Part shown: positions 1-59,683 of the stretch, piece after piece | Numbering within the stretch: the first letter of the stretch is position 1 | Layout: each line of letters opens with the position of its first letter | Made by a program: the position numbers and the translations under genes | Notes under the pieces: generated by a model | What the model saw: only the letters and a program-made list of their open reading frames with translations | Told to the model about the DNA's origin: nothing | Database searches by the model: none | DNA from: an uncultured Eggerthellaceae bacterium | GTDB taxonomy: Bacteria; Actinomycetota; Coriobacteriia; Coriobacteriales; Eggerthellaceae | Length of the DNA: 59,683 nucleotides | Assembly (NCBI GenBank): GCA_905234785.1 | Contig: CAJOIP010000005.1 | Location: 1-59,683, forward strand | Reading direction: 5' to 3'

Positions 1-348
1 TGGTCGACCGTCGTGCTGACGCTGATCATCCCGTTCGCGCTCGGCTTCATCTGCACGCTGCTCTTCGTCAAGGAGACCGGCGGCAAGACCATGGACCAGC
101 TGGCCGAGGAGGCCTCCGGCGACACCGGAGACACCGGCACCACGCTGTTCGCCATCATGATGGTCATCGTCGTCCTGCTGGCAGTGCTGTGCATCGTGCT
201 GCCGCTCGTCCCGGCCGACGTCTTCGGCGGCGTGCCGTTCTCGAAGACCCCGATGGCCCTGCCGCTCATGGCGGCCGGCATGCTGCTGCCGTTCCTGTTC
301 TTCTTCATCTTCGCTGGCCCGCAGGCCATCAAGAACCGCAACGCCTAA
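1..348 (+). CDS. MFS transporter, C-terminal part (cut by window edge)
   Basis: The reading frame is already open at base 1, so this is the 3' end of a longer gene. The visible ~115 residues contain a transmembrane segment followed by the cytoplasmic motif FVKETGGKTMDQL, which matches the conserved 'ETKGKTLEE' end of a transmembrane helix in major facilitator superfamily carriers. Two further hydrophobic segments follow, and the protein ends at a TAA at 346-348. An acidic linker of Gly/Asp/Thr repeats separates the motif from the last two helices. The substrate cannot be inferred from this fragment. A strong hairpin terminator follows about 40 bases downstream. Confidence 0.7.
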   Translation, partial: WSTVVLTLIIPFALGFICTLLFVKETGGKTMDQLAEEASGDTGDTGTTLFAIMMVIVVLLAVLCIVLPLVPADVFGGVPFSKTPMALPLMAAGMLLPFLFFFIFAGPQAIKNRNA

Positions 349-386
349 TCAGCCGCGCTTCCGAAGAAGATCGGACCAAGCACAAC

Positions 387-412
387 AGAGCCCCCGAGCA
401 ATCGGGGGCTCT
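387..412 (+). terminator. Rho-independent terminator of the MFS gene
   Basis: Perfect 11-bp inverted arms (AGAGCCCCCGA / TCGGGGGCTCT) flank a GCAA tetraloop and are followed by a short pyrimidine-rich run. It lies 39 bases after the upstream stop codon. The stem is G+C-rich and the symmetric A/T flanks could allow termination in both directions. Confidence 0.8.
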
Positions 413-429
413 TCTAGTTCGCCGCCATT

Positions 430-547
430 GTCATCCTGAGCGAGCGAAGCGAGTCGGAGGATCTCGGGCTCTGCCCGTCTATCCGGGACGACGGGCAGAG
501 CCCGAGATCCTTCGACTACGCGCCTTCGGCGCTCCGCTCAGGATGAC
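430..547. repeat. REP-like long hairpin element
   Basis: A 118-base palindromic element starts with GTCATCCTGAG and ends with CTCAGGATGAC. Its core is a perfect 19-bp stem (461-479 with 490-508) around a 10-base loop. Related ends (GTCATTCCGAGCG ... CTCAGAATGAC) recur at 1107-1193 and in fragments around 4379-4462, so it is a dispersed repeat family. The open frames across it have no similarity I recognise and are treated as chance. Most of the gap 349-746 is made of this element and the tandem repeat that follows. Confidence 0.75.
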
Positions 548-700
548 AGTATTGGAATCGATTCGGCGCTCCGCTCAGGATGACAGTATCGGAATCGATT
601 CGGCGCTCCGCTCAGGATGACAGTATCGGAATCGATTCGGCGCTCCGCTCAGGATGACAGTATCGGAATCGATTCGGCGCTCAGCTCAGAGTGGCAGTGT
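525..700. repeat. Tandem 37-bp repeat derived from the REP end
   Basis: Four head-to-tail copies of a 37-base unit (525-561, 562-598, 599-635, 636-672) are followed by a degenerate fifth copy (673-700). Each unit contains TTCGGCGCTCCGCTCAGGAT, so the array looks like amplification of the right end of the adjoining hairpin element. Copies 2-4 are identical over the unit and copy 1 differs by one base. There are no spacers, so this is not a CRISPR array. Confidence 0.85.
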
Positions 701-746
701 TGGGTTATAATTCCGCTATTGCAAACACATTTCCAAGGAATCAGTC

Positions 747-1088
747 ATGGCCTACAAACTTTCGAAAAAGCAGCGCATCGCGTTGAAGCAGATCGACGAG
801 CTCGCCAAGGAACGCAAGCGCGAAAACATACTGGCCATCGCTTCCATCGTCCTCATGATCGTGCTCATCGTGCTGTACAACTACGGCACGTACTATTCGA
901 ACTTCATCGACCCCGACAACACGATCATACGCGGGGCGCTGTACGCCATCGCGGTCGTCATCGCCGGTTTCTGCGGCATCATGTTCATGCGCGCGGGCCA
1001 GAAGAAGGCAAAGATGGACAGCTTCCGCCAAGCCACGGGCATCTCGCGCGAAGTGCTCGAAGCCTGGAACCGCGGCGATATCGAATAA
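747..1088 (+). CDS. Small two-helix membrane protein of unknown function
   Basis: The 113-residue product starts at an ATG preceded by AAGGAATC. It has a basic, lysine-rich N-terminus (about residues 1-28), a hydrophobic helix at roughly 28-47, a short polar stretch containing NFIDPDNT, a second helix at about 62-82, and a soluble tail ending in REVLEAWNRGDIE. The basic residues before the first helix suggest both ends face the cytoplasm. I do not recognise the family. It stands alone between repeat elements and is followed closely by another REP-type repeat, so it is probably transcribed as a single gene. Confidence 0.6.
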   Translation: MAYKLSKKQRIALKQIDELAKERKRENILAIASIVLMIVLIVLYNYGTYYSNFIDPDNTIIRGALYAIAVVIAGFCGIMFMRAGQKKAKMDSFRQATGISREVLEAWNRGDIE

Positions 1089-1106
1089 GAGCGCTCGAAT
1101 AAATCC

Positions 1107-1193
1107 TGTCATTCCGAGCGTAGCGAGGAATCTCCCCCGATGCGACGTTGGGTATCCTTCTAATCCGCGCTACGCGCTCCGCTCAGAATGACA
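1107..1193. repeat. REP-like repeat overlapping the 3' end of elp3
   Basis: It starts TGTCATTCCGAGCG and ends CTCAGAATGACA, the same ends as the element at 430-547 with single-base differences. It fills the gap between two convergent genes. Its last bases (1183-1193) contain the elp3 stop codon and final residues on the minus strand, so the repeat has supplied the end of that protein. Confidence 0.7.
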
Positions 1194-2919
1194 AGTCTTT
1201 CTGCTGGTATAGGCCGTTGTCGATGAAGCCGAGCTTGCGATAGTATTCGCGCGTGCCGACGGCGCTGATGACGTTGATGCGGTCGTATCCCGCCTCCCTC
1301 GCGATTTCGCAGGCTCGTTCCACCAGTTGGCGCCCAAGGCCGTGATGCTGCGCAGACGACCCCTTGGCATCGACGGCCGTGGCAAAGCCGTAGACGTGCA
1401 CTTCGCGAATCATCGCCTCCCCCGCCCCGATCGGCAAGCCCGGATAACGCTTTAACGCCGATTCATGCGGCATCGACAAGCGAAGGAAGCCGGCGATTCT
1501 CCCATCTAGCGTTACCCACTGCAAAAACGCCTCGTCGGTCGCAGTCGTCTCGTACAAGACTTCGTCGAGCCGAAGGTCGTCCAGAACGACTTCCCCGGTC
1601 GCAATCTCCCTGAAGCGTATTTCACGCACGTCGCCAGCTTTGCCTTGCAGCGCCTCGTCGACCATCTGGCGCAGATTCGTCTTCTTGTTTCCCACGAGGA
1701 TGTCCTTGGCCGAAATGTCTCGAATCATCCGGGAAACGCGCGTGAACGGGCGCGTATGCAGCATGCAATCGCAGAGCACGTCGATGAGCTCTTCTTCCGA
1801 ATACGGCTTCCAGGAACCGTCCTCGAAACGCTCGACGAGCTCGGTTCCCCCGACCAACGCGCAGGGATACAGCTTCACCTCGTCGGGCGAATAGGCGGGA
1901 TCGTTTGCGAACACGCGGTAATCGCGCTTGTCCGATTCCGGCGTTGCGCCAAGCAGGTTCACCATGAAATGCGCGTGCGTCTTGAAGCCGAAAAGTCGGG
2001 CAAGCTCGAGCGAGCGCCGTATGGTCTCGACGGTCTCCCACCGCCCGTTCATTCGCAAGATGTCGTCGTTTACCGACTGGACGCCCAGCTGCAGCTTCGT
2101 GCAGCCGAGTTGTCGCAACTCCACGAGTGCCTCGGGCGTGATTGTGTCGGGGCGCGTTTCCACCACGAGGCCAACTACGCGATGCCGTGCTTCCTCATTG
2201 CGCGCTTGAACGGATTCAAGTAACAGGTCATCCGTAGGGGCGCTCTCCGAGCGCCCGTCAACCACGGCAGGCGGGCGCTCGGAGAGCGCCCCTACGATGG
2301 GAACCTGACTCTCTTCGACATACGCGCGAGCATTCCTGAGCGCTGATTCCCTCTCTTCCTCTGAATCGTTCAAGGCCCGGAACAGCTCGCTGACGAACCA
2401 CCGCCGGTACCCGCGCGGGTAATCGAGCCAAGTGCCTCCCAGCACGATGAGTTCGACCTTTCCCGTGTCATGGCCCATCTGCTGAAGCGTGCGCAGACGG
2501 CTTGCAACTTGCAGGTACGGATGGAAGAGGTTGCGCTCAGCCCGTTGGCAGGCGGGCTCGTCGGAGAGGTAGCTCTTCGGCATGCGCTCGTCGTTCGGGC
2601 AGTACACGCACGAATTCGCACATGGCCACGGCTTGGTGATGACCGTGATGGTGGCCACGCCCGAAGCGGTCCGACGCGGCTTCATTTGCATCGTTTTGAT
2701 AAAGCGCGCATCGAGGTCGTCGTCGACGTGCCATGATTGCCACACGGCACCGCCCTCTTTCCTCGCCTGCAGGTAATACGGCAAGATGCGCTTCTTCGCG
2801 AAGATGCGGCGCCCGTCGTGCGCGCGTGCGCTGTGCGCCCGTATGATGCGGTCGAGTTCGGACGGGCCGAGTTCCCGTTCCCGAAGAGCATCGAGTATGT
2901 CACGCACCGCTTCGTCCAC
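1183..2919 (-). CDS. elp3: tRNA uridine(34) acetyltransferase Elp3 (radical SAM/GNAT)
   Basis: This is a stand-alone bacterial Elp3, the enzyme that installs carboxymethyl-type groups on the wobble uridine of tRNA using SAM and acetyl-CoA. The radical SAM cluster cysteines are CANSCVYC (about residues 100-107), followed by LIVLGGTWLDYPRGY, VETRPDTI and LQLGVQS segments typical of Elp3. The C-terminal GNAT domain has GLGRQLVERA and EYYRKLGF. Start choice: GTG at 2919 lies 6 bases after a TACAAT box and would be leaderless; GTG 2949 or ATG 2943 would overlap the divergent gene. Using 2919 gives 578 residues. Residues ~209-229 are encoded by a 62-bp palindromic repeat and look like an insertion between the radical SAM segments. 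The divergent Trm9-like gene suggests a joint role in wobble-uridine modification. Confidence 0.9.
   Translation of the reverse strand: MDEAVRDILDALRERELGPSELDRIIRAHSARAHDGRRIFAKKRILPYYLQARKEGGAVWQSWHVDDDLDARFIKTMQMKPRRTASGVATITVITKPWPCANSCVYCPNDERMPKSYLSDEPACQRAERNLFHPYLQVASRLRTLQQMGHDTGKVELIVLGGTWLDYPRGYRRWFVSELFRALNDSEEERESALRNARAYVEESQVPIVGALSERPPAVVDGRSESAPTDDLLLESVQARNEEARHRVVGLVVETRPDTITPEALVELRQLGCTKLQLGVQSVNDDILRMNGRWETVETIRRSLELARLFGFKTHAHFMVNLLGATPESDKRDYRVFANDPAYSPDEVKLYPCALVGGTELVERFEDGSWKPYSEEELIDVLCDCMLHTRPFTRVSRMIRDISAKDILVGNKKTNLRQMVDEALQGKAGDVREIRFREIATGEVVLDDLRLDEVLYETTATDEAFLQWVTLDGRIAGFLRLSMPHESALKRYPGLPIGAGEAMIREVHVYGFATAVDAKGSSAQHHGLGRQLVERACEIAREAGYDRINVISAVGTREYYRKLGFIDNGLYQQKDLSF
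2234..2295. repeat. 62-bp palindromic repeat inside the elp3 reading frame
   Basis: Two perfect 24-base arms (2234-2257 and 2272-2295) flank a 14-base loop, TCAACCACGGCAGG. A second copy with the same loop core lies at 17523-17584 between iron-operon genes. Here it is read through by elp3 on the minus strand and encodes the residues ALSERPPAVVDGRSESAP. It does not break the frame. Confidence 0.9.
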
Positions 2920-2941
2920 CCGACCATTGTACAATGCTGTC
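2920..2941. promoter_or_regulatory. Symmetric divergent promoter with shared palindromic -10
   Basis: The palindrome ATTGTACAAT (2926-2935) provides a TACAAT -10 hexamer on each strand. On the plus strand 6 bases separate it from the ATG at 2942; on the minus strand 6 bases separate it from the GTG at 2919. Both transcripts would therefore start at or next to the initiation codon, and neither gene has a convincing Shine-Dalgarno sequence. No consensus -35 is obvious on either side. Confidence 0.55.
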
Positions 2942-3673
2942 ATGGACACGCAGACGATTCAAAGGCTTCGCCACCTTAACAACGAGTTCTACCGGCACAA
3001 CCACGCCTCGTTTTCCGCAACGCGGCAAAGCGCATGGCCTGGATGGGAGAGGCTCGCCGATCACCTGGGCCCGTGTGCAGGAGCGGTTCTCGACATCGCC
3101 TGCGGCAACTTGCGGTTCAAGTCGTTTCTCGAATCGCGCGGCAAGCCGGCAGGCGCCTACTACGCCGTGGATTCGTGCGTTGAATTGCTTCCCGAGCCGA
3201 CTTCCGCTGCGTTCCAAGAGCTCGATATCGTGAAATCGCTTTGCGACGACCGCTTGGCGGCTGACATCGCTGCGCCCGCATGCGACCTGACGGTGTGCTT
3301 CGGCTTCATGCACCACGTGCCGACGGCGAAGCTGAGGGGCAGGCTTATCGACGCCCTGTTGGAGATGACGCGCGAAAACGGGCTCGTGGCCGTTTCGTTT
3401 TGGCGATTCGCGCAAGACCAGAAAATGCTCGCGAAGGCGCAGGCGACCACCGAACGCGGCTGCGCCGATTTGTCGTTGGCCCTCGAAGAAGGCGATTACC
3501 TGCTTGGCTGGGAGGACGCTGCATGCGCCTACCGCTACTGCCACAGCTTCTCAGAAGAGGAACTCGACGCGCTCGTCGAGCGCTGCAAGCCCAGAGCGAC
3601 GCTCCTCGACCGCTACGAAGCCGACGGGCGCACGGGAAGCATGAACGGCTACCTCGTATTCCGAGTCGCATAG
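2942..3673 (+). CDS. Trm9/ALKBH8-like tRNA wobble-uridine methyltransferase (predicted)
   Basis: The 243-residue class I SAM methyltransferase has motif I VLDIACGNLRF, an acidic post-motif (YYAVDSC) and a GFMHHVPTAKLRGRL segment. The N-terminal signature FSATRQSAWPGWERL closely resembles the 'HFSSTRHTPWP' signature of eukaryotic Trm9/ALKBH8, which methylate cm5U34 to mcm5U34. The HH pair matches the IHH of that family. It is divergent from elp3 with overlapping promoter elements, which supports a role downstream of Elp3 on the same nucleoside. ATG 2942 is 6 bases after TACAAT, so a leaderless mRNA is likely. The substrate assignment is inference; a generic SAM methyltransferase remains possible. 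Confidence 0.65.
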   Translation: MDTQTIQRLRHLNNEFYRHNHASFSATRQSAWPGWERLADHLGPCAGAVLDIACGNLRFKSFLESRGKPAGAYYAVDSCVELLPEPTSAAFQELDIVKSLCDDRLAADIAAPACDLTVCFGFMHHVPTAKLRGRLIDALLEMTRENGLVAVSFWRFAQDQKMLAKAQATTERGCADLSLALEEGDYLLGWEDAACAYRYCHSFSEEELDALVERCKPRATLLDRYEADGRTGSMNGYLVFRVA

Positions 3674-3725
3674 CCCACATGCTTGTAGAGTCCCTGAAAG
3701 GGCGCCGTCGCCCGCGGCCTTTTTG

Positions 3726-3764
3726 TATAATTGCCCTTGCTGGTTTTCAACGTAAGGAGCTCCC
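3726..3764 (+). promoter_or_regulatory. Promoter and ribosome-binding site of the 3765 gene
   Basis: TATAAT at 3726-3731 is followed by AAGGAG at 3754-3759, five bases before a TTG at 3765. This spacing favours the TTG over the ATG at 3786. A G+C-rich stem-forming stretch (about 3699-3720) just upstream may terminate the methyltransferase transcript. Confidence 0.55.
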
Positions 3765-4373
3765 TTGAGGAACAACAGGGTTTACATGCCGATCGACGCT
3801 GTCGACAAGCGCGAAGATTTCGAGCTGTATTACGCTGATGGCGACGTCTTCCTAACCGTTAAGAGCGACTGGACCAAGGAAGGCGACAAGGTTTCGATTC
3901 TCAACCGGTTCGGCGGCGAGCTCGGGCGCATCAAGACCGACCCGCAGCAAGTCGTGTACTACGTCGGCGTCGAACGGTACGAATACGAGCTGCACACCTA
4001 CACCGTGTTCGAGCACTACTTCTTCAAGGGCATGCTGTGGGACATCCGCGGAAGCATCGGCGACCCCCCGCTCGATTTCCGCAACGAGGGTACCGGCAAG
4101 CTCGACGTGCGCATCAGCCGCGTCCGGTTCCGCGACAAGGGCCAATGCTACGAGATCAAGGTGAAGGACCTCTCGAAGCTTCGCACCGCCGCATGTTGCG
4201 TCATCGCCATGGCCATCAAGGAAAGCTTCAAGGGCAAGAGCGAAGGCGAACCCGAAGACGTGAAGGCGATGTCCGCCCTCAAGCGCTTCAAGCGCCGCAT
4301 CTCGCTTTCCGAGAAGGGCATCACCTACGACGAGATACTCGCCCGCAAGGCTGCGGAATCCGAAGAAGAATAA
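3765..4373 (+). CDS. Conserved hypothetical protein, beta-rich
   Basis: The 202-residue protein has no signal peptide or membrane segment. The first ~130 residues alternate polar and hydrophobic residues in short strands (FELYYADGDVFLTV, YEYELHTYTVFEHYF, YEIKVKDLSKL), which suggests a beta-barrel or LURP/tubby-like fold. A hydrophobic helix (AACCVIAMAIKESF) follows and the tail is basic then acidic (ARKAAESEEE). I do not recognise a catalytic motif. The TTG start is chosen because of a well-spaced AAGGAG. The gene is monocistronic, ending in repeat fragments. Confidence 0.55.
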   Translation: MRNNRVYMPIDAVDKREDFELYYADGDVFLTVKSDWTKEGDKVSILNRFGGELGRIKTDPQQVVYYVGVERYEYELHTYTVFEHYFFKGMLWDIRGSIGDPPLDFRNEGTGKLDVRISRVRFRDKGQCYEIKVKDLSKLRTAACCVIAMAIKESFKGKSEGEPEDVKAMSALKRFKRRISLSEKGITYDEILARKAAESEEE

Positions 4374-4378
4374 CGCGC

Positions 4379-4462
4379 GGCAACGGCGGGCAGAGCCCGA
4401 GATTCCTCGCTGCGCTCGGAATGACAGGGGCACTCGGAATGGCAGAGGGACACTCGGGATGA
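4379..4462. repeat. Degenerate REP-like repeat fragments
   Basis: GGCGGGCAGAGCCCGAGATT followed by CGCTCGGAATGACA repeats pieces of the element at 430-547. Short tandem-like copies of CACTCGGAATGGCA and CACTCGGGATGACA follow. It lies in the convergent gap between the 3765 gene and queD. Confidence 0.6.
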
Positions 4463-4480
4463 CAATTGAGACGCATTTCC

Positions 4481-4900
4481 CTACGCTCGGTAGAACGCGC
4501 GGTTGTTGGGGGTTTCGTCGACTTCTACCTGAGCGACGGGAAAGCCCTGCGCGGTCAGCTTGTCGAAAAACCAGCGGGAAAGGTTCTCGGCGGTCGTGCG
4601 GAAGGGCAGAACCTTCAACGTGAACCCCTCGCCTTCGAGCGCGGCGATGGTCTCGGGCTTCAGCGAGCCCTCTTCCACGAGGAACACATGGTCGAGCTCT
4701 TCGGCGGCATCGCGCACGGCTTTCTTGAACACGCCGAAATCGAGCACCATGTCGTGCATCGTGCCGCCTTGCTGAAGGCCTTCCTGCTCGAGCGTCACCT
4801 CGACGCGCCAACGGTGGCCGTGCAGGTTCTCGCATTTGCCGTAGTAGTCGGTCAGGAAATGCGCTGAATCGAACGCGGCTTCGGTATTCAGTCCGTACAT
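4481..4900 (-). CDS. queD: 6-carboxy-5,6,7,8-tetrahydropterin synthase QueD
   Basis: The 139-residue T-fold enzyme converts dihydroneopterin triphosphate to 6-carboxytetrahydropterin in queuosine/preQ0 synthesis. Zinc ligands are visible as the His in FDSAHFL and the two His of LHGHRW. LDHVFL provides the aspartate/histidine of the active site, and the C-terminal VEVDETPNN is typical. ATG at 4900 has AGGAGG seven bases upstream, so it is preferred over the in-frame ATG at 4927. No other queuosine genes are in the window. It is divergent from thrH. A second wobble-position tRNA modification gene near elp3 may be coincidence. Confidence 0.88.
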   Translation of the reverse strand: MYGLNTEAAFDSAHFLTDYYGKCENLHGHRWRVEVTLEQEGLQQGGTMHDMVLDFGVFKKAVRDAAEELDHVFLVEEGSLKPETIAALEGEGFTLKVLPFRTTAENLSRWFFDKLTAQGFPVAQVEVDETPNNRAFYRA

Positions 4901-4984
4901 ATGGCCTCCTGCAGGAATCATGTCCATTTTTCCTGCGGTTATTGTATCCTAGCCAGGTGCCAGAACGCGTAACGGGAGGTTTTC

Positions 4985-5584
4985 ATGAACATCGTATGCC
5001 TCGACATGGAAGGCGTCATCATACCCGAGATCTGGGAAGAGTTCGCGCAAGCGAGCGGCATTTCCGTCCTAACGCGCACGACGCGCGACGAACCCGATTA
5101 CGACAAGCTGATGAACTGGCGTATCGGCGTATTGCACGAGCACAACATGGGCCTGAAGGAGATTCAGGACGTCATCGCCACCATCGACCCGCTTCCGGGC
5201 GCGAGGGCCTTCCTCGACGAGCTGCGCAAGCATGCCCAGGTCATCATCCTGTCCGACACGTTCGAACAGTTCGCGATGCCGCTCATGGAAAAGCTGAACT
5301 ACCCGACGGTGTTCTGCAACACGCTTGAAACGGCCGGCGACGGCACCATTACGGGCTACCGCATGCGCTGCACGCCCTCGAAGCTGACGACGGTGCAATC
5401 GCTGCAAGCGTGCGGCTTCGACACCATCGCCTCGGGCGACAGCTTCAACGACCTTGCCATGATCAGGGCGTCGAAGGCCGGCTTCCTGTTCAGGTCGACC
5501 GATGCCATCAAGGCCGACAATCCCGACATTCAGGCGTTCGAGGAATACGACGACTTGCTGAACGCCATCCTGGAAGCGCTGTAA
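4985..5584 (+). CDS. thrH: Phosphoserine phosphatase / homoserine phosphotransferase ThrH
   Basis: The 199-residue HAD-superfamily enzyme matches ThrH closely along its length. The nucleophile motif is CLDMEGVIIPEIW (DxE rather than the usual DxD, as in ThrH), followed by TTRDEPDYDKLM, VIATIDPLPGA, motif II VIILSDTFEQF, and motif III/IV ASGDSFND. ThrH dephosphorylates phosphoserine and can transfer the phosphate to homoserine, linking serine and threonine synthesis. A Shine-Dalgarno GGGAGG precedes the ATG. Downstream and convergent lies cysE, which consumes serine, so the two may share a metabolic context. Confidence 0.88.
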   Translation: MNIVCLDMEGVIIPEIWEEFAQASGISVLTRTTRDEPDYDKLMNWRIGVLHEHNMGLKEIQDVIATIDPLPGARAFLDELRKHAQVIILSDTFEQFAMPLMEKLNYPTVFCNTLETAGDGTITGYRMRCTPSKLTTVQSLQACGFDTIASGDSFNDLAMIRASKAGFLFRSTDAIKADNPDIQAFEEYDDLLNAILEAL

Positions 5585-5599
5585 CGCCTGCGAAGCGGC

Positions 5600-6514
5600 C
5601 TATTCCACGACTTCGACGTAGCCTTTCGACTGGCGCACGCTGACTTCCTGGTTCTTCAGGGAAACGCGGCTGTGCGGCGGAATAGACGACGTGACGAACG
5701 AGCTGCCGCCAATAACCGAATCGGCCCCGACGACGGTTTCCCCGCCCAGCACGCAGGCGTTGGCGTAGATGGTGACGTTGTCCTCGATCGTGGGGTGGCG
5801 CTTCACGCCGGCAAGGCGCTGACCGCCGCGCGTCGACAGTGCGCCGAGCGTGACGCCCTGGTAGATCTTCACGTGATTGCCGATGGTCGTCGTCTCGCCG
5901 ATGACCACGCCGGTTGCGTGGTCGATGAAGAAGTACTCGCCCACCGTGGCGCCTGCGTTGATGTCGACGCCCGTGCGGCTGTGCGCATACTCGGTCATGA
6001 TGCGCGGAATCAGCGGCACCTCGAGCTTGTACAGCTCGTGCGCGATGCGGTACACCCAAATGGCGAAGAACCCGGGGTACGAGTACACGATCTCTTCCTT
6101 GGACTGCGCAGCCGGATCGCCGTCGAACGCAGCCTGGATGTCCTTGTACAGCATCTTCTGGATGCTCGGCAGCTTGCAGAGCATCGCAGCGCACACCTCG
6201 GCGGCACGTGCGTCTATCTGCTCTGAAGTGAGCTTCTCGCCGTCGCGGAAATGCAGCGCCAGGCGCACCTGCTGCGCAAGCTTCTCCTCGACGCGCAGCA
6301 CCGTGTTGCCGATGAAGTAGCTGGCGTCGAGCGACGTCTGCGCCCCATCGCCGAAATACCCGGGGAACATGATGTTGCGCATGTCTTTCAGAATCTCGAT
6401 GATGGCGTTGCGGCTGGGCATGCGGCGTTCGGGGTCGGTGAAGAAGATCTCGTCGCTCGAATCGTAGGTCGCCTTGATCTCGTCGATTATGTCGTGCAGG
6501 TCGCATTTGCGCAT
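5600..6514 (-). CDS. cysE: Serine O-acetyltransferase
   Basis: The 304-residue protein transfers acetyl from acetyl-CoA to L-serine, giving O-acetylserine for cysteine synthesis. The N-terminal ~160 residues are helical. The C-terminal left-handed beta-helix contains hexapeptide repeats and the catalytic histidines in GVDINAGATVGEYFFIDHAT and VKRHPTIEDNVTIYANA, plus GVTLGALS. The length fits the longer EpsC-type proteins rather than the ~270-residue enteric CysE. The C-terminal tail after VSLKNQEV is short and lacks a terminal Ile, so binding of the cysteine synthase partner is uncertain. AGGAGGTTCCT precedes the ATG. Confidence 0.9.
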   Translation of the reverse strand: MRKCDLHDIIDEIKATYDSSDEIFFTDPERRMPSRNAIIEILKDMRNIMFPGYFGDGAQTSLDASYFIGNTVLRVEEKLAQQVRLALHFRDGEKLTSEQIDARAAEVCAAMLCKLPSIQKMLYKDIQAAFDGDPAAQSKEEIVYSYPGFFAIWVYRIAHELYKLEVPLIPRIMTEYAHSRTGVDINAGATVGEYFFIDHATGVVIGETTTIGNHVKIYQGVTLGALSTRGGQRLAGVKRHPTIEDNVTIYANACVLGGETVVGADSVIGGSSFVTSSIPPHSRVSLKNQEVSVRQSKGYVEVVE

Positions 6515-6645
6515 AGGAACCTCCTCGTCGTGTTTCGCCGTGATTGTAGCATGGAAGCAAGGTTTCCCACGTCAGGGAATGGTTATAACAGGCTATTCGC
6601 GAGGCGCGCCATGACGGTTTGCAAGTGGAACAGGTTGCCGCGTGC

Positions 6646-8172
6646 CTACAGAGCGCGGATGCGGGTTTCAAGCATGCGGAAGCGCGGTGACGGTTCCAAG
6701 GCTCCCTGAACCTCGGGGTTGCAGGCAATGCTTTTGGGGCTGGCGAGGCGAATGGCGGGTGGCGCTTGGATGCGCTTGAAAGCCGCGGTTCGCATGCTGC
6801 GAAGCACCCAGTCCAAGTCATCGGCGAACGCCTTAGGATCATCGAGCCCGTAGAAGCCGATCCACTTCCCGACCTCGGTTCCGATGAGCCTGTCGGAAAG
6901 GTAGCGCTCCATGACATCGCAGGCGACTTCGTCGATGCCCGGCCCGTCGAGCAGCTGCTCGATGAGCCAATCGTGATAGAACCACTTCATCGGGTCGCGC
7001 TGGCCGTCGGCAAGCTCGGCTGAAGGGGGCGTTTCCCAGTCGTATCCAGCATCGGTTACGCGGGGCAGCAGGTTCTCGGGAATGATGGCGCTTTCGCGGT
7101 CGCCGTTGATGATGTGCGCCAGCTCGAACAGGCGCACCTTGGAAAGGTCGCCGATGGGCGCGAGCGCGCCGATGGCGTCTCCGTACAACGTCGCGTACCC
7201 GAGCGCGCATTCCACGCGGTTGCCGTTATTGGCCACCACGCCGCCTTCGACTGCCGCAAACGTCGAAAGGACGTGTCCGCGAACACGGGCCTGCACGTTT
7301 TCGAGGACGAGGCCCGACATCGCGTCGTTGGCGTACCCGTACTGGGAAAGCACCTCGCCCGTAGCCGTTACGAGCGGCTCGATCGTGCCGTTTCGAAGCT
7401 CGATGCCCAGCGCTTCGGCGAGTTGGGCGGCATTCGCCTTCGTGGCTTGGGTGTTGAAACGCGTGGAGAGGTTGTAGCCCGACACACGGTCGGGGCCGAA
7501 CGCGAGCGTGAGCAGGACGGCGACGATGCTGCTGTCCAACCCGCCCGATAATCCGATCACCCATTGCGGGCCCCAGGAAAGCACCTGCTCGTCGAACCGG
7601 CGCAGCGTCTTCACGAGAGCGGCGAGCAGCTTGTCCTTCACGGGCTCCTGCACGGTGTTCTTCTCGGAGAACTGCACGAGCGCGATATCCTCTTCGAAGT
7701 CGTCTTGCAGCGCCGCGACGAGCGCGCCGTCGGCGTCGTAGACCTTCGTGCCGCCATCGTAGGCGAGCACGTTCTTGTCCTGGTTGCGCATGCCGACCGG
7801 GCGCAACGCTATCGTCGGCACATGATGCGCCTTCCCTTCGCTGCCCGAAGCGCCGGCGAGCGTGAAGGGCGCCACATCGCACAGCACCGCGAAATCGCAC
7901 GACCCGTCATCGGGCTCGAGCCCGATGCGGTACGTTTCCCCGCACGCCTCGAGGTAGACGGCATTGCCCGCCACGTCGATACGCGAATCGTTCAGCACGA
8001 CCAGGTGGACGTCGTGCGCATCGACGAGCGAGCCCGGCATGACGAGGAGGTCGGCACCGGCATCGACCGCATGTTCGACCATGCGCTCGCGCGCCTGCTC
8101 GTTCGCCGACCCACGGCCGTACGACAGCTCGGGCTGCCCGACGGCGATCTTCAACTTCGACAGATCGCCCAT
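6646..8172 (-). CDS. nadE: NAD(+) synthase with shortened, degenerate amidase domain
   Basis: The C-terminal ~330 residues form the ATP-dependent synthetase: P-loop SGGLDSS, FNTQATKANA, GNRVECALGY, TLYGDAIGALAPIGDL and DRESAIIPENLLPR, as in NadE. It amidates deamido-NAD to NAD. Glutamine-dependent enzymes carry a ~270-residue carbon-nitrogen hydrolase domain first; here only ~165 residues precede the synthetase, and the usual 'PEL' glutamate is replaced (LLVMPGSLVDA). The remaining fold (IAVGQPEL, VLCDVAPF, KVYDADGALV) is recognisable but a full Glu-Lys-Cys triad is not. I infer that it uses free ammonia or another amidase. The ATG abuts the flippase stop codon, so the two are probably cotranscribed. 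Confidence 0.87.
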   Translation of the reverse strand: MGDLSKLKIAVGQPELSYGRGSANEQARERMVEHAVDAGADLLVMPGSLVDAHDVHLVVLNDSRIDVAGNAVYLEACGETYRIGLEPDDGSCDFAVLCDVAPFTLAGASGSEGKAHHVPTIALRPVGMRNQDKNVLAYDGGTKVYDADGALVAALQDDFEEDIALVQFSEKNTVQEPVKDKLLAALVKTLRRFDEQVLSWGPQWVIGLSGGLDSSIVAVLLTLAFGPDRVSGYNLSTRFNTQATKANAAQLAEALGIELRNGTIEPLVTATGEVLSQYGYANDAMSGLVLENVQARVRGHVLSTFAAVEGGVVANNGNRVECALGYATLYGDAIGALAPIGDLSKVRLFELAHIINGDRESAIIPENLLPRVTDAGYDWETPPSAELADGQRDPMKWFYHDWLIEQLLDGPGIDEVACDVMERYLSDRLIGTEVGKWIGFYGLDDPKAFADDLDWVLRSMRTAAFKRIQAPPAIRLASPKSIACNPEVQGALEPSPRFRMLETRIRAL

Positions 8173-9708
8173 CTAGCGCCTTCCCCCCCGCTTCCGCGAC
8201 AGCTGGATCCGCTGCGTGATGTACTCGCGCACCAACAGGATGAGCAGGATGGCCATGACGATAAGGTAGCCCACGACGGCGCCTTCCAGCCCCATCATCG
8301 TGATCATCAGGATGAGCACGAGCAGCGAGAACCCGAACGTTATGAGGTACAGGCCCATGACGACCTGCTGGCGGCGCAGGATCGTGATGACCTGGTACAG
8401 GAAGTCGATGGCCGCGGTGACGCCGCCAGCCGCCAGCATGATGTAGGACAGCTGGGCGTACGGGCCGAAATCGAGGCCGTACAAGAAGCTCATGATGGGA
8501 AGGCCGATCCATGCCATGAAGATGACGCCGATGACCGTGATGGCCACGATGAGCGCGATCATGGCCACGATGAGCAGGTCGAAGCGGCCGCGGCGCGATT
8601 CGTCGGCCCACGCATTGGCCATCTTCACCAACATGGGACGGTAGATGAGCTGCACGGTGATGAGGATCGCCTGCGCCGGGAAGTACAGCGCGTTGAAGTA
8701 CAGCTGGTTGTCGTAGGGAAGGCTCGCGCCCTGCATGACGAACTTCGGCATGTTGTCGATGACCGCGTACAGGAACAACGCCAAGAACACCGGGAAGCAC
8801 TCTTTGAACAGAAGGCCGATGCTGTGCAGCGTCGGCGGCGTGGAGCGCGGCGTTTCGAACATCGTGAGCGGGAACGTGAAGAACAGGAACGTGAGCAGCG
8901 CGGCAACCGCCATGGCGATGCTGGCGACGCCCATGTTGCCCGTCACGAGCAAGAAGCCCGTGAACACGAAGAAGGCCGCGGCTGAACGCAGCGCCAGCGA
9001 AACGCCGCCCAGGTAGAGTTTGTCGACCTGCTGCAGGCGGCCTTCGTACACCTCGCCGAGCGCGTCGACTGCGCGGTAGGCGAAGATGCCCATGCACATG
9101 GTCCCCATCTCGCCTTCGAACCCGGCAAGGCGGCAGATGAGGAACCCGACGACCATCATGACGACGCACGTGACGATGCGGTTCACCTGGTAATCGGCGA
9201 ACGAATGGTATTCCTCCTGGTCGGATACCTGATACGTGCGCACGCCGTAGTTCGCGAGGATGTACAGCAGGTTTGCGAGCACGAATGCGAACGAGAACAT
9301 GCCGGCGCGCTGGACGCCCGCGACTTGCGTGACCACGATGGTGAGGAACGGGAACACCACGCCCCACGCGCCCTGGCCGATGGAGTTCCACATGAAGTCG
9401 CGCGAGGTGCGGCCCGACCCATACGCCTCGTCCTGGTCGGCAAGGTTGCCGTCGGACACGGCGCCCATGAGCCGGTCGAACCAGTCGTTTATGAGGCGGC
9501 GAACGGGGTTGACGGACCGGTAGCGCTCGTCGCGCGTCCAGCGGCCGTCATCGGCTTGATCCTCCTCGCGCGCGCGGCGCGCACGGTACGAGCGCCCCGC
9601 ATCGTGGATGCTGCCGGAATCGCGCACGTTTGCCTGCGCAGTACGACGACGCGCCGCCGATGGGCGACGCGTACGGTCGGTTTCTATGTCGGAACGCCGT
9701 TGTGCCAC
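8173..9708 (-). CDS. Polysaccharide/lipid flippase (PST/MATE-like)
   Basis: The 511-residue integral membrane protein has about 12-14 hydrophobic segments. A basic, arginine-rich cytoplasmic extension of ~90 residues precedes the first helix (MWNSIGQGAWGVVFPFLTIVV), which matches the start of Wzx/polysaccharide transport family flippases. FPAQAILITVQLIYRPMLVK and GLDFGPYAQLSYIMLAAGGV fit the second half of that family. No glycosyltransferases lie nearby, so the cargo is unknown. The GTG start at 9708 sits seven bases after TATAAT, suggesting a leaderless message; nadE follows with no gap. Confidence 0.75.
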   Translation of the reverse strand: MAQRRSDIETDRTRRPSAARRRTAQANVRDSGSIHDAGRSYRARRAREEDQADDGRWTRDERYRSVNPVRRLINDWFDRLMGAVSDGNLADQDEAYGSGRTSRDFMWNSIGQGAWGVVFPFLTIVVTQVAGVQRAGMFSFAFVLANLLYILANYGVRTYQVSDQEEYHSFADYQVNRIVTCVVMMVVGFLICRLAGFEGEMGTMCMGIFAYRAVDALGEVYEGRLQQVDKLYLGGVSLALRSAAAFFVFTGFLLVTGNMGVASIAMAVAALLTFLFFTFPLTMFETPRSTPPTLHSIGLLFKECFPVFLALFLYAVIDNMPKFVMQGASLPYDNQLYFNALYFPAQAILITVQLIYRPMLVKMANAWADESRRGRFDLLIVAMIALIVAITVIGVIFMAWIGLPIMSFLYGLDFGPYAQLSYIMLAAGGVTAAIDFLYQVITILRRQQVVMGLYLITFGFSLLVLILMITMMGLEGAVVGYLIVMAILLILLVREYITQRIQLSRKRGGRR

Positions 9709-9721
9709 GACATGGATTATA
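9709..9721 (-). promoter_or_regulatory. -10 element giving a leaderless flippase message
   Basis: TATAAT on the minus strand (9721-9716) is followed by seven bases and then the GTG start codon at 9708. No Shine-Dalgarno sequence fits between them. No clear -35 hexamer was found at the expected distance. Confidence 0.45.
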
Positions 9722-9844
9722 TGCCCTGGAGGCGCACCAGCGCCTGCCTCGACAAATCCTTTTTGTAATCATCAAAGTACCTTCATGCCGCGAAGCCGTT
9801 CCCACCATTCATCCAAGCAGCCTGAGGCCGCATGGACGAATGCG

Positions 9845-10270
9845 TTACTTGGCTTCGAGCAGTTCGATTTCGAAGGTGAGCGCTTGGCCTGCGAGCTCGT
9901 GGTTCATGTCGAGCGTGATGGTCTCGTCGTCCTTGTCGGTCACGACGCACGGCATGGGGTAGCCCTCGGCGGTGGCCAGGCGCAGGTGCGCGCCCACCGG
10001 CACGTTCTCGGCGCCGGGCAGCATCGACAGCTGCAGTTTTGCCACCTTGTGCTCGTCGCGCTCGCCGTAGGCATCGGCGGGCTCGAGACGGACCGTCCGC
10101 GTCTCGCCTACCTCCATGTCGCGAACGGCCGCGTCGAATCCGGGAATCATCTGCCCCGCCATGCATGTGAACGCAAGCGGCTCGCCACGGTCACGTGAAG
10201 AGTCGAACTTGGAGCCATCGTCAAGCGTGCCAACATAGTGCACCTTGACATTCTTGCCCTCATTGCCCAT
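9845..10270 (-). CDS. FKBP-type peptidyl-prolyl isomerase, SlyD-like
   Basis: The 141-residue protein begins VKVHYVGTLDDGSKFDSS and continues FTCMAGQMIPGFDAAV, the FKBP core. An inserted IF-type domain (residues ~70-120, EPADAYGERDEHKV ... MPCVVTDKDDETITLDMNHELAGQ) and the final LTFEIELLEAK place it with SlyD-type isomerases and chaperones. There is no signal peptide, so it is cytoplasmic, and it lacks the His-rich metal-binding tail of enteric SlyD. ATG 10270 is chosen because GGAAGGA precedes it; upstream in-frame codons have no ribosome site. Confidence 0.87.
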   Translation of the reverse strand: MGNEGKNVKVHYVGTLDDGSKFDSSRDRGEPLAFTCMAGQMIPGFDAAVRDMEVGETRTVRLEPADAYGERDEHKVAKLQLSMLPGAENVPVGAHLRLATAEGYPMPCVVTDKDDETITLDMNHELAGQALTFEIELLEAK

Positions 10271-10337
10271 ATCGCATCCTTCCCGATTAATTACGACTGC
10301 AAGTGTACACCAACGACGCAGCACAATCATATACGGC

Positions 10338-10343
10338 TATAAT
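10338..10343 (+). promoter_or_regulatory. -10 box of the phosphorelay operon
   Basis: TATAAT lies 43 bases before the ATG at 10386. The -35 region is not consensus. It is the best promoter candidate for the three signalling genes that follow. Confidence 0.4.
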
Positions 10344-10385
10344 CAGCTACAGACACCGAGTCACCGCGAAAGGGCGGATGCAAGC

Positions 10386-12059
10386 ATGATGAACGCCCAC
10401 AACGATCTTTCCCAGCGGACAGTGCGCCGCAAGGTTCTGGTCGTGGAAGACAACGACCTGAATCGCGAGATGCTGTGTGCAGTGTTAGAGCAGCAATTCG
10501 ACACCATCCAGGCGCAAGACGGGTTTGCGGGCCTTGACGCCCTGGCGGAGCATCAAGCCGAGCTCTCGCTCGTCTTGCTCGACGTGTACATGCCGGGCTG
10601 TGACGGGTTCGATTTCCTGCGGAGCATGCGCGCGGACAGCCGCTTCGACACGCTGCCCGTCATCGTGGCCACTGCGAGCGATTCCGTCGACGACGAACTG
10701 CTATGCCTGAAGCTCGGCGCGAACGACTTCGTTTTGAAGCCCTACAACTCTGAAATCATCATGAACCGCGTGACCAACATGATACGGCTGCGCGAATCGG
10801 CGGCAATCGTGAACCAGCTCACATGGGACGAGACGACGGGCTTGTACAGCAGAGAGCTTTTCTTCCGCACTGTAGAGGATTTCCTGACGGCGAACCCCGA
10901 TGGCGAATACGACCTCGTGTGCAGCGACATCGACGGCTTCTCCGTCTTGAGCGACCGCTACGGCTCCGAAAACTGCGACGAGCTGCTTCGCGAACTTGCC
11001 CGAAACCTGAGCGATGCGATTCCCGGATGCATTGCCGGCGGCCGGATCGGGGCGGATGCGTTCGCCTTCCTCGTAGAGCATCGGCAAGCGTGGCCAGCTG
11101 AAGCTCCTCAAGAAGCGCTTGACAACCTTCCGGTTCCCAACGTCAGCCTGAAATTCGGCGTAGTGGAGCACGTAGACCGCGCCACTGCCGTGTCAATAGC
11201 GTGCAATCGGGCCATGCGCGCATTGGAAACGGTGAAGGGCCGCCACGGATTGCTCGTGGCGCCTTACGACGACGACCTTCACCAGCGTCAGGAACTCGAG
11301 CAAACCATACGCGAAACCATGGAAGACGCCCTCGACGGCCTGCAATTCGAAGTGTATTACCAGCCTAAGCACGATGCGAAAACGGGCACGATACGCGGCG
11401 CGGAGGCGCTCGTGCGCTGGTCGCATCCCACAATCGGCTTCATCAGCCCGGGGCTGTTCATTCCCATTTTCGAACGAAACGGCTTCATCATCAAACTCGA
11501 CATGTTCGTGTGGGAGGAGGCCTGCAAGGAGATCAAGCGCTGCGAAGACCGGGGGTTGCCGACGATTCCCATTTCAGTGAACGCGTCGCGCCTCGATTTC
11601 GACAATCCCGATCTACCCGAACGCATCTGCGAACTCGCCGACAGGCACGGCATCGACCACGCCTTCCTGCATGTCGAGCTCACCGAAAGCGCGTACGCTG
11701 AAAACCCCGACACCGTCGTGCGCATGCTCGGCGAGATGAAGTCACTTGGGTTTTCCACAGAGCTTGACGATTTCGGGGCGGGATACTCGTCGCTCGTGTC
11801 GCTGAACATGCTGCCCCTCGACATCATGAAGCTCGATATGAGCATGGTCCGCCAGGCGACGGCGACAGGTGATTTCCGCATTATCGAATCGACGATCAAG
11901 CTCGCGCAGGTGCTCGGCTTGAAGACCGTGGTCGAAGGCATCGAAACCGCCGAGGAGGCGCAACGCGTCACGGACATGGGCTGCGACCTTATCCAAGGCT
12001 ACTACTATTCCAAACCCCTTAACCGCGACGATTTCGAAGAGTACCTGAAGCGGGGGTAG
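10386..12059 (+). CDS. Response regulator with degenerate GGDEF and EAL (c-di-GMP phosphodiesterase)
   Basis: The ~557-residue protein has an N-terminal receiver domain (LVVEDNDLNREML, phospho-acceptor Asp66 in LLDVYMPG, conserved Lys in FVLKPYN). A GGDEF-like domain follows whose signature is RIGADAF instead of GGDEF, so it should not make c-di-GMP but could bind GTP. The EAL domain keeps EALVRW, SVNASRLDF, ELTES, DDFGAGYSS, VVEGIET and QGYYYSKP, so hydrolysis of c-di-GMP to pGpG is expected. It heads an operon with an HPt protein and a hybrid kinase, which should feed phosphate to Asp66. Either of two adjacent ATG codons (10386/10389) may be used. Confidence 0.88.
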   Translation: MMNAHNDLSQRTVRRKVLVVEDNDLNREMLCAVLEQQFDTIQAQDGFAGLDALAEHQAELSLVLLDVYMPGCDGFDFLRSMRADSRFDTLPVIVATASDSVDDELLCLKLGANDFVLKPYNSEIIMNRVTNMIRLRESAAIVNQLTWDETTGLYSRELFFRTVEDFLTANPDGEYDLVCSDIDGFSVLSDRYGSENCDELLRELARNLSDAIPGCIAGGRIGADAFAFLVEHRQAWPAEAPQEALDNLPVPNVSLKFGVVEHVDRATAVSIACNRAMRALETVKGRHGLLVAPYDDDLHQRQELEQTIRETMEDALDGLQFEVYYQPKHDAKTGTIRGAEALVRWSHPTIGFISPGLFIPIFERNGFIIKLDMFVWEEACKEIKRCEDRGLPTIPISVNASRLDFDNPDLPERICELADRHGIDHAFLHVELTESAYAENPDTVVRMLGEMKSLGFSTELDDFGAGYSSLVSLNMLPLDIMKLDMSMVRQATATGDFRIIESTIKLAQVLGLKTVVEGIETAEEAQRVTDMGCDLIQGYYYSKPLNRDDFEEYLKRG

Positions 12060-12060
12060 C

Positions 12061-12083
12061 CCAATGGGGAGTATCCCCTTCGG
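12061..12083. repeat. CCAATGGGGA palindromic element between EAL and HPt genes
   Basis: CCAATGGGGA-GTA-TCCCCTTCGG forms a near-perfect 10-bp hairpin starting two bases after the stop codon. A copy with the same arms and loop length lies at 25140-25162. A related, longer hairpin is at 47251-47292. Here it is inside the operon and could stabilise or attenuate the message. Confidence 0.65.
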
Positions 12084-12101
12084 ACTAGAGAGGAGCTTGC
12101 C

Positions 12102-12473
12102 ATGACGATAGAGGAGCTCTACGACCGTATCGGAGGCGATCTGGAAGGCGTGCGCAAGCGATTGCCGTCAGACGACCTCATCGCGCGCTTCATCGTCAGG
12201 TTCGCCGACGATGAATCATGCGCGCAAGCGGCAGCCGCCTGGTCCGAAGGCGACGAAGCGTCCGCCTTCGAGGCCGCCCACAAGGCCAAGGGCGTTTGCG
12301 CCAACCTCGGGCTGAGCAAGCTTTGGAACATCGCAAACGACATCACCGAGGCACTGCGACCGGGCAATTCCGATGTGCGGGCTACAACCGACGTGGATGC
12401 GCTCGTCAAGCAGCTCGCGAGCGAACACGCGTCGACGCTCGACGCGATCCGAGAATTCTCAGCAAGCGCTTAG
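12102..12473 (+). CDS. HPt phosphotransfer protein
   Basis: The 123-residue all-helical protein has the histidine phosphotransfer motif AAHKAKGVCANLGL with phospho-accepting His60. An N-terminal segment (YDRIGGDLEGVRKRL) and VARF-like helix match Hpt domains. It would shuttle phosphate between the receiver domains of the hybrid kinase encoded next and the EAL response regulator encoded before it. GAGAGGAGC precedes the ATG. Only 19 bases separate it from the kinase gene. Confidence 0.85.
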   Translation: MTIEELYDRIGGDLEGVRKRLPSDDLIARFIVRFADDESCAQAAAAWSEGDEASAFEAAHKAKGVCANLGLSKLWNIANDITEALRPGNSDVRATTDVDALVKQLASEHASTLDAIREFSASA

Positions 12474-12492
12474 GGCACGGAGGCTGGCTTAC

Positions 12493-15400
12493 ATGAGCGA
12501 ACGGAAACCCATTGGCTTCACGATGAAGGCGGCGGTGTTGGGCATCGTCGCCGTGGTGGCGATGCTCGTCTTCGGGTCATGGTGGATGGGGCAAAGCGCC
12601 CAGGAAGCCACCGAAAAGGCTGTACGCGCCGTCAGCATGTTCTACCTCGACGAGCTGACGGGCCGGCGCCAGCAGGTCGTGGAGAAGAACCTCGCCGACA
12701 ACATCGAGAAGGCGCAGACCGCCATCGGGCTCATGACAGCTGAGGACTTAAGCGACTCGGCGCATCTGCAGACTTACCAGTCGAAGATGAAGGCCCTGTT
12801 CAACTTGGAGAAGTTCGCCTTCGTGGACGAGACGGGGCTCATCTACACCTCCCTTGGCATGCAAGAAGACATCGACGATTACGCCTTTGATTACCGCACG
12901 CTTTCCGGACCCGACATCTCGGTGAAGGGGCTCGATGGCGACGAGAAGAACGTAATCATAGCCGTTCCAACCGACGGCATCCCGTTTCAGGGCCGAACAC
13001 TCGTGGCATGCTTCATGGAGATAGACATGAAGGAGATGGTGGAGGGCCTCTCGCTCAGCTCCGACGCCAACGCCACCACGTTCTGCAACATATACACACA
13101 TGACGGAATCGCGCTCACCGACATGGTGCTCGGGGGGCTGGCGAGCGAGGATAACCTGCTCGACGCCCTTGCCACGGCACAGTTCGAAGAAGGGTATTCC
13201 TACGGTAAAGTCGTGAGCGATTTTGAGGAGGGCAACTCGGGCGTCGCCTCGTTCACGTATGGAGGCGTGCAGGAAACGCTCGATTACGTCCCCATAGCGG
13301 AAACCGATTGGATGCTTTCCTACCTCATTCGGGAAAGCGTCATCACCGAGCAAGTCGGCGGCATTTCCGACGAGCTGACCCGCCGCAGCCTCGTCCAAAC
13401 GCTGCTGACCGCATTCGTCATGCTGGCAGTTGGCGGCTTGCTGCTGTCGCAGACGCGCAGAAGCGCCCGCCTCGCCCTTGAAAAGGAGGCGCTCGAAACC
13501 GAGAGCCGCGTGAAGCAGCAGGAAATGGAACGACAGATAGCGCTGCAAGAACGACTGCTCGACCAGGAAAAGCAGCGAGCCCAACAGGCCAGCATGATAA
13601 CCGCGTTGGCGTCGGATTACCGCAGCGTGTACTACGTCGACCTCGACACCGACGAAGGGGTGTGCTATCAGGCGAATGAGCGCATCGAAGAGGGCATGGA
13701 GACAGGCGAGCGGTTCACGTTCTCGGAGCGCTTCGAAAACTACGCCCATCGATTCGTCGACGAGCAGTACCGGCAGAGCTTCCTCGACTTCGTGCAGCCG
13801 AGCGCCATCCGCAATGCCCTGGCCACAAACGCCATCGTGTCGTATCGCTACCTCGTCAAACACGGCAACGTGGAGAGCTACGAAGCGCTGCGCATGGCGG
13901 GCGTGCGCCACCCGAAGGACCGGGATGACGGAATCGTGCACGCTATCGGAGTCGGATTCGCCGATGTGGATGTGGAGACGCGCGACCAGATGGCGCAAAG
14001 CCAGGCTCTCGCCGACGCGCTCGTGGTGGCGGAAGACGCCAGCAAGGCCAAGACGGCCTTTCTCTCCAGCATGAGCCACGAGATCCGCACTCCCATGAAC
14101 GCCATCATCGGGCTTGACAGCCTGGCGCTCGCCGACGAGGGCGTTCCGGACAAAACGCGCGACAAGCTTGAGAAGATCGGCGATTCTGCACATCACCTGC
14201 TCGAGCTGATAAACGACGTGCTGGACGTCTCGCGCATCGAATCGGGTCGCATGGTGATACGCAACGAAGCGTTCTCGTTCTCGCGCATGCTCGAACAGGT
14301 GAACACCATCATAAGCGGCCAATGCGCCGAAAAGGGCCTCGAGTACCACTGCAAGGTGAAAGGGCGGGTCGCCGAAGCCTACATCGGCGACGACGTGAAG
14401 CTGCGCCAAACGCTGATAAACCTCCTCGGTAATGCCGTGAAGTTCACGCCGAGCGGCGGGCGCGTCGACCTCTCCGTGGAAAGGACAGCCCATTTCGACG
14501 GGCACACGACGCTGAGGTTCACCGTCAGCGACACCGGCATCGGCATCGCTGAAGAGTTCCTGCCCCGCATATTCGACACCTTCGCCCAAGAGGACTCGTC
14601 GTCAACCAGCAAGTACGGAAGCACGGGGCTGGGCCTGGCCATTACGAAGAACATCGTGGAGCTGATGAACGGCAGCATCGAAGTGGAAAGCACGAAAGGC
14701 GAAGGCACGACGTTTACCGTGACGCTCACCCTGGCCGATGCCGAAACCGTCGCGGACGGGTCGGTTAACGAGAAGGTGAATCCGCACGAGCTGGACGTCC
14801 TCGTGATTGACGACGATCCGGTGGCGTGCGACCACGCGAAGCTCGTCTTGGAGAGCGTAGGCGTCACGACCACTGTCGCTTCCTCGGGTCCGCAGGCTGT
14901 CGACATGGTTCGCCTGCGGCATGCGCGCTGCGAGCCGTTCGACCTCATCCTGGTCGATTGGAAGATGCCCGATATGGACGGCGTGGAAACGACGAGGCAG
15001 ATTCGCAGCATTGCCGGAAGCGAGTCGGCGATCATCATCCTGACGGCCTACAACTGGGACGACGTATTAGAGGAAGCCGTTAGCGCGGGCGTTGACAGCT
15101 TCTTGGCCAAGCCGCTGTTCGCCACCAGCGTGTTAGACGAATTCCAAACGGCGTTCAAGAAAAAGAACGCTGAGGGCGGACGAGCCGCGCGCAAAGCGGA
15201 CCTTGCGGGATGCCGCGTGCTTTTGGCCGAAGACATGCCGATTAACGCCGAAATCATGGTCGAGGTGCTGAAGATGCGCGGCATCGAGGCCGAACATGCC
15301 GAAAACGGACGCATCGCCGTCGATATGTTCGAGGCGCATGATCCCGGGTACTACGACGCCGTCCTCATGGACATGCGCATGCCGGAAATGGACGGCCTGA

Positions 15401-15603
15401 CGGCCACGGCGACGATCCGCGCGATGGACCGGCCCGATGCGTTGACGACCCCCATCATCGCGCTGACTGCCAACGCCTTCGACGAGGACGTGCAGCAAAG
15501 CCTGCAAGCCGGCCTGAACGCCCACCTAAGCAAGCCAGTCGAGCCCGACACGCTCTTCGAAACGCTTGAGAGCCTCATCGGGAACGGAAGGTCGTTGTGC
15601 TAG
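12493..15603 (+). CDS. Hybrid sensor histidine kinase with extracytoplasmic Cache-type sensor and two receivers
   Basis: The 1036-residue protein has a helix at ~11-31, a ~260-residue outside domain with dCache character, a second helix at ~298-318, a coiled coil rich in Glu/Gln/Arg, then a PAS-like region (~365-490). HisKA carries FLSSMSHEIRTPMNAIIGL with His529. The ATPase domain has NLLGNAVKFTPSGG, DTGIGIAEEFLPRIFDTF and GSTGLGLAI. Two receivers follow, with Asp822 (LVDWKMPDMDG) and Asp960 (LMDMRMPEMDG). The architecture is BarA/ArcB-like but the HPt is a separate upstream gene. The signal is unknown; the outer domain probably binds a small ligand. ATG 12493 matches the start of the basic leader before helix 1. 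Confidence 0.9.
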   Translation: MSERKPIGFTMKAAVLGIVAVVAMLVFGSWWMGQSAQEATEKAVRAVSMFYLDELTGRRQQVVEKNLADNIEKAQTAIGLMTAEDLSDSAHLQTYQSKMKALFNLEKFAFVDETGLIYTSLGMQEDIDDYAFDYRTLSGPDISVKGLDGDEKNVIIAVPTDGIPFQGRTLVACFMEIDMKEMVEGLSLSSDANATTFCNIYTHDGIALTDMVLGGLASEDNLLDALATAQFEEGYSYGKVVSDFEEGNSGVASFTYGGVQETLDYVPIAETDWMLSYLIRESVITEQVGGISDELTRRSLVQTLLTAFVMLAVGGLLLSQTRRSARLALEKEALETESRVKQQEMERQIALQERLLDQEKQRAQQASMITALASDYRSVYYVDLDTDEGVCYQANERIEEGMETGERFTFSERFENYAHRFVDEQYRQSFLDFVQPSAIRNALATNAIVSYRYLVKHGNVESYEALRMAGVRHPKDRDDGIVHAIGVGFADVDVETRDQMAQSQALADALVVAEDASKAKTAFLSSMSHEIRTPMNAIIGLDSLALADEGVPDKTRDKLEKIGDSAHHLLELINDVLDVSRIESGRMVIRNEAFSFSRMLEQVNTIISGQCAEKGLEYHCKVKGRVAEAYIGDDVKLRQTLINLLGNAVKFTPSGGRVDLSVERTAHFDGHTTLRFTVSDTGIGIAEEFLPRIFDTFAQEDSSSTSKYGSTGLGLAITKNIVELMNGSIEVESTKGEGTTFTVTLTLADAETVADGSVNEKVNPHELDVLVIDDDPVACDHAKLVLESVGVTTTVASSGPQAVDMVRLRHARCEPFDLILVDWKMPDMDGVETTRQIRSIAGSESAIIILTAYNWDDVLEEAVSAGVDSFLAKPLFATSVLDEFQTAFKKKNAEGGRAARKADLAGCRVLLAEDMPINAEIMVEVLKMRGIEAEHAENGRIAVDMFEAHDPGYYDAVLMDMRMPEMDGLTATATIRAMDRPDALTTPIIALTANAFDEDVQQSLQAGLNAHLSKPVEPDTLFETLESLIGNGRSLC

Positions 15604-15624
15604 CGCAGACGAGCGGAGCGGCGG

Positions 15625-16305
15625 TTACCGAATCGAGCCTGCATCCATCCGCAGGACGCGGTCGGCGTATTGCTGCGCCGCCGACTCGTGCGTGACGAGC
15701 AGGACAGCTGCCCCCTCGTCGGCGATCCTGCGCAGCGCTTGAAGCACGATGCTGGTGTTCTCGTCATCCAGGTCGCCTGTCGGCTCATCGGCCAACACGA
15801 CCCCTGGGTTGCATATGAGCGCCCTGGCCACCGCCATGCGGCGCATCTCGCCGCCGGACAGCTCGGACGGGTAGCAATCGGCCAGCTCGCGAATGCCGAG
15901 CATGTCGAGCAATTCCATGGCGCGCCCTTCCACGCCGTCGTCATCTCGGTACATGAGGTACGGCAGCGTGACGTTCTGCACGACCGTCAGGTTGTGAAGC
16001 GCCGTCTGCCCCTGCGGGATGACGCCGATGCGCTCGTTGCGCAGTTTCGACAGCGCCGCGTCGTCGAGCGCGTACAAGTCCTGCTCGTCGAGCACGACCG
16101 CGCCTTCGCTGGGCTGCAACAGCCCCGCCATCATGTTGAGCAACGTCGACTTGCCGCCGCCCGAACGGCCTTTGAGAGCCACGAGCTCGCCTGCTTCAAG
16201 TTGAAGGTCTATCGGCTTCACGGCTTCGAAGTACTGCGCCGACTCACGTCCCTTGCGGAAAAACCTCTTGCACGCACCACGCGTCTCCATGCGAATCTCG
16301 CCCAT
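15625..16305 (-). CDS. ABC transporter ATPase (LolD/MacB type), second module of iron operon
   Basis: The 226-residue ATPase has Walker A GRSGGGKST, Q-loop IPQGQTAL, signature LSGGEMRRMAVARAL, Walker B VVLADEPTGDLD and H-loop VTHES. It pairs with the FtsX-like permease encoded immediately upstream; the stop TAG and this ATG are one base apart. It is the last gene of the iron operon. The usual system has one ATPase, so this second copy suggests a duplicated or additional export/mechanotransmission module. The start is chosen by coupling to the permease stop; the longer upstream frame overlaps that gene. Confidence 0.85.
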   Translation of the reverse strand: MGEIRMETRGACKRFFRKGRESAQYFEAVKPIDLQLEAGELVALKGRSGGGKSTLLNMMAGLLQPSEGAVVLDEQDLYALDDAALSKLRNERIGVIPQGQTALHNLTVVQNVTLPYLMYRDDDGVEGRAMELLDMLGIRELADCYPSELSGGEMRRMAVARALICNPGVVLADEPTGDLDDENTSIVLQALRRIADEGAAVLLVTHESAAQQYADRVLRMDAGSIR

Positions 16306-16306
16306 G

Positions 16307-17506
16307 CTACTCCTCCCGCAGAACCTGGCCGGCGTCGACCTTCGAGAGCCTGCGCGCCGAAAGCGCCGAGGCAGCACACCCCGCGACGAGCGTGATTACG
16401 AGCGCAAGCGCAGCGAACAGCGCCATCGTCGCAAGGTCTGGCATGAGGAACGGCACGCCGAGCGCATCTTCAAGCGCGCCGTTGAACGCCAACACGACGA
16501 GCAATGCCACGGCGACGCCGATGACCGCGCCGAGCACGCTTATGAAGGCAGCTTCTTTCACGACGACGCCCGACAGGGCCGAACGCGATGCGCCCAACAC
16601 GCGCAGCACGGCGAATTCCCTGGCGCGTTGCTTGCCGACGACGGTGAACGCGATGACGAGCACGGCTGCCGCAAGCGCCCAGATGACGCCCATGAGCACG
16701 CCGACGACGCCCGAGATGCCCGAAACGCTTTCGGCAACCGACGACGTCATGGCGCGTGTAGACTCGGCGTACACGCCGCGCACGTGGATGTTGATGTCGC
16801 CCGCAACCGCTTCGGCATCGTAGCCGTCGGCGACCTTCACCTGCACGGTTGAAATCATCGTTGCGGGATCTTCGTGGGAATCGGGCGGAAAGCCCTTCTC
16901 GATCGCCGCGTTGATGAGATGCTGGACGGTGTCGCCCGTGGCGAACACGGCGTTGTCGAGCTTCGTCCCCGTTTCGTCGAGCTTCGAGACGATGTCGCAT
17001 TTCACGCCATACAGCTGGATGGTCGCCCCCACGGCGCCTTCGATGTTGCACCCGACGACCACCTGGTCAAGACCGAGCTCGCCACCGTAAGAGCGCGCGA
17101 TCCACGGCTGCACGGTGAAGTCGGTGTTCGGGTCGAAGCCGATGATCTGCACGGGCATCGAACAGCAGCCCGCCTTCACGGTTGCGAGGAAGTACTGGGG
17201 CGAGGCCGCTTCGATGCCTTCGCGCTCGGCCACCTTGTCGAGCACCGACGCGTCCATGTAGAACTGGCCGGGCACGCCTTCGACGAGGATCTCGCCCAGG
17301 TCGTTGTGCGAACGCGCGGTCATGGGCGCGACGATGACATCGGCGCCGAGACGCGCCTCGAGACTTGCGATGCCGTTCTGGAGGCTCGACATGACGAGCG
17401 ACCCGCCGTACACGACGAAGGCGAGCAACGCGACGAGCACGACGAGTCCCGCTGTGCGCCCCGAATTGCGCACGAGGTTGTTCAAAGGCAACTGTTTAAG
17501 ATTCAA
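16307..17506 (-). CDS. FtsX-like ABC permease, second module of iron operon
   Basis: The 399-residue protein has one helix near the N-terminus (TAGLVVLVALLAFVVYGGSLV), a large ~220-residue external domain with CCSMPVQIIGFDPNTDF, and three C-terminal helices containing QRAREFAVLRVLGAS, the FtsX/MacB signature. Such proteins transmit ATPase motion to the outside rather than form a channel. A TTG at 17506 with GGGGAT upstream is chosen; a GTG at 17554 would begin inside a palindromic repeat and is less likely. It sits between the FMN-binding lipoprotein gene and its ATPase. Confidence 0.8.
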   Translation of the reverse strand: MNLKQLPLNNLVRNSGRTAGLVVLVALLAFVVYGGSLVMSSLQNGIASLEARLGADVIVAPMTARSHNDLGEILVEGVPGQFYMDASVLDKVAEREGIEAASPQYFLATVKAGCCSMPVQIIGFDPNTDFTVQPWIARSYGGELGLDQVVVGCNIEGAVGATIQLYGVKCDIVSKLDETGTKLDNAVFATGDTVQHLINAAIEKGFPPDSHEDPATMISTVQVKVADGYDAEAVAGDINIHVRGVYAESTRAMTSSVAESVSGISGVVGVLMGVIWALAAAVLVIAFTVVGKQRAREFAVLRVLGASRSALSGVVVKEAAFISVLGAVIGVAVALLVVLAFNGALEDALGVPFLMPDLATMALFAALALVITLVAGCAASALSARRLSKVDAGQVLREE

Positions 17507-17522
17507 CGATTCATCCCCGTTC

Positions 17523-17584
17523 GCAGGGGCGCTCTCCGAGCGCCCGTCAACCACGGTAGTCGGGCGCTCGGAGAGCGCCCCTAC
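17523..17584. repeat. Second copy of the 62-bp palindromic repeat
   Basis: The arms 17523-17546 and 17561-17584 match those of the elp3 copy at 2234-2295 except for one base, and the loop TCAACCACGGTAGT differs at two positions. It occupies the 112-base gap between the FMN-binding lipoprotein gene and the downstream permease gene, just before the permease start. Confidence 0.9.
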
Positions 17585-17618
17585 GGTTCATATGTACCAT
17601 TCGTAAACTATCGAACGG

Positions 17619-18074
17619 CTATTTGGAAGCTTCTTCCAAGGCCGCCTCGGTTGCCTCGACGAACTGCTCGTACAGGTACGTGGCGCCCGAAATGGCGTCG
17701 ACGCCGTCAATCGAGCCCGCCTCGATGAGCGCGGCCGTGTAGTCCTCGCCCGTGGAAACGGCTTTCTGCGCCACGGCGTAATAGGACCCGTCTTTGCCGT
17801 AATCCTTGTCCTTGGGCGTGCCATCGACCTGAAACGCCTGGAACTCGGCGTCGACGATCTTGCCGTCTTCGACGGTGATCTTTATGATGCCGTAGCCATC
17901 GCCGTCGACGTTGGCGTCGAGCGTGCTCGACTGGCCCGTGTACGTTCCGTCCTTCAGGTTCGCAGACGCGCTCGTGGCGCTACCGCCTCCGCCGCCGCAA
18001 CCCGCCAGGCCCAGCGCAGCGAACATCGCTGCCGTGCCGACCATGCAAAACTGACGTCGAGAAATGTCCGTCAT
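17619..18074 (-). CDS. Tat-exported FMN-binding lipoprotein
   Basis: The 151-residue protein begins with a twin-arginine signal (ISRRQFCMVG) that runs into a lipobox (ALGLAGC) and a Gly/Ser linker, so it is probably an exported, membrane-anchored lipoprotein. The rest is an FMN-binding domain: DGTYTG start, GIIKITVEDGKIVDAEF, and the flavinylation-type motif DAISGATYL, where the Thr after SGA can carry covalent FMN. The window shows no ApbE flavin transferase. In related FTR1/P19 operons thioredoxin-like proteins occupy this place, so it may deliver electrons for iron redox chemistry outside the cell. It starts one base after the upstream ATPase stop. Confidence 0.82.
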   Translation of the reverse strand: MTDISRRQFCMVGTAAMFAALGLAGCGGGGGSATSASANLKDGTYTGQSSTLDANVDGDGYGIIKITVEDGKIVDAEFQAFQVDGTPKDKDYGKDGSYYAVAQKAVSTGEDYTAALIEAGSIDGVDAISGATYLYEQFVEATEAALEEASK

Positions 18075-18075
18075 C

Positions 18076-18771
18076 TTATACCACGTCCTTCCGTGCGGCT
18101 TTGCCGAAACTCGTGTCTCCGTTCTCACTTGTCACTTTTCCGTATTCGAGCGTGATGACGCGCTCTGCCGCGGCGCCCACCTCGGCATCGTGCGTCACCA
18201 CGATGAGCGTCGTGCCCTCGTCGTGAAGCTGGCGGAACAGGTCGAGCACGATCTTCTCGTTGGCCTCGTCGAGGTTGCCCGTGGGCTCGTCGGCCAGGAT
18301 GAGCTCGGGGTGGTTGATGAGCGCACGCGCCACGCACACGCGCTGCTGTTCGCCGCCGGAAAGCTGGCTGGGCAGGTGCTTCGCGCGGTCCGCCAGGCCG
18401 ACGCGGTCGAGCGCCTCGAGCGCCTCCTTCTCGTCGGGCATCGAGTGATAGTACTGCGCCACCATGACGTTTTCGAGCGCCGTCAGGTAGTTGATGAGGT
18501 GGAACTGCTGGAATATGAGGCCGATCTTGTCGCGGCGGATGTCGGTCAGGCCCTTGCTCGAGACGCTGGCGATGTCGACGCCGTCGAGCAGCACCTGCCC
18601 CTTCGTCGGCGAGTCCATGCAGCCGATGATGTTCATGACCGTGGACTTGCCCGAACCCGACGGGCCCATGATGGCGACCCATTCCCCGACGTCGATCTTC
18701 ATGTTCACGTCGTCGAGCGCATGCAGGTCACCGTAAATCTTGTACACGTTCTTCAGTTCGAGTAATGACAT
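18076..18771 (-). CDS. ABC transporter ATPase (LolD/MacB type), FetD-like
   Basis: The 231-residue ATPase has Walker [11 protein letters not shown]-loop [11 protein letters not shown], signature [15 protein letters not shown], Walker [13 protein letters not shown] and H-loop VTHDAE. AAGGAGAAACGC precedes its ATG. It should power the two FtsX-like permeases encoded upstream, matching the ATPase position in the Campylobacter p19/ftr1 locus and in E. coli fetMP-fetABCDEF. The FMN lipoprotein follows without a gap. Confidence 0.87.
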
Positions 18772-18788
18772 GCGTTTCTCCTTACAAG

Positions 18789-18815
18789 AATCAATTACCT
18801 CGGAGGAAATTGATT
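18789..18815. repeat. AATCAATT palindrome, copy 1
   Basis: AATCAATTACC-TCGGA-GGAAATTGATT has 11-base arms with one mismatch. It overlaps the stop codon of the permease gene (18814) and precedes the ATPase Shine-Dalgarno. A copy with perfect arms is at 38822-38848. Its low G+C content stands out from its surroundings. Confidence 0.75.
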
Positions 18816-19989
18816 ACTCTCCCTTCAAGACGAGGGCCGGGTCGACCTTCGTCGCGTTGCGGACGGGCAGGATGCAGGCGAGCGCCGTTACGGCGAGCGC
18901 CACGATGATGGTGATGGGAATGAGCGCCGGCAGGAACGTGATGGTGGAGTTGAACACGTTCGTCGACACGAGGTACGCGAAGCCGAAGCCCAAAAACGAC
19001 CCCAGGAGGCCGCCGATGAAGCCAATGAGCAGCCCCTCGCCCATGAACTCGAGCATGATGGAGCCATCGGAAGCGCCGAGCGCCTTGCGCAGGCCGATTT
19101 CGCGGCGGCGCTCCGTGACCACGGCCGTCATGGTCGTGGCCACGGTGATCATGATGAGCGCGAGCGTGATGATGGTGACCAGCAACACGAGCGCCGACAG
19201 CTTCGAGAGCACGGTCGTCTGCGATTCGGTGATGCGCTTCACGAGCTGGGGCGATACGCCGGGCACTGCGTCGGAAATCTTGTCAGCTGCCTCTTGCAGC
19301 TCCTGCGCATCGGCGTTCACGCGAAGCTCGGCCACGTCGTAGGTGAGCTCGGCCCCGATGAGGCTTTCCATGTCCTCCGCGGAAATGAAGAAGTAGCCCT
19401 CTTCCGACCCGCCGGTATCGAGGATGCCAGACACCGTGAAGTCCTGGAACACCTTTCCCTCGATCTCGCCGTTCAGGTTCACGCCGTTCGCCACGGCGGC
19501 GGCATCGGGCGGCAAGTACGCGATGGGCACGGTGTCGCCCACCTTCAACGAGAAGAACTCGGCTTGTTCGAGGCCCACGAGAACCTCGCCCGGCGCGCTC
19601 GGCAGCTCGCCGTCGATTTGCCAGTACGGGCTCGTAGCGTATGTTTTGCCGAGATCGCACCCCGTGACGATGATGGGCGCGTCGTTGATCGTGGCCGATT
19701 CGTAGCAGTACTCGATATCGCTTTCGACGCCGGCGTCGATCTCGTCGATTGCGTCTTGTATCTCCTCGATCGTCATGCCGTCCGATTCGGCGCTCGGCAC
19801 GAAAATCATGTTCGCGCCATACGCGAGGAACTGCTCGCCCATCTGGCGCGGCATGTCGTAATACACCATGACCAGGCCGGCGAGGATGGTGGCACCCACC
19901 GTCACGGCCAGAAGCGCCACCAGCATGCGCGATTTGCGGCGTGCGATCGACGCCGTGATCATGCGGAAGTACATCGTTGAACGTTTCAT
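18814..19989 (-). CDS. FtsX-like ABC permease, FetC-like
   Basis: The 391-residue protein has an N-terminal helix (RMLVALLAVTVGATILAGLVM), an external domain of ~215 residues and three C-terminal helices with ERRREIGLRKALGASD, the FtsX/MacB signature. GGGAGGCGCC precedes the ATG, nine bases after the preceding permease stop. With the next permease it forms the heterodimeric FtsX pair of the iron operon. Its stop codon lies within a palindromic repeat. Confidence 0.85.
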   Translation of the reverse strand: MKRSTMYFRMITASIARRKSRMLVALLAVTVGATILAGLVMVYYDMPRQMGEQFLAYGANMIFVPSAESDGMTIEEIQDAIDEIDAGVESDIEYCYESATINDAPIIVTGCDLGKTYATSPYWQIDGELPSAPGEVLVGLEQAEFFSLKVGDTVPIAYLPPDAAAVANGVNLNGEIEGKVFQDFTVSGILDTGGSEEGYFFISAEDMESLIGAELTYDVAELRVNADAQELQEAADKISDAVPGVSPQLVKRITESQTTVLSKLSALVLLVTIITLALIMITVATTMTAVVTERRREIGLRKALGASDGSIMLEFMGEGLLIGFIGGLLGSFLGFGFAYLVSTNVFNSTITFLPALIPITIIVALAVTALACILPVRNATKVDPALVLKGE

Positions 19990-19998
19990 GGCGCCTCC

Positions 19999-21288
19999 CT
20001 ACCTTCCGTGAAGCACTTCGGCCGGGTCGAGACGCAGAACCGTGCGGATAGCCGGGATGGAGCCGGCGAGCGTGACGACGATGACGAGCACGACGACGAG
20101 CGGGATGACCATCGGCGACAACGCGATGCTCGAATTGAACACCGTGTAGCCGATGATCTGCGCGAAGCCGAAGCCCACTGCGAATCCGACGGCGCCGCCG
20201 ACAATGGCCACGATGATCATCTCGACGAGCAGGAGCGCCGAAATGGCCCGGTCGTGGGCGCCTATAGCCTTCAGCAAGCCGATTTCCTGCGAGCGCTCCA
20301 TAACCGACGCCGTGATGAGGTTCGAGATGCCGAGGGCCGACCCCACGAGGGCCAGCACGGTGATGAGCAACATGAGCAGCTGCGTCTTGTCGAGGATGGC
20401 GCCTTCGGATTCGGCCACCTGGCGCTTGGCCTTGGCAACGGAATCGGTGATGACCTCTTGCAGCTGGTAGCAGATGGAGCTGACGTAGGCCGTGCAGTAC
20501 CAGGTCTCGTACTGGGCGGCCGTGAGCTTGGTCGGGTCCTTCGCGGCCTGGCGCGACAGGTCGTTGTCGGGCGTGGTGAGCGCGCTCACCTCGACGCTCG
20601 AGATGAGCCCTTCGGTGCCCGAAAGCTCCTGCACCAGGTCGAGCGGCGCGTATATCTGGCCGTCCTCGTCGCCGCCCGCCTCGTACACGCCGACGATCTC
20701 GTACGACCCGCTCAGCTCGCTGCCCGAAACCTTCAGGCTGTCGCCCGCCGACACGCCGAGCTCGTCGGCGAGCGCGACGCCCACCATTACCTTCTCGGCA
20801 TCCGCAGCGACCGACTCGTCGAGCCAGCGCCCTTCCACGACGTCCCACCACGAGCGCATGCTCACCACGCCGGCGTCGAGCTCCTCGCCCGTCGGCAGCG
20901 ACAGATGGTGGTTGTACCACGAGCCGACCATGGTGACGTCCTGGCCGTTCGCGTTCACATGCGCCTCGATAAACGGCGCGAAGTCGACGATGTTGAAAGC
21001 CCAGAAGATCGTCTTCACGTTACCGAGCTCGTCTTCCCTCAAGTACGACGCAGGCACCGATGACGCACCTTCGACCTCGTACAGGTCGCTGACGACGCTT
21101 GCCTCCTTCGGCACGACCGTGATGTTCGAGCCGTACGTTTTCAGCTCGGCGTTCACCTTGTCGCCGACGTCGAACATGACTGCGAGCATGGCCGTGGCCA
21201 GCGACGCGCCGAGCGCGATCGTGAAGGCGATCATGAACATCTTTCCCTTTTGGCGAAGCAGCACGCCCGCTATCATCCTGAGGAACAT
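19999..21288 (-). CDS. FtsX-like ABC permease, FetB-like
   Basis: The 429-residue protein starts with LLRQKGKMFMIAFTIALG and its first helix, then has a ~230-residue external domain and three C-terminal helices. The signature is VMERSQEIGLLKAIGAHDRA. GGGAGGTGATCGG precedes the ATG and the DUF2318 gene ends 12 bases upstream, so translation is probably coupled. It corresponds to one of the two permeases in FTR1/P19 iron loci. Confidence 0.85.
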   Translation of the reverse strand: MFLRMIAGVLLRQKGKMFMIAFTIALGASLATAMLAVMFDVGDKVNAELKTYGSNITVVPKEASVVSDLYEVEGASSVPASYLREDELGNVKTIFWAFNIVDFAPFIEAHVNANGQDVTMVGSWYNHHLSLPTGEELDAGVVSMRSWWDVVEGRWLDESVAADAEKVMVGVALADELGVSAGDSLKVSGSELSGSYEIVGVYEAGGDEDGQIYAPLDLVQELSGTEGLISSVEVSALTTPDNDLSRQAAKDPTKLTAAQYETWYCTAYVSSICYQLQEVITDSVAKAKRQVAESEGAILDKTQLLMLLITVLALVGSALGISNLITASVMERSQEIGLLKAIGAHDRAISALLLVEMIIVAIVGGAVGFAVGFGFAQIIGYTVFNSSIALSPMVIPLVVVLVIVVTLAGSIPAIRTVLRLDPAEVLHGR

Positions 21289-21300
21289 CCGATCACCTCC

Positions 21301-22644
21301 CTACTTGAACGTTTTCTCGTATTGCGACAGCCCGTCGGTCGGGAACACGATGTAGCCGTCGGCGATGCTGTATTCGACCGGTATGGGGTTGCACCCGCCC
21401 TTGAAGCCGATGGTGTTTATGTTCATGACGACGTCGCACAGCTTGCACACCACTTGCCCGTCGCGTTCGTAATAACCCGTTTCGCCGCAGATCTCGCACG
21501 CGTCGAGGCCGATGCCGTAGGCGCTTGAGCCGGGCTTCTTGATGACGATGAAGCGCACGCCCACGCCGCCCTGCGTGGTCTTGCCGTTTTCAAGCTCGAC
21601 GCCCGCTTCGGTCGTGTACGTGAAGCGGTGCAAATGCCCGTCGGCGACTTGCTCGAGCGAGACGTACACGTTGCCGTCGCGCACCTCGCACTCCTCGGAA
21701 GGAGAAAGCTCGGGCCCGCGGTTGGCGTAGTCTTTCACGACCGTGACCGTGAGCATCGAGATGAGGATGCACACGAGCACGCAGATGGCCCAACGGCGGC
21801 GGTTGCGCCACTTGGCGCGCAGCTTGCGGTGCTCGGCCGGATTCGCATACGGCTCGTCATCGCGCAAGCTGAGCGCGATGACGTAGATGGAAAGAACCGC
21901 GAACACGACGAGGACGAGCATGGTGAACACGACCGCGTTGTTCGACGTCCACGTGGTGATGGAAAACGCCGCCGAGTACAGGTCGGTGCCCGCTTTGACG
22001 ATGCGGCGCGCGATGAGGATCTGCACGAGGCTGACCGTCTGCACGACGCAGATGATGGCTATGACGATGCCCGTCGCAAGGCCCATCATGCGGTGGTTGA
22101 GAGCCTTGTAGGCTTTCGCCACGGCGACGCAGGCGACGACCGCCACGGCGATGCCGGCGATGTAGCCGATGATGCGGTAGGCGAAGTCGGTCGAAACCAG
22201 ATTGTCGACCGATATGCCGAAGTTCGCGGGATAGTTTATAACGTCGGGCAGCATGTAGAAGATGCGCAACGCCATGAACAGCGTGAAGGCGAAGAGCACG
22301 ATGACGCGAAGAACAGGCGAAGCGCCGCCGCCGGCTTGCCCGGAAGCGGCGCCTTTCGCCCCCTTGCCCATAACGCGCGCGAGAACCGCGCACACGAACG
22401 CGACCACGGCAACGACGAGCGACACGACGAAGATGCCCATGTTCCAATCGCCCGTGGCGATGAGCGCCGTGTTCTGCTTCATGACGGCCATGATGACCGA
22501 GGCGACTGCCGCGGCGATGACGCCTCCGAGCACCACCCTCGCGCCGAACCGGCCCTGCGAATCGCGCGCATACGCGAAGACCACGCCCACGAGCAATGCC
22601 GTGACGATGAGGTCCTCGACTACGTTTGCGAAATATATCTCCAT
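21301..22644 (-). CDS. DUF2318 Fe-S-type membrane protein, FetA-like
   Basis: The 447-residue protein has about eight to ten hydrophobic helices over its first ~300 residues, then a ~120-residue exported tail. The tail has two CxxC pairs, CEIC and CKLC, separated by 12 residues, plus GGCNPIP, which is the DUF2318 signature. In the Campylobacter and E. coli FTR1/P19 loci this protein sits beside the permease pair and is thought to handle electrons or metal at the membrane. AAGGAAAGG precedes the ATG. A hairpin lies in the 152-base gap upstream. Confidence 0.83.
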   Translation of the reverse strand: MEIYFANVVEDLIVTALLVGVVFAYARDSQGRFGARVVLGGVIAAAVASVIMAVMKQNTALIATGDWNMGIFVVSLVVAVVAFVCAVLARVMGKGAKGAASGQAGGGASPVLRVIVLFAFTLFMALRIFYMLPDVINYPANFGISVDNLVSTDFAYRIIGYIAGIAVAVVACVAVAKAYKALNHRMMGLATGIVIAIICVVQTVSLVQILIARRIVKAGTDLYSAAFSITTWTSNNAVVFTMLVLVVFAVLSIYVIALSLRDDEPYANPAEHRKLRAKWRNRRRWAICVLVCILISMLTVTVVKDYANRGPELSPSEECEVRDGNVYVSLEQVADGHLHRFTYTTEAGVELENGKTTQGGVGVRFIVIKKPGSSAYGIGLDACEICGETGYYERDGQVVCKLCDVVMNINTIGFKGGCNPIPVEYSIADGYIVFPTDGLSQYEKTFK

Positions 22645-22725
22645 AAGCCTTTCCTTCTTGACGGTTCATCCCCCGACGGGCAACTCATGCGCGCCCGGGG
22701 ATACACCATCTTCAAACGCCAGAAC

Positions 22726-22753
22726 TGGCTCGCCCGGTTTCCCAGGCGAGCCA
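22726..22753 (-). terminator. Hairpin between P19 and DUF2318 genes (possible attenuator)
   Basis: Perfect 9-bp arms TGGCTCGCC / GGCGAGCCA flank a 10-base loop in the 152-base gap 22645-22796. There is no following T tract on the minus strand, so it may attenuate the message or mark a processing site that keeps ftr1-p19 mRNA more abundant than the ABC part. No gene is visible in this gap. Confidence 0.45.
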
Positions 22754-22796
22754 GCAGGGAAGGAATAACCCTTGAAGGGTGCAAACCCCTAGCGGA

Positions 22797-23486
22797 TTAG
22801 TACTCCAGCGGGACGTAATCCCAGGTCTCGCTGACAACCAGCGGCCACTTAACGCCGTCGTCGAAGCTCTGCGCGCCAGGGCCGGTCTCGGCATCGGTGT
22901 GCAGCAGGTAGTTGTTGTCAGCCGGGCTGCCGATCGTGATCTCGAGCGTGTAGGTGCCCTGGTTCGGCAGGGCGATGTTGGCGCCGTAGTGCGGGCCGTC
23001 GGACGCGCTCATCTCCATGAAGGTGCCCTCGGCGGCAACGCTGCCGTCCTGAGCGGTGACCTTGTAGTCAACCGTCAGATACGGGACCCAGTCGCCAATG
23101 CCGAAGCCAAAGTCGTTGTCGAGCGCGTGAATGTCAGCTTCCAGGTGGATGTCCTTGCCCTCGATGGTGGAGCCATCGGTCATGGGCACGGGCTGGAAGT
23201 ACACGGCGGACACGTTCAGCCAGCCACCGGCCTCGACGTCCTCGAAGATCGGCGTCTCCTCGAAGCCGGCTTCCTCGCCCACGGCGCCTGCGGCGGCGCT
23301 GCTGGCAGAAGCGGACTCGGAGCTTGCGCTCGCGGAGCTGCTGGCCTCAGAACTTGCAGCCGAGCTGGAGGCGGCAGCGCTGCTCGAACCCGAGCTGCTG
23401 CAGGCAGCCAGGCCGAGGCTGGCGACCATGACGGCCGACACGGCGAAGCAAGCCATGAGCTTCTTCACGTTCTTGGTCTGTTCCAT
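22797..23486 (-). CDS. P19/Tp34/FetP-family iron-binding lipoprotein
   Basis: The 229-residue protein has a lipoprotein signal with lipobox SLGLAAC and a long Ser/Ala/Glu linker before the mature domain. The domain shows the P19 metal ligands: HLEADIHALDNDFGFG (His-x-Glu), GIGDWVPYLTVDY, FMEMSASDGPHYGANI (Met and His) and YLLHTDAETGP (His). P19 proteins bind iron and copper and deliver iron to the FTR1 permease. The linker anchors it outside the membrane, as expected for a Gram-positive counterpart of the periplasmic protein. AGGGAG precedes the ATG at 23486; an upstream in-frame ATG is less likely. Confidence 0.85.
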   Translation of the reverse strand: MEQTKNVKKLMACFAVSAVMVASLGLAACSSSGSSSAAASSSAASSEASSSASASSESASASSAAAGAVGEEAGFEETPIFEDVEAGGWLNVSAVYFQPVPMTDGSTIEGKDIHLEADIHALDNDFGFGIGDWVPYLTVDYKVTAQDGSVAAEGTFMEMSASDGPHYGANIALPNQGTYTLEITIGSPADNNYLLHTDAETGPGAQSFDDGVKWPLVVSETWDYVPLEY

Positions 23487-23553
23487 TGGTATCTCCCTTT
23501 CCTCACAAACAGACTTACTTATATCGGACACGGTTTTACGCAACCGTTGTTCC

Positions 23554-24924
23554 CTATTCCGCGGGCGCCTCCGCCATTTCCACGCCAGCGGCCTTCGCCT
23601 TCTTCTCCTTGTGGAAGTGCACGATGAAGATGACGATGGTCACGAGCAGCAACAGGATCTGCGGCACGATGGTTTCGACCCACGGGTTGATGCCGAGCAC
23701 CGTGAGGACCTCGTTGCCGGTGGGAATCCACGGGATGTAGGTGCCCACGATGACGTTGCCCTCGATGAGCTCGTTGATGCCGCTGCCGAGGAAGCTGATG
23801 GCCATGACGAACATGAGGATGGACATGACCATGAAGAACGGCTTCAGCGGCAGGCGCACGCTGAACACGCGCATGATGACGAAGATGATGGCCAGCACCA
23901 CGAAGCCGGCGAGGATGCCGCCCCAGATGACCATGGGATCGGTGCTCGCGACGAGCGGGTACAGGAACAGCACGACCTCGGCGCCCTCGCGGAACACGGC
24001 GAGCCATGCCGTGAACGCGAGCGCGAACACGCTGCCCGTTGCCGCCGCGCCGGCGACTTGCTTCTTGATGTAGGTGTTCCAGGCCTCGGTCTCGGATTTC
24101 GAGAGCATCCAGTTGGAAACCCAGTACAGCATGACGACCGCCACGAGCGCGGCAACGCCTTCGATGATCTCCTGCTGCTGGGAGCCCTCGCCGAGCCCCA
24201 GGCTGTACAGGACGCCCGCGACGACGAAGCTCAAGACCACGCCGAGCAGCGCGCCGATGTACACGTGACGCAGGCTCTTCTTCTGGCCGGCCTTCACCAG
24301 GTACGCCACGATGGCGCCGATGACGAGCATGGCCTCGATGCCCTCGCGCACGATGATGCCGAACGCGCCTGCGAACGCCGCAGCGGTCGCGAGGTCGGCG
24401 CCGCCGCTTTCCTCGGCGCCGCCCTCCACGCCGTCGAGCACGTTCGCGTCGGTGTGGATCATGTCCTGCAGGACCTCGACGGCCTCGGTGAACTCTCCCG
24501 CCGTGCCGCCCTTCTTGGCGAAAGACTTCGCGAGCGAGAACTGGTTCTCGACTTCGGTCTTGCGACTGCCGGCGATGTAGCTCATGGCGTTGCGCTCGAA
24601 GCCCGTCGTTTCGTAATAACCGTAGTACGCCTGGTTGACGGCGTCGTATGCCAAATCGGCATCGCCTGCGGCATAGGCTTCCTTCGCGACTTCGAAGAGG
24701 TTGTCCATGGCATCGGCGACCATGTTCCACGTGGCCGCTTCCTTGTCGCCAAGTGCGGCCTTGTACTCGTCGGTGGCCTCGTACTCCTTCCAGGTGCGGA
24801 CGAACCCGTCGTCAGCGTACGCCTGCGTGACGGGCGCCAGAAGGAACGACGCCATCGACAAGGCGACGATGACGTTGAAAACGCGTGCCATTGCAGGCTG
24901 AAAAGTTCGAATTGCTGAAGCCAT
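23554..24924 (-). CDS. FTR1-family high-affinity iron permease
   Basis: The 456-residue protein has a signal-like N-terminus, a ~140-residue exported helical domain, then seven membrane helices. The two iron-handling REGxE motifs of the FTR1 family are visible as REGIEA (about 193-198) and REGAEV (about 312-317). It carries ferric iron across the membrane, with P19 as partner. GGAG lies 11 bases before the ATG at 24924; a TTG at 24942 is the alternative. It is the first gene of a nine-gene operon, and an AT-rich inverted repeat upstream is the likely control region. Confidence 0.88.
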   Translation of the reverse strand: MASAIRTFQPAMARVFNVIVALSMASFLLAPVTQAYADDGFVRTWKEYEATDEYKAALGDKEAATWNMVADAMDNLFEVAKEAYAAGDADLAYDAVNQAYYGYYETTGFERNAMSYIAGSRKTEVENQFSLAKSFAKKGGTAGEFTEAVEVLQDMIHTDANVLDGVEGGAEESGGADLATAAAFAGAFGIIVREGIEAMLVIGAIVAYLVKAGQKKSLRHVYIGALLGVVLSFVVAGVLYSLGLGEGSQQQEIIEGVAALVAVVMLYWVSNWMLSKSETEAWNTYIKKQVAGAAATGSVFALAFTAWLAVFREGAEVVLFLYPLVASTDPMVIWGGILAGFVVLAIIFVIMRVFSVRLPLKPFFMVMSILMFVMAISFLGSGINELIEGNVIVGTYIPWIPTGNEVLTVLGINPWVETIVPQILLLLVTIVIFIVHFHKEKKAKAAGVEMAEAPAE

Positions 24925-24982
24925 GGTAGTCGTACACTCCAAAAAAGTAACCCGTTGTTAATTCTTTGGCAGTCTACCACGA

Positions 24983-25004
24983 CTAACTTTTCAAAGATAG
25001 TTAG
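24983..25004 (-). promoter_or_regulatory. Inverted repeat upstream of the iron operon (candidate metal-regulator operator)
   Basis: CTAACT (24983-24988) and AGTTAG (24999-25004) are perfect 6-base arms around a 10-base spacer in an AT-rich patch 59-80 bases before ftr1. Position and composition suit an iron-dependent repressor of the Fur or DtxR/IdeR type, but the sequence is not a textbook box for either. A hairpin GCCGACG/CGTCGGC follows at 25021-25040. Confidence 0.4.
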
Positions 25005-25057
25005 AATAAGCAAATTTTTTGCCGACGGCGAATCGTCGGCGCATCGGGCACCTAACG

Positions 25058-25162
25058 AATTAAGCCCAAAGGGCACACTTCCCCTTGGGCTAATTGCAGC
25101 TAACGTGCGGGTTTGCAGGCCCGTTGATGGAGCATTAGCCCAATGGGGAATGTCCCCTTTGG
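25058..25162. repeat. Two palindromic elements between the ftr1 promoter and acpP-like gene
   Basis: The first (25058-25095) pairs AATTAAGCCCAAAGGG with CCCCTTGGGCTAATT imperfectly. The second (25140-25162) is CCAATGGGGA-ATG-TCCCCTTTGG, the same element as at 12061-12083. The second lies ten bases beyond the stop codon of the acyl carrier protein gene and may act as its 3' hairpin. Confidence 0.65.
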
Positions 25163-25171
25163 ACGAATACG

Positions 25172-25426
25172 CTAGCCTTGCTTTTGATTGCGCAGGATGA
25201 CCTCGGCGAGCGCGTCGAGCGAGGTGGCATCCCACCACTCCTCGTCGGGAACGTGAGCGCCGAATTCCGCCTCGAGTATCGTCAGCACGTGGATGAACCC
25301 CAACGAATCCACACCGCCTTCGGAAAGCAGCGGCTCGTCGTCCTTAACGTTGGGATCGTAGTCTTCGGGCAGCTCGCGCGCCATAATCTCGCGTGCGCGT
25401 GTCTTGATTTCTTCAGCAGTCGTCAT
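25172..25426 (-). CDS. Acyl carrier protein
   Basis: The 84-residue acidic protein has the phosphopantetheine site GGVDSLGFIHVLTILEAEFG with the Ser of DSL, preceded by LPEDYDPNVKDDEPLL. ATG 25426 is chosen because GGAG lies eight bases upstream. It follows the acyl-AMP ligase gene by 49 bases on the same strand, so the ligase probably charges this carrier. It looks like a dedicated carrier rather than the housekeeping one, since no fatty acid synthase genes are nearby. Confidence 0.85.
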   Translation of the reverse strand: MTTAEEIKTRAREIMARELPEDYDPNVKDDEPLLSEGGVDSLGFIHVLTILEAEFGAHVPDEEWWDATSLDALAEVILRNQKQG

Positions 25427-25475
25427 CTTGCACTCCATCTCGTTCTTAGCAATGAGGCACAGGCTGTCCTGTAAC

Positions 25476-26852
25476 TCAGTTCGCTTCTAGTTCCTCTTGA
25501 ATCTTCCATCGTTCGACATCGCCCGAAGCCGTGCGCGGCAGCAGGTGTCCCAGCTGCACGATGCGCGCAATGCGCGAGCCAGGCGGAAACGCGCGCAAGG
25601 CCGGCTCTATTGCCCTCGCAACCTCGTCATCGACCCGCTCAATCGCCATGCGCCCGCACACAAGAACAAGCTTGCCCTTGTGCAACACGACGGCGATATC
25701 CCGCTCGCCAAGAGCCTCCGCAAGCGCCGCCTCGTAATCGGGCAAGAACACCTTCGTGCCTCCGGGCAGCGCAATGACATCTTTTAGACGGCCCCTCACG
25801 TGCAACAGCCCCCGCTCGTCGAGGAAACCCTCATCGCCCGTGTGCAGGATGCCGCCCTTCACGGCTGCCTTTGTTTTCGCGCTGTCACGATAATATCCCT
25901 GCATCAGGCAGGTGGGGGCGCACACCAGGATTTCGCCGTTATCGGCAATGGTAACCTTGTCTTCGGGGCAAACACTCATCGCGTGGAAGTCCTCGCCTGT
26001 GCTGAGCGCCACACCCGAGCTCGTTTCGGTCAAGCCGTAGCCCAGGCTTACGCGAATCCCGCGAGTTCTCACCTCGGAAAGCGAGCCGTCTTCGCAATCG
26101 GCCGCCCCCACGAGCACAAGCGCCAGCTCGTCGTTAAGAGCCCCTCGTGCGCATAAGAACGCAAGCAACCTCGGCACAACCGACACCACCGACGGTTTGA
26201 ACAGCGACAAATCGTCGGCGTAATAACGGGGCCCACGTCCAAGCGCCACCTTCGCTCCGCAGCTTAACCCCCAAAGCAAACCGCACACGAACCCGAACAC
26301 ATGTGAAAGCGGCAGCAGGCACAGCAAGGTGTCGTCAGCGGAAAGCGGAAGTAAAGACGAGCCGTTGAAGGCGCTCGACATCAGACTTGCATCGGTGAGC
26401 ACGACCGCCTTCGAAGCCGACGTGGTGCCGCTCGTGAAGAACAGCACGCCGTGCGCTCCGTATGCGGGCGCTGCCGCAGGTGCCAGACGCCCCTCGAGCC
26501 GTGCTTGCCGTGCAGCATCCAACGCCCATACGCAATCGGCATCCACTGCGCTCAGCAGCGGCATCATCACGTCGTCGGGCATCATCGGGTCGACGAGCGC
26601 CACCTGCAGCCCCGCCTTTGCGGCCGCGAAAACCTCGACGACGCAATCGGCGCTGCCGTCAGCCAGCACCGCCTCGCAGCCGCATCCTTCGCCTTTCAGC
26701 TCATCGGCTCGCAACGCCACAAGCCGCGCCAGCTCGCCCCAAGCAATCTCCCCCAAAGCCCCAGCCTCGTCGCAAACAAGCAACGCCGCCCTATCAGGCG
26801 CCGAAGCAGCCATGCGATCAACTAAGTCAGAAAAGTCCTTGTAACGGTTCAT
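25476..26852 (-). CDS. AMP-dependent acyl ligase (acyl-ACP/acyl-CoA synthetase)
   Basis: The 458-residue ANL-superfamily enzyme has the ATP-binding P-loop FFTSGTTSASKAVVLT, the LPLSHVFGFVCGLLWGL substrate-side segment, A5 motif YGLTETSSGVALS, and HTGDEGFLDERGLLHVRGRLKD (A7/A8). It activates a carboxylic acid as acyl-AMP and transfers it to a thiol. Pairing with the acyl carrier protein suggests loading a fatty or aryl acid onto that carrier. It is shorter than CoA ligases (usually 500-550), mainly in the N-terminal part. The C-terminal catalytic lysine is probably the one in DVERWKIQEEL. Confidence 0.83.
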   Translation of the reverse strand: MNRYKDFSDLVDRMAASAPDRAALLVCDEAGALGEIAWGELARLVALRADELKGEGCGCEAVLADGSADCVVEVFAAAKAGLQVALVDPMMPDDVMMPLLSAVDADCVWALDAARQARLEGRLAPAAAPAYGAHGVLFFTSGTTSASKAVVLTDASLMSSAFNGSSLLPLSADDTLLCLLPLSHVFGFVCGLLWGLSCGAKVALGRGPRYYADDLSLFKPSVVSVVPRLLAFLCARGALNDELALVLVGAADCEDGSLSEVRTRGIRVSLGYGLTETSSGVALSTGEDFHAMSVCPEDKVTIADNGEILVCAPTCLMQGYYRDSAKTKAAVKGGILHTGDEGFLDERGLLHVRGRLKDVIALPGGTKVFLPDYEAALAEALGERDIAVVLHKGKLVLVCGRMAIERVDDEVARAIEPALRAFPPGSRIARIVQLGHLLPRTASGDVERWKIQEELEAN

Positions 26853-26860
26853 GGAATGTA

Positions 26861-26976
26861 GCCCGGTTCGAGGGTGGGATGCTCGGCCGCTTGCGCATAC
26901 GGCCGAGCGACAGCAGGTTTGTTAACGGCTATCCGCCGAGCAGCCGTAGGCCGAGCGTCCCGCCCTCGAACCGGGC
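26861..26976. repeat. MITE-like 116-bp inverted repeat element
   Basis: Outer arms 26861-26888 (GCCCGGTTCGAGGGTGGGAT...) and 26949-26976 (...GTCCCGCCCTCGAACCGGGC) are 28 bases and complementary except for a few positions. A nested perfect 9-bp hairpin (GCTCGGCCG / CGGCCGAGC) lies at 26881-26908. It fills most of the 222-base gap between the isomerase-like gene and the acyl ligase gene. No coding sequence is evident in it. Confidence 0.75.
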
Positions 26977-27074
26977 GGACAACCCTGAAGCCCCGACCGC
27001 AAAACGATGGTGAAAACCAAGCGCCTCGCTCAAGAGCAAAACCGTCGAGGCGCTCGGCTCGCATTTCCAATCGC

Positions 27075-28436
27075 TTATTTGAAGAAGCGCTCGACGAGCT
27101 CGCGGCTGTACTCCACCGTCTCGTCCATATCGCCGAAGCTCATGATCTCGCCGGCGTAGAACGTGTCGTACTTGTCCTGCATGGCTTCCACGTCGTCGTA
27201 CCAACCGGCGGCGTAGTCCTCGGTGAACACATGCGGGAAGTAGTACCACGAACGCTCCTCGATAACCTCTTTGGCGGGGTTGCCCATGGTCACGAGGTCG
27301 TCCCGCACCATCTTCTTCGACACCTCGTAGTCGATTTCCTTCAGGTCGCGGTGCTTGCGCAGCGCGTACGTCACGTACATCTGGTCAGCGCCCAGATCCG
27401 GCCAGCGGTGATAGTAGACCATCAGGTGACCCAGACGCTCGGGCACCATGTTCTCCATGATGTAGTACGAAATCTCGGGCGCCTTGTCCTCGTCGGTGAG
27501 GAAGCCCTGAACGTCGTAGCGCTCGTAATCGATCTTGTCGAAGTACTTCTTCTCGTCTTCGCGGATATCGGCATAGTCGCCGAAGAACTGCAGCGGCGCG
27601 GTGACGATCAGCTTGTCGAATTCCTCGACCTTGCCGTTCACGGTGATGAACACCTTGCCGTTCTTACGCTCGACCTTGGTGATGTCCGAATTCAGCAGCG
27701 CCGGGTGCTTGATCTTGTCGTTCAGGTGCTCCCAAATGCTCTGCGTTCCGTCTTTCCAGGTCCACAGGTTCACCTTCACGAAGTTCATCGTGGTCTGGAA
27801 ATCGAGGTACTTCAGCACGTACGCAGCCGGGATCTCGTCGAAGTAGCCGTAGCCAAACGAGGTGAACGGCCCAATCCAGACGTCTTGCACGAGTTCGACG
27901 CCGTTCTTCTCGCAGAAGTCCTTGAACGGCAGCGCCAGGTCCTTCAGGTTCTCGTTGACGCCTTCCACCTTCTCGCGGTCGGGCGTGACCGCATAGCCGT
28001 CGTAGCGACCCTGAGCGACGCCGCGATGGCCGTTGACGTCGTAACCTTTGTACTTCGTCTGCAGAAGCTCGCCGAACTTCTTGATCTGGCTCTTCATGCG
28101 AAGCAGGCGCGGGGCGCTTAAGGGATGCTTCTTCGGATCGAACGGATCGACGACGTTGCCGTTCAAGTCCTTGTAGTTGCGGTTCAGGCGCGGGCCGTCA
28201 TGAGTGATCCCGCAGAATTCCTCGACGTCGTGCACCGCGTAGTAGGACGGCACGCCCATGATGGCACCCAGCTCGTAACGGCGACCCTTGTACTCGGGCG
28301 AATGGCACTTGCCGCCAACCCAGCCGTTACGCTCGTAAATGGTGTAGTTCTCGTACCCAGCCTGTTCCAGGTACATGCCCGCGGAAAGGCCCGCAGGGCC
28401 GCCGCCGATGATGGCAATGCGCACGTTCTTATCCAT
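27075..28436 (-). CDS. Polyunsaturated fatty acid isomerase-like flavoprotein (PAI family)
   Basis: The 453-residue FAD protein begins RIAIIGGGPAGLSAGMYLEQ, the Rossmann dinucleotide site. From memory it tracks the Cutibacterium acnes linoleic acid isomerase (PAI, 9Z,12Z to 10E,12Z) nearly end to end: ERNGWVGGKCHSPEYKGRRY, GAIMGVPSYY, GYDVNGH, FTSFGYGYFDEIPAAYVLKY, NLWTWKDGTQSIWEHLN, MVYYHRWPDLG, SWYYFPHVFTEDYAAGWYD and TFYAGEIMSFGDMDE. Such enzymes shift a double bond in free fatty acids using bound FAD without net redox. It is downstream of the SRPBCC gene on the same strand. The exact substrate is unproven; a hydratase or desaturase relative is possible. Confidence 0.82.
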   Translation of the reverse strand: MDKNVRIAIIGGGPAGLSAGMYLEQAGYENYTIYERNGWVGGKCHSPEYKGRRYELGAIMGVPSYYAVHDVEEFCGITHDGPRLNRNYKDLNGNVVDPFDPKKHPLSAPRLLRMKSQIKKFGELLQTKYKGYDVNGHRGVAQGRYDGYAVTPDREKVEGVNENLKDLALPFKDFCEKNGVELVQDVWIGPFTSFGYGYFDEIPAAYVLKYLDFQTTMNFVKVNLWTWKDGTQSIWEHLNDKIKHPALLNSDITKVERKNGKVFITVNGKVEEFDKLIVTAPLQFFGDYADIREDEKKYFDKIDYERYDVQGFLTDEDKAPEISYYIMENMVPERLGHLMVYYHRWPDLGADQMYVTYALRKHRDLKEIDYEVSKKMVRDDLVTMGNPAKEVIEERSWYYFPHVFTEDYAAGWYDDVEAMQDKYDTFYAGEIMSFGDMDETVEYSRELVERFFK

Positions 28437-28459
28437 CTGTTGTCCTTTCTCACTTTACG

Positions 28460-28484
28460 TGCAAAAGGGACAGTCCCTTTTGCA
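28460..28484. repeat. 25-bp perfect palindrome between SRPBCC and isomerase genes
   Basis: TGCAAAAGGGAC-A-GTCCCTTTTGCA has perfect 12-base arms around a single base. It starts eight bases before the stop side of the SRPBCC gene and 23 bases before the isomerase ATG. It may be an operator or an mRNA hairpin. It shares the GGGAC/GTCCC core with other 3' hairpins in the window. Confidence 0.7.
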
Positions 28485-28491
28485 TATTTCG

Positions 28492-29547
28492 TTACTTCAA
28501 AGCTGCGAGCTCTTCCTCGAGCGCCTTTATCTTGGCATCGGCCGCGGCCTGCTGCTTGGCGGCCTGCTGCTTGATCTCCTCGATGGCGCGCGGGATGCGC
28601 TCCTTGTAGTAGTCGTAATCGACGTCCCACGGGCCCTCGACAGGCGGCCAAGCAGGGTCGGCCATCTTGGCGGGGCGCACTTCCTCGATGGCAGGCGCCT
28701 CGCGGCCGTCGCGCACATGCGTGCAGTCGGTCTTGTCCTGAATCTCGTCGGGCATATGGTGGTACGGCCCGAAGATCTTGCGGTACAACTTCACGTGCTT
28801 GTGAACGGGCATCGTGCCCTCGGCGCACTTCTTGGTGTACTCCATTTGCCAGCGCTGCATGGCCGTGCCGCACTGCAAGATGGCGCGCTTCAGGGCGAAG
28901 CGGGTGGCGGCGTCCTTGGTGCCGTAGTACTTCCAATGGCAGATGAAGCGCGTGCGGTTGCCCTTCAACGGGATGAAGTACCAACCCCAGATGAAGTTCA
29001 TGTCATCGACCGTGCCGCCGGCGATGGCGTACGCGCCGCGCGCCCGAGGCGGATGCTTCACGTCGGAGAAGCTGAGGATGTACTTGTCGGCCACGACGTC
29101 GGCGGCCTCGCAGCCCATGCCGCTGCGGTCCCATTCCATGAAGTCGCCGGGCATGAACGAGTCGGGCATCTGCCATTCCTCGCAGATCTCGTAGCGGTTG
29201 AAAATGGACATGCGACCGAACACGCGCTCGAGCAGCTCGGAGCTCAGTGAACCCGATTTCGTGCCGCCCCACTGGTAAATCCAGGGATATACCTTCTCGA
29301 CGGGCGCGTTGATGGTGATGGCCGACGTCACCGTTTCGACGAGATCTTGGTCGAAACGCTCCATCAGCTCGTCACCGGGGTACTTCAGCGCCTGCTCGGC
29401 CGGGGTGGCGTAGTATTTCTTGCCCCACTCGTACACCGCCTGGCATCCGCCGATCACGGCGCCCGCGGCAACGCCAGCGACGCCAGCTACCTTGCCCGCG
29501 GTCTTCACGACGCCGAGCAAGCCCGACTTCCCGTTAGAACTAGCCAT
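28492..29547 (-). CDS. SRPBCC-domain protein with N-terminal membrane helix and C-terminal coiled coil
   Basis: The 351-residue protein has a glycine/alanine/valine-rich hydrophobic segment near residues 12-37, then a START/Bet v1-type domain (ITINAPVEKVYPWIYQWGG opens it; WGWYFIPLKGNRTRFICHW closes it). Such domains hold lipids or other hydrophobic ligands. The C-terminal ~30 residues form a coiled coil (EEIKQQAAKQQAAADAKIKALEEELAALK region). GAGGAAAGGATGAAGC precedes the ATG. It is the first gene of a pair with the fatty acid isomerase homologue, so it may present the fatty acid at the membrane; that role is inference. Confidence 0.75.
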   Translation of the reverse strand: MASSNGKSGLLGVVKTAGKVAGVAGVAAGAVIGGCQAVYEWGKKYYATPAEQALKYPGDELMERFDQDLVETVTSAITINAPVEKVYPWIYQWGGTKSGSLSSELLERVFGRMSIFNRYEICEEWQMPDSFMPGDFMEWDRSGMGCEAADVVADKYILSFSDVKHPPRARGAYAIAGGTVDDMNFIWGWYFIPLKGNRTRFICHWKYYGTKDAATRFALKRAILQCGTAMQRWQMEYTKKCAEGTMPVHKHVKLYRKIFGPYHHMPDEIQDKTDCTHVRDGREAPAIEEVRPAKMADPAWPPVEGPWDVDYDYYKERIPRAIEEIKQQAAKQQAAADAKIKALEEELAALK

Positions 29548-29702
29548 GCTTCATCCTTTCCTCGTGGCTACACGATCACACGTGATACTTGGATGAGAAC
29601 AGCGTACTCCTATTTGGGAATTTGTGCGTGAATTTTTCCACACCTGGGGAAAATTTTGACGTACTGCACGAACAGGTTACGAGTAGATGCGGCGGAACGT
29701 GC

Positions 29703-32138
29703 CTACTCCTGCACCTTCATGGCCAAAGCAAGGGGCACCTTGCGGATGCGGCGCATGTGCAAGAAGGCGACGACGGCATATGTGGCCGCGCCGACGAGCA
29801 CTTCGATAACGTACGTTTGCGGAGCAATCCAGATTTCCAAATTGCCCGAATAACGCGACATCAGCAGCTGAACCAATACGTCGATGACGCCGACGATGAT
29901 GGGCAGGCACAGCACGAGCGACACGAGCACGGTGTACGTGATCGAGCGGATGTAGAGCTTCGAGATCTCGCCGTCGTGGTAACCGAACACCTTCATGTAC
30001 GAAATCGAGCGGGCCGAACGGTCGATGACAGTCTTCGTCAGCAGGTAAATGAGGATGAGGAACAGCGGAACGACGGCGTACAACAGCGACTGCGCCATCG
30101 TGCCCATGGAATCCTGCATCTGCACGGCCACGGCCTTCATCTGGTCGGGCGTTATCTCGGTTGCGACATAACGGCCGTTGAGCGCCAGCGGCATATCGGA
30201 CGCATAACCGCTGAAGTAGTCGTCTTCGTTGCCGAGCAAGCGGTTGAAGTCGCCGATGGTCATGTACACGCTCATCGTCGTTGTGTTCCCCACCACTTCG
30301 TCGAACGTGATGTCGTACGTGTCGCCCGTGTATTTATCGGTGAACGCACGCGCTTCACCGAGCTTGATGCCGCATTTCTGCTGTGCGCCGAGACCCACGC
30401 ACGCCTTTCCATCTTCAACGGGAACATCGCTCCAATAGCGGGAATGGGGTTGGATGCCGTACACGGCGATCTCTTCGGACATGTCGCCGAACCGCCGCGG
30501 CGTTTCGAGCGTGGCCATGGCGAATTTCTCGGCCTGCTCTATCGCCTCATCGGAGTTCTCGAGCGTGTTCGCCACGTTATCGTCCTCGTCGATGCGCGAT
30601 GCCCGCAAATACAGCGTCAGCAGATGCGCGGGGTCGATATCTGTCAAGTCTTGGGTCAGCATGAGCTCTTCGGCTGCGGCGTACTCTTCCCGCTGCTCGT
30701 CGGTCACGTCTATTTCCATCGGCGTCTTCAGAACGTACAGGTGCTCGGCGGGCACGCCTTTGGCCGACTCATCGGCAAAATGGTTCATCAACGGCATCAT
30801 CGCCAAGCCGAACAGCAAAAGCAGGCTGCCGAACATGATGCCGAAGAACAGCGTTGCGAAATGCGAGAGATTGCGTACGAACACGCGAAGGCGGAAGCGC
30901 GTGACGAAGCGCAGGCGCTCGGGCAGCTGCATGCTCGAGCGCTTTGAACGGTGCGTGATCTCACGACGCAGGAACTGCAGGGGCGTGGCCTTCATGCGGC
31001 GCACGAGCCCGACGAACGTTATGACAAGCAAGAGCACGAGCGGCACGATCGTCGTGGACACGAGCACGCCCGGGTTGAACGTCGTGTGGTATGGCGGGAA
31101 CCCATACGAGTTGTAGTACAGCCCCTGCATCGGAAGCACGAGCAGCGTGTAGCCGATGACGTTGCCGAGAATGGCGCCGGCGAACCCCACGATGGCGGGC
31201 AGCGTCATGTAGTGCGCCACGAGCTCGCGCTTGCGCCAGCCGCTGGCGAGAAGCGTGCCGATGACAGCGCTTTCCGCCTCGATGGTGGCATCGGTCAGCA
31301 CAACGAACACGAACGCCATGATGACGATGAGCATGCCGAGCAAGATCTGCCACATCATCTGGTCGCCCGTTATGTCATCGAGCGCGTAGGCCATGGCCTG
31401 GTTGCTCTCGTAGTCGACGAAGTCGGTGACAATCTCGCCACTGTCGGCGAGCGTTTCCATCATGTCCTTCTCGAACTCGGTTCGGTCAGTCAGGGGCATA
31501 TCGCGGTCGTCGAGGAAGAACGTGTAGCTGTAGATAGCCGACCCTTGGTCGATCTGGTCGTACGCTTCCTGCGTGACCTGCGCTGTGGTGAAGCTGAGCG
31601 CGTTGAAGATGAAGCTCGCGTTGTTCTGGAACAGACACGAGTAATCCGACAGCGTCATGATGCCGGAAAGCCGCATGTCGCGGCCTGCCAGCTGCACGGC
31701 ATCGCCCACCGAAAGGTCGTTGTTCTGGCAGAACACGCGGTCGAGCGCGATTTCATCGTCGGCTTCAGGCGCGCAGCCTTCGCAGTAGACCACTTGGTTT
31801 CGCTCACCGCGGTTCACGAACGTGCGGGCCTGCGTCCCGTCAGCCGATCCGTCGAAGGCGAGCGGCGCATCGTAGTAGAACTGCTCCTCGACTTCGCAAC
31901 CCAATGCTTCCACCGCCTCGATTGAGTCTTCGTCGGCTTCGAACGTCGTCGCGAAGTGACCGTCTTCGGTGTTGTAGTCGTCGCGCATGCTCGTGCCGAT
32001 GAGCTCGATGGAGCTCGCCGCCACCAAGAACCCTGACGTGAAGGCGATGGCAAGCGTGAGCAAGAGGAACATGCCCAGGTACTTGCCGATGTTGTTCTTC
32101 AGCTCGCGCGGCAAACGCTTTCTCAAGGGGGAAGACAT
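29703..32138 (-). CDS. Large FtsX-family ABC permease
   Basis: The 811-residue protein has about ten membrane helices in two FtsX-like repeats: a first helix at ~18-40 (NIGKYLGMFLLLTLAIAF), a large external domain, a cluster of helices around 250-400, a second external domain (~470-690), and three final helices. It fits the long DUF214-type permeases of macrolide- or peptide-export ABC systems. Its partner ATPase gene ends three bases upstream of the ATG at 32138. The longer open frame upstream is antisense-like overlap with that ATPase and is not used. Confidence 0.82.
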   Translation of the reverse strand: MSSPLRKRLPRELKNNIGKYLGMFLLLTLAIAFTSGFLVAASSIELIGTSMRDDYNTEDGHFATTFEADEDSIEAVEALGCEVEEQFYYDAPLAFDGSADGTQARTFVNRGERNQVVYCEGCAPEADDEIALDRVFCQNNDLSVGDAVQLAGRDMRLSGIMTLSDYSCLFQNNASFIFNALSFTTAQVTQEAYDQIDQGSAIYSYTFFLDDRDMPLTDRTEFEKDMMETLADSGEIVTDFVDYESNQAMAYALDDITGDQMMWQILLGMLIVIMAFVFVVLTDATIEAESAVIGTLLASGWRKRELVAHYMTLPAIVGFAGAILGNVIGYTLLVLPMQGLYYNSYGFPPYHTTFNPGVLVSTTIVPLVLLLVITFVGLVRRMKATPLQFLRREITHRSKRSSMQLPERLRFVTRFRLRVFVRNLSHFATLFFGIMFGSLLLLFGLAMMPLMNHFADESAKGVPAEHLYVLKTPMEIDVTDEQREEYAAAEELMLTQDLTDIDPAHLLTLYLRASRIDEDDNVANTLENSDEAIEQAEKFAMATLETPRRFGDMSEEIAVYGIQPHSRYWSDVPVEDGKACVGLGAQQKCGIKLGEARAFTDKYTGDTYDITFDEVVGNTTTMSVYMTIGDFNRLLGNEDDYFSGYASDMPLALNGRYVATEITPDQMKAVAVQMQDSMGTMAQSLLYAVVPLFLILIYLLTKTVIDRSARSISYMKVFGYHDGEISKLYIRSITYTVLVSLVLCLPIIVGVIDVLVQLLMSRYSGNLEIWIAPQTYVIEVLVGAATYAVVAFLHMRRIRKVPLALAMKVQE

Positions 32139-32140
32139 GC

Positions 32141-32860
32141 TTACCAGGTCAGCTCTCTCGCGGGAAGGATGTGCTCGTTCAGCTCGTCGCCGACGAGCTC
32201 GCCGTCGCGCAAGCGCAGGATGCGGTGCGCCATGTGCTTTATGGCGTCGTTGTGCGTGACGATGACGATGGTGCAGCCGTATTCGCGGTTGACCTGCTCC
32301 ATCAGCTCCAGGATTTCCTTCGACGTGTGGTAGTCGAGCGCGCCCGTCGGCTCGTCGCACAGCAGCAGGCCCGGGTTCTTCACCAGCGCGCGCCCGATGG
32401 CGCAGCGCTGCTGCTGGCCGCCTGAAATCTCGTGCGGGAACTTGCGGCGATGCTCCCACAGGCCAAGGGACTTCAAAAGGCCTTCCATGGGAAGCGGGTC
32501 GTCCGAAAGGTACTGGCATACCTCGATGTTTTCGGTGACGGTGAGGTCGGGCACGAGGTTGTAGAACTGGAAGACGAAGCCGAGTTCGCGGCGCCTGTAT
32601 TCCACCAAATCGTTTGCCGCGAGGTCCGTGATCGTGGAATTGCCCACGCGAATCGAACCTTCGTCGGCAGGCTCGAGACCGCCCACGATGTTGAGGAACG
32701 TCGACTTGCCCGAGCCCGACGGCCCGAGCAACACGCAAATCTCGCCCTTGGCGATCGAGACGTCGATGCCTCTCAGGACCTCGACCCTCGCTTCATCCTC
32801 GCCATAGCTCTTGGTGAGCCCGTGCACTTCGAGGTACGCGTCGCCTCTGTTCAACGGCAT
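32141..32860 (-). CDS. ABC transporter ATPase (MacB/LolD type)
   Basis: The 239-residue ATPase shows Walker [11 protein letters not shown]-loop [11 protein letters not shown], signature [15 protein letters not shown], Walker [12 protein letters not shown] and H-loop VTHND. Its permease follows three bases later, forming a two-gene exporter operon. An AT-rich stretch at about 32885-32925 upstream, unlike the surrounding composition, probably holds the promoter. The substrate is unknown; antimicrobial peptide or lipid export is typical of this class. Confidence 0.87.
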
Positions 32861-33021
32861 GATTCCCGCCTTGCTTTTGTGTTAGCTATCTATAACTTTC
32901 AGAATATTAACTAAATCTTACTTCAAAGGCAATGACACAACATAGGCGGTGGGACCTGTTTCGCTCGCCTGTCATTTCAACGCGTTTGCTGTACCATTGT
33001 CCCTAAAGCGAAAGGAGATGC

Positions 33022-34515
33022 TTGATCTGGTCAGTTGACGGACAAACGCCTGAGTTCTTGGCGGCAACGCGCATGGTGTCGCTTGGCGACGCAATCGTGA
33101 AAACGATCCTCGGGAAGCTTGAGCTGCAACCTGGCATGCGCGTGCTCGACGTCGGATGTGGCTCGGGCGAATACGCGTTCCGCTTAGGCAGCGCAACCCA
33201 GTGCGTCGAGTTCGTGGGCCTTGAATACGACGCGGCGTTCGTCGACTTCGCGAACAGGCGGGTTGTTGGCGAAATCTGCTACCCCTTCGAAAAGCCGAAC
33301 CCTGCGAACACGTACCGGTTCATGTGCGGAAACGGGCTCGACCTTCCCTTCGACGACGGCTCGTTCGACGCTGTCATCTCGCACACGTACCTGACCGCTC
33401 TACCCGACTGGGCTTGCGCTCTGGCTGAAATGTGCCGCGTATGCAAGCCGGGAGGTACGGTGTCGTCAATCACGTCGCTGACCGACGACTTCTACGGAAC
33501 GGGCACGATCAGCCTGTTCTCTAAGCTGTTCGACCCTGAAAGCGCCGGGCTTTTACAGCTCGTAGGCAAGGCGAAGGCAGCCGCCTTCAAGGACATGGAC
33601 CTCATGAGCGGCATGCCGCCGCGCAAAGCGCCCGTCGCCTTCGATTGGATTGGCCTCGAAAACGTAAGGTGCGCTCCCCTTGCCCATTACGCCTGCCTGA
33701 GCGATGCTGAAACGTCCGATGACTTCAGGCGGCGCTACGTCGATTTGCTGTACGAACACGAGCTGAGCCAGCTTGCGCATCTTACAACGAACCCACATGC
33801 CTGCACCCTGCTGACGAGCGACCAATTCGACGCGTACGAGAAGCTCATGGAATGGCGCCGCGACGAGCTGAAAAGCACAACCCGCGACCGCGAGTGGAAC
33901 TGGTACGGCAACGCATCGCTGCTGGTATGCGGGACAAGGCCAAACAACCCCGACCCGCGATGGGCCGCGATGCGCGATGCCAGCCGCGAAGCGCGCGAAG
34001 CGCTGGGCCTGCTTTCTGAGGCTGATTTGGAAATCGACGTGCAGATGGAACAGCTCGGTCCCGGCCGCTGCGTGAAGGCGACGCTTGCGTCCGAAGGCAT
34101 CGAACCCGTCACCGTATGCGGATTCGACCCGCCCCGCGCATTGATGGAAGCTTGCGGCAAGCTCGAAATGCGAGAAGCCTCCTTGTTCGAAGCGCTTCAA
34201 AGCCTCGCCGAGCCAGAGCGCCGCTTCCTTCAAGCAGAGAATTATCTTGACGAGCGTTCGAAGGGCCCATTTCCAAAGCTTCCCGATGCAACGGCATTCG
34301 AATCGGAAGACATGTGGGAAGCCGTTTCCGAAGCTGCAATGTCCGGCACCGCTATCGAATTCAAAGATGCCGGCACAGCAGGCGGCCTCTTCCTCGTCAT
34401 CTGCGAGGCCTCATCTGCGGTTAGCGCAACACGCGCAATCGCCGCGCACCCAAACCAACAAGAGGCCATCCGCCGCGCCTTCGCAAGATCGGTTGGCGCA
34501 GATTTAGCACTTTAA
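33022..34515 (+). CDS. SAM-dependent methyltransferase with long uncharacterised C-terminal region
   Basis: The 497-residue protein has a class I methyltransferase domain in its first ~250 residues: motif I VLDVGCGSGEYAFRLG, GLEYDAAFVDFA, GLDLPFDDGSFDAVISHTYL and CKPGGTVSSIT. The remaining ~250 residues have no motif I recognise, although LFEALQSLAEPERRFLQAE and a final IAAHPNQQEAIRRAFARS look structured. AAAGGAG lies four bases before the TTG at 33022, which decides the start; the ATG at 33018 is out of frame. It is monocistronic between the ABC exporter and feoB. Confidence 0.72.
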   Translation: MIWSVDGQTPEFLAATRMVSLGDAIVKTILGKLELQPGMRVLDVGCGSGEYAFRLGSATQCVEFVGLEYDAAFVDFANRRVVGEICYPFEKPNPANTYRFMCGNGLDLPFDDGSFDAVISHTYLTALPDWACALAEMCRVCKPGGTVSSITSLTDDFYGTGTISLFSKLFDPESAGLLQLVGKAKAAAFKDMDLMSGMPPRKAPVAFDWIGLENVRCAPLAHYACLSDAETSDDFRRRYVDLLYEHELSQLAHLTTNPHACTLLTSDQFDAYEKLMEWRRDELKSTTRDREWNWYGNASLLVCGTRPNNPDPRWAAMRDASREAREALGLLSEADLEIDVQMEQLGPGRCVKATLASEGIEPVTVCGFDPPRALMEACGKLEMREASLFEALQSLAEPERRFLQAENYLDERSKGPFPKLPDATAFESEDMWEAVSEAAMSGTAIEFKDAGTAGGLFLVICEASSAVSATRAIAAHPNQQEAIRRAFARSVGADLAL

Positions 34516-34535
34516 CAAAGCTTAATCCAGACTAA

Positions 34536-36938
34536 TTACCCAAGCCCGATGGCCGAGAATAGCAAGAAGGTCGCGAACGCCATCACCCAGGCGATGGCGC
34601 ACTGCAGAAGCACGATGCCGCACGCCCACTTCCCGCCGAGTTCGCGCTTGATGGCGGCAACTGCGGCAACGCAGGGCGTGTACAGCAAGCAGAACACCAG
34701 GAATGCCAACGCAGCCGCTGGCGACAGGGCGCCGATGAGCGCAGCTGTGCCGTCGAAGAGCACCGACAGCGTGGACACGACGGTCTCCTTCGCCATGAAG
34801 CCGGCGATGAGGGCGGTCACGAAGCGCCAGTCGCCGAAGCCGAGCGGTGCGAACAACGGCGACATCCACCCGGCGATAATCGCCAGGATGCTGCTGCCGG
34901 TCTCGTCCTCGCCCAAAAGCTCGAGCTGCGGCGAGAACGACTGCAGGAACCACACGATGATGGTCGCCACGAAGATGACCGTGAACGCGCGCGTGATGAA
35001 GTCCTTCGACTTGTCCCACACGAGGCGACCGACGCTCTTGGCTGACGGCATGCGGTAATTCGGCAGCTCCATGACGAACGGCACGGCCTCGCCCTTGAAC
35101 GCCGAGCGATGGCAGATGAGCCCGACGACGATGGCGAGCGCTATGCCGAGCAGGTATAGCCCGATCATGACCCAGCCGGCAGTGCGCGGGAAGAACGCCT
35201 CGGCCACGAAACCGTAAATCGTCAGCTTCGTTGCACAGCTCATGAACGGCGTCAGCAGCACCGTCAGCTTGCGGTCGCGCTCTGACGGCAACGTGCGCGT
35301 GGCCATGATGGCGGGTACCGTGCAGCCAAAGCCCATGACCATGGGAACGATCGAGCGCCCCGACAACCCGATGCGGCGCAGCGACCGGTCCATGAAGAAC
35401 GCCACGCGCGCCATGTAGCCGGTGTCTTGCAAAAGCGACAGGAAGAAGAACATCACGACGATGATCGGGAAGAACAGGAGCACCGTGCCCACGCCGTTGT
35501 ACACGCCGCCGATGACGAACGATGTCACGATGTCGCCGGCGCCCCATGATTCGAGCGCCTCCTCGGTCACCTCGGTCACCCAGTCGACGCCCATCTGGAT
35601 GAGGTCCTGGAAGAACGGGCCGATGACGTTGAACGTTAAAATGAAGATGGCGGCCATGATGACGATGAACATGGGAATGGCCGTGAAACGGCCCGTCAGC
35701 AGCCTGTCCACGAACATGCTGCGCGCATGCTCCTTGCTCTCGCCCGGCTTCACGACGGTATGCGACACGACCTTGCCGATGAACGCGAAACGCATGTCGG
35801 CGATGGCGGCGGCGCGGTCGAGCCCGCGTTCCTCTTCCATCTGCCGGACGATGTGCTCGACGGTTTCAAGCTCGTTTTGCGAAAGGTCGAGCGTTCGCGC
35901 GACTCGTTCGTCCCCTTCTGCAAGTTTGGTGGCGGCGAAGCGAAGCGGAAGCCCGGCGCGCGCCGCATGGTCCTCGATCAGGTGCATGATGCCGTGAAGG
36001 CACCGATGGACCGCGCCGCCATTGTCGGATGCGTCGCAGAAGTCCTGACGGCCTGGACGCTCTTGGTAATGCGCAACGTGAAGCGCGTGATCGACGAGCT
36101 CGTTCACGCCTTCGTTATGTGCGGCTGAAATGGGCACGACTGGAATGCCGAGCATTTCCTCCATCTCGTTGATGCGAATGGAACCGCCGTTGCCCTGCAC
36201 TTCGTCCATCATGTTCAGCGCCAGCACCATGGGCACGTCGAGTTCCATGAGCTGCATCGTCAGGTACAGGTTGCGCTCGATGTTCGTGGCATCGACGATG
36301 TTGATGATGCCAGATGGCTTCTCGTCGAGGATGAACTGGCGCGATACGACTTCCTCGCTGCTGTAAGGCGACATGGAGTATATGCCGGGCAAGTCCACCA
36401 CGTTGGTCTTATCGTGGCCTTTGATGGAGCCTTCCTTGCGGTCGACCGTGACACCCGGGAAATTGCCGACGCGCTGGTTCGCGCCAGTCAGCTGGTTGAA
36501 CAGCGTGGTCTTGCCGCAGTTCTGGTTGCCTGCGAGCGCGAAGGTGAGCACCGCATCGTCGGGTAGCGGGTTCTCGTCGGCGCGCGAATGGAACCGGCCG
36601 CCCTCGCCCAAGCCCGGATGCTCGACAGCGTCCTCGTCAGCCACCTGCGAGTCGAACGCCGACACATGCTCGGCATCGTCAGCGACCAGCTCGATTCCGA
36701 TCTTCGAAGCGTCTTCCCTGCGCAGCGTCAGCTCGTAGCCGTGCACGCGAAACTCCAGCGGATCGCCCAAGGGGGCCGCCTTCACGAACTCGATGTGCGC
36801 GCCGGGAATGACGCCCATGTCGAGGAAATGCTGGCGCAGCGCCCCTTCCCCTCCGACCGAGCGCACGACTGCGCGCTTCCCACTTTCAAGCGCGTCGAGC
36901 GATAGCGGGCTTTCGCCCGTCATTGAAATGTTAGTCAT
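34536..36938 (-). CDS. feoB: FeoA-FeoB fusion, ferrous iron transporter
   Basis: The 800-residue protein starts with a FeoA-type SH3 domain (~residues 10-85, LRQHFLDMGVIPGAHIEFV), then an acidic linker. The FeoB GTPase follows with G1 GNQNCGKTTLF, G2 FPGVTVDRKEG, G3 DLPGIYSM and G4 ALNMMDE. The membrane part contains the two gate motifs typical of FeoB (GCTVPAIMATRTL and the C-terminal LLYTPCVAAVAAIKRE). It imports Fe2+. ATG 36938 has AGAAGGAT upstream. Fusion of FeoA onto FeoB removes the need for a separate FeoA. It complements the ferric system at 15.6-24.9 kb. Confidence 0.92.
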   Translation of the reverse strand: MTNISMTGESPLSLDALESGKRAVVRSVGGEGALRQHFLDMGVIPGAHIEFVKAAPLGDPLEFRVHGYELTLRREDASKIGIELVADDAEHVSAFDSQVADEDAVEHPGLGEGGRFHSRADENPLPDDAVLTFALAGNQNCGKTTLFNQLTGANQRVGNFPGVTVDRKEGSIKGHDKTNVVDLPGIYSMSPYSSEEVVSRQFILDEKPSGIINIVDATNIERNLYLTMQLMELDVPMVLALNMMDEVQGNGGSIRINEMEEMLGIPVVPISAAHNEGVNELVDHALHVAHYQERPGRQDFCDASDNGGAVHRCLHGIMHLIEDHAARAGLPLRFAATKLAEGDERVARTLDLSQNELETVEHIVRQMEEERGLDRAAAIADMRFAFIGKVVSHTVVKPGESKEHARSMFVDRLLTGRFTAIPMFIVIMAAIFILTFNVIGPFFQDLIQMGVDWVTEVTEEALESWGAGDIVTSFVIGGVYNGVGTVLLFFPIIVVMFFFLSLLQDTGYMARVAFFMDRSLRRIGLSGRSIVPMVMGFGCTVPAIMATRTLPSERDRKLTVLLTPFMSCATKLTIYGFVAEAFFPRTAGWVMIGLYLLGIALAIVVGLICHRSAFKGEAVPFVMELPNYRMPSAKSVGRLVWDKSKDFITRAFTVIFVATIIVWFLQSFSPQLELLGEDETGSSILAIIAGWMSPLFAPLGFGDWRFVTALIAGFMAKETVVSTLSVLFDGTAALIGALSPAAALAFLVFCLLYTPCVAAVAAIKRELGGKWACGIVLLQCAIAWVMAFATFLLFSAIGLG

Positions 36939-36955
36939 GGGTATCCTTCTCTCCA

Positions 36956-36989
36956 ATGCCATTATGGCATGCCAGCACGGGGCTGATAA
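36956..36989 (-). promoter_or_regulatory. feoB promoter with overlapping palindrome
   Basis: On the minus strand TTATCA (36989-36984) and CATAAT (36966-36961) are separated by 17 bases. The -10 lies inside a 15-base palindrome, ATGCCAT-T-ATGGCAT (36956-36970), which could be a repressor operator. The rest of the 263-base gap to the nitroreductase gene shows no coding sequence; a TATCAT box around 37131 may serve the nitroreductase gene. Confidence 0.45.
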
Positions 36990-37201
36990 GAGGAAACCGA
37001 AGGCACCCTTGGCAAACTATGGAAACTGCATAAGCAAACAACGGAACCGGCATCGGGCATGGAGCAGCTATCGGGAATGCGTTCCATTACGTATGCGTGA
37101 CGAAGCGTCGCGCACAGGCGCGGTTTCGGCTATCATGCCGCTTAATCGATTAGTTCGCTCCCCAACAATTGAAGGGCCGCAAACGCGCGAAAGGAAAGGG
37201 A

Positions 37202-37954
37202 ATGGACGTCATTCAGGCAATCGAGAAGCGCATTTCGTGCCGCGCGTTCGCCGCGCGCCCCGTCGAGCAGGAGAAGTTCGAGGCGCTGCAGGCCGAAGCC
37301 GAGCGCATCAACGCCGAGACGGGGCTGCACTTCCAAATGTACGGCCCGCGTGAGGACGGCACGGCCATCGACATGGCCGCCAACATGTTCGGCAGCAACC
37401 CGCCCTGCTATGCTGCGCTCGTTTCCGCGAATGACCCGGCCATCGAGGAGAAGCTCGGCTACTACGGCGAGAAGCTTGTGCTGCTAGCCGAGACGATGGG
37501 GCTTTCAACCTGCTGGGTTGCGAGCACGTACGACAAGGAGACGACCCGCGTCGAACTTGCCGCGGGCGAAGTGCTGCACGATGTGATCCCCATCGGCTAC
37601 GCGCCCGAGAAGATTCCGCTGAAGCAACGCACGATTCGCGCCAGCATCCGCGCACGTTCGAAGAAGCAAGAAGACCTGTACCGCGGCCCCGTCGCCCTCG
37701 CGCAAGCGCCCGAATGGATCCGCGCCTGCGTCGACGCCGTGTGGAAGGCGCCTTCGGCCATCAACGAGCAGCCGGTCGTGTTCGTGCAGGACGCGATCGA
37801 CGGCCCCGTGCACGCCGAGCTTTCCCGCGTGAAGACGGGCTTGGAATTCACCGATCTGGGCATCGCCAAGTACCACTTCGAGGTCGTGGCAGACGCCTGC
37901 GGCATGACCGGCGCCTGGCAATGGGGCGTCGGCGGCGCATTCGAGCTGCAATAA
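37202..37954 (+). CDS. Nitroreductase-family FMN protein
   Basis: The 250-residue protein begins MDVIQAIEKRISCRAF, the start of nitroreductase-family proteins that bind FMN with an Arg near residue 10. It contains NPPCYAALVSAN, LGYYGEKLVLLAETMGLSTCWVA and later IRACVDAVWKAPSAINEQPVVF, so the family core is repeated in the arrangement of the 'TM nitroreductase' group, where one chain carries both halves. The final WQWGVGGAFEL is typical. AAAGGAAAGGGA precedes the ATG. Physiological substrate unknown. Confidence 0.78.
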   Translation: MDVIQAIEKRISCRAFAARPVEQEKFEALQAEAERINAETGLHFQMYGPREDGTAIDMAANMFGSNPPCYAALVSANDPAIEEKLGYYGEKLVLLAETMGLSTCWVASTYDKETTRVELAAGEVLHDVIPIGYAPEKIPLKQRTIRASIRARSKKQEDLYRGPVALAQAPEWIRACVDAVWKAPSAINEQPVVFVQDAIDGPVHAELSRVKTGLEFTDLGIAKYHFEVVADACGMTGAWQWGVGGAFELQ

Positions 37955-37962
37955 ACGGCGAG

Positions 37963-38334
37963 TTAGCCTAAGATACGGCGAGTGCCGCTTGCCATGAGCA
38001 AGGCGCCCGCCGTCATCGTCAGAAGGCCCGGGCCCGGCAGGATGAGCATCGGGATGCCGGCCAGGATGAGGCCCGCGCCTGCAACGACGCGCACGATGCC
38101 GCCCAAGACCGAGCCGCCGCTCTTGGATGCGGCAGCTGCTGTCGAGTCTTGCGCAAACGGAGCGCCAAAGGGAGGGGTGGCGCCAGCACCTGTCGAGCGG
38201 TAACGGCTCGAAGTGGCATTCCAACTCGGCGACTGGGAGGAGGAGCGCGCGGAAGACGTGCGCGCGGCGCTGGTCGTCTGCTCGCGCGAATGTTCGAGGG
38301 GTTGCACGTCGATGATGGGTTGGTAGTCGCTCAT
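37963..38334 (-). CDS. Small membrane protein with PGPGW-like hairpin
   Basis: The 123-residue protein has a Ser/Ala/Thr-rich, probably disordered N-terminal ~70 residues and a C-terminal hydrophobic hairpin GIVRVVAGAGLILAGIPMLI followed by LPGPGLLTMTAGALLMASG. The LPGPG turn between two helices is like the PGPGW transmembrane family. It is convergent with the nitroreductase gene, whose stop codon is eight bases away. Function unknown. Confidence 0.6.
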   Translation of the reverse strand: MSDYQPIIDVQPLEHSREQTTSAARTSSARSSSQSPSWNATSSRYRSTGAGATPPFGAPFAQDSTAAAASKSGGSVLGGIVRVVAGAGLILAGIPMLILPGPGLLTMTAGALLMASGTRRILG

Positions 38335-38454
38335 GGCACTCTCCGATGCTTCTTGCTTGTCTTGCTACCATTGTACAAACGGACCTTAACCAAACCTGAA
38401 ACAGATGACGACCCGCTGCCCGCCCGTTGACGTGGCGTTATCTGGCTTACGAGG

Positions 38455-38696
38455 CTATCCGACCTTCTCGTATGCCAGACGGGGGTAATCGTCTTCCTCG
38501 ACGTAGATGGTGCCGCAATGGGTGAAGCCGAGCTTTTCGAGGAGGCCCTGCATGACCGCGTTATCGCCATGCGTGTCGATGCGCACGAGCTCTTCAGGCG
38601 GCCAGTTAGTGGGACCCCACTGGTTAGGGTTGCCGTGCTCGGGTAGATTTCCATGATGCGGTCGAAATCCGCCTCGGTCGCTTTCCGTATCTGCAT
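38455..38696 (-). pseudogene. GNAT acetyltransferase remnant with two internal deletions
   Basis: The start MQIRKATEADFDRIMEIY is a normal GNAT beginning. After a frame change the sequence reads EHGNPNQWGPTNWPPEELV, a hallmark of one GNAT subgroup, and then jumps directly to RIDTHGDNAVMQGLLEKLGF and its C-terminal end YPRLAYEKVG. About 10 residues appear lost at the first junction and the whole central core, including the acetyl-CoA site, at the second. The remaining open frame therefore cannot encode an active enzyme. Confidence 0.75.
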
Positions 38697-38759
38697 GAGA
38701 TTCGCCCTCTGCCTTCGTCCCGTTTTCCGGCTTGCGCGGGTTGTCGCCTTAATTCTAAG

Positions 38760-38924
38760 TCAGAAACCGGGACAGCGGATGATCTTGCAGGCCGCACCTA
38801 ATTCCCAGCGGTCGAGGCAATAATCAATTTCCTCGGAGGAAATTGATTGCGAGAATCCACGGTTTGTTCGATTGACGGCATGATGCAAAAAGGCGTACAT
38901 TTGTTTTGTTTTCAAATCTGCCAT
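38760..38924 (-). CDS. Possible small 54-residue protein
   Basis: An ATG-started frame encodes ADLKTKQMYAFLHHAVNRTN followed by residues encoded by a 27-base palindromic repeat (QSISSEEIDY) and ends KIIRCPGF. No Shine-Dalgarno sequence is visible. I do not recognise it. The N-terminal part has plausible codon use but the C-terminal part runs through a repeat, so it may be a fragment or spurious. Confidence 0.2.
   Translation of the reverse strand: MADLKTKQMYAFLHHAVNRTNRGFSQSISSEEIDYCLDRWELGAACKIIRCPGF
38822..38848. repeat. AATCAATT palindrome, copy 2
   Basis: AATCAATTTCC-TCGGA-GGAAATTGATT is a perfect 11-base-arm palindrome with a 5-base loop. It differs from the copy at 18789-18815 by one base. 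Here it is in the ~230-base stretch between the GNAT remnant and dinB. Confidence 0.75.
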
Positions 38925-38987
38925 GTTGAAAGTGCCCTGATAGAAGGGCTTAGGTTGTCGTTGCCTTGAAGCGGAAGGAGCGCGTCG

Positions 38988-40256
38988 GTGGACAGGATCA
39001 TATTCCACAGCGACATGAACTCCTTCTACGCCAGCGTCGAGCAGGCCGAGCAACCCGAGCTGAAGGGAAAGCCGGTCGTGGTGGCCGGAAAGGAAGAGCT
39101 GCGCCACGGCATCGTGCTGACCAAAAGCAGGGAGGCCAAGAAGTACGGCATCAAGACCGCCGAAGCGCTTTGGGAAGCGCGCGCGAAATGCCCCGACCTC
39201 ATCGTGCTGCCGCCGCGCTACAAGCTGTACCGACGCTATTCCGAGATGGCGCGCAACATCTACTACCAGTACACCGACCTGGTAGAGCCGTTCGGGCTCG
39301 ACGAGTGCTGGCTCGACCTGACCGGCTCGGTCAAGCTGCACGGCGGCAACGCGCTCGTGGTGGCGCGCGAGATATCCGAGCGCGTGAAGGCGGAACTCGG
39401 CTGCACCGTTTCGATCGGCGTCAGCTGGAACAAGATCTTCGCGAAGTTCGGCAGCGACTACGAGAAACCCGATGCCATCACCGTCATCGACCGCAACAAC
39501 TACCGCCGCCTCGTATGGGAGGCGCCCGTGCGCGACTTGCTGTACGTGGGCCCGGCAACCGAGCGCAAGCTGCTCTCCAGCAACATCCGCACCATCGGGC
39601 AGCTCGCCCACGCAAGCGACTACTACCTGCAGCATCGGTTCGGCAAAGTCGGGTTCATCCTGCGCACGTTCGCGCGCGGCGAGGACGCGACCCCCGTGAA
39701 GCCCTACGACCCGACGGCGCGCGACGTCGACCGCATCGTGAAGAGCTACGGCAACGGCCTGACCGCGCCCCACCCCATCACCAGCGAAGCCGATGCGCGG
39801 GCGCTTATCTGGCTGCTCGCCGAATCGGTGGCACAGCGCATGCGCGAGGACCGCATGCAGGCACGCACGATTTCCATAGGCGTGCGCAACGACATCGACC
39901 TGGGCGGCTACGGCTGCCAGGTGAAGCTTCCGCGCCCCACTGCGGCAACCCGGCATGTGGCCCAGGCAGCCTGGGCCATGCTGCGCGCCCGCGAACCGTT
40001 TGACGAGGACCACCCCATTCGCGCCCTGCACGTGCGGGCGACCGACTTGGTGGAACCGGCTCCTTACGAGCAACTCGAGCTGTTCTCAGACCCCGGCCCC
40101 GACTGGGAGGGGCTCGATTACTGCATCGACGAGCTGCGACGCCGCTTCGGCAACACGTGCATCGTGCGCGGCACCGAGCTGCTCGACAGCGCGCTCGCCG
40201 GCACCGACATAAAAGGCGAGAACACCGTGCATCCCGTCGGATACTTTCACCGGTAG
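38988..40256 (+). CDS. dinB: DNA polymerase IV (Y-family)
   Basis: The 422-residue Y-family translesion polymerase has catalytic acidic residues Asp9 (FHSDMNSFYASVE) and Asp105-Glu106 (PFGLDECWLD). The helix-hairpin-helix segment (LYVGPATERKLLSSNIRTIGQLA) and the little-finger domain follow. A beta-clamp binding motif QLELF lies near residues 365-370, followed by ~55 residues more than most DinB. The GTG start at 38988 has GGAAGGAG upstream. No LexA-type box was recognised. The small gene after it is probably cotranscribed. Confidence 0.92.
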   Translation: MDRIIFHSDMNSFYASVEQAEQPELKGKPVVVAGKEELRHGIVLTKSREAKKYGIKTAEALWEARAKCPDLIVLPPRYKLYRRYSEMARNIYYQYTDLVEPFGLDECWLDLTGSVKLHGGNALVVAREISERVKAELGCTVSIGVSWNKIFAKFGSDYEKPDAITVIDRNNYRRLVWEAPVRDLLYVGPATERKLLSSNIRTIGQLAHASDYYLQHRFGKVGFILRTFARGEDATPVKPYDPTARDVDRIVKSYGNGLTAPHPITSEADARALIWLLAESVAQRMREDRMQARTISIGVRNDIDLGGYGCQVKLPRPTAATRHVAQAAWAMLRAREPFDEDHPIRALHVRATDLVEPAPYEQLELFSDPGPDWEGLDYCIDELRRRFGNTCIVRGTELLDSALAGTDIKGENTVHPVGYFHR

Positions 40257-40262
40257 GCGCAC

Positions 40263-40520
40263 ATGGTGAGGGGAATCGAAAGCCGCGAGAAGAAGTACGT
40301 GAAGGTCGTTTCCTCGACCGACGAGGACGGGCGCATCACGCCGCTTTCCATCGAATGGGAAGACGGCCGCGTGTACGAGATCGACCGCGTGCTCGACCGC
40401 CGGCACGCCGCATCGCTGAAGGTCGGCGGCACGGGCATGCGCTACCTCGTGCGCATCGGCGCCGCTACCACCTACCTGTTCCACGAGGAATCGCGCTGGT
40501 TCGTCGAGGCGAAGCGCTAA
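40263..40520 (+). CDS. Small conserved protein downstream of dinB
   Basis: The 85-residue beta-rich protein reads YVKVVSSTDEDGRITPLSIE, WEDGRVYEIDRVLDRRHAAS and RYLVRIGAATTYLFHEESRW. I recall small proteins of this pattern following Y-family polymerase genes, but I cannot name the family. It begins six bases after dinB, so translation is likely coupled and a role with the polymerase is plausible. Confidence 0.6.
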   Translation: MVRGIESREKKYVKVVSSTDEDGRITPLSIEWEDGRVYEIDRVLDRRHAASLKVGGTGMRYLVRIGAATTYLFHEESRWFVEAKR

Positions 40521-40594
40521 GGCAAACGGCTTCCTATTGCTATCCCGAGCCGCAGGCGAAGGCAAGCCGCCTTCCAACGCAGGGCATAACGAAA

Positions 40595-40620
40595 CGGGCC
40601 CGCCAAAGGGGGCGGGCCCG
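40595..40620. terminator. Bidirectional hairpin terminator
   Basis: Perfect 10-bp arms CGGGCCCGCC / GGCGGGCCCG flank a 6-base loop in the convergent gap between the dinB operon and the cupin gene. On the minus strand the stem is followed by TTTCGTT. Confidence 0.65.
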
Positions 40621-40644
40621 AACGAAAGCGAGCGTCAGCGCGCT

Positions 40645-41064
40645 TTACGCGAGCTTCGCGTACTCTTCGGGATCGACCGCCTCGCACCATTCGGTCGAGG
40701 TGCCCTGTCCGGGAACCTCGATGGCGATATGCTGGAACGCCGTGTCGGCCGCCGCGCCGTGCCAATGCTTCACGTTCGCGGGAATGTTCACCACGTCGCC
40801 CGGATGCAGCTCGCGCGCAGGCTGGCCCCATTCCTGGTACCAACCGCGCCCCGCCGTGACGAGCAGCATCTGGCCGCCGCCCTGCTCGGCATGGTGAACA
40901 TGCCAATGGTTGCGGCACCCCGGTTCGAAGCTGACGTTGAACGCCGGCACCTGCTCGAGGCTGATGGGCCCCAGGTAGCTCGTGCCGTCGAAATACTGCG
41001 CGAAGTTCACGTTCTCCTCGCCGAAGTTGAATAGGCTCGTTTGCCTCAGTTCCTCGATGTTCAT
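40645..41064 (-). CDS. Cupin-domain protein
   Basis: The 139-residue single cupin has motif 1 HWHVHHAEQGGGQMLLVTAG with three His and a Gln/Glu as metal ligands, and motif 2 HPGDVVNIPANVKHWHGA with the fourth His. This is the standard mononuclear metal site. It resembles the small cupins often encoded with carboxymuconolactone decarboxylase-type proteins, but none is adjacent. GAGAGGGT precedes the ATG at 41064; the longer upstream frame has no ribosome site. The substrate is unknown. Confidence 0.8.
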   Translation of the reverse strand: MNIEELRQTSLFNFGEENVNFAQYFDGTSYLGPISLEQVPAFNVSFEPGCRNHWHVHHAEQGGGQMLLVTAGRGWYQEWGQPARELHPGDVVNIPANVKHWHGAAADTAFQHIAIEVPGQGTSTEWCEAVDPEEYAKLA

Positions 41065-41146
41065 GTTCGACCCTCTCTCATGCTTTCCATCAACCTTAAG
41101 ATACCTCTTTTGCCCTGAGCGGAGCACCCAGAAAGACAAAGGAACG

Positions 41147-42040
41147 TTACACGATGATGCGGCCCTCGCCGGCCTTGTTGGGCACCGAGTCGAGCTGCCA
41201 CTCCGGGAAACGGTGCAAGCCGTGCTCCAGCTCCTGAATCAGCAGCTCCTTGTCTTGTGGCAGCGTGCCCGACACGCGCACCGGGTTCGACACGTGCAGG
41301 CCGAAAAACCAGCAATCGGTCACCTCGAGGCGCTTCAGGAACTCGATCTCCTCGGTGATGTAGTCGCGCAACGTGCATTCCTCGAACGCGCCGTCTTCGA
41401 CGAGCTGCTCGAGCCTTGCGCCTTTGTCCACATGCAGCGGCGAAACGAACACGAGCGTCGGGTTCGCCTCGTTCACGATGGCCGCGTTGGCCTGCGCATG
41501 CTCGACCGTGCGGCCGCGCCCGGCGGCGCAGGTGATGATGTTCAAATTGAAAGGCATGCCCGCTTCGTTCAGGCGGGCCAGCGCCTCGCGTGCCTGCTCG
41601 AGCGTATAGCCCTTGTTCATGAAGGCGAGCACGTCGTCGAGCCCCGACTCCAGGCCGATGTTGAAGTCCGCGTACCCGAGCTCGGCCAGCATGCGCAGCT
41701 CGTCTGCACTCTTGGTCAGGATGTTGTTGATGGACGCGTATCCGCCAATAGTCTGTATGCGCGGCAGGTACTCGTGAATGAGCTCTGCGATGCGGACGAG
41801 CCTATCGGTGCCCAGGCAAAACGCATCGCCGTTCACCAGGAAAACGCGCTTGTGCAGCGTGCGGTTGCGCGCAACATAGGCGATGTCCTCCTCCACCTCT
41901 TCCATCGGCGAAACGGAAAACGGCACGTCTTGGTACATGCTGCAGAACGTGCACGCGTTATGGCTGCACCCGGTCGTCACTTGCAGGAGCAGCGACCGTT
42001 CCTCGTACGGCGGCCTGAACGTCAACCCCGAGTAATGCAT
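41147..42040 (-). CDS. Radical SAM protein
   Basis: The 297-residue protein has the cluster motif CSHNACTFC (C-x4-C-x2-C) in LLQVTTGCSHNACTFCSMYQ, rather than the usual C-x3-C-x2-C. VFLVNGDAFCLGTDRLV and NIGLESGLDDVLAFMNKGYT are typical of an uncharacterised radical SAM subgroup widespread in anaerobes. It lacks an obvious second cluster domain or SPASM. AGGAGG precedes the ATG. A TTACAAT box near 42170 may be its promoter. No neighbour hints at a substrate. Confidence 0.8.
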   Translation of the reverse strand: MHYSGLTFRPPYEERSLLLQVTTGCSHNACTFCSMYQDVPFSVSPMEEVEEDIAYVARNRTLHKRVFLVNGDAFCLGTDRLVRIAELIHEYLPRIQTIGGYASINNILTKSADELRMLAELGYADFNIGLESGLDDVLAFMNKGYTLEQAREALARLNEAGMPFNLNIITCAAGRGRTVEHAQANAAIVNEANPTLVFVSPLHVDKGARLEQLVEDGAFEECTLRDYITEEIEFLKRLEVTDCWFFGLHVSNPVRVSGTLPQDKELLIQELEHGLHRFPEWQLDSVPNKAGEGRIIV

Positions 42041-42324
42041 CGTGCCCTCCTATTCGCGCGTCCATCGCGACGGTTCGCCAGGGCGCTTCCGATCACCGCA
42101 GCGAACAGCTTCCAAGCCCGCTGCCAGATGAAGCTTTTGGCATCCCCTCTTCACTTGACGGGCTCATTGTAACAAGGCCGTTCACAACCCCCAAATGATG
42201 CCATTTGTCACATAGAAGGTGCGTAATTGGCATTCTCGACGGGAAAGGCAACGCCACTCGTTTGCTCGCTTTGCAAGGAGCTGCCAGCAAACGCGCGATT
42301 GCTGCAAGGTAAGGCCTCGGCAAC

Positions 42325-42486
42325 GGGTGCAAAACCCCGAATCTCGAACACCCGATGTACCAAATTGCAGGTTTTGCACCCCGATTTGGCGCAAATTGCG
42401 GGTTGTGCACCTGAAATCGACCGTTTTCAGGTGCAAAACCCCGAATCTCGAACAATACGTGCTCGAAATTGCAGGTTTTGCACCCG
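42325..42486. repeat. Direct and inverted repeats with alternative hairpins
   Basis: Two copies of a ~57-base unit (from 42325 and from 42430, offset 105) each pair GGTGCAAAACC with GGTTTTGCACC. Both carry the direct block CCCCGAATCTCGAACA and AAATTGCAGGTTTTGCACCC. Between them GCACCTGAAA (42407-42416) pairs with TTTCAGGTGC, using bases needed by the second unit, so the hairpins are mutually exclusive. The gap 42041-42520 has no gene that I can support. Confidence 0.75.
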
Positions 42487-42520
42487 GTTTGGCGTGAAGC
42501 AGGATGCGCAGGGGCGCTGC

Positions 42521-43984
42521 CTAGCAATCCTGCAAGGCGTTCGCGCGCTTGACGACGACCTGCTGGGCAGCTGCCGTGCGCGAGCGGCGGGCTGCACGTG
42601 CCGCCATGAGGGCCAAGACAAATCCGCACACGTCGACGGCGAAGGCCACGAGGCAGGCCACGTCGAAACCGCTTGCCACGGCGGCCGCCTCGGCAGCGCC
42701 ATTGGCCATGGCAGATGCCTGCACCATGGAAAGCACGCCCACGAACAGCGACGAGCCCACGCAGCCGGCGATTTGGAACAGCGTGCTCATGATGGTGACG
42801 CCATGCGGGTACAGGCTGCGGTCGAGCGAAGCGAGCGCATGGCTTTGCGCCGGCCCCATGGTGAACGCGCAGCCCGCGATGGCCGGGGCGTAGAGCGCCA
42901 CGATGAGCAGCGAGGTGGCGGCGGAATCGCAGAACGAGAGCGCCAGCACGAAGCACGTGATGACGCCCATGCCCACAGGCACGATGACGCTGATGCCCCA
43001 GCGGTCGTACGCCTTGCCGGCGATGGGCGCGAGCACGCATGACACGAGGCAGGCGGGCAGCAGCGTAAGCGCCGCCTGCAACGGCGTGAAGCCGAGCGAG
43101 CCCTGCATGAACAGCGGCAGCACGATGTTCATGGAGAACACCGTCATGAGCGCGGCGAGCACCACGCCCGCGCCCAGGCGGAACGAGCGCACGCCGAACG
43201 GGCGCAGGTCGAGGAACGGATGGTCAAGCCGACGCTGGCGCACGATGAACGCCGCCATGCACGCGATGCCGACGGCAAGCGCCGCGCCCGCCACCGCGAG
43301 CTGCCCCGAGAACACCGTGGAAAGCCCGTACAAGAGGCCGACGAGGCCGAGGGACACGAGGCAGACCGAGGGGGCGTCCATGCGCGGGTTCGTGAGCTCG
43401 GCCACGTTGCCGACGAACACGGCAGCCACGGCGATGCAGGCCACCACCAGCACGGCGAAGGCGACGAAGAGCGCGGGCCAGTCGAAGGCGGCGAGCACGG
43501 CGCCGGCCGCAATGGGGCCGAACGCCGGCCCGAGCGTGGTCATGGCCGTGACGATGCCCATGTTGGCGCCAAGCTTCTCGGGCGCGCTGATGGCAAGCAC
43601 GAGGTTCATGCCGATGGGCACGATCATGCCGGTGCCGAGCGCCTGCACGACGCGCGCCGCCACGAGCACGCCGAACGCCGGCGCCGCGGCGCCCATGAGC
43701 GTGCCGGCGAGCAGCAGCCCAAGTGCCACGAGGAACAATCGGCGCGTTGGCACCTTCTGGTAGAGGAAGCCCGTCACGGGCACCATGATGGCCGCCGCCA
43801 GCATGTAGGCGGTCGTGAGCCACTGCACCGTGCCCGCCGACACGGCCATGCTGGCCATGATCGGGTTCAGGGCCACGTTCAGAAACGTCTCGTTGAACGT
43901 GGCGAGGAACGTCGACGCGGCGACGGCGAGCAGCACGCCGCCCACGTTCACGCTCTTGGTCATGCGGTTGGATTCGGTATTCAA
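42521..43984 (-). CDS. MFS multidrug exporter, DHA2/EmrB type
   Basis: The ~487-residue protein has about 14 hydrophobic helices, the DHA2 layout. The first helix region (VGGVLLAVAASTFLATFNETFLNVALNPI) and the following TVQWLTTAYMLAAAIMVPVT match EmrB/QacA proteins, as does GFLYQKVPTRRLFLVALGLL at loop 2-3 and VVQALGTGMIVPIGMNL in helix 4-5. It should export hydrophobic compounds with proton antiport. GGGGAG lies upstream of a TTG at 43984; an ATG at 44002 is the alternative. Confidence 0.83.
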   Translation of the reverse strand: MNTESNRMTKSVNVGGVLLAVAASTFLATFNETFLNVALNPIMASMAVSAGTVQWLTTAYMLAAAIMVPVTGFLYQKVPTRRLFLVALGLLLAGTLMGAAAPAFGVLVAARVVQALGTGMIVPIGMNLVLAISAPEKLGANMGIVTAMTTLGPAFGPIAAGAVLAAFDWPALFVAFAVLVVACIAVAAVFVGNVAELTNPRMDAPSVCLVSLGLVGLLYGLSTVFSGQLAVAGAALAVGIACMAAFIVRQRRLDHPFLDLRPFGVRSFRLGAGVVLAALMTVFSMNIVLPLFMQGSLGFTPLQAALTLLPACLVSCVLAPIAGKAYDRWGISVIVPVGMGVITCFVLALSFCDSAATSLLIVALYAPAIAGCAFTMGPAQSHALASLDRSLYPHGVTIMSTLFQIAGCVGSSLFVGVLSMVQASAMANGAAEAAAVASGFDVACLVAFAVDVCGFVLALMAARAARRSRTAAAQQVVVKRANALQDC

Positions 43985-44307
43985 AGTCAACTCCCCTTTC
44001 ATCGAGTCACCGTTTGCGTCTTGCGACGCGGCAATGAACGCCCGTAGGCGAACCGACGCTTTCCCGATGCGCTGGAGTTGCTCTCTGAAGAAAACTGGAT
44101 GCCGTTAATTCCTTGACAGCTGGTCACTTTACGGATTTCGGAAAACGCTCGTAAGTCACTTCGCCGAGTTCCACAATTCGAACAAACTCCCCGCTCAACA
44201 GGTGTATCGTGAAAGGGAGCCTATGCGTCCGGCCCCATCGGGCGCCCTGTTTCGCGCATATGGTACGCTTGTTGGCGACGACTGCCGAAACGAGATGGGA
44301 GGGCCTG
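43985..44307. other. Divergent intergenic region without a supported gene
   Basis: This 323-base gap separates the MFS gene from the divergent GNAT gene. It includes an isolated TTGACA at 44113-44118 without a matching -10, and a well-formed AAAGGGAG before an ATG at 44222 whose frame gives no recognisable protein. No repeat or RNA was identified. Confidence 0.4.
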
Positions 44308-44898
44308 TTGGACGCGACCGTGATGCAAGGGAAAACGCCGCCAGCGGAAGCGCTTCGGGAACGCGATGCGCTGACTTCGCCGACGGTGCGGGCCGAGGTC
44401 GCCGCGCTTTACGAGGAGGCGTTCCCACCCGAAGAGCGCATCGACCCCACACTCCTCGACGAGCTTGCGGGCGAGCCGGCGGTGGCGTTCACCGCCTACT
44501 ACGACGGGGAGCGGTTCTGCGGGTTCAGCTACAGCATCGATGCCGGCGACTACCTGTACCTGCTCTTCCTGGCCGTGCGCGGCGCCGAACGGTCACGCGG
44601 GTACGGCACGCGCATCCTCGCCCAGCTGAAGGGCCAGTTCCCGGGTCGCATCATCGTGCTCGAGGTGGAACCCGCCGACCAGTCAGCCCCCAATGCGGTT
44701 CAGCGGCGCAGGCGGCTCGCCTTCTACGAGCGCAACGGCTTCACGCCCGCCGGCTTCGACTCGATCGAGGGAGACATGACCTACACGCTCCTGAAGACGC
44801 CGGGGCCCTTCGACCCCGCCGCGTGCACGCGCGCAATCGTGCGCGCCGTGAAGGGCCGCGTCCCCTTCGGGCTCGTCGCCTCGCCCGCAACACCCTAG
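44308..44898 (+). CDS. GNAT-family N-acetyltransferase
   Basis: The 196-residue protein has the GNAT fold: VAALYEEAFPPEERID at the N-terminal helix, GFSYSIDAGDYLYLLFLAVR leading to the acetyl-CoA loop SRGYGTRILAQLKG, and RLAFYERNGFTPAG near the C-terminus. GGGAGGG four bases before TTG 44308 selects that start; longer frames from 44209 lack similarity. The tail after TPGPFDP may have been extended by read-in to foreign sequence, since a LysR remnant follows 15 bases later. The substrate is unknown. Confidence 0.75.
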   Translation: MDATVMQGKTPPAEALRERDALTSPTVRAEVAALYEEAFPPEERIDPTLLDELAGEPAVAFTAYYDGERFCGFSYSIDAGDYLYLLFLAVRGAERSRGYGTRILAQLKGQFPGRIIVLEVEPADQSAPNAVQRRRRLAFYERNGFTPAGFDSIEGDMTYTLLKTPGPFDPAACTRAIVRAVKGRVPFGLVASPATP

Positions 44899-44912
44899 CC
44901 GCATGAGCGGCC

Positions 44913-45080
44913 GCCTACAGCCTGGTCGCGGACCGCGTGTACGTGCCGCTCGAGGGCATGAGCGATCTTCTGCGACCGTGCTTCATCTACCTGAAGTCCA
45001 ACGACAACCCCGCGCTCGGCATGTTCGCCGAATTCCTCGCCGAGGCAGCGACGGAGGCTCACTCGAGCGAGTCGAAGTAG
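44913..45080 (+). pseudogene. LysR-family regulator, C-terminal remnant
   Basis: A 55-residue stretch reads AYSLVADRVYVPLEGMSDLL, then RPCFIYLKSNDNPALGMFAE and a stop at 45078-45080. This is the end of a LysR substrate-binding domain ('..vP..gl......iy.kdn.spal..f'). The DNA-binding domain and most of the effector domain are missing. It overlaps the 3' end of the HD-GYP gene on the other strand by 22 bases. Confidence 0.6.
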
Positions 45081-46123
45081 CGCTTCCCCATTTCGCGCGC
45101 GTCGGCGTCGCGGCAGGCGTTCACGTCGTCGAAGTTTGAAACGAGCAAGTCGACGACCTGCTTGGACAGCGGGCCGTTGTCGGCGTCTTCCCGCAGGATG
45201 GCTATGACCTTCTCCTTAGGCATGCTGGCACGGTAGGGTCGCTCTTCGGTGAGGGCTGAGAAGATGTCCGCCACGGCCATGATGCGCGAGCCGAGCGGAA
45301 TCTGCGGTTCCACCAGCTTGAAGGGATAACCTGAACCGTCGAGCTTCTCGTGGTGGAACGTCGCCCAGGCGCTGATCTGCCCGAACCCGTCGACTTTCCT
45401 GAGCAGCATGTACGTGAAGTACGCGTGCTCCTTTATGACGTCGCGCTCCTCGCGCGTGAGCTTGCCTGGCTTTTCCAGGATGGCCCGCGGCGTGGCGAGC
45501 TTGCCGATGTCGTGCAGGTTGCCGGCGATGCGCATCATCTTGCACTCGTCTTCGGACATGCCGGAAAGCTGCGCCAGGCGCACAGCCGATGCCGCCACGC
45601 CAGCGGAATGCATGGCCGTGAAGGGGCTTCTGAAGTCGATGATGAGCGACATGAACTTCGTGAAGTGAACCGCCTCGTCAAGCGTCACGTAGCGCTCGGC
45701 CGGCACGAAATCTGCGAACGACTTGGGGTTGTGCAGCAGGTCCATCCACACGAACTCCTTTTCGCGCACCCGCTCGAACGCCTCGATGGCCTTCGGCATA
45801 AAGCGCGCCTCGGAAGAATCGAGAACGGCACGTCGGATGCCCTCGACTTGGTTCAGCGCATGGCGGTCGTCTTCGAGCATGGTTGCCGCGATGTCCGCCA
45901 CGTGCACGACATGGCCGATAAGCACGGGGTTTTTAGGCAAGGGGTAGTGCTTCGCCACCCCGCCTAGGAACTGCGCGCTCTCAGCGATCTTGGCAAAGCC
46001 GTGCGTGACGGGCAGCGCTTGCCGCAGGGGCGTTGCGCTCGGGAGCCTTCCGCCCGTGACCCAACCCGACCACATCGCATCTGCGTCTTCACCCGTGACG
46101 ATGGCCCCCACGTCGTGAAACAC
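45059..46123 (-). CDS. HD-GYP domain protein, apparently 5'-truncated
   Basis: The C-terminal half holds an HD-GYP domain: FTAMHSAGVAASAV, NLHDIGKLATPRAIL, HAYFTYMLL and FHHEKLDGSGYPF, with PLGSRIMAVADIFSALTEER. HD-GYP proteins usually hydrolyse c-di-GMP. The N-terminal part (LFALFGAVFHDVGAIVTGE and KNPVLIGHVVHVADIAATM) looks like a second, degenerate HD domain. Sequence before ~46150 changes to an unrelated fragment in another frame, and no ribosome site is visible, so the true 5' end seems lost. A GTG at 46123 or ATG at 46075 could still start a shorter protein. Confidence 0.65.
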   Translation of the reverse strand: MFHDVGAIVTGEDADAMWSGWVTGGRLPSATPLRQALPVTHGFAKIAESAQFLGGVAKHYPLPKNPVLIGHVVHVADIAATMLEDDRHALNQVEGIRRAVLDSSEARFMPKAIEAFERVREKEFVWMDLLHNPKSFADFVPAERYVTLDEAVHFTKFMSLIIDFRSPFTAMHSAGVAASAVRLAQLSGMSEDECKMMRIAGNLHDIGKLATPRAILEKPGKLTREERDVIKEHAYFTYMLLRKVDGFGQISAWATFHHEKLDGSGYPFKLVEPQIPLGSRIMAVADIFSALTEERPYRASMPKEKVIAILREDADNGPLSKQVVDLLVSNFDDVNACRDADAREMGKRYFDSLE

Positions 46124-46153
46124 GGCCCCGAACAGGGCGAACAGGCGGTCATG

Positions 46154-46284
46154 TCCGTAAGGCCCAAAAACGCCGTCATGTCCTTGTAGGACGCGATAGC
46201 GCCGGCATACGGGCTCGGCGACGACGAGCTCAGCAGCAACGCGGCTTTCGTAGCCTTGGCCGGCTTGCCAATGGCGTACACGCG
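46154..46284 (-). pseudogene. NAD(P)H:FMN reductase-like fragment
   Basis: In one frame the minus strand reads VYAIGKPAKATKAALLLSSS followed by YAGAIASYKDMTAFLGLTD. This resembles the third quarter of flavodoxin-fold NADPH-dependent FMN reductases (a 'KkaALLltsas...aGavasYkamtaylGw' pattern). Both ends are cut: at 46285 by the headless aldo/keto reductase and at ~46154 by the HD-GYP frame. Confidence 0.4.
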
Positions 46285-47241
46285 TTGGGTGGCGGCAGCG
46301 AGGAAGAGCTTGCACGCGCGCTCGTGCAACGCCACCCGCGCGAAAGCTACCAGCTGGCCACGAAGGCCATCTCGTGGATCGGCTACACAAAGCCCGAACA
46401 GGCCCAAGCGCAGTTCCACCAGTCGCTCGAGCGTACGGGCGCAGGCTACTTCGACTTCTACCTCATGCACATGACGGGCGGCATGCGCACGCAGGCGTTC
46501 GACTTGCTCGGCATGTGGGATTTCGTCGCGGGCCTGAAAGAACAGGGGCTCGTGAAGCACATCGGGTTCTCGCACCACGGCACCGCCGAGGAACTCGACG
46601 CCATCATCGCCGCGCACCCGCAGGTGGAATTCGTGCAGCTGCAGGTGAACTACCTCGACTGGGAAAACCCGGTGAACCAGAGCCGCGCATGCATGGAGGT
46701 GGCCGCCAAGCACGGCGTGCCCGTCGTGGTGATGGAGCCGCTGCGCGGCGGTCTTCTGGCCGAGCCGCCTGCCAACGTGGCGCGCGTGTTCGCCGAGGCG
46801 CAACCCAAGCAATCCCCCGCCGCCTGGGCCCTGCAGTACGTGGCCAGTCAGCCCAACATCATCACGGTGCTCTCGGGCATGAACTCCATGGCGCAGATGG
46901 AGGACAACATCGCTGCGCTCAAGGGCTTCAAGGGACTGAGCCCCGAGCAGATGGGCGTCATCGACGCGGCGATGGACGAGTTCGCCACGTTCGACCTCAT
47001 CCCCTGCACGGGCTGCAACTACTGCGCGAAGTCCTGCCCGCAGAACGTCGGCATCTCGGGCGCGTTCCTGGCCATGAACGCCGAGATCATGTTCGGCCGC
47101 CATGTGCAGGAGTGGCTTAACGGCGGGTCGGGGAAGAACCCGCCGAGCGCCTGCATCGAGTGCGGGGCCTGTGAAGCCATGTGCCCGCAGAACATCCCCA
47201 TCATCGAAGAGCTGAAGCGCGCCGCAGAGGTCATCGGGTAA
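46285..47241 (+). pseudogene. Aldo/keto reductase with ferredoxin module, N-terminus missing
   Basis: The frame corresponds to residue ~54 onward of the intact paralogue at 55269. It keeps GSEEELARALVQ, YQLATK (catalytic Lys), FYLMHMTGG (catalytic His) and two four-cysteine clusters, CTGCNYCAKSCP and CIECGACEAMCP. The first beta strand, the catalytic Asp and the catalytic Tyr (FDTARAYD in the paralogue) are absent. A TTG at 46285 could start a 318-residue protein, but it would lack half the active-site tetrad. Confidence 0.7.
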
Positions 47242-47250
47242 ACGCGCATA

Positions 47251-47292
47251 GTGGGCCAATGGGGACATTCTGCCCTGTCCCCATTGGCCCAC
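47251..47292. repeat. 17-bp-arm hairpin, CCAATGGGGACA family
   Basis: GTGGGCCAATGGGGACA pairs perfectly with TGTCCCCATTGGCCCAC around an 8-base loop, starting ten bases after the truncated aldo/keto reductase stop. It shares CCAATGGGGA with the elements at 12061 and 25140. Confidence 0.8.
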
Positions 47293-47299
47293 TTGAAGG

Positions 47300-47461
47300 T
47301 TACACCTGCACCTTGCCTGCAAGCACGTTCTTGTAGTCTTCCCAGTTCTCGCGAAGCAGCTGGGGCGTGGGTAGCTCGTAGGGGCAGCGCTGGATGGGCA
47401 GCGCCCCGAAGGCGTTCTGCACGGTGGATATGCCGGTCGATCCGAGCGTAACGGTGCGCAT
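47300..47461 (-). pseudogene. Aldo/keto reductase reduced to its two ends
   Basis: The 53-residue frame starts MRTVTLGSTGISTVQNAFGA, which is a normal aldo/keto reductase N-terminus, and after about residue 25 continues as CPYELPTPQLLRENWEDYK and AGKVQV, which resembles the C-terminal end of such proteins. The ~250 residues between appear deleted in frame. AAAGGGG is correctly placed before the ATG, so a short product could still be made. Confidence 0.55.
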
Positions 47462-47510
47462 GAACATCCCCTTTCCACGGTTGAGACCAGTATACCGTCG
47501 TCGCGCAGCG

Positions 47511-48596
47511 TCAGGGCTTCAAGCCCTGACATATTCGCATCTCCCAGAGCGTACGCAACAGATAGGCGGCGTTGCGCTCGAGCTGCTCGCGGGTCACCGT
47601 GCCTCCCGCCAAGCCGGCCAAGAGCGCCTCGTGGTCTTTCTTGCTGCCGGGCATGAACAGGCTGCAGCCTGCGGCGGCAACCTTCGCAGGGTCAGGGCCA
47701 GGGTACTTCGCCCCGCTCGTGAGCAAGTCGCCGCCCACGACCCAGTCGGTCATGACCACGCCGCCGAAGCCGAACTCGTGGCGCAGGATTCGCGCAAGCC
47801 CGAGGCTTTCTGACGTATGCGTTCCGTTGACCAGGTTGTACGACGTCATGAGAGCCCGGGGTGCCGCCTCGCGCATGCAAATGCCGAAACCCTTCAAGTA
47901 AATCTCGCGCAGGGCCCGCTCGCTCACGATGCTGTTGTTGGCATAGCGGTTGGTCTCCTGGTTGTTCGCGGCGAAGTGCTTCACCGTGACGCCGCGCCCA
48001 GGGTGCGCCTGCACGCCACGCGTGAGCGCTGCGGCGAACAGGCCGCTTACAAGCGGGTCCTCGGAATAGTATTCGAAGTTGCGCCCGCACAGCACGTTGC
48101 GGTGGACGTTGAGCGCCGGCCCGCAGGTCGACTTCCTCGAAATCGACCGGCCCGAAGAGCCGCTCGACCTGGCGGACCACGATGTCGCGTCGAAGTAACG
48201 GTACCCCACGAAGATGCCCTCGCGGTAGCGCGTGTCGTCCGGCTGCGCGAAGTCGCCGAGCTGGCAGTAATCGTCGCAGGCTGCCCAGGTGGTGGCGAGC
48301 TTGCCCGACGGGTAGCTTATGCCGAGCAGCACGTCTGCCACGGCAGCGCCCATCTCCACGCCGAGCTGCGATGCGACGAGGATGTTTCCCACGCCCGCAA
48401 CGGGTGTCAGGTCGACGGGCCCGCCCGCGTTCACGATGAGCATGAAGCGGTCGTACGCCCGGTCGAGCGCGAGGATGTCGCGCACTTCGCTGTCGGTGAG
48501 CTGGAAGTCGCCCTTATCGGGCAGCCGGTCGTTGCCCTCCCCGGACAGGCGCGCGACCACGTAAATCGCCTCGTCCTCGATTTCGAACGTGCTTAC
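47511..48596 (-). pseudogene. GH3 beta-glucosidase remnant with internal deletion
   Basis: The frame first reads GH3 C-terminal domain sequence (FMLIVNAGGPVDLTPVAGVG, GISYPSGKLATTWA, YREGIFVGYRYFDA), then after a ~20-residue nonsense junction reads the catalytic domain (GPALNVHRNVLCGRNFEYYS, VKHFAANNQETNRY and nucleophile GGVVMTDW). That order is the permuted arrangement of some GH3 enzymes. Several hundred residues at the junction, about 48110-48190, and the beginning of the protein are missing. The residual 3' part is too incomplete to be a working enzyme. Confidence 0.7.
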
Positions 48597-48806
48597 GCTT
48601 CTCCTTCCGCCTTCGGCTTCTACCGGAAAGCAAATGAAACGCCTATACATGGTACTGGCAATGCAATTAAGCATTGGGGTGGATAGGCGGATATGCACCA
48701 GTGTAGCGCACAAGCCTCGGCGAAGCCCGAGAAGCGTGCGGGAGCGCGACACCTGCGCGATGACTCAACGTTAACTGCCCGCCATGTTCACGGCAGCGCT
48801 CGCAAC

Positions 48807-48818
48807 TAGAATAGGTCC
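48807..48818 (+). promoter_or_regulatory. -10 box giving a leaderless start at 48819
   Basis: TAGAAT (48807-48812) is followed by exactly six bases and then the ATG at 48819, the same spacing as at the elp3 and Trm9-like starts. No Shine-Dalgarno sequence is present. Confidence 0.45.
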
Positions 48819-49454
48819 ATGCAGACGTTTGACGGCATAGTGCGCAAATCGTGGTTCGCCCCGAAAACGTGGGCGTTCTGGCGCGCGCTCATCGTGTGCT
48901 TCTTCGCGTTCAACATCATCGGGCATTGGGTGGAACTCGGCTACTGCGTCGCCGTCGATGCGCTGTTCGACGCCGTCGAGGACGACTACGCGGTGTGGGA
49001 CGATCCCTGGTGGCACCCCTACTGGGTGTATGGCCTGGGCGTCGTGTTCATGACGCTCGTGTTCGAACCGGTGAAGGAGCGCCTGCTGAGGGGCAGCGCC
49101 AGCGTATGGGAGACCGTGGCTAAAACGTTCGTGCTGGCCATGTTCGTGTCGATGGTGCTCGAGCTGACATTCGGGCTCATCGTGAACCAACCCGACGCCG
49201 CGGGGAACTACCCGTATTGGAACAACGAGAAGCTGCCGTTCAACGTCTTGAACCAGGCCTGGCTCGTGAACGACTTCTTCTTGGGCCTGGCCTCCACCGT
49301 CTACATCTGGGTCGTCTTCCCGCTCGTGTGCGCAGGGTTTGAGCACCTGAAACCGCGCACGGCCAACATCGCGTTCGCGCTCATCGCCGCAGGGTTCGCC
49401 CTCTGCTGCTTGACATCGTACCTGGAAATCATCGCCTCGGGCCGCTTAGGGTGA
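48819..49454 (+). CDS. Membrane protein, putative CmpB-like (ABC transporter type IV) family
   Basis: The 211-residue protein has about five hydrophobic segments. FFAFNIIGHWVELGYC resembles the 'F..ys..GW..E' opening of the CmpB-like membrane family, and a related segment (FSMVGHWVEMLFC) occurs in the 331-residue protein at 54201, so the two are paralogues. VVFMTLVFEPVKERLLRG in this protein matches ADLVLKPAKEAIVGA there. The gene appears leaderless. No function is known. Confidence 0.55.
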   Translation: MQTFDGIVRKSWFAPKTWAFWRALIVCFFAFNIIGHWVELGYCVAVDALFDAVEDDYAVWDDPWWHPYWVYGLGVVFMTLVFEPVKERLLRGSASVWETVAKTFVLAMFVSMVLELTFGLIVNQPDAAGNYPYWNNEKLPFNVLNQAWLVNDFFLGLASTVYIWVVFPLVCAGFEHLKPRTANIAFALIAAGFALCCLTSYLEIIASGRLG

Positions 49455-49488
49455 GCGCACGGGAGCCGATAGCGCTACTCGCCGGCCG

Positions 49489-50163
49489 TCATAGCTGCAC
49501 GAACGCGTACTCGTAACCAGTTTTCGCGCTGTATTCCAAGAGGTCCGCGGGAGCGCAGCTGAGCGCGCGGGCAAGGGCGATTACGTAGTCAGCCCTTGCG
49601 TGATTGATGTTCTTCTGGCGCTGCTCGTACTGCTGCAGCGTGCGCACGGGGACGCCCGCCGCAGCTGCCAGTTGGCTTTGGCTGAGTCCGGCGACCATGC
49701 GCCGCACCTTGAGGTTCGTCTCGGGCTGCGCACGATTCATGGCGGAGTCGAGCCGGTCGCAGAACTGCCGAACGTCCATCTCGTGATAAGGCGAGTACAG
49801 CGAGCGTACGTCCTCGATGCCGACGCGCTGCTGGATGGCGGCGAACGGCCACCCGCTCGCCCACTGGTAGAACGCCAATGCCCAGCCGGTCCAGTAGACC
49901 GAATCTGCTACGGGGGAAGGCCTCCAGATCCCCGGCTCGAATACAGGTCCACTCGGCCCAACCACTTCGAGGGCAAGCTCCTCGCCCGACCGGCCGGCGA
50001 CGATGGCGGGATCACCCGCCTCGAATCGCCTCGACACGGGGTGTTCCAGGAACAGCCGGTGGAAGTCGGCCAGCTTAAGCCCCATGCCCGACACGGCGAA
50101 GTCGAGCATGGCTCCCAGCCTGCGCTGAGCGCCCGACACGTACGTCTCATCGTAGGCGTTCAT
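49489..50163 (-). CDS. HTH antitoxin-like partner of the DUF3990 protein
   Basis: The 224-residue protein has an N-terminal domain (YVSGAQRRLGAMLDFAVSGM, FEAGDPAIVAGRSGEELALE) that I recall beside DUF3990 toxins, and a C-terminal XRE helix-turn-helix (VRRMVAGLSQSQLAAAAGVP, RTLQQYEQRQKNINHA). Its start overlaps the toxin gene end by 17 bases, so translation is coupled. A palindrome before the toxin gene is a likely binding site for this protein. The role as antitoxin is inferred from arrangement. Confidence 0.68.
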   Translation of the reverse strand: MNAYDETYVSGAQRRLGAMLDFAVSGMGLKLADFHRLFLEHPVSRRFEAGDPAIVAGRSGEELALEVVGPSGPVFEPGIWRPSPVADSVYWTGWALAFYQWASGWPFAAIQQRVGIEDVRSLYSPYHEMDVRQFCDRLDSAMNRAQPETNLKVRRMVAGLSQSQLAAAAGVPVRTLQQYEQRQKNINHARADYVIALARALSCAPADLLEYSAKTGYEYAFVQL

Positions 50164-50818
50164 CGCCCGGCCCCATTCCCTCGTCTATGATTTGCATAAT
50201 GAACAGGTCACCTTTTCGACGCGCGTTGCGTTCGACGTCGAAGTACCTGTTGCGCGCTTCGCGATCGCGCTGCTCCCGGCGCGGCAACCAGACGGAGCGC
50301 CCCACCTCCTGGGCACCAAGAAACTCCATGCGGGCAAAGGCTCGCTCGCTCCGTATCATAACCTGCCTGCCGAGGCTCCCGAGCTGCATGGCATTTCTCA
50401 GCTGCCTATACGAGATGGAGCCGGAAATGAAGTCCTGGGCGAACGTGAAGTAGCTGTCGTCTGCCCGATTGCCCTCGACCACGTCGGCGCCCGAGAAGTC
50501 GACCGAGAAGTGCTTCAGCAGGTAGCCCCGCGCCTCGTTCGCGATCGGGGAGCGGACATCGAACCAGCGGTTCTGCAGCAGGGTGGCCAGCCAGTGGAGC
50601 GTGCAGTACCGCTGATCGTCGAGGTCGACAACGCTCAGGCCCTCGAGGTCGATGGCGTAGCGGTTCGCATAGCCGTCGTGGTCGAACCCCACGGCCCATT
50701 CCTTGGCCATGTCCTCGTGCTCGGTGCAGTAGAATCCCAAACCGTAATCGTTGTGCGGCTTCCCCGCCCCGAACCGGGGCGATTCCACTATGCGCTCGGA
50801 CCCGTGGTAGAGTTCCAT
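50147..50818 (-). CDS. DUF3990 toxin-like protein (ADP-ribosyltransferase-like fold)
   Basis: The 223-residue protein starts MELYHGSERIVESPRFGAGK and continues NDYGLGFYCTEHEDMAKEWA, the 'lYHGs...ve.P......DFG.GFYtT' pattern of DUF3990, which is similar to ADP-ribosyltransferase folds. QLRNAMQLGSLGRQVMIRSE is typical of the C-terminal half. AGAAAGGGAAGCG precedes ATG 50818. It is upstream of, and overlaps, an HTH gene in a toxin-antitoxin-like layout. The family's activity has not been proven in this context. Confidence 0.7.
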   Translation of the reverse strand: MELYHGSERIVESPRFGAGKPHNDYGLGFYCTEHEDMAKEWAVGFDHDGYANRYAIDLEGLSVVDLDDQRYCTLHWLATLLQNRWFDVRSPIANEARGYLLKHFSVDFSGADVVEGNRADDSYFTFAQDFISGSISYRQLRNAMQLGSLGRQVMIRSERAFARMEFLGAQEVGRSVWLPRREQRDREARNRYFDVERNARRKGDLFIMQIIDEGMGPGDERLR

Positions 50819-50830
50819 CGCTTCCCTTTC

Positions 50831-50850
50831 TATACTCCTATTGGAGTATA
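50831..50850. promoter_or_regulatory. Operator-like palindrome of the DUF3990/HTH pair
   Basis: TATACTCC-TATT-GGAGTATA is a perfect 8-base-arm palindrome, 13 bases before the toxin-like gene start. Its TATA ends may also form the -10 region. It is the expected place for autoregulation by the HTH partner. Confidence 0.6.
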
Positions 50851-50895
50851 TCATGAACGCGGACCTCTTGATTCTATGAAAATGACCGGGTAGCT

Positions 50896-50997
50896 CACGC
50901 GCTCGCCTCGTCTTCGGCAAGTGCGCCTTCGAGCTTGCGTATGGCTATTTTCGCGAAGCGGCGCACCTGGTCGCTACCCTCCGAAGCCGCGCGGCGG
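50896..50997 (-). pseudogene. Short C-terminal fragment of an unidentified gene
   Basis: The minus strand reads EGSDQVRRFAKIAIRKLEGA then LAEDEASA and a stop at 50896-50898. The helical, charged composition looks coding, but there is no start and sequence upstream changes character. The plus strand of 50999-51135 also carries a hydrophobic stretch (CLLMTFFVVVLVLAPAYNAQ) that may be a fragment of a membrane protein. I cannot assign either. Confidence 0.25.
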
Positions 50998-51139
50998 GAC
51001 CCCTTTGCCCAACGCGGCGCGGCTTGTGAAGTTCGCAGCCACAAGCTGCCTTCTCATGACGTTCTTCGTCGTGGTGCTCGTGCTGGCGCCGGCCTACAAC
51101 GCGCAGGGCCTCGACGGCTACTACCTCATGTTCTGCGTG

Positions 51140-51376
51140 CGCGATGTTGATCGGGTCGTCGGTAAAGCTCGACTGCATGAAGAAGCGCTGGCGCCCGGTG
51201 AACAGCTGGAAGGGGTACTCCTCGAACTTGCCGATGTAGTTGGGCTCGAGCGGGTACGTCACGCCCAGCCCCACGCGCTTGGCGAGCTCGCTGTAGTAGT
51301 ACACGGGGTCCTTGCAGCCCTCGGTCGGCTCGACGGCCGGCTCCTGCAGCACGATGTGGTTGTACGTTGCCGACTA
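51140..51376 (-). pseudogene. Molybdopterin oxidoreductase fragment
   Basis: The frame reads YNHIVLQEPAVEPTEGCKDP, VYYYSELAKRVGLGVTYPLE and EYPFQLFTGRQRFFMQSSFT. The last segment is the entrance to the C-terminal (molybdopterin dinucleotide-binding) domain of DMSO-reductase-family catalytic subunits. A stop codon precedes it in frame and the match ends at ~51140, leaving ~80 residues of a protein normally 750-900 long. Confidence 0.6.
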
Positions 51377-51381
51377 TGAAG

Positions 51382-51792
51382 CTAGGCGACCGGCTCTCCT
51401 GCGGTGGGGCCGGGAGCCGACGAGTAGACGCCCTCGACGTGCACGAAGCAGCCGCCCTTGGCGCGGATGGGCATGCCCATCTTCTCGAACGCGACGTCGA
51501 CCCAGGCCTTCTGCCCCTCGAACTCGGGCCCCTCGTTCACGTAGCGGGCGGTCCCATACAGCTCGTAGGCGTCGTTGCCCTTCCAGAAGATGACCGACAC
51601 CTTCGGGTTCTCCTGCAGGTTGGCCAGCGTCTTCTTGAAGAACTGGTCGGAAAGGTAGACCGTCTCGTCGTCGATCACGGCCTTCATCGCCACGATGCAG
51701 CAGTTGGGCTGCGCGTCGGCGCGGGCGGTCGCGAACACGACGTTCGGGACCTCCTTGAAGAGCTCTTGCACGTTCTCGGGCATTGCAGTCAT
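51382..51792 (-). CDS. Pyridoxamine 5'-phosphate oxidase-family flavin-binding protein
   Basis: The 136-residue protein reads VPNVVFATARADAQPNCCIV, TVYLSDQFFKKTLANLQENP and VSVIFWKGNDAYELYGTARY, the split-barrel FMN-binding fold of the PNPOx-like family. Members bind FMN or F420 and reduce varied substrates; no PLP-pathway gene is nearby. AAGGAGG lies seven bases before the ATG. It is intact in spite of remnants on both sides. Confidence 0.8.
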   Translation of the reverse strand: MTAMPENVQELFKEVPNVVFATARADAQPNCCIVAMKAVIDDETVYLSDQFFKKTLANLQENPKVSVIFWKGNDAYELYGTARYVNEGPEFEGQKAWVDVAFEKMGMPIRAKGGCFVHVEGVYSSAPGPTAGEPVA

Positions 51793-51956
51793 ATCGGTTC
51801 CTCCTTATCGATGGGACAGGTAATCTGCCTCATCTTACACCGCCTCACCTCATCGGCTTCGTGGCAGATGGAGCACGCGACGCCGCCGCCCGGCAAAAGG
51901 AAAACGGGGACGAGTCACCAAGCGCCGATGCTCCAGCCAGAAGGGACGCTCCCCCA

Positions 51957-52340
51957 TTACCGGCACGCCCGGATGATGTAGCGGTTCTCGAAGGTGCCCA
52001 CGAGCCAGGCTTCCATCTGTTCGCGCGTATAGGGCACGTCGTTGTGCTTGCGCGCCGGCCCCGAGGGGTCCTTCATGTAGAACAGGCCGCCCTCGTGCTT
52101 CCAGATGCATGCGAAGTGCCCGCCCGAATGCTGCCATGTCTGCTTGGTGCCGTCGCGGTTGAGCCAGGGCTCGCCGATGTCACGCGAACTGGCCCAGATG
52201 ACCGCGCCGCCGTCGAGCACGCGCGCCACGTTGCCGACCGACTTGTCGGCCAGAAACTCGGTTTCCACGCCGAAAAGCTCGCGGTGCATGTCGGCGTATT
52301 CGACGTAAGCGTCCTTCGCGAGGTAGGGGCTGGAGTCTAC
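51957..52340 (-). pseudogene. C39-like peptidase, headless
   Basis: The frame DSSPYLAKDAYVEYADMHRE, GNVARVLDGGAVIWASSRDI and TWQHSGGHFACIWKHEGGLF matches the C-terminal two thirds of a C39/papain-like peptidase, including the catalytic His. The N-terminal part with the catalytic Cys is missing; sequence upstream of 52340 has an in-frame stop two codons away. A start at ATG 52289 could give a 110-residue, inactive product. Confidence 0.6.
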
Positions 52341-52457
52341 CTTATTCTATCTTTAATCAAGTGAGACAGGTATCTGCGCCTCGGCGCCATTGCCCTCATG
52401 GCCTCAACTCACCTGCCCGATGGGGCGCAGACGGCTGGCGTCGAATGAAACAGACAC

Positions 52458-53348
52458 TCAGTATGCAATTCCGAAATAGTCGAGGCGCTCCTTAAACCTG
52501 TCCTGGGCGGAGAGGCAGGTGTCCATCAGGTATCCGCGCTCGCTTCGCCATTCGGCGAGCCCGCGGTAGTAGAACTGCTTGATGTCGTCTTCGATGACGA
52601 ACGGGACGATGCCGTTGCACAGGCATTCCTTGAACAGGATCAGGCGGCCCACGCGGCCGTTGCCGTCCTGGAACGGGTGGATCGACTCGAAATCGCAATG
52701 GAAGGCGACGACGTCCTCGAGCGTCTTCGCCCGATTCTCGTTGTAGCCCGATACGAGTTTCGCCATCTCCTGCGGCACCTCTTCGGGACGCGCGGTGGGC
52801 CCGCCGCCCACCTCGTTGGCCAGCCGCTTGTACTCGCCAACGGCAAACCACGACTTGCGACTGTCGCTCGTGCCGCTTTTCAGCAACAGGTGCAGCTGCT
52901 TGATCATGCGCTCCGACAGCATCCTGTTCGCGTTGTCGATGACGTAATCGATGCAGCGGAAATGGTTGACGGTCTCTATGACGTCGTCGGCGCTCACGGG
53001 GAGGTCCGCAACGCCTATCGTGTTGGTCTCGAAGATGAGCCTCGTCTGATCGTGCGTGAGGCGGCTCCCCTCGATGTGATTCGAGTTGTACGTCAGCTCC
53101 ACTTGCACCTTGTGGTAGATGCCGCCTGGAAGTTGCGATTCCTTCTCGAGGCGGAGCCTCTCGAGGAGGGTGCCGGGGAGCTTGCCCTTCCGGGGTTTCC
53201 TCGCCGGCTTCCCGGCGTTAGCGGGGATGTTCCAGGTCCGCCCCGTCTGGAAGGCGCCGGGGACACGCCCGGCTTCGCAGTAACCGCGGGCAACACGCGG
53301 CGTAACACCCCATTTTTCCGCTGCCTCGTTAACGGAGATATAGTCCAC
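52458..53348 (-). CDS. Fic-family AMPylase with N-terminal HTH
   Basis: The 296-residue protein has an N-terminal excisionase-like helix-turn-helix (YISVNEAAEKWGVTPRVARG), a linker, and a Fic domain. The inhibitory helix motif TYNSNHIEGSRLT (S/T-x-x-x-E) lies N-terminal to the core, so it is self-inhibited. The core motif is HPFQDGNGRVGR, complete with the catalytic His, so transfer of AMP to a target hydroxyl is expected. A GTG at 53348 with GGGAGGG upstream is the likely start. It stands alone in an AT-rich patch that contains its promoter. Confidence 0.85.
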   Translation of the reverse strand: MDYISVNEAAEKWGVTPRVARGYCEAGRVPGAFQTGRTWNIPANAGKPARKPRKGKLPGTLLERLRLEKESQLPGGIYHKVQVELTYNSNHIEGSRLTHDQTRLIFETNTIGVADLPVSADDVIETVNHFRCIDYVIDNANRMLSERMIKQLHLLLKSGTSDSRKSWFAVGEYKRLANEVGGGPTARPEEVPQEMAKLVSGYNENRAKTLEDVVAFHCDFESIHPFQDGNGRVGRLILFKECLCNGIVPFVIEDDIKQFYYRGLAEWRSERGYLMDTCLSAQDRFKERLDYFGIAY

Positions 53349-53401
53349 CCAAACAACCCTCCCGCGCATATCCTGATCCCTATTCGGCTATTTATATTCC
53401 C

Positions 53402-53407
53402 ATTATA
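53402..53407 (-). promoter_or_regulatory. -10 box of the fic gene
   Basis: TATAAT on the minus strand lies in a 60-base AT-rich region (53375-53440) that also has inverted ATTCGGCTA / TAGCCGTAT ends. It is 54 bases before the GTG start. Confidence 0.4.
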
Positions 53408-53468
53408 TTACTTTTTATTCATGTTTTTAGCCGTATGACGAATGGGGATGGCGTGAACTTGATGTGGG

Positions 53469-53981
53469 TCAGACTTCCCCGACCATATGGTCCGCGGTGA
53501 GCCGCGCCTGGACCAGCCGCATGACGTTCATCACGGTGCGCGCGCTCACCGAGCTGCCGCCGGCCGCCTCCATGAAGTGCGCGGCCTTGGCGTATGAGCC
53601 CTCCGAGGCGGCGTCCACCAGGAACTCCTGCGCATGCGGCGACACGCGTGCGTTGCGGGCGAGGTCGATGGCGCCGTCGAGCGGGGCGAACGTGTTGCCG
53701 TAGCGGTCGACGCAGACCCTGCGGGCGAAGGCCAGGTCCCCGAACGTCGTGGCGAGCGTGCGCGGGCGCCTCTCGTGGATCCTGCTGCCCGCCGGCAGGC
53801 TGGCGCAGAGCTCGCCGTCATAGGATTCCAGCGCGAGGGCGGCCGCGGCCGCAATCGTCATGTGGCCCACCAGCACGGCCTCGCGCTCGAAGCCGGAAAG
53901 GCCGATATCCCCGCCCTTGAGGATATCGAGGAATACCCCGCCCAGGCAGGCGACGGCGGCAGCTGTGTCATAATTCTTCAT
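53469..53981 (-). mobile_element. ISLre2-family transposase, N-terminal remnant
   Basis: The 170-residue frame reads FGDLAFARRVCVDRYGNTFA, IDLARNARVSPHAQEFLVDA and EGSYAKAAHFMEAAGGSSVS, the N-terminal region of ISLre2 (UPF0236) transposases. Full proteins are about 450 residues; the catalytic part is missing and a stop follows directly. AAAGGAAG precedes the ATG at 53981, so this looks like the 5' end of an insertion sequence cut by deletion. Terminal inverted repeats were not found. Confidence 0.65.
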
Positions 53982-54043
53982 CGGGACTTCCTTTCTCTCT
54001 TTTTGCTGCAACCTAAAGGTTAAAGGAAGTCCTTTTTTGATTT

Positions 54044-54063
54044 CCCGGGAGCCGGCTCCCGGG
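54044..54063. repeat. 20-bp G+C palindrome upstream of the ISLre2 remnant
   Basis: CCCGGGAGCCGGCTCCCGGG is a perfect palindrome followed on the plus strand by GGAT and preceded on the minus strand side by AAGGACTTCC-like sequence. It may be a terminator or part of the insertion-sequence end. Confidence 0.5.
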
Positions 54064-54127
54064 GATATTGCTCCGCTTCCTCGGGCGGGCCCCGCTTTTC
54101 CAAGCACTTGGCAGGTGGGCCGCCGCC

Positions 54128-54155
54128 TTGGAAATCGCCGCTGATGCGGTATAGT
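54128..54155 (+). promoter_or_regulatory. Promoter of the 54201 membrane protein gene
   Basis: TTGGAA (54128-54133) and TATAGT (54150-54155) are 16 bases apart, 45 bases before the start codon. Confidence 0.5.
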
Positions 54156-54200
54156 TGCACGAGGCCGAATGTTCGCCGAACACCAAGCTGGGAGGCCCTC

Positions 54201-55196
54201 ATGCTCACATCATGGTACGCCTACGCGGTTGCGGCCGATCCCGACAAAACGCCCTACGACTTCAGCTTCTGGCGCGCGCTCGCAAGTGTCGCCGGAACGG
54301 GCCTTGGCGCGTGGTTCATCCATCGTCGCTCAAAGGCAGCCTTGCCTGCGGCGGCGGCAACGGCTGTTGGCACCATCGCGCTCGGCGCGCTCAACATGAT
54401 GAGGAAGGGCGCCTACGTCACGCGCTCGTGGAAGAGCAGCTCTCCCAAGGAGACCATTTTCAACCGCATCATGCCCGCCCTCCACATCGTGGGCTCTGTC
54501 GCACTCGCCGGCGCAGGTGCGGTGGCGGAAAAGGCGCGCAGAAAAGGCGCCCCCGCGCTCGAAGGCCCGCTTTCAAGCGCGTCCTGGTATCCGCAAGCGC
54601 GCAAACTCGGGCTGTATTTCATGTCGTTTTCCATGGTGGGCCATTGGGTCGAGATGCTGTTTTGCACCGGCATCAAGTACGGCATCTTCAAGGGCGGATA
54701 CGACCGCAACAACCACATGCTTTGGGACCAGTGGCTGTTCCCCTTCCCCGCCGAGGGCACGGCGGCCGTGCTGGCCGACTTGGTGTTGAAGCCGGCAAAG
54801 GAAGCGATTGTGGGCGCTGTCTCCAGGAGCGTCCTTCCCCTGTGGCTGCACATGCCGACGGCGCTTGCGGGCAGCTTCTTGGTGAACCAGCTCGTATGCA
54901 CCTCCATCGACTTCGCCACGGGCATGGCGGCGAACCGCAACTACGAGCTGTGGGACTACCGCGACATGCGGTTCCACTTCATGGGGCAGGTATGCTTGCA
55001 GAACTCGCTGTTCTACTCGATTGCGGCGACGTGGGGCGTATGGTGGCTGCTGCCTGCGCTGGAAAAGCTGATGGAGAGCGCCGGCGACACGGTGCTTGAC
55101 GGGGTGCTTGTTGGCATGGGCTCGGTTTTCATCTTCTTGGAGCTGCTTTACCAAGCCGTGCCGCCCAAGAAAGCGCCGGGCGCGCTACCCGCATAA
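54201..55196 (+). CDS. Membrane protein related to the 48819 gene product
   Basis: The 331-residue protein has seven or eight hydrophobic segments. The C-terminal two thirds align with the 211-residue protein at 48819 (FSMVGHWVEMLFC, AEGTAAVLADLVLKPAKEAI, GSFLVNQLVCTSIDF), while an extra ~100 residues with two helices precede it. GGGAGG precedes the ATG. It resembles the CmpB-like putative ABC transporter membrane family, though no ATPase is adjacent. Function unknown. Confidence 0.55.
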   Translation: MLTSWYAYAVAADPDKTPYDFSFWRALASVAGTGLGAWFIHRRSKAALPAAAATAVGTIALGALNMMRKGAYVTRSWKSSSPKETIFNRIMPALHIVGSVALAGAGAVAEKARRKGAPALEGPLSSASWYPQARKLGLYFMSFSMVGHWVEMLFCTGIKYGIFKGGYDRNNHMLWDQWLFPFPAEGTAAVLADLVLKPAKEAIVGAVSRSVLPLWLHMPTALAGSFLVNQLVCTSIDFATGMAANRNYELWDYRDMRFHFMGQVCLQNSLFYSIAATWGVWWLLPALEKLMESAGDTVLDGVLVGMGSVFIFLELLYQAVPPKKAPGALPA

Positions 55197-55268
55197 TGTT
55201 GGTATCCTTACGTTAGATGGCTGCCTGCGCCGAGCTTTGCGGCCAGGCCGCGGCCAAGAGAGGGGACT

Positions 55269-56384
55269 ATGATGGCATACCTTGGCGAGAGCATTCCAAA
55301 ACTCGGATTCGGCCTGATGAGGCTGCCGAAACTCGACGATGGCGCGATTGATGTCGAGCAAGTCAAGCAGATGGTCGACTTGTTCTTGGAAGCAGGCTGC
55401 ACGTACTTCGACACAGCTCGTGCCTATGACGGCTCCGAAGCGGCTATCCGTCAGGCGTTGGTGGAGCGCTACCCGCGCGAAAGCTACCAGCTTGCCACGA
55501 AGAACGCCGCCTGGATCAAGGCGAAAGACGCCGCCGAGGCGCGGGCTGACTTCGACATCTCGCTTGAGCAGACGGGTGCAGGGTATTTCGACTTCTACCT
55601 CATCCACAACACGGGCGGCCCGCGCACGGCCGTGTTCGACAAGTTCGAAATGTGGGATTTCGTGAAGCAGCTGAAGGCCGACGGCAAGGTGCGCCATATC
55701 GGGTTCTCGCACCACGACAACGCCGAGAAGCTCGACGAGATCATGACGGCGCATCCCGAGATGGAGTTCGTGCAGCTGCAGGTGAACTACGCCGATTGGG
55801 ACAACGCCAACACGCAATCGCGTAAATGCGTGGAGGTCGCGCAGAAGCACGGCCTGCCCATCGTCATCATGGAGCCGGTACGCGGAGGGGCGCTGGCCAC
55901 ACCCCCCGAACCGGTAGCCGAGGTGCTTCGCGCCGCCAACGCCAACCGATCTTTCCCCGACTGGGCCCTGCGCTTCGCTTTCGGGACGCCCAACCTGATC
56001 ACCGTGCTTTCCGGCATGTCGAGCGTCCAGCAGATGCAGGAGAACCTGGAAACGTGGCGCACATACGAGCCACTCACCGATGCCGAGCTTGCAACGCTGC
56101 GCCTGGCCAAGGAGAAGCTCGACGAGCTGTTGGACAACCCTTGCACGAACTGCCAGTACTGCATGAAGTCGTGCCCCATGGACATCCGCATCGCACCCAT
56201 CATGGAAGCGCTCAACCGCGCGGGCATGTACGGCACGGCCAACGGCAAGAACTGGTTCGGCTTCCAGACAGCAGCCGGCGGCAAGGCATCCGAGTGCATC
56301 CAGTGCTTCCAGTGCGAGGCTGCTTGTCCCCAGCACATCGAGATAGTCGGCAAGCTGCAACGCGCCGCCGAGCTATTCGAATGA
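55269..56384 (+). CDS. Aldo/keto reductase with C-terminal 2[4Fe-4S] module
   Basis: The 371-residue protein has an intact aldo/keto reductase barrel with tetrad Asp48, Tyr53, Lys78 and His113 (FDTARAYDGSE, YQLATKN, FYLIHNTGG). The C-terminus carries two cysteine clusters, CTNCQYCMKSCPMDI and CIQCFQCEAACPQHIEI, for two [4Fe-4S] clusters. Such fusions are common in anaerobes and may connect carbonyl reduction to ferredoxin. GAGAGGGG precedes two adjacent ATGs. The headless gene at 46285 is a paralogue. Confidence 0.87.
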   Translation: MMAYLGESIPKLGFGLMRLPKLDDGAIDVEQVKQMVDLFLEAGCTYFDTARAYDGSEAAIRQALVERYPRESYQLATKNAAWIKAKDAAEARADFDISLEQTGAGYFDFYLIHNTGGPRTAVFDKFEMWDFVKQLKADGKVRHIGFSHHDNAEKLDEIMTAHPEMEFVQLQVNYADWDNANTQSRKCVEVAQKHGLPIVIMEPVRGGALATPPEPVAEVLRAANANRSFPDWALRFAFGTPNLITVLSGMSSVQQMQENLETWRTYEPLTDAELATLRLAKEKLDELLDNPCTNCQYCMKSCPMDIRIAPIMEALNRAGMYGTANGKNWFGFQTAAGGKASECIQCFQCEAACPQHIEIVGKLQRAAELFE

Positions 56385-56417
56385 CGAGCTGTGAAGCCCT
56401 GTCGGCTCGTGCTATGA

Positions 56418-56540
56418 TGCCCTTGCGGAGATAAAAACACGACCCCGTTGGGTAGTCGGGGTGCGCTTGCGGTTCGCCCGCGGCGTCAGTAACCTGCCTC
56501 CTTGGTTGTCCCTTCTCTGCGTGGTGACTACATACAAGGA
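56418..56540 (+). promoter_or_regulatory. Structured leader of yjdF, candidate NaMT (yjdF) riboswitch
   Basis: The ~120-base leader contains GACCCCG ... CGGGGTGC and GCGGTTCGCCCGCGG stems before a strong AAGGAGG site. yjdF genes in other bacteria are often controlled by the azaaromatic-sensing yjdF RNA motif. I cannot confirm the conserved core by eye, so this rests mainly on position and folding potential. Confidence 0.35.
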
Positions 56541-56550
56541 GGAATTCACC

Positions 56551-56962
56551 ATGCAGGAGATCAGGGTTTCCTCCACCCTGAGGCCAGTTTTGGGTGGGGA
56601 TGTTCGAGCGCGTCGAAGGCGGAAAGCTGTGCGCGTGCCGAGTCGTGTTCGGCGCCGAGCCTTCGAACGAGGAAATTCAAGAGCTCATAGTCAAACGATA
56701 CCGCCGGCTGCGTTTCACCGAGCCAGTGGCAAGCGGCTCGACGCCCAAAGTCGTCGCAAACCCCAATCGGCGAGCGCGCGAAGCTGCCCGCGAGATGAAG
56801 CGACCCGGCCCGTCGACCAAAGCGCAGCAAGCGCTTTCCGATCAGCGAGAGGCGATCGCCGAGCAACGTAAAGCCGCCACGCGGGAAAAACGCGACCAGG
56901 AAAAGCAGCGGCGCTTCGAGCTGCGTCAGGAGAAACGCAAGCTGAAGCACCGCGGTAAATAA
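56551..56962 (+). pseudogene. yjdF: yjdF-family gene with early frameshift
   Basis: From ATG 56551 the first frame reads MQEIRVSSTL, and after base ~56580 the YjdF frame continues as QFWVGMFERVEGGKLCACRV, FGAEPSNEEIQELIVKRYRR and a Lys/Arg/Glu-rich tail. The usual join would be STL-EG-QFWVG; two bases appear to be missing there. An in-frame GTG at 56594 could start a shortened 122-residue protein without its first strand. The strong ribosome site belongs to the original start. Confidence 0.65.
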
Positions 56963-56980
56963 TGTGGCAGGAGGCGTTTT

Positions 56981-58063
56981 CTACCGTGAGGACGCCGCCT
57001 GGTCGATGGCTTTCGCGAAGACATCCGGATGCTCGACGTGGATGTCGTGGCCGGATTTGATCGCGATGGTTTCGCAGGCGGCAATTGTCTCCTGGATGCG
57101 CGCCGCGTCTTCGTCGGTCGTGGCGGCAAAGAGAACGCCGTCTTCGCCGTAGTTTGTCAACGCCTTCAGGTAGACGGTGGGGCATTTGATTTGACGCAGC
57201 ATTGCCTCCTGGTCGATGCCGGCCATCCAGCTGCCATCGTAGAACGAGTCGCCGAAGCGCGGATCCCAATCGTCCATGAAGTACATGCCGCGCGTCCAAT
57301 CGCGCGGGACCCAAGCGTTCGTCGCATGCTCGCCGGGGTGTTCCGCGCAGAACGCGGCTGTTTGGTCCGCGAGCAGCTTTTGCAAGCCGCCGAACAGGCC
57401 GAACAGGTAGCTGTGCGATGCGTACCATGCGGGATAGGCCGTCACTTCGCTCTGCTGCAAGAACGCGTGCGCAACGATATAGCCGTCGTACCAGGCAAAC
57501 GTGCCCGCACCTTCCTGCGCCTCTTCGGGTGTCACGCGGAACAGCGGCGGGTCTTCCAGAACGCAGGCGGTCACGTGCTCCGTATCGTTCGCGGCAACGT
57601 ATGCGGCGAGGATGCCGCCCGACGAGTGGCCGGACACGATGTAGTCGCCGCCGATAACCTGGCCCGCGAACGCGATCAGCGCATCGCCATTTGCCGCGCA
57701 CGTGTACACCGCCGGGTCATGCGCCGACTCGCCATGCCCGAAGCAATCGACGGCGAACACGTGATAGCGCTTCGACAACTCGGGCAGCACGCTGGCGTAA
57801 TCCTCCCATTCCATGCCCTGCCCGTGAATGAGCATGAGCGCCGGCCCGTTGGCTGGTCCTTCTGCGTAGTTGATGGTTGCGCCGTTCACCGTCGCCTGTT
57901 TCTCCACGAGGCCGGCGTCAAACGCCTTGGCAATCATGCGCTCTTCGGCATGCAGGTTGTTGTCGCAGTACAAGCCGACGGCAACACCGGCCACGGCCAC
58001 GACAACGCCCGCGACGATGCCCGTCACCTTCAACGCCTTTCCCCCGCGCTTCCTCCCCGTCAT
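56981..58063 (-). CDS. Membrane-anchored alpha/beta hydrolase
   Basis: The 360-residue protein has a basic start, one membrane helix (VTGIVAGVVVAVAGVAVGLY) and an alpha/beta hydrolase domain outside. LMLIHGQGMEWEDYASVLPE is the oxyanion region, GHSSGG the nucleophile elbow, and SGHDIHVEHPDVFAKAI carries the catalytic His. A lid-like insertion lies between. The ATG overlaps the stop codon of the upstream regulator (ATGA), so the two are translationally coupled and probably coregulated. Substrate unknown. Confidence 0.8.
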   Translation of the reverse strand: MTGRKRGGKALKVTGIVAGVVVAVAGVAVGLYCDNNLHAEERMIAKAFDAGLVEKQATVNGATINYAEGPANGPALMLIHGQGMEWEDYASVLPELSKRYHVFAVDCFGHGESAHDPAVYTCAANGDALIAFAGQVIGGDYIVSGHSSGGILAAYVAANDTEHVTACVLEDPPLFRVTPEEAQEGAGTFAWYDGYIVAHAFLQQSEVTAYPAWYASHSYLFGLFGGLQKLLADQTAAFCAEHPGEHATNAWVPRDWTRGMYFMDDWDPRFGDSFYDGSWMAGIDQEAMLRQIKCPTVYLKALTNYGEDGVLFAATTDEDAARIQETIAACETIAIKSGHDIHVEHPDVFAKAIDQAASSR

Positions 58064-58494
58064 CTTGCAGCCCTCCTCGCCGCGGCCATAACCGCTTCCA
58101 CGCCCGCCATGAACTCTTCCTCCCTGCACAGCGCAAGCCCCTGCCCCTCTTCGCCAAGCACCACGAGCTTGTCACCGGGCTTGATGCCAAACAGATCGCG
58201 CGCTTCCTTGGGAATGACGATCTGCCCGCGTTCGCCAACTTTCACGTTGCCGAACAGGTGCCTGCCTCTTGGAGGGGCGGCAACCCCCAGACTGCCGCCA
58301 TCGAAGGACACGAGCGCGTCAAGCGTCGTGCCGAGCGCGTCGGCGAGCGCCGCCGCGTGCTCGAGGTCGGGCGATGTCTCGCCCGATTCCCACTTCGCCA
58401 CCGTCTGACGCGATACGCCGACGGCTTCGGCCAGCTGCTCCTGCGTGCGCCCCGCCGCCGTCCTCGTCAACAATATGTTGCCGGCAATGCCCAT
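58060..58494 (-). CDS. XRE HTH - SpoVT/AbrB fusion regulator
   Basis: The 144-residue protein has an N-terminal XRE helix-turn-helix (RTQEQLAEAVGVSRQTVAKW) and a C-terminal AbrB swapped-hairpin domain (VKVGERGQIVIPKEARDLFG, GDKLVVLGEEGQGLAL). Both are DNA-binding folds, so it may recognise two sites or dimerise through AbrB. AGAAGGAAGCGAGC precedes the ATG. A palindrome 30 bases upstream is a candidate self-operator. It is cotranscribed with the overlapping hydrolase gene. Confidence 0.85.
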   Translation of the reverse strand: MGIAGNILLTRTAAGRTQEQLAEAVGVSRQTVAKWESGETSPDLEHAAALADALGTTLDALVSFDGGSLGVAAPPRGRHLFGNVKVGERGQIVIPKEARDLFGIKPGDKLVVLGEEGQGLALCREEEFMAGVEAVMAAARRAAR

Positions 58495-58523
58495 GCTCGC
58501 TTCCTTCTCAATGCTTTCGCATG

Positions 58524-58542
58524 TTTCATATCACGTATGAAA
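58524..58542. promoter_or_regulatory. Operator-like palindrome upstream of the HTH-AbrB gene
   Basis: TTTCATA-TCACG-TATGAAA has perfect 7-base arms, 30 bases before the regulator start. It may overlap its promoter and be the site of autoregulation. Confidence 0.55.
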
Positions 58543-58635
58543 TGGTATGCCGATGCGAACTGCTGCGCCACCAACCAAACCTGGCAATTTGACGAGACCC
58601 CTGTCACGTTCGGTTGGCATGGAGGCAGACGCGCG

Positions 58636-59220
58636 TCAGCAGGCGAAGGGGTCGTGAGCGGGGTCGGAATTCCAGGAATACTCGGCGTAGTGAGCCGTTT
58701 TCTCGGCGCACTCGCGCCCGCAAACGTCCGCGATGAACCCGAGCGCCATGTCGGTTCCAGCGGAGACGCCCGACGAGACGTATAGGTTGCCGTCAACCGT
58801 CCAGCGGGCATTGCGCTCCCATTTGACCTCGGGGAACATTTCTTCCGCTCGGCTCATGCGGGCCTTGTACGTCGTCGCACGACGACCGTCGAACACGCCC
58901 GCCTTGGCATACAGGAACGCACCGTTGCACACCGAGAGCACGTATTGCGCCCGATCGGAGAGCGCGGCGAGCGCCGAGATGAACTCCGCATCCTCCAGCA
59001 TGTCGTAGACGCCCATCCCTCCGGGGAGGAGGAGCACTTCGGGCACAGGCGCATCGCCGAGCTTCTCCGTCTGCACTGGCACGCCCTGATAGCTCGTGAC
59101 GATGCCGCCATCGCGGGAGTAGAACCGCACCTCGAAGGCGCCTGAAGCCCCGAGCATCTCAACCGGCCCGAACATATCGAGCGTCTCGAACCCCTCAAAC
59201 AGAATGGCAGTGACGTTCAT
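58636..59220 (-). CDS. DJ-1/PfpI family protein
   Basis: The 194-residue protein reads VTAILFEGFETLDMFGPVEM with the conserved Glu, VLLLPGGMGVYDML, and the nucleophile elbow SVCNGAFLYAKAGVFDG with the catalytic-type Cys. VSAGTDMALGFIADVCG is the typical C-terminal segment. It belongs with isonitrile-hydratase- or AraC-type DJ-1 proteins; no AraC DNA-binding domain is present. TAGGAGGCGATCGC precedes ATG 59220. Function of this subgroup is not fixed. Confidence 0.83.
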   Translation of the reverse strand: MNVTAILFEGFETLDMFGPVEMLGASGAFEVRFYSRDGGIVTSYQGVPVQTEKLGDAPVPEVLLLPGGMGVYDMLEDAEFISALAALSDRAQYVLSVCNGAFLYAKAGVFDGRRATTYKARMSRAEEMFPEVKWERNARWTVDGNLYVSSGVSAGTDMALGFIADVCGRECAEKTAHYAEYSWNSDPAHDPFAC

Positions 59221-59683
59221 GCGATCGCCTCCTAGCACTCGGCAGCAGATCAGCTCTCCCCGATCATGATACCCGACGACCATCCCGCTCATGGCCTCGG
59301 CAGCCAAGTTTGCTCGATACAGCCATCCGGGTCGATGCGGGTCCGGCATCGCAAGGGCAATGCCGCAAACAGCACCTGTTTTGCCCGTCGGCCCCACGAA
59401 AGCGATGCGCCAGATCGCGCCGCTTTGGCAGCCAACCCGCAGAAGCGCCATACCGCGCCTCTGCGAGCCGGCTTTTTCGCGCCCATACCAAGCTTTTGGC
59501 AATTTTTTCGCTTTTCCGACGATTTTGCAAAGCACCTCAGGGATCGAGTTTTTCAATGCCCAGGTCAGAGAGGCGCTAACTTATGAGATGCAGGCCATTG
59601 CGCCCGCAAATCGTCGGATTTAAAGAATTTTTGCCATTTCCTCCAACCGAAAACCCCGATTCGTCGGAAATACGATATTTTTG
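59221..59683. other. Intergenic region with imperfect long inverted repeat
   Basis: No convincing gene is seen. An imperfect inverted repeat joins GGCAATTTTTTCG...CCGACGATTTTGC (59498-59528) with GCAAATCGTCGGA...GAATTTTTGCC (59606-59635), and a third GTCGGAAA block runs to the window edge. Open frames across it have no recognisable motif. Confidence 0.45.

Follow-up and report, generated by a model that had tools for sequence, protein, structure and literature searches.

A divergent gene pair for a lone Elp3 and a Trm9-like methyltransferase as a probable two-gene route to mcm5U34 in Coriobacteriia

In an uncultured Eggerthellaceae bacterium, elp3 and a gene for a class I methyltransferase stand back to back at the start of a contig, and together they would constitute a compact two-gene bacterial route to mcm5U34, a reading to which we give a probability of roughly three in four on the grounds of homology and gene distribution. 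The preliminary description of the window, i.e. the whole stretch of 59,683 nucleotides analysed here, had already proposed such an mcm5U34 pathway; it now gains support from a profile match that is best with Trm9 and from a near-perfect co-occurrence with Elp3, mcm5U itself being predicted from these. Both genes lie where that description had placed them (Table 1).

Table 1. Features of the divergent pair and codons of the main methyltransferase motifs (window coordinates).
Feature	Position	Strand	Remarks
elp3	1183..2919	minus	radical SAM and GNAT (KAT) enzyme, predicted cm5U34 maker; probable start at 2919, ORF to 2949
Trm9-like class I SAM methyltransferase gene (243 aa)	2942..3673	plus	predicted cm5U34 to mcm5U34 carboxyl methyltransferase
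Divergent intergenic gap	2920..2941	none	sequence with palindrome ATTGTACAAT (2926-2935)
Codons T27-R28-x3-W32	3020..3037	plus	N-terminal Trm9 signature; R28 = ScTrm9 R29
Codons H124-H125	3311..3316	plus	one His of the pair = ScTrm9 H115
Codons R198-Y199-C200-H201	3533..3544	plus	R198 = ScTrm9 R241; C200 at the place of Y243
Codons N235-x-Y237	3644..3652	plus	N235 = ScTrm9 N271 via the N-x-aromatic motif; 5cm2: NWW

The source organism is a gut-type actinobacterium with a genome of 2.26 Mb, and the nearest named relative of the methyltransferase, at 78% identity, comes from an Eggerthellaceae MAG. Only 22 bp separate the inferred starts of the two genes. Regarding elp3, translation probably begins with the GTG codon at 2919, giving a protein of 578 aa, because relatives begin there (MEELL..., METLL...) and because the longer ORF would overlap the methyltransferase gene. 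The palindrome ATTGTACAAT reads TACAAT on either strand, six bases before each start codon, a layout which recurs in the nearest relative (L039), and it is likely to be a -10 region shared by the two genes, with leaderless starts on both sides; a scan with the sigma-70 consensus returned no -35/-10 pair.

Over the full ORF (1183-2949, 588 aa), the Elp3 scores 410 bits against TIGR01211, for a curated cut-off of 350, its best relatives among solved structures being the Elp3 of Dehalococcoides (9e-82) and that of Methanocaldococcus (1e-79). The radical SAM motif CX3CX2C is kept (C110, C114 and C117 in the numbering of the 588-aa ORF), as are the GNAT motifs QHHGLG and REYYRKLGF, which agree with the family patterns QxxGxG and REYYRxLG. 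The radical SAM domain of coriobacterial Elp3 carries a lineage-specific insert and, in the alignment, the interdomain Cys cluster is missing, with DVREIRFREI where others have RCRCIRCREI. This Zn-binding cluster is reported to be a strict feature of Elp3 from bacteria and archaea that eukaryotic Elp3 lacks (PMC6367351); since the eukaryotic enzymes do without it too, it does not define the family. As for the reaction, archaeal Elp3 modifies C5 of U34 with a carboxymethyl group that derives from acetyl-CoA, using radical SAM chemistry (PMC13315578).

For the 243-aa methyltransferase, Pfam gives generic methyltransferase matches below cut-off and NCBIfam gives no match, and it is profiles built on its relatives that reveal its kinship. 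Searched against the PDB, a profile of 31 coriobacterial sequences matches 5cm2, the Trm9 of Yarrowia, best (3.4e-8, the second match being at 2e-4), as do one made from the distant actinobacterial clade presented below, aligned near end-to-end (1.8e-20, second 1.3e-18), and a joint profile (6e-17, second 5.7e-12). The top solved-structure match is thus Trm9, as the preliminary description had surmised, and not an unrelated methyltransferase family. In bits, the coriobacterial profile scores the distant clade at 66-86, a haloarchaeal candidate from Natronorubrum at 66 and Yarrowia Trm9 at 35, the E. coli proteins UbiG, CmoA and BioC standing at 24, 21 and 9. The Natronorubrum protein, which the Yarrowia Trm9 sequence also retrieves (7e-13), is the one convincing haloarchaeal Trm9 candidate from searches of plasmids, most of the other matches there resembling unrelated methyltransferases that share the fold; a single-sequence scan of genome contigs returned only two relatives of the methyltransferase. 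With Yarrowia Trm9 as a pairwise query, the gene ranks third in its own genome (E 0.085, the best being 0.0017, all of them weak) and the kinship is therefore remote, visible only with profiles. Trees do not discriminate: a topology constrained to one clade with Trm9 is not rejected against the unconstrained one (p-AU 0.51), and neither is a grouping with CmoM (p-AU 0.17). The distant actinobacterial sequences branch with Trm9 at a support of 84/79.

Of the two motifs first noted in this protein, the signature FSATRQSAWPGW (residues 24-35) stands as described, and the one given as IHH-like actually reads MHH (residues 123-125). These are no chance resemblances, as R28, W32, H124, H125, R198, H201 and N235 do not vary among 31 relatives, most of which share 40-50% identity with the protein. 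Fourteen positions are common to all the Trm9-like groups compared (T27, R28, W32, D51, G55, N56, H124, R132, W154, D185, W190, R198, Y/F199 and H201), and the T27-R28-x3-W32 signature is unchanged from the coriobacteria and the distant actinobacteria to haloarchaea and yeast. In ScTrm9, mutation of R29, H115, R241, Y243 or N271 impairs tRNA affinity and kcat (PMC5372719), and four of these five essential residues have counterparts here, namely R28, H124 or H125, R198 and N235, the match to H115 (H124 vs. H125) and the position of N235 resting on motif alignment. The N-x-aromatic motif itself is NGY in the window's enzyme, NIY in the distant clade and NWW in Yarrowia Trm9. The fifth residue, Y243, is not kept: the RYYH of Yarrowia Trm9 is replaced by R198-Y199-C200-H201, and this Cys200 is invariant in the coriobacterial family, the distant clade varying at this position between Cys, Tyr, Phe and Val.

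A confident AlphaFold model of the methyltransferase (pLDDT 95.9) was compared with known structures; in Foldseek, 5cm2 (Trm9) ranks second, behind a structure of unknown function from an archaeon. In a PDB-wide structural realignment, generic class I methyltransferases dominate and Trm9 falls outside the best 50, which is uninformative rather than evidence against kinship, and the fold of the model, taken by itself, does not set Trm9 apart from the other class I methyltransferases. Judging from the profiles and the motifs, the methyltransferase very probably works like Trm9.

The distribution of the two genes was surveyed in 199 Coriobacteriia genomes and in 396 genomes sampled from the phylum. 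Within the class, the methyltransferase is present in 97 genomes and a strong Elp3 in 98, both occurring in 97; none of the 199 genomes holds the methyltransferase without Elp3, and the one Elp3-only genome (G096) is in 180 contigs. The association is extreme (Fisher p about 2e-57 over the 199 genomes), a value in which independence is overstated as the genomes are related. The divergent arrangement pointed out at the outset for the window is the rule, with 90 of the 97 pairs divergent and within 6 kb; three more are tandem within about 1 kb, two lie far apart on the same contig (G136, G163) and two are on different contigs (G018, G169), these separated pairs keeping their co-occurrence. Besides, both genes are gained or lost together inside genera: in one genus (g12), G134 has both and G112 neither, and in another (g29), G056 lacks either gene, the other sampled members having both. 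In the phylum sample, the methyltransferase profile and Elp3 pick out the identical 32 genomes of 396, six of which belong to three distant actinobacterial families; there, Elp3 is of another, archaeal-like type (594-605 bits), the methyltransferase is only 19-23% identical to that of the window, and in four of these six genomes the two genes are once more adjacent and divergent. The co-occurrence anticipated in the preliminary description was thus borne out, in 97 of the 98 Elp3 genomes of the class and at the scale of the phylum, and so was the two-gene composition: across the 25 neighbourhoods compared, selected for holding both genes, only Elp3 and the methyltransferase recur and no third gene is common to all. 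In one genome, an ORF that looks by sequence like a cysteine desulfurase lies between elp3 and the methyltransferase gene; this single case is suggestive and would fit thiolation.

Regarding the genomic context, MnmG exceeds its cut-off in a single genome (G071) out of the 199 of the class, a match taken as contamination or recent transfer, and MnmE is over cut-off in neither the window's genome nor 20 relatives. MnmA scores 340 bits in the window's genome and is over cut-off in 19 of the 21 genomes. The window's genome encodes tRNA-Lys(UUU), Gln(UUG), Glu(UUC), Arg(UCU) and Gly(UCC), the very tRNAs that carry mcm5U or mcm5s2U in yeast (PMC5372719). A search with PF03966 found no Trm112 in the window's genome, in line with the initial prediction of a Trm112-free system, although a very divergent Trm112 might escape this profile; class-wide, PF03966 matches in 42 of the 199 genomes are weak, are for the most part embedded in long open frames and fail to track the methyltransferase, and they are judged by open-frame length to be zinc ribbons of larger proteins. 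Trm9 and ALKBH8 need Trm112. As Trm112 and Y243 were both looked for and not found, the methyltransferase is not filed in the strict Trm112-dependent Trm9 family. It is likely that an mcm5U/mcm5s2U pathway of two divergent genes, encoding a lone Elp3 and a Trm112-independent enzyme of Trm9 type, takes the place of MnmEG in many Coriobacteriia and in some other actinobacterial lineages.

The gene identities, their linkage and co-occurrence, the residue conservation and the gene content of the genome are established by the analysis. In the proposed route, whose two chemical steps we infer from homology and whose step order and substrate set are likewise inferred, Elp3 would use acetyl-CoA and a radical SAM step to place a carboxymethyl group on C5 of U34, yielding cm5U34, the carboxyl of which the Trm9-like methyltransferase would then esterify with SAM into mcm5U34. 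The latter enzyme would bind the anticodon loop via R28, R198 and N235, its HH motif positioning the carboxylate, and would act without Trm112, just as Elp3 would act without the other Elongator subunits. The five tRNAs named above are its likely substrates, and MnmA, the usual bacterial thiolase, provided that it accepts these substrates as is presumed, would add s2 in the Lys, Glu and Gln tRNAs to give mcm5s2U34. Since MnmA and the five tRNAs are present, both mcm5U34 and mcm5s2U34 are the expected products.

Strict co-occurrence speaks for dependence on Elp3 rather than proving the chemistry, and the methyltransferase might accordingly act on the Elp3-modified U34 with a product other than mcm5U, e.g. 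a 2'-O-methyl or another end group on cm5U. The invariant Cys in place of Tyr243, by which the pocket must differ, and the lack of Trm112 in the window's genome would suit such a product, which we nonetheless hold to be unlikely, as four of the five residues by which yeast Trm9 holds cm5U34 are kept and as the distant actinobacterial clade matches Trm9 over nearly its full length (1.8e-20). That the enzyme, like other Trm112-type methyltransferases, modifies something else which is relevant only together with Elp3, e.g. Elp3 itself or a translation factor, is distinctly improbable: co-occurrence alone would be equally compatible with it and class I methyltransferases of the same fold act on many substrates, but the sequence profiles favour Trm9 and the tRNA-binding residues of Trm9 are conserved.

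A CmoM-type enzyme, methylating the carboxyl of cmo5U34 and unrelated to Elp3 chemistry, would carry out an analogous esterification at U34, and a tree joining CmoM and the methyltransferase is not rejected (p-AU 0.17). Against this very improbable identity, which was considered and rejected, CmoM reaches only 10 bits with the coriobacterial profile and has neither the TRxxxW nor the H[HQ]x6R motif, CmoB, which is required for cmo5U, does not reach its cut-off in any of 21 genomes (that of the window and 20 relatives), and the presence of the methyltransferase tracks Elp3. As for a generic methyltransferase adjoining elp3 by chance, which the generic Pfam matches and the silence of NCBIfam might suggest, the survey refutes it with 97 of 97 co-occurrences, a second independent lineage and a conserved divergent order.

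The reading of the pair as a two-gene mcm5U34 route bears on what is held about bacterial tRNA modification. Known occurrences of mcm5U are in eukaryotes and, in part, in archaea. According to a 2017 review, the Trm112-dependent methyltransferases have no detectable relatives in bacteria (PMC5372719), and mcm5s2U was assigned to no bacteria in a 2020 one (PMC7694415); the literature covered, consisting of open-licence papers, holds no report of a bacterial Trm9, of bacterial mcm5U or of the bacterial pair. On the evidence of the gene pair and its co-occurrence, some bacteria probably make mcm5U, and the system is a new bacterial form of the known Elongator-Trm9 pathway. If true, this would break the rule that bacteria do not make mcm5s2U, and no smaller form of the Elongator-Trm9 route would be known. 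The pair would serve as a minimal model of Trm9 and ALKBH8 that dispenses with Trm112, and would show how split codon boxes are decoded in a lineage without MnmEG. It would also bear on whether archaea passed the Elongator route to eukaryotes and some bacteria. With a two-gene system of such strict co-occurrence, the question can be put to a direct test in gut bacteria that grow in culture.

Compared with known systems, the bacterial MnmEG-MnmC/MnmM route to (c)mnm5(s2)U34 likewise acts on C5 of U34 in split-box tRNAs and has MnmA in common with the proposed one, but it relies on other chemistry and enzymes, MnmG being missing in 198 of the 199 class genomes and MnmE in the window's genome and 20 relatives. 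The E. coli CmoA/CmoB/CmoM route to mcmo5U34 also finishes as a SAM-dependent carboxyl methyl ester, whereas its C5 group and tRNAs differ, CmoB was not found in the genomes searched and CmoM does not match the family profile. Closer are yeast Trm9 (Trm9-Trm112, 5cm2) and the methyltransferase domain of ALKBH8, with which the bacterial enzyme has in common the class I fold, the TRxxxW, HH, VW/FW, Dx4W, RYxH and N-x-aromatic motifs, and the predicted substrate, i.e. the Elp3/Elongator product cm5U34. It departs from them by the absence of a detected Trm112, the Cys at Tyr243, a lone bacterial Elp3 as partner, a longer linker from HH to RYxH and a remote sequence similarity. Candidate Elp3-Trm9 clusters were previously noted in archaea (PMC2584109), and it is with the archaeal Trm9 candidates (Haloferax, Sulfolobus; PMC2584109, PMC5372719) that the comparison extends to the partner: unlike the bacterial pair, with its MnmA as thiolase, archaea have Trm112 and thiolases of Tuc1/Ncs6 type, but their Trm9 candidates are also associated with a lone Elp3, the genes being clustered in S. 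solfataricus, and the Natronorubrum homologue has the invariant residues too.

Regarding the region between elp3 and the methyltransferase gene, the palindrome ATTGTACAAT reads TACAAT on either strand, 6 bases ahead of each start codon, and is also found in the nearest relative of the window (L039). Because the hexamer stands so close to both starts, the elp3 and methyltransferase transcripts may both be leaderless and issue from a single symmetric -10 element. In three loci of relatives (L010, L028 and L040), a hexamer TACAAT or TATAAT lies 7-8 bases 5' of the methyltransferase ATG.

Features of the window and of one related locus, L106
Feature	Location	Setting or score
37-bp tandem array, 4.5 copies, 98% matches	window 525-689	intergenic
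Inverted repeat rich in GC, GTAGGGGCGCTCTCCGAGCGCCC plus complement	window 2234-2295	within elp3, in frame
Palindrome ATTGTACAAT	window 2926-2935	between elp3 and methyltransferase gene
QueD-like 6-carboxytetrahydropterin synthase	window 4481-4927	near elp3-methyltransferase pair
Azaaromatic (yjdF) riboswitch	window 56421-56529	68 bits
Cysteine desulfurase-like ORF	L106 2230-3444	same orientation as methyltransferase gene

Near the pair in the window lies a gene for a QueD-like protein, QueD being an enzyme in the synthesis of queuosine, which is another position-34 modification. In genome G153 (locus L106), the methyltransferase gene and elp3 are separated by an ORF named from its sequence as cysteine desulfurase-like, which could act as the sulfur source for 2-thiolation of the wobble uridine (s2U34). 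Elsewhere in the window, the tandem array lies upstream of a 113-aa ORF (747-1088).

Among the 199 class genomes, MnmG exceeded the cut-off in one, G071 (L041, 730 bits), where it is taken as contamination or recent transfer. Besides, the sole Elp3 genome of this sample without a detectable methyltransferase is G096 (L058), the assembly of which comprises 180 contigs.

The inverted repeat in elp3, a second copy of which occurs at 17523-17584 of the window, lies where the radical SAM domain has its variable insert; the Elp3 of L039 does not carry this repeat. The Cys cluster of archaeal-type Elp3 is missing from the coriobacterial proteins (L108-L127), which have in common a lineage-specific radical SAM domain insert of variable length.
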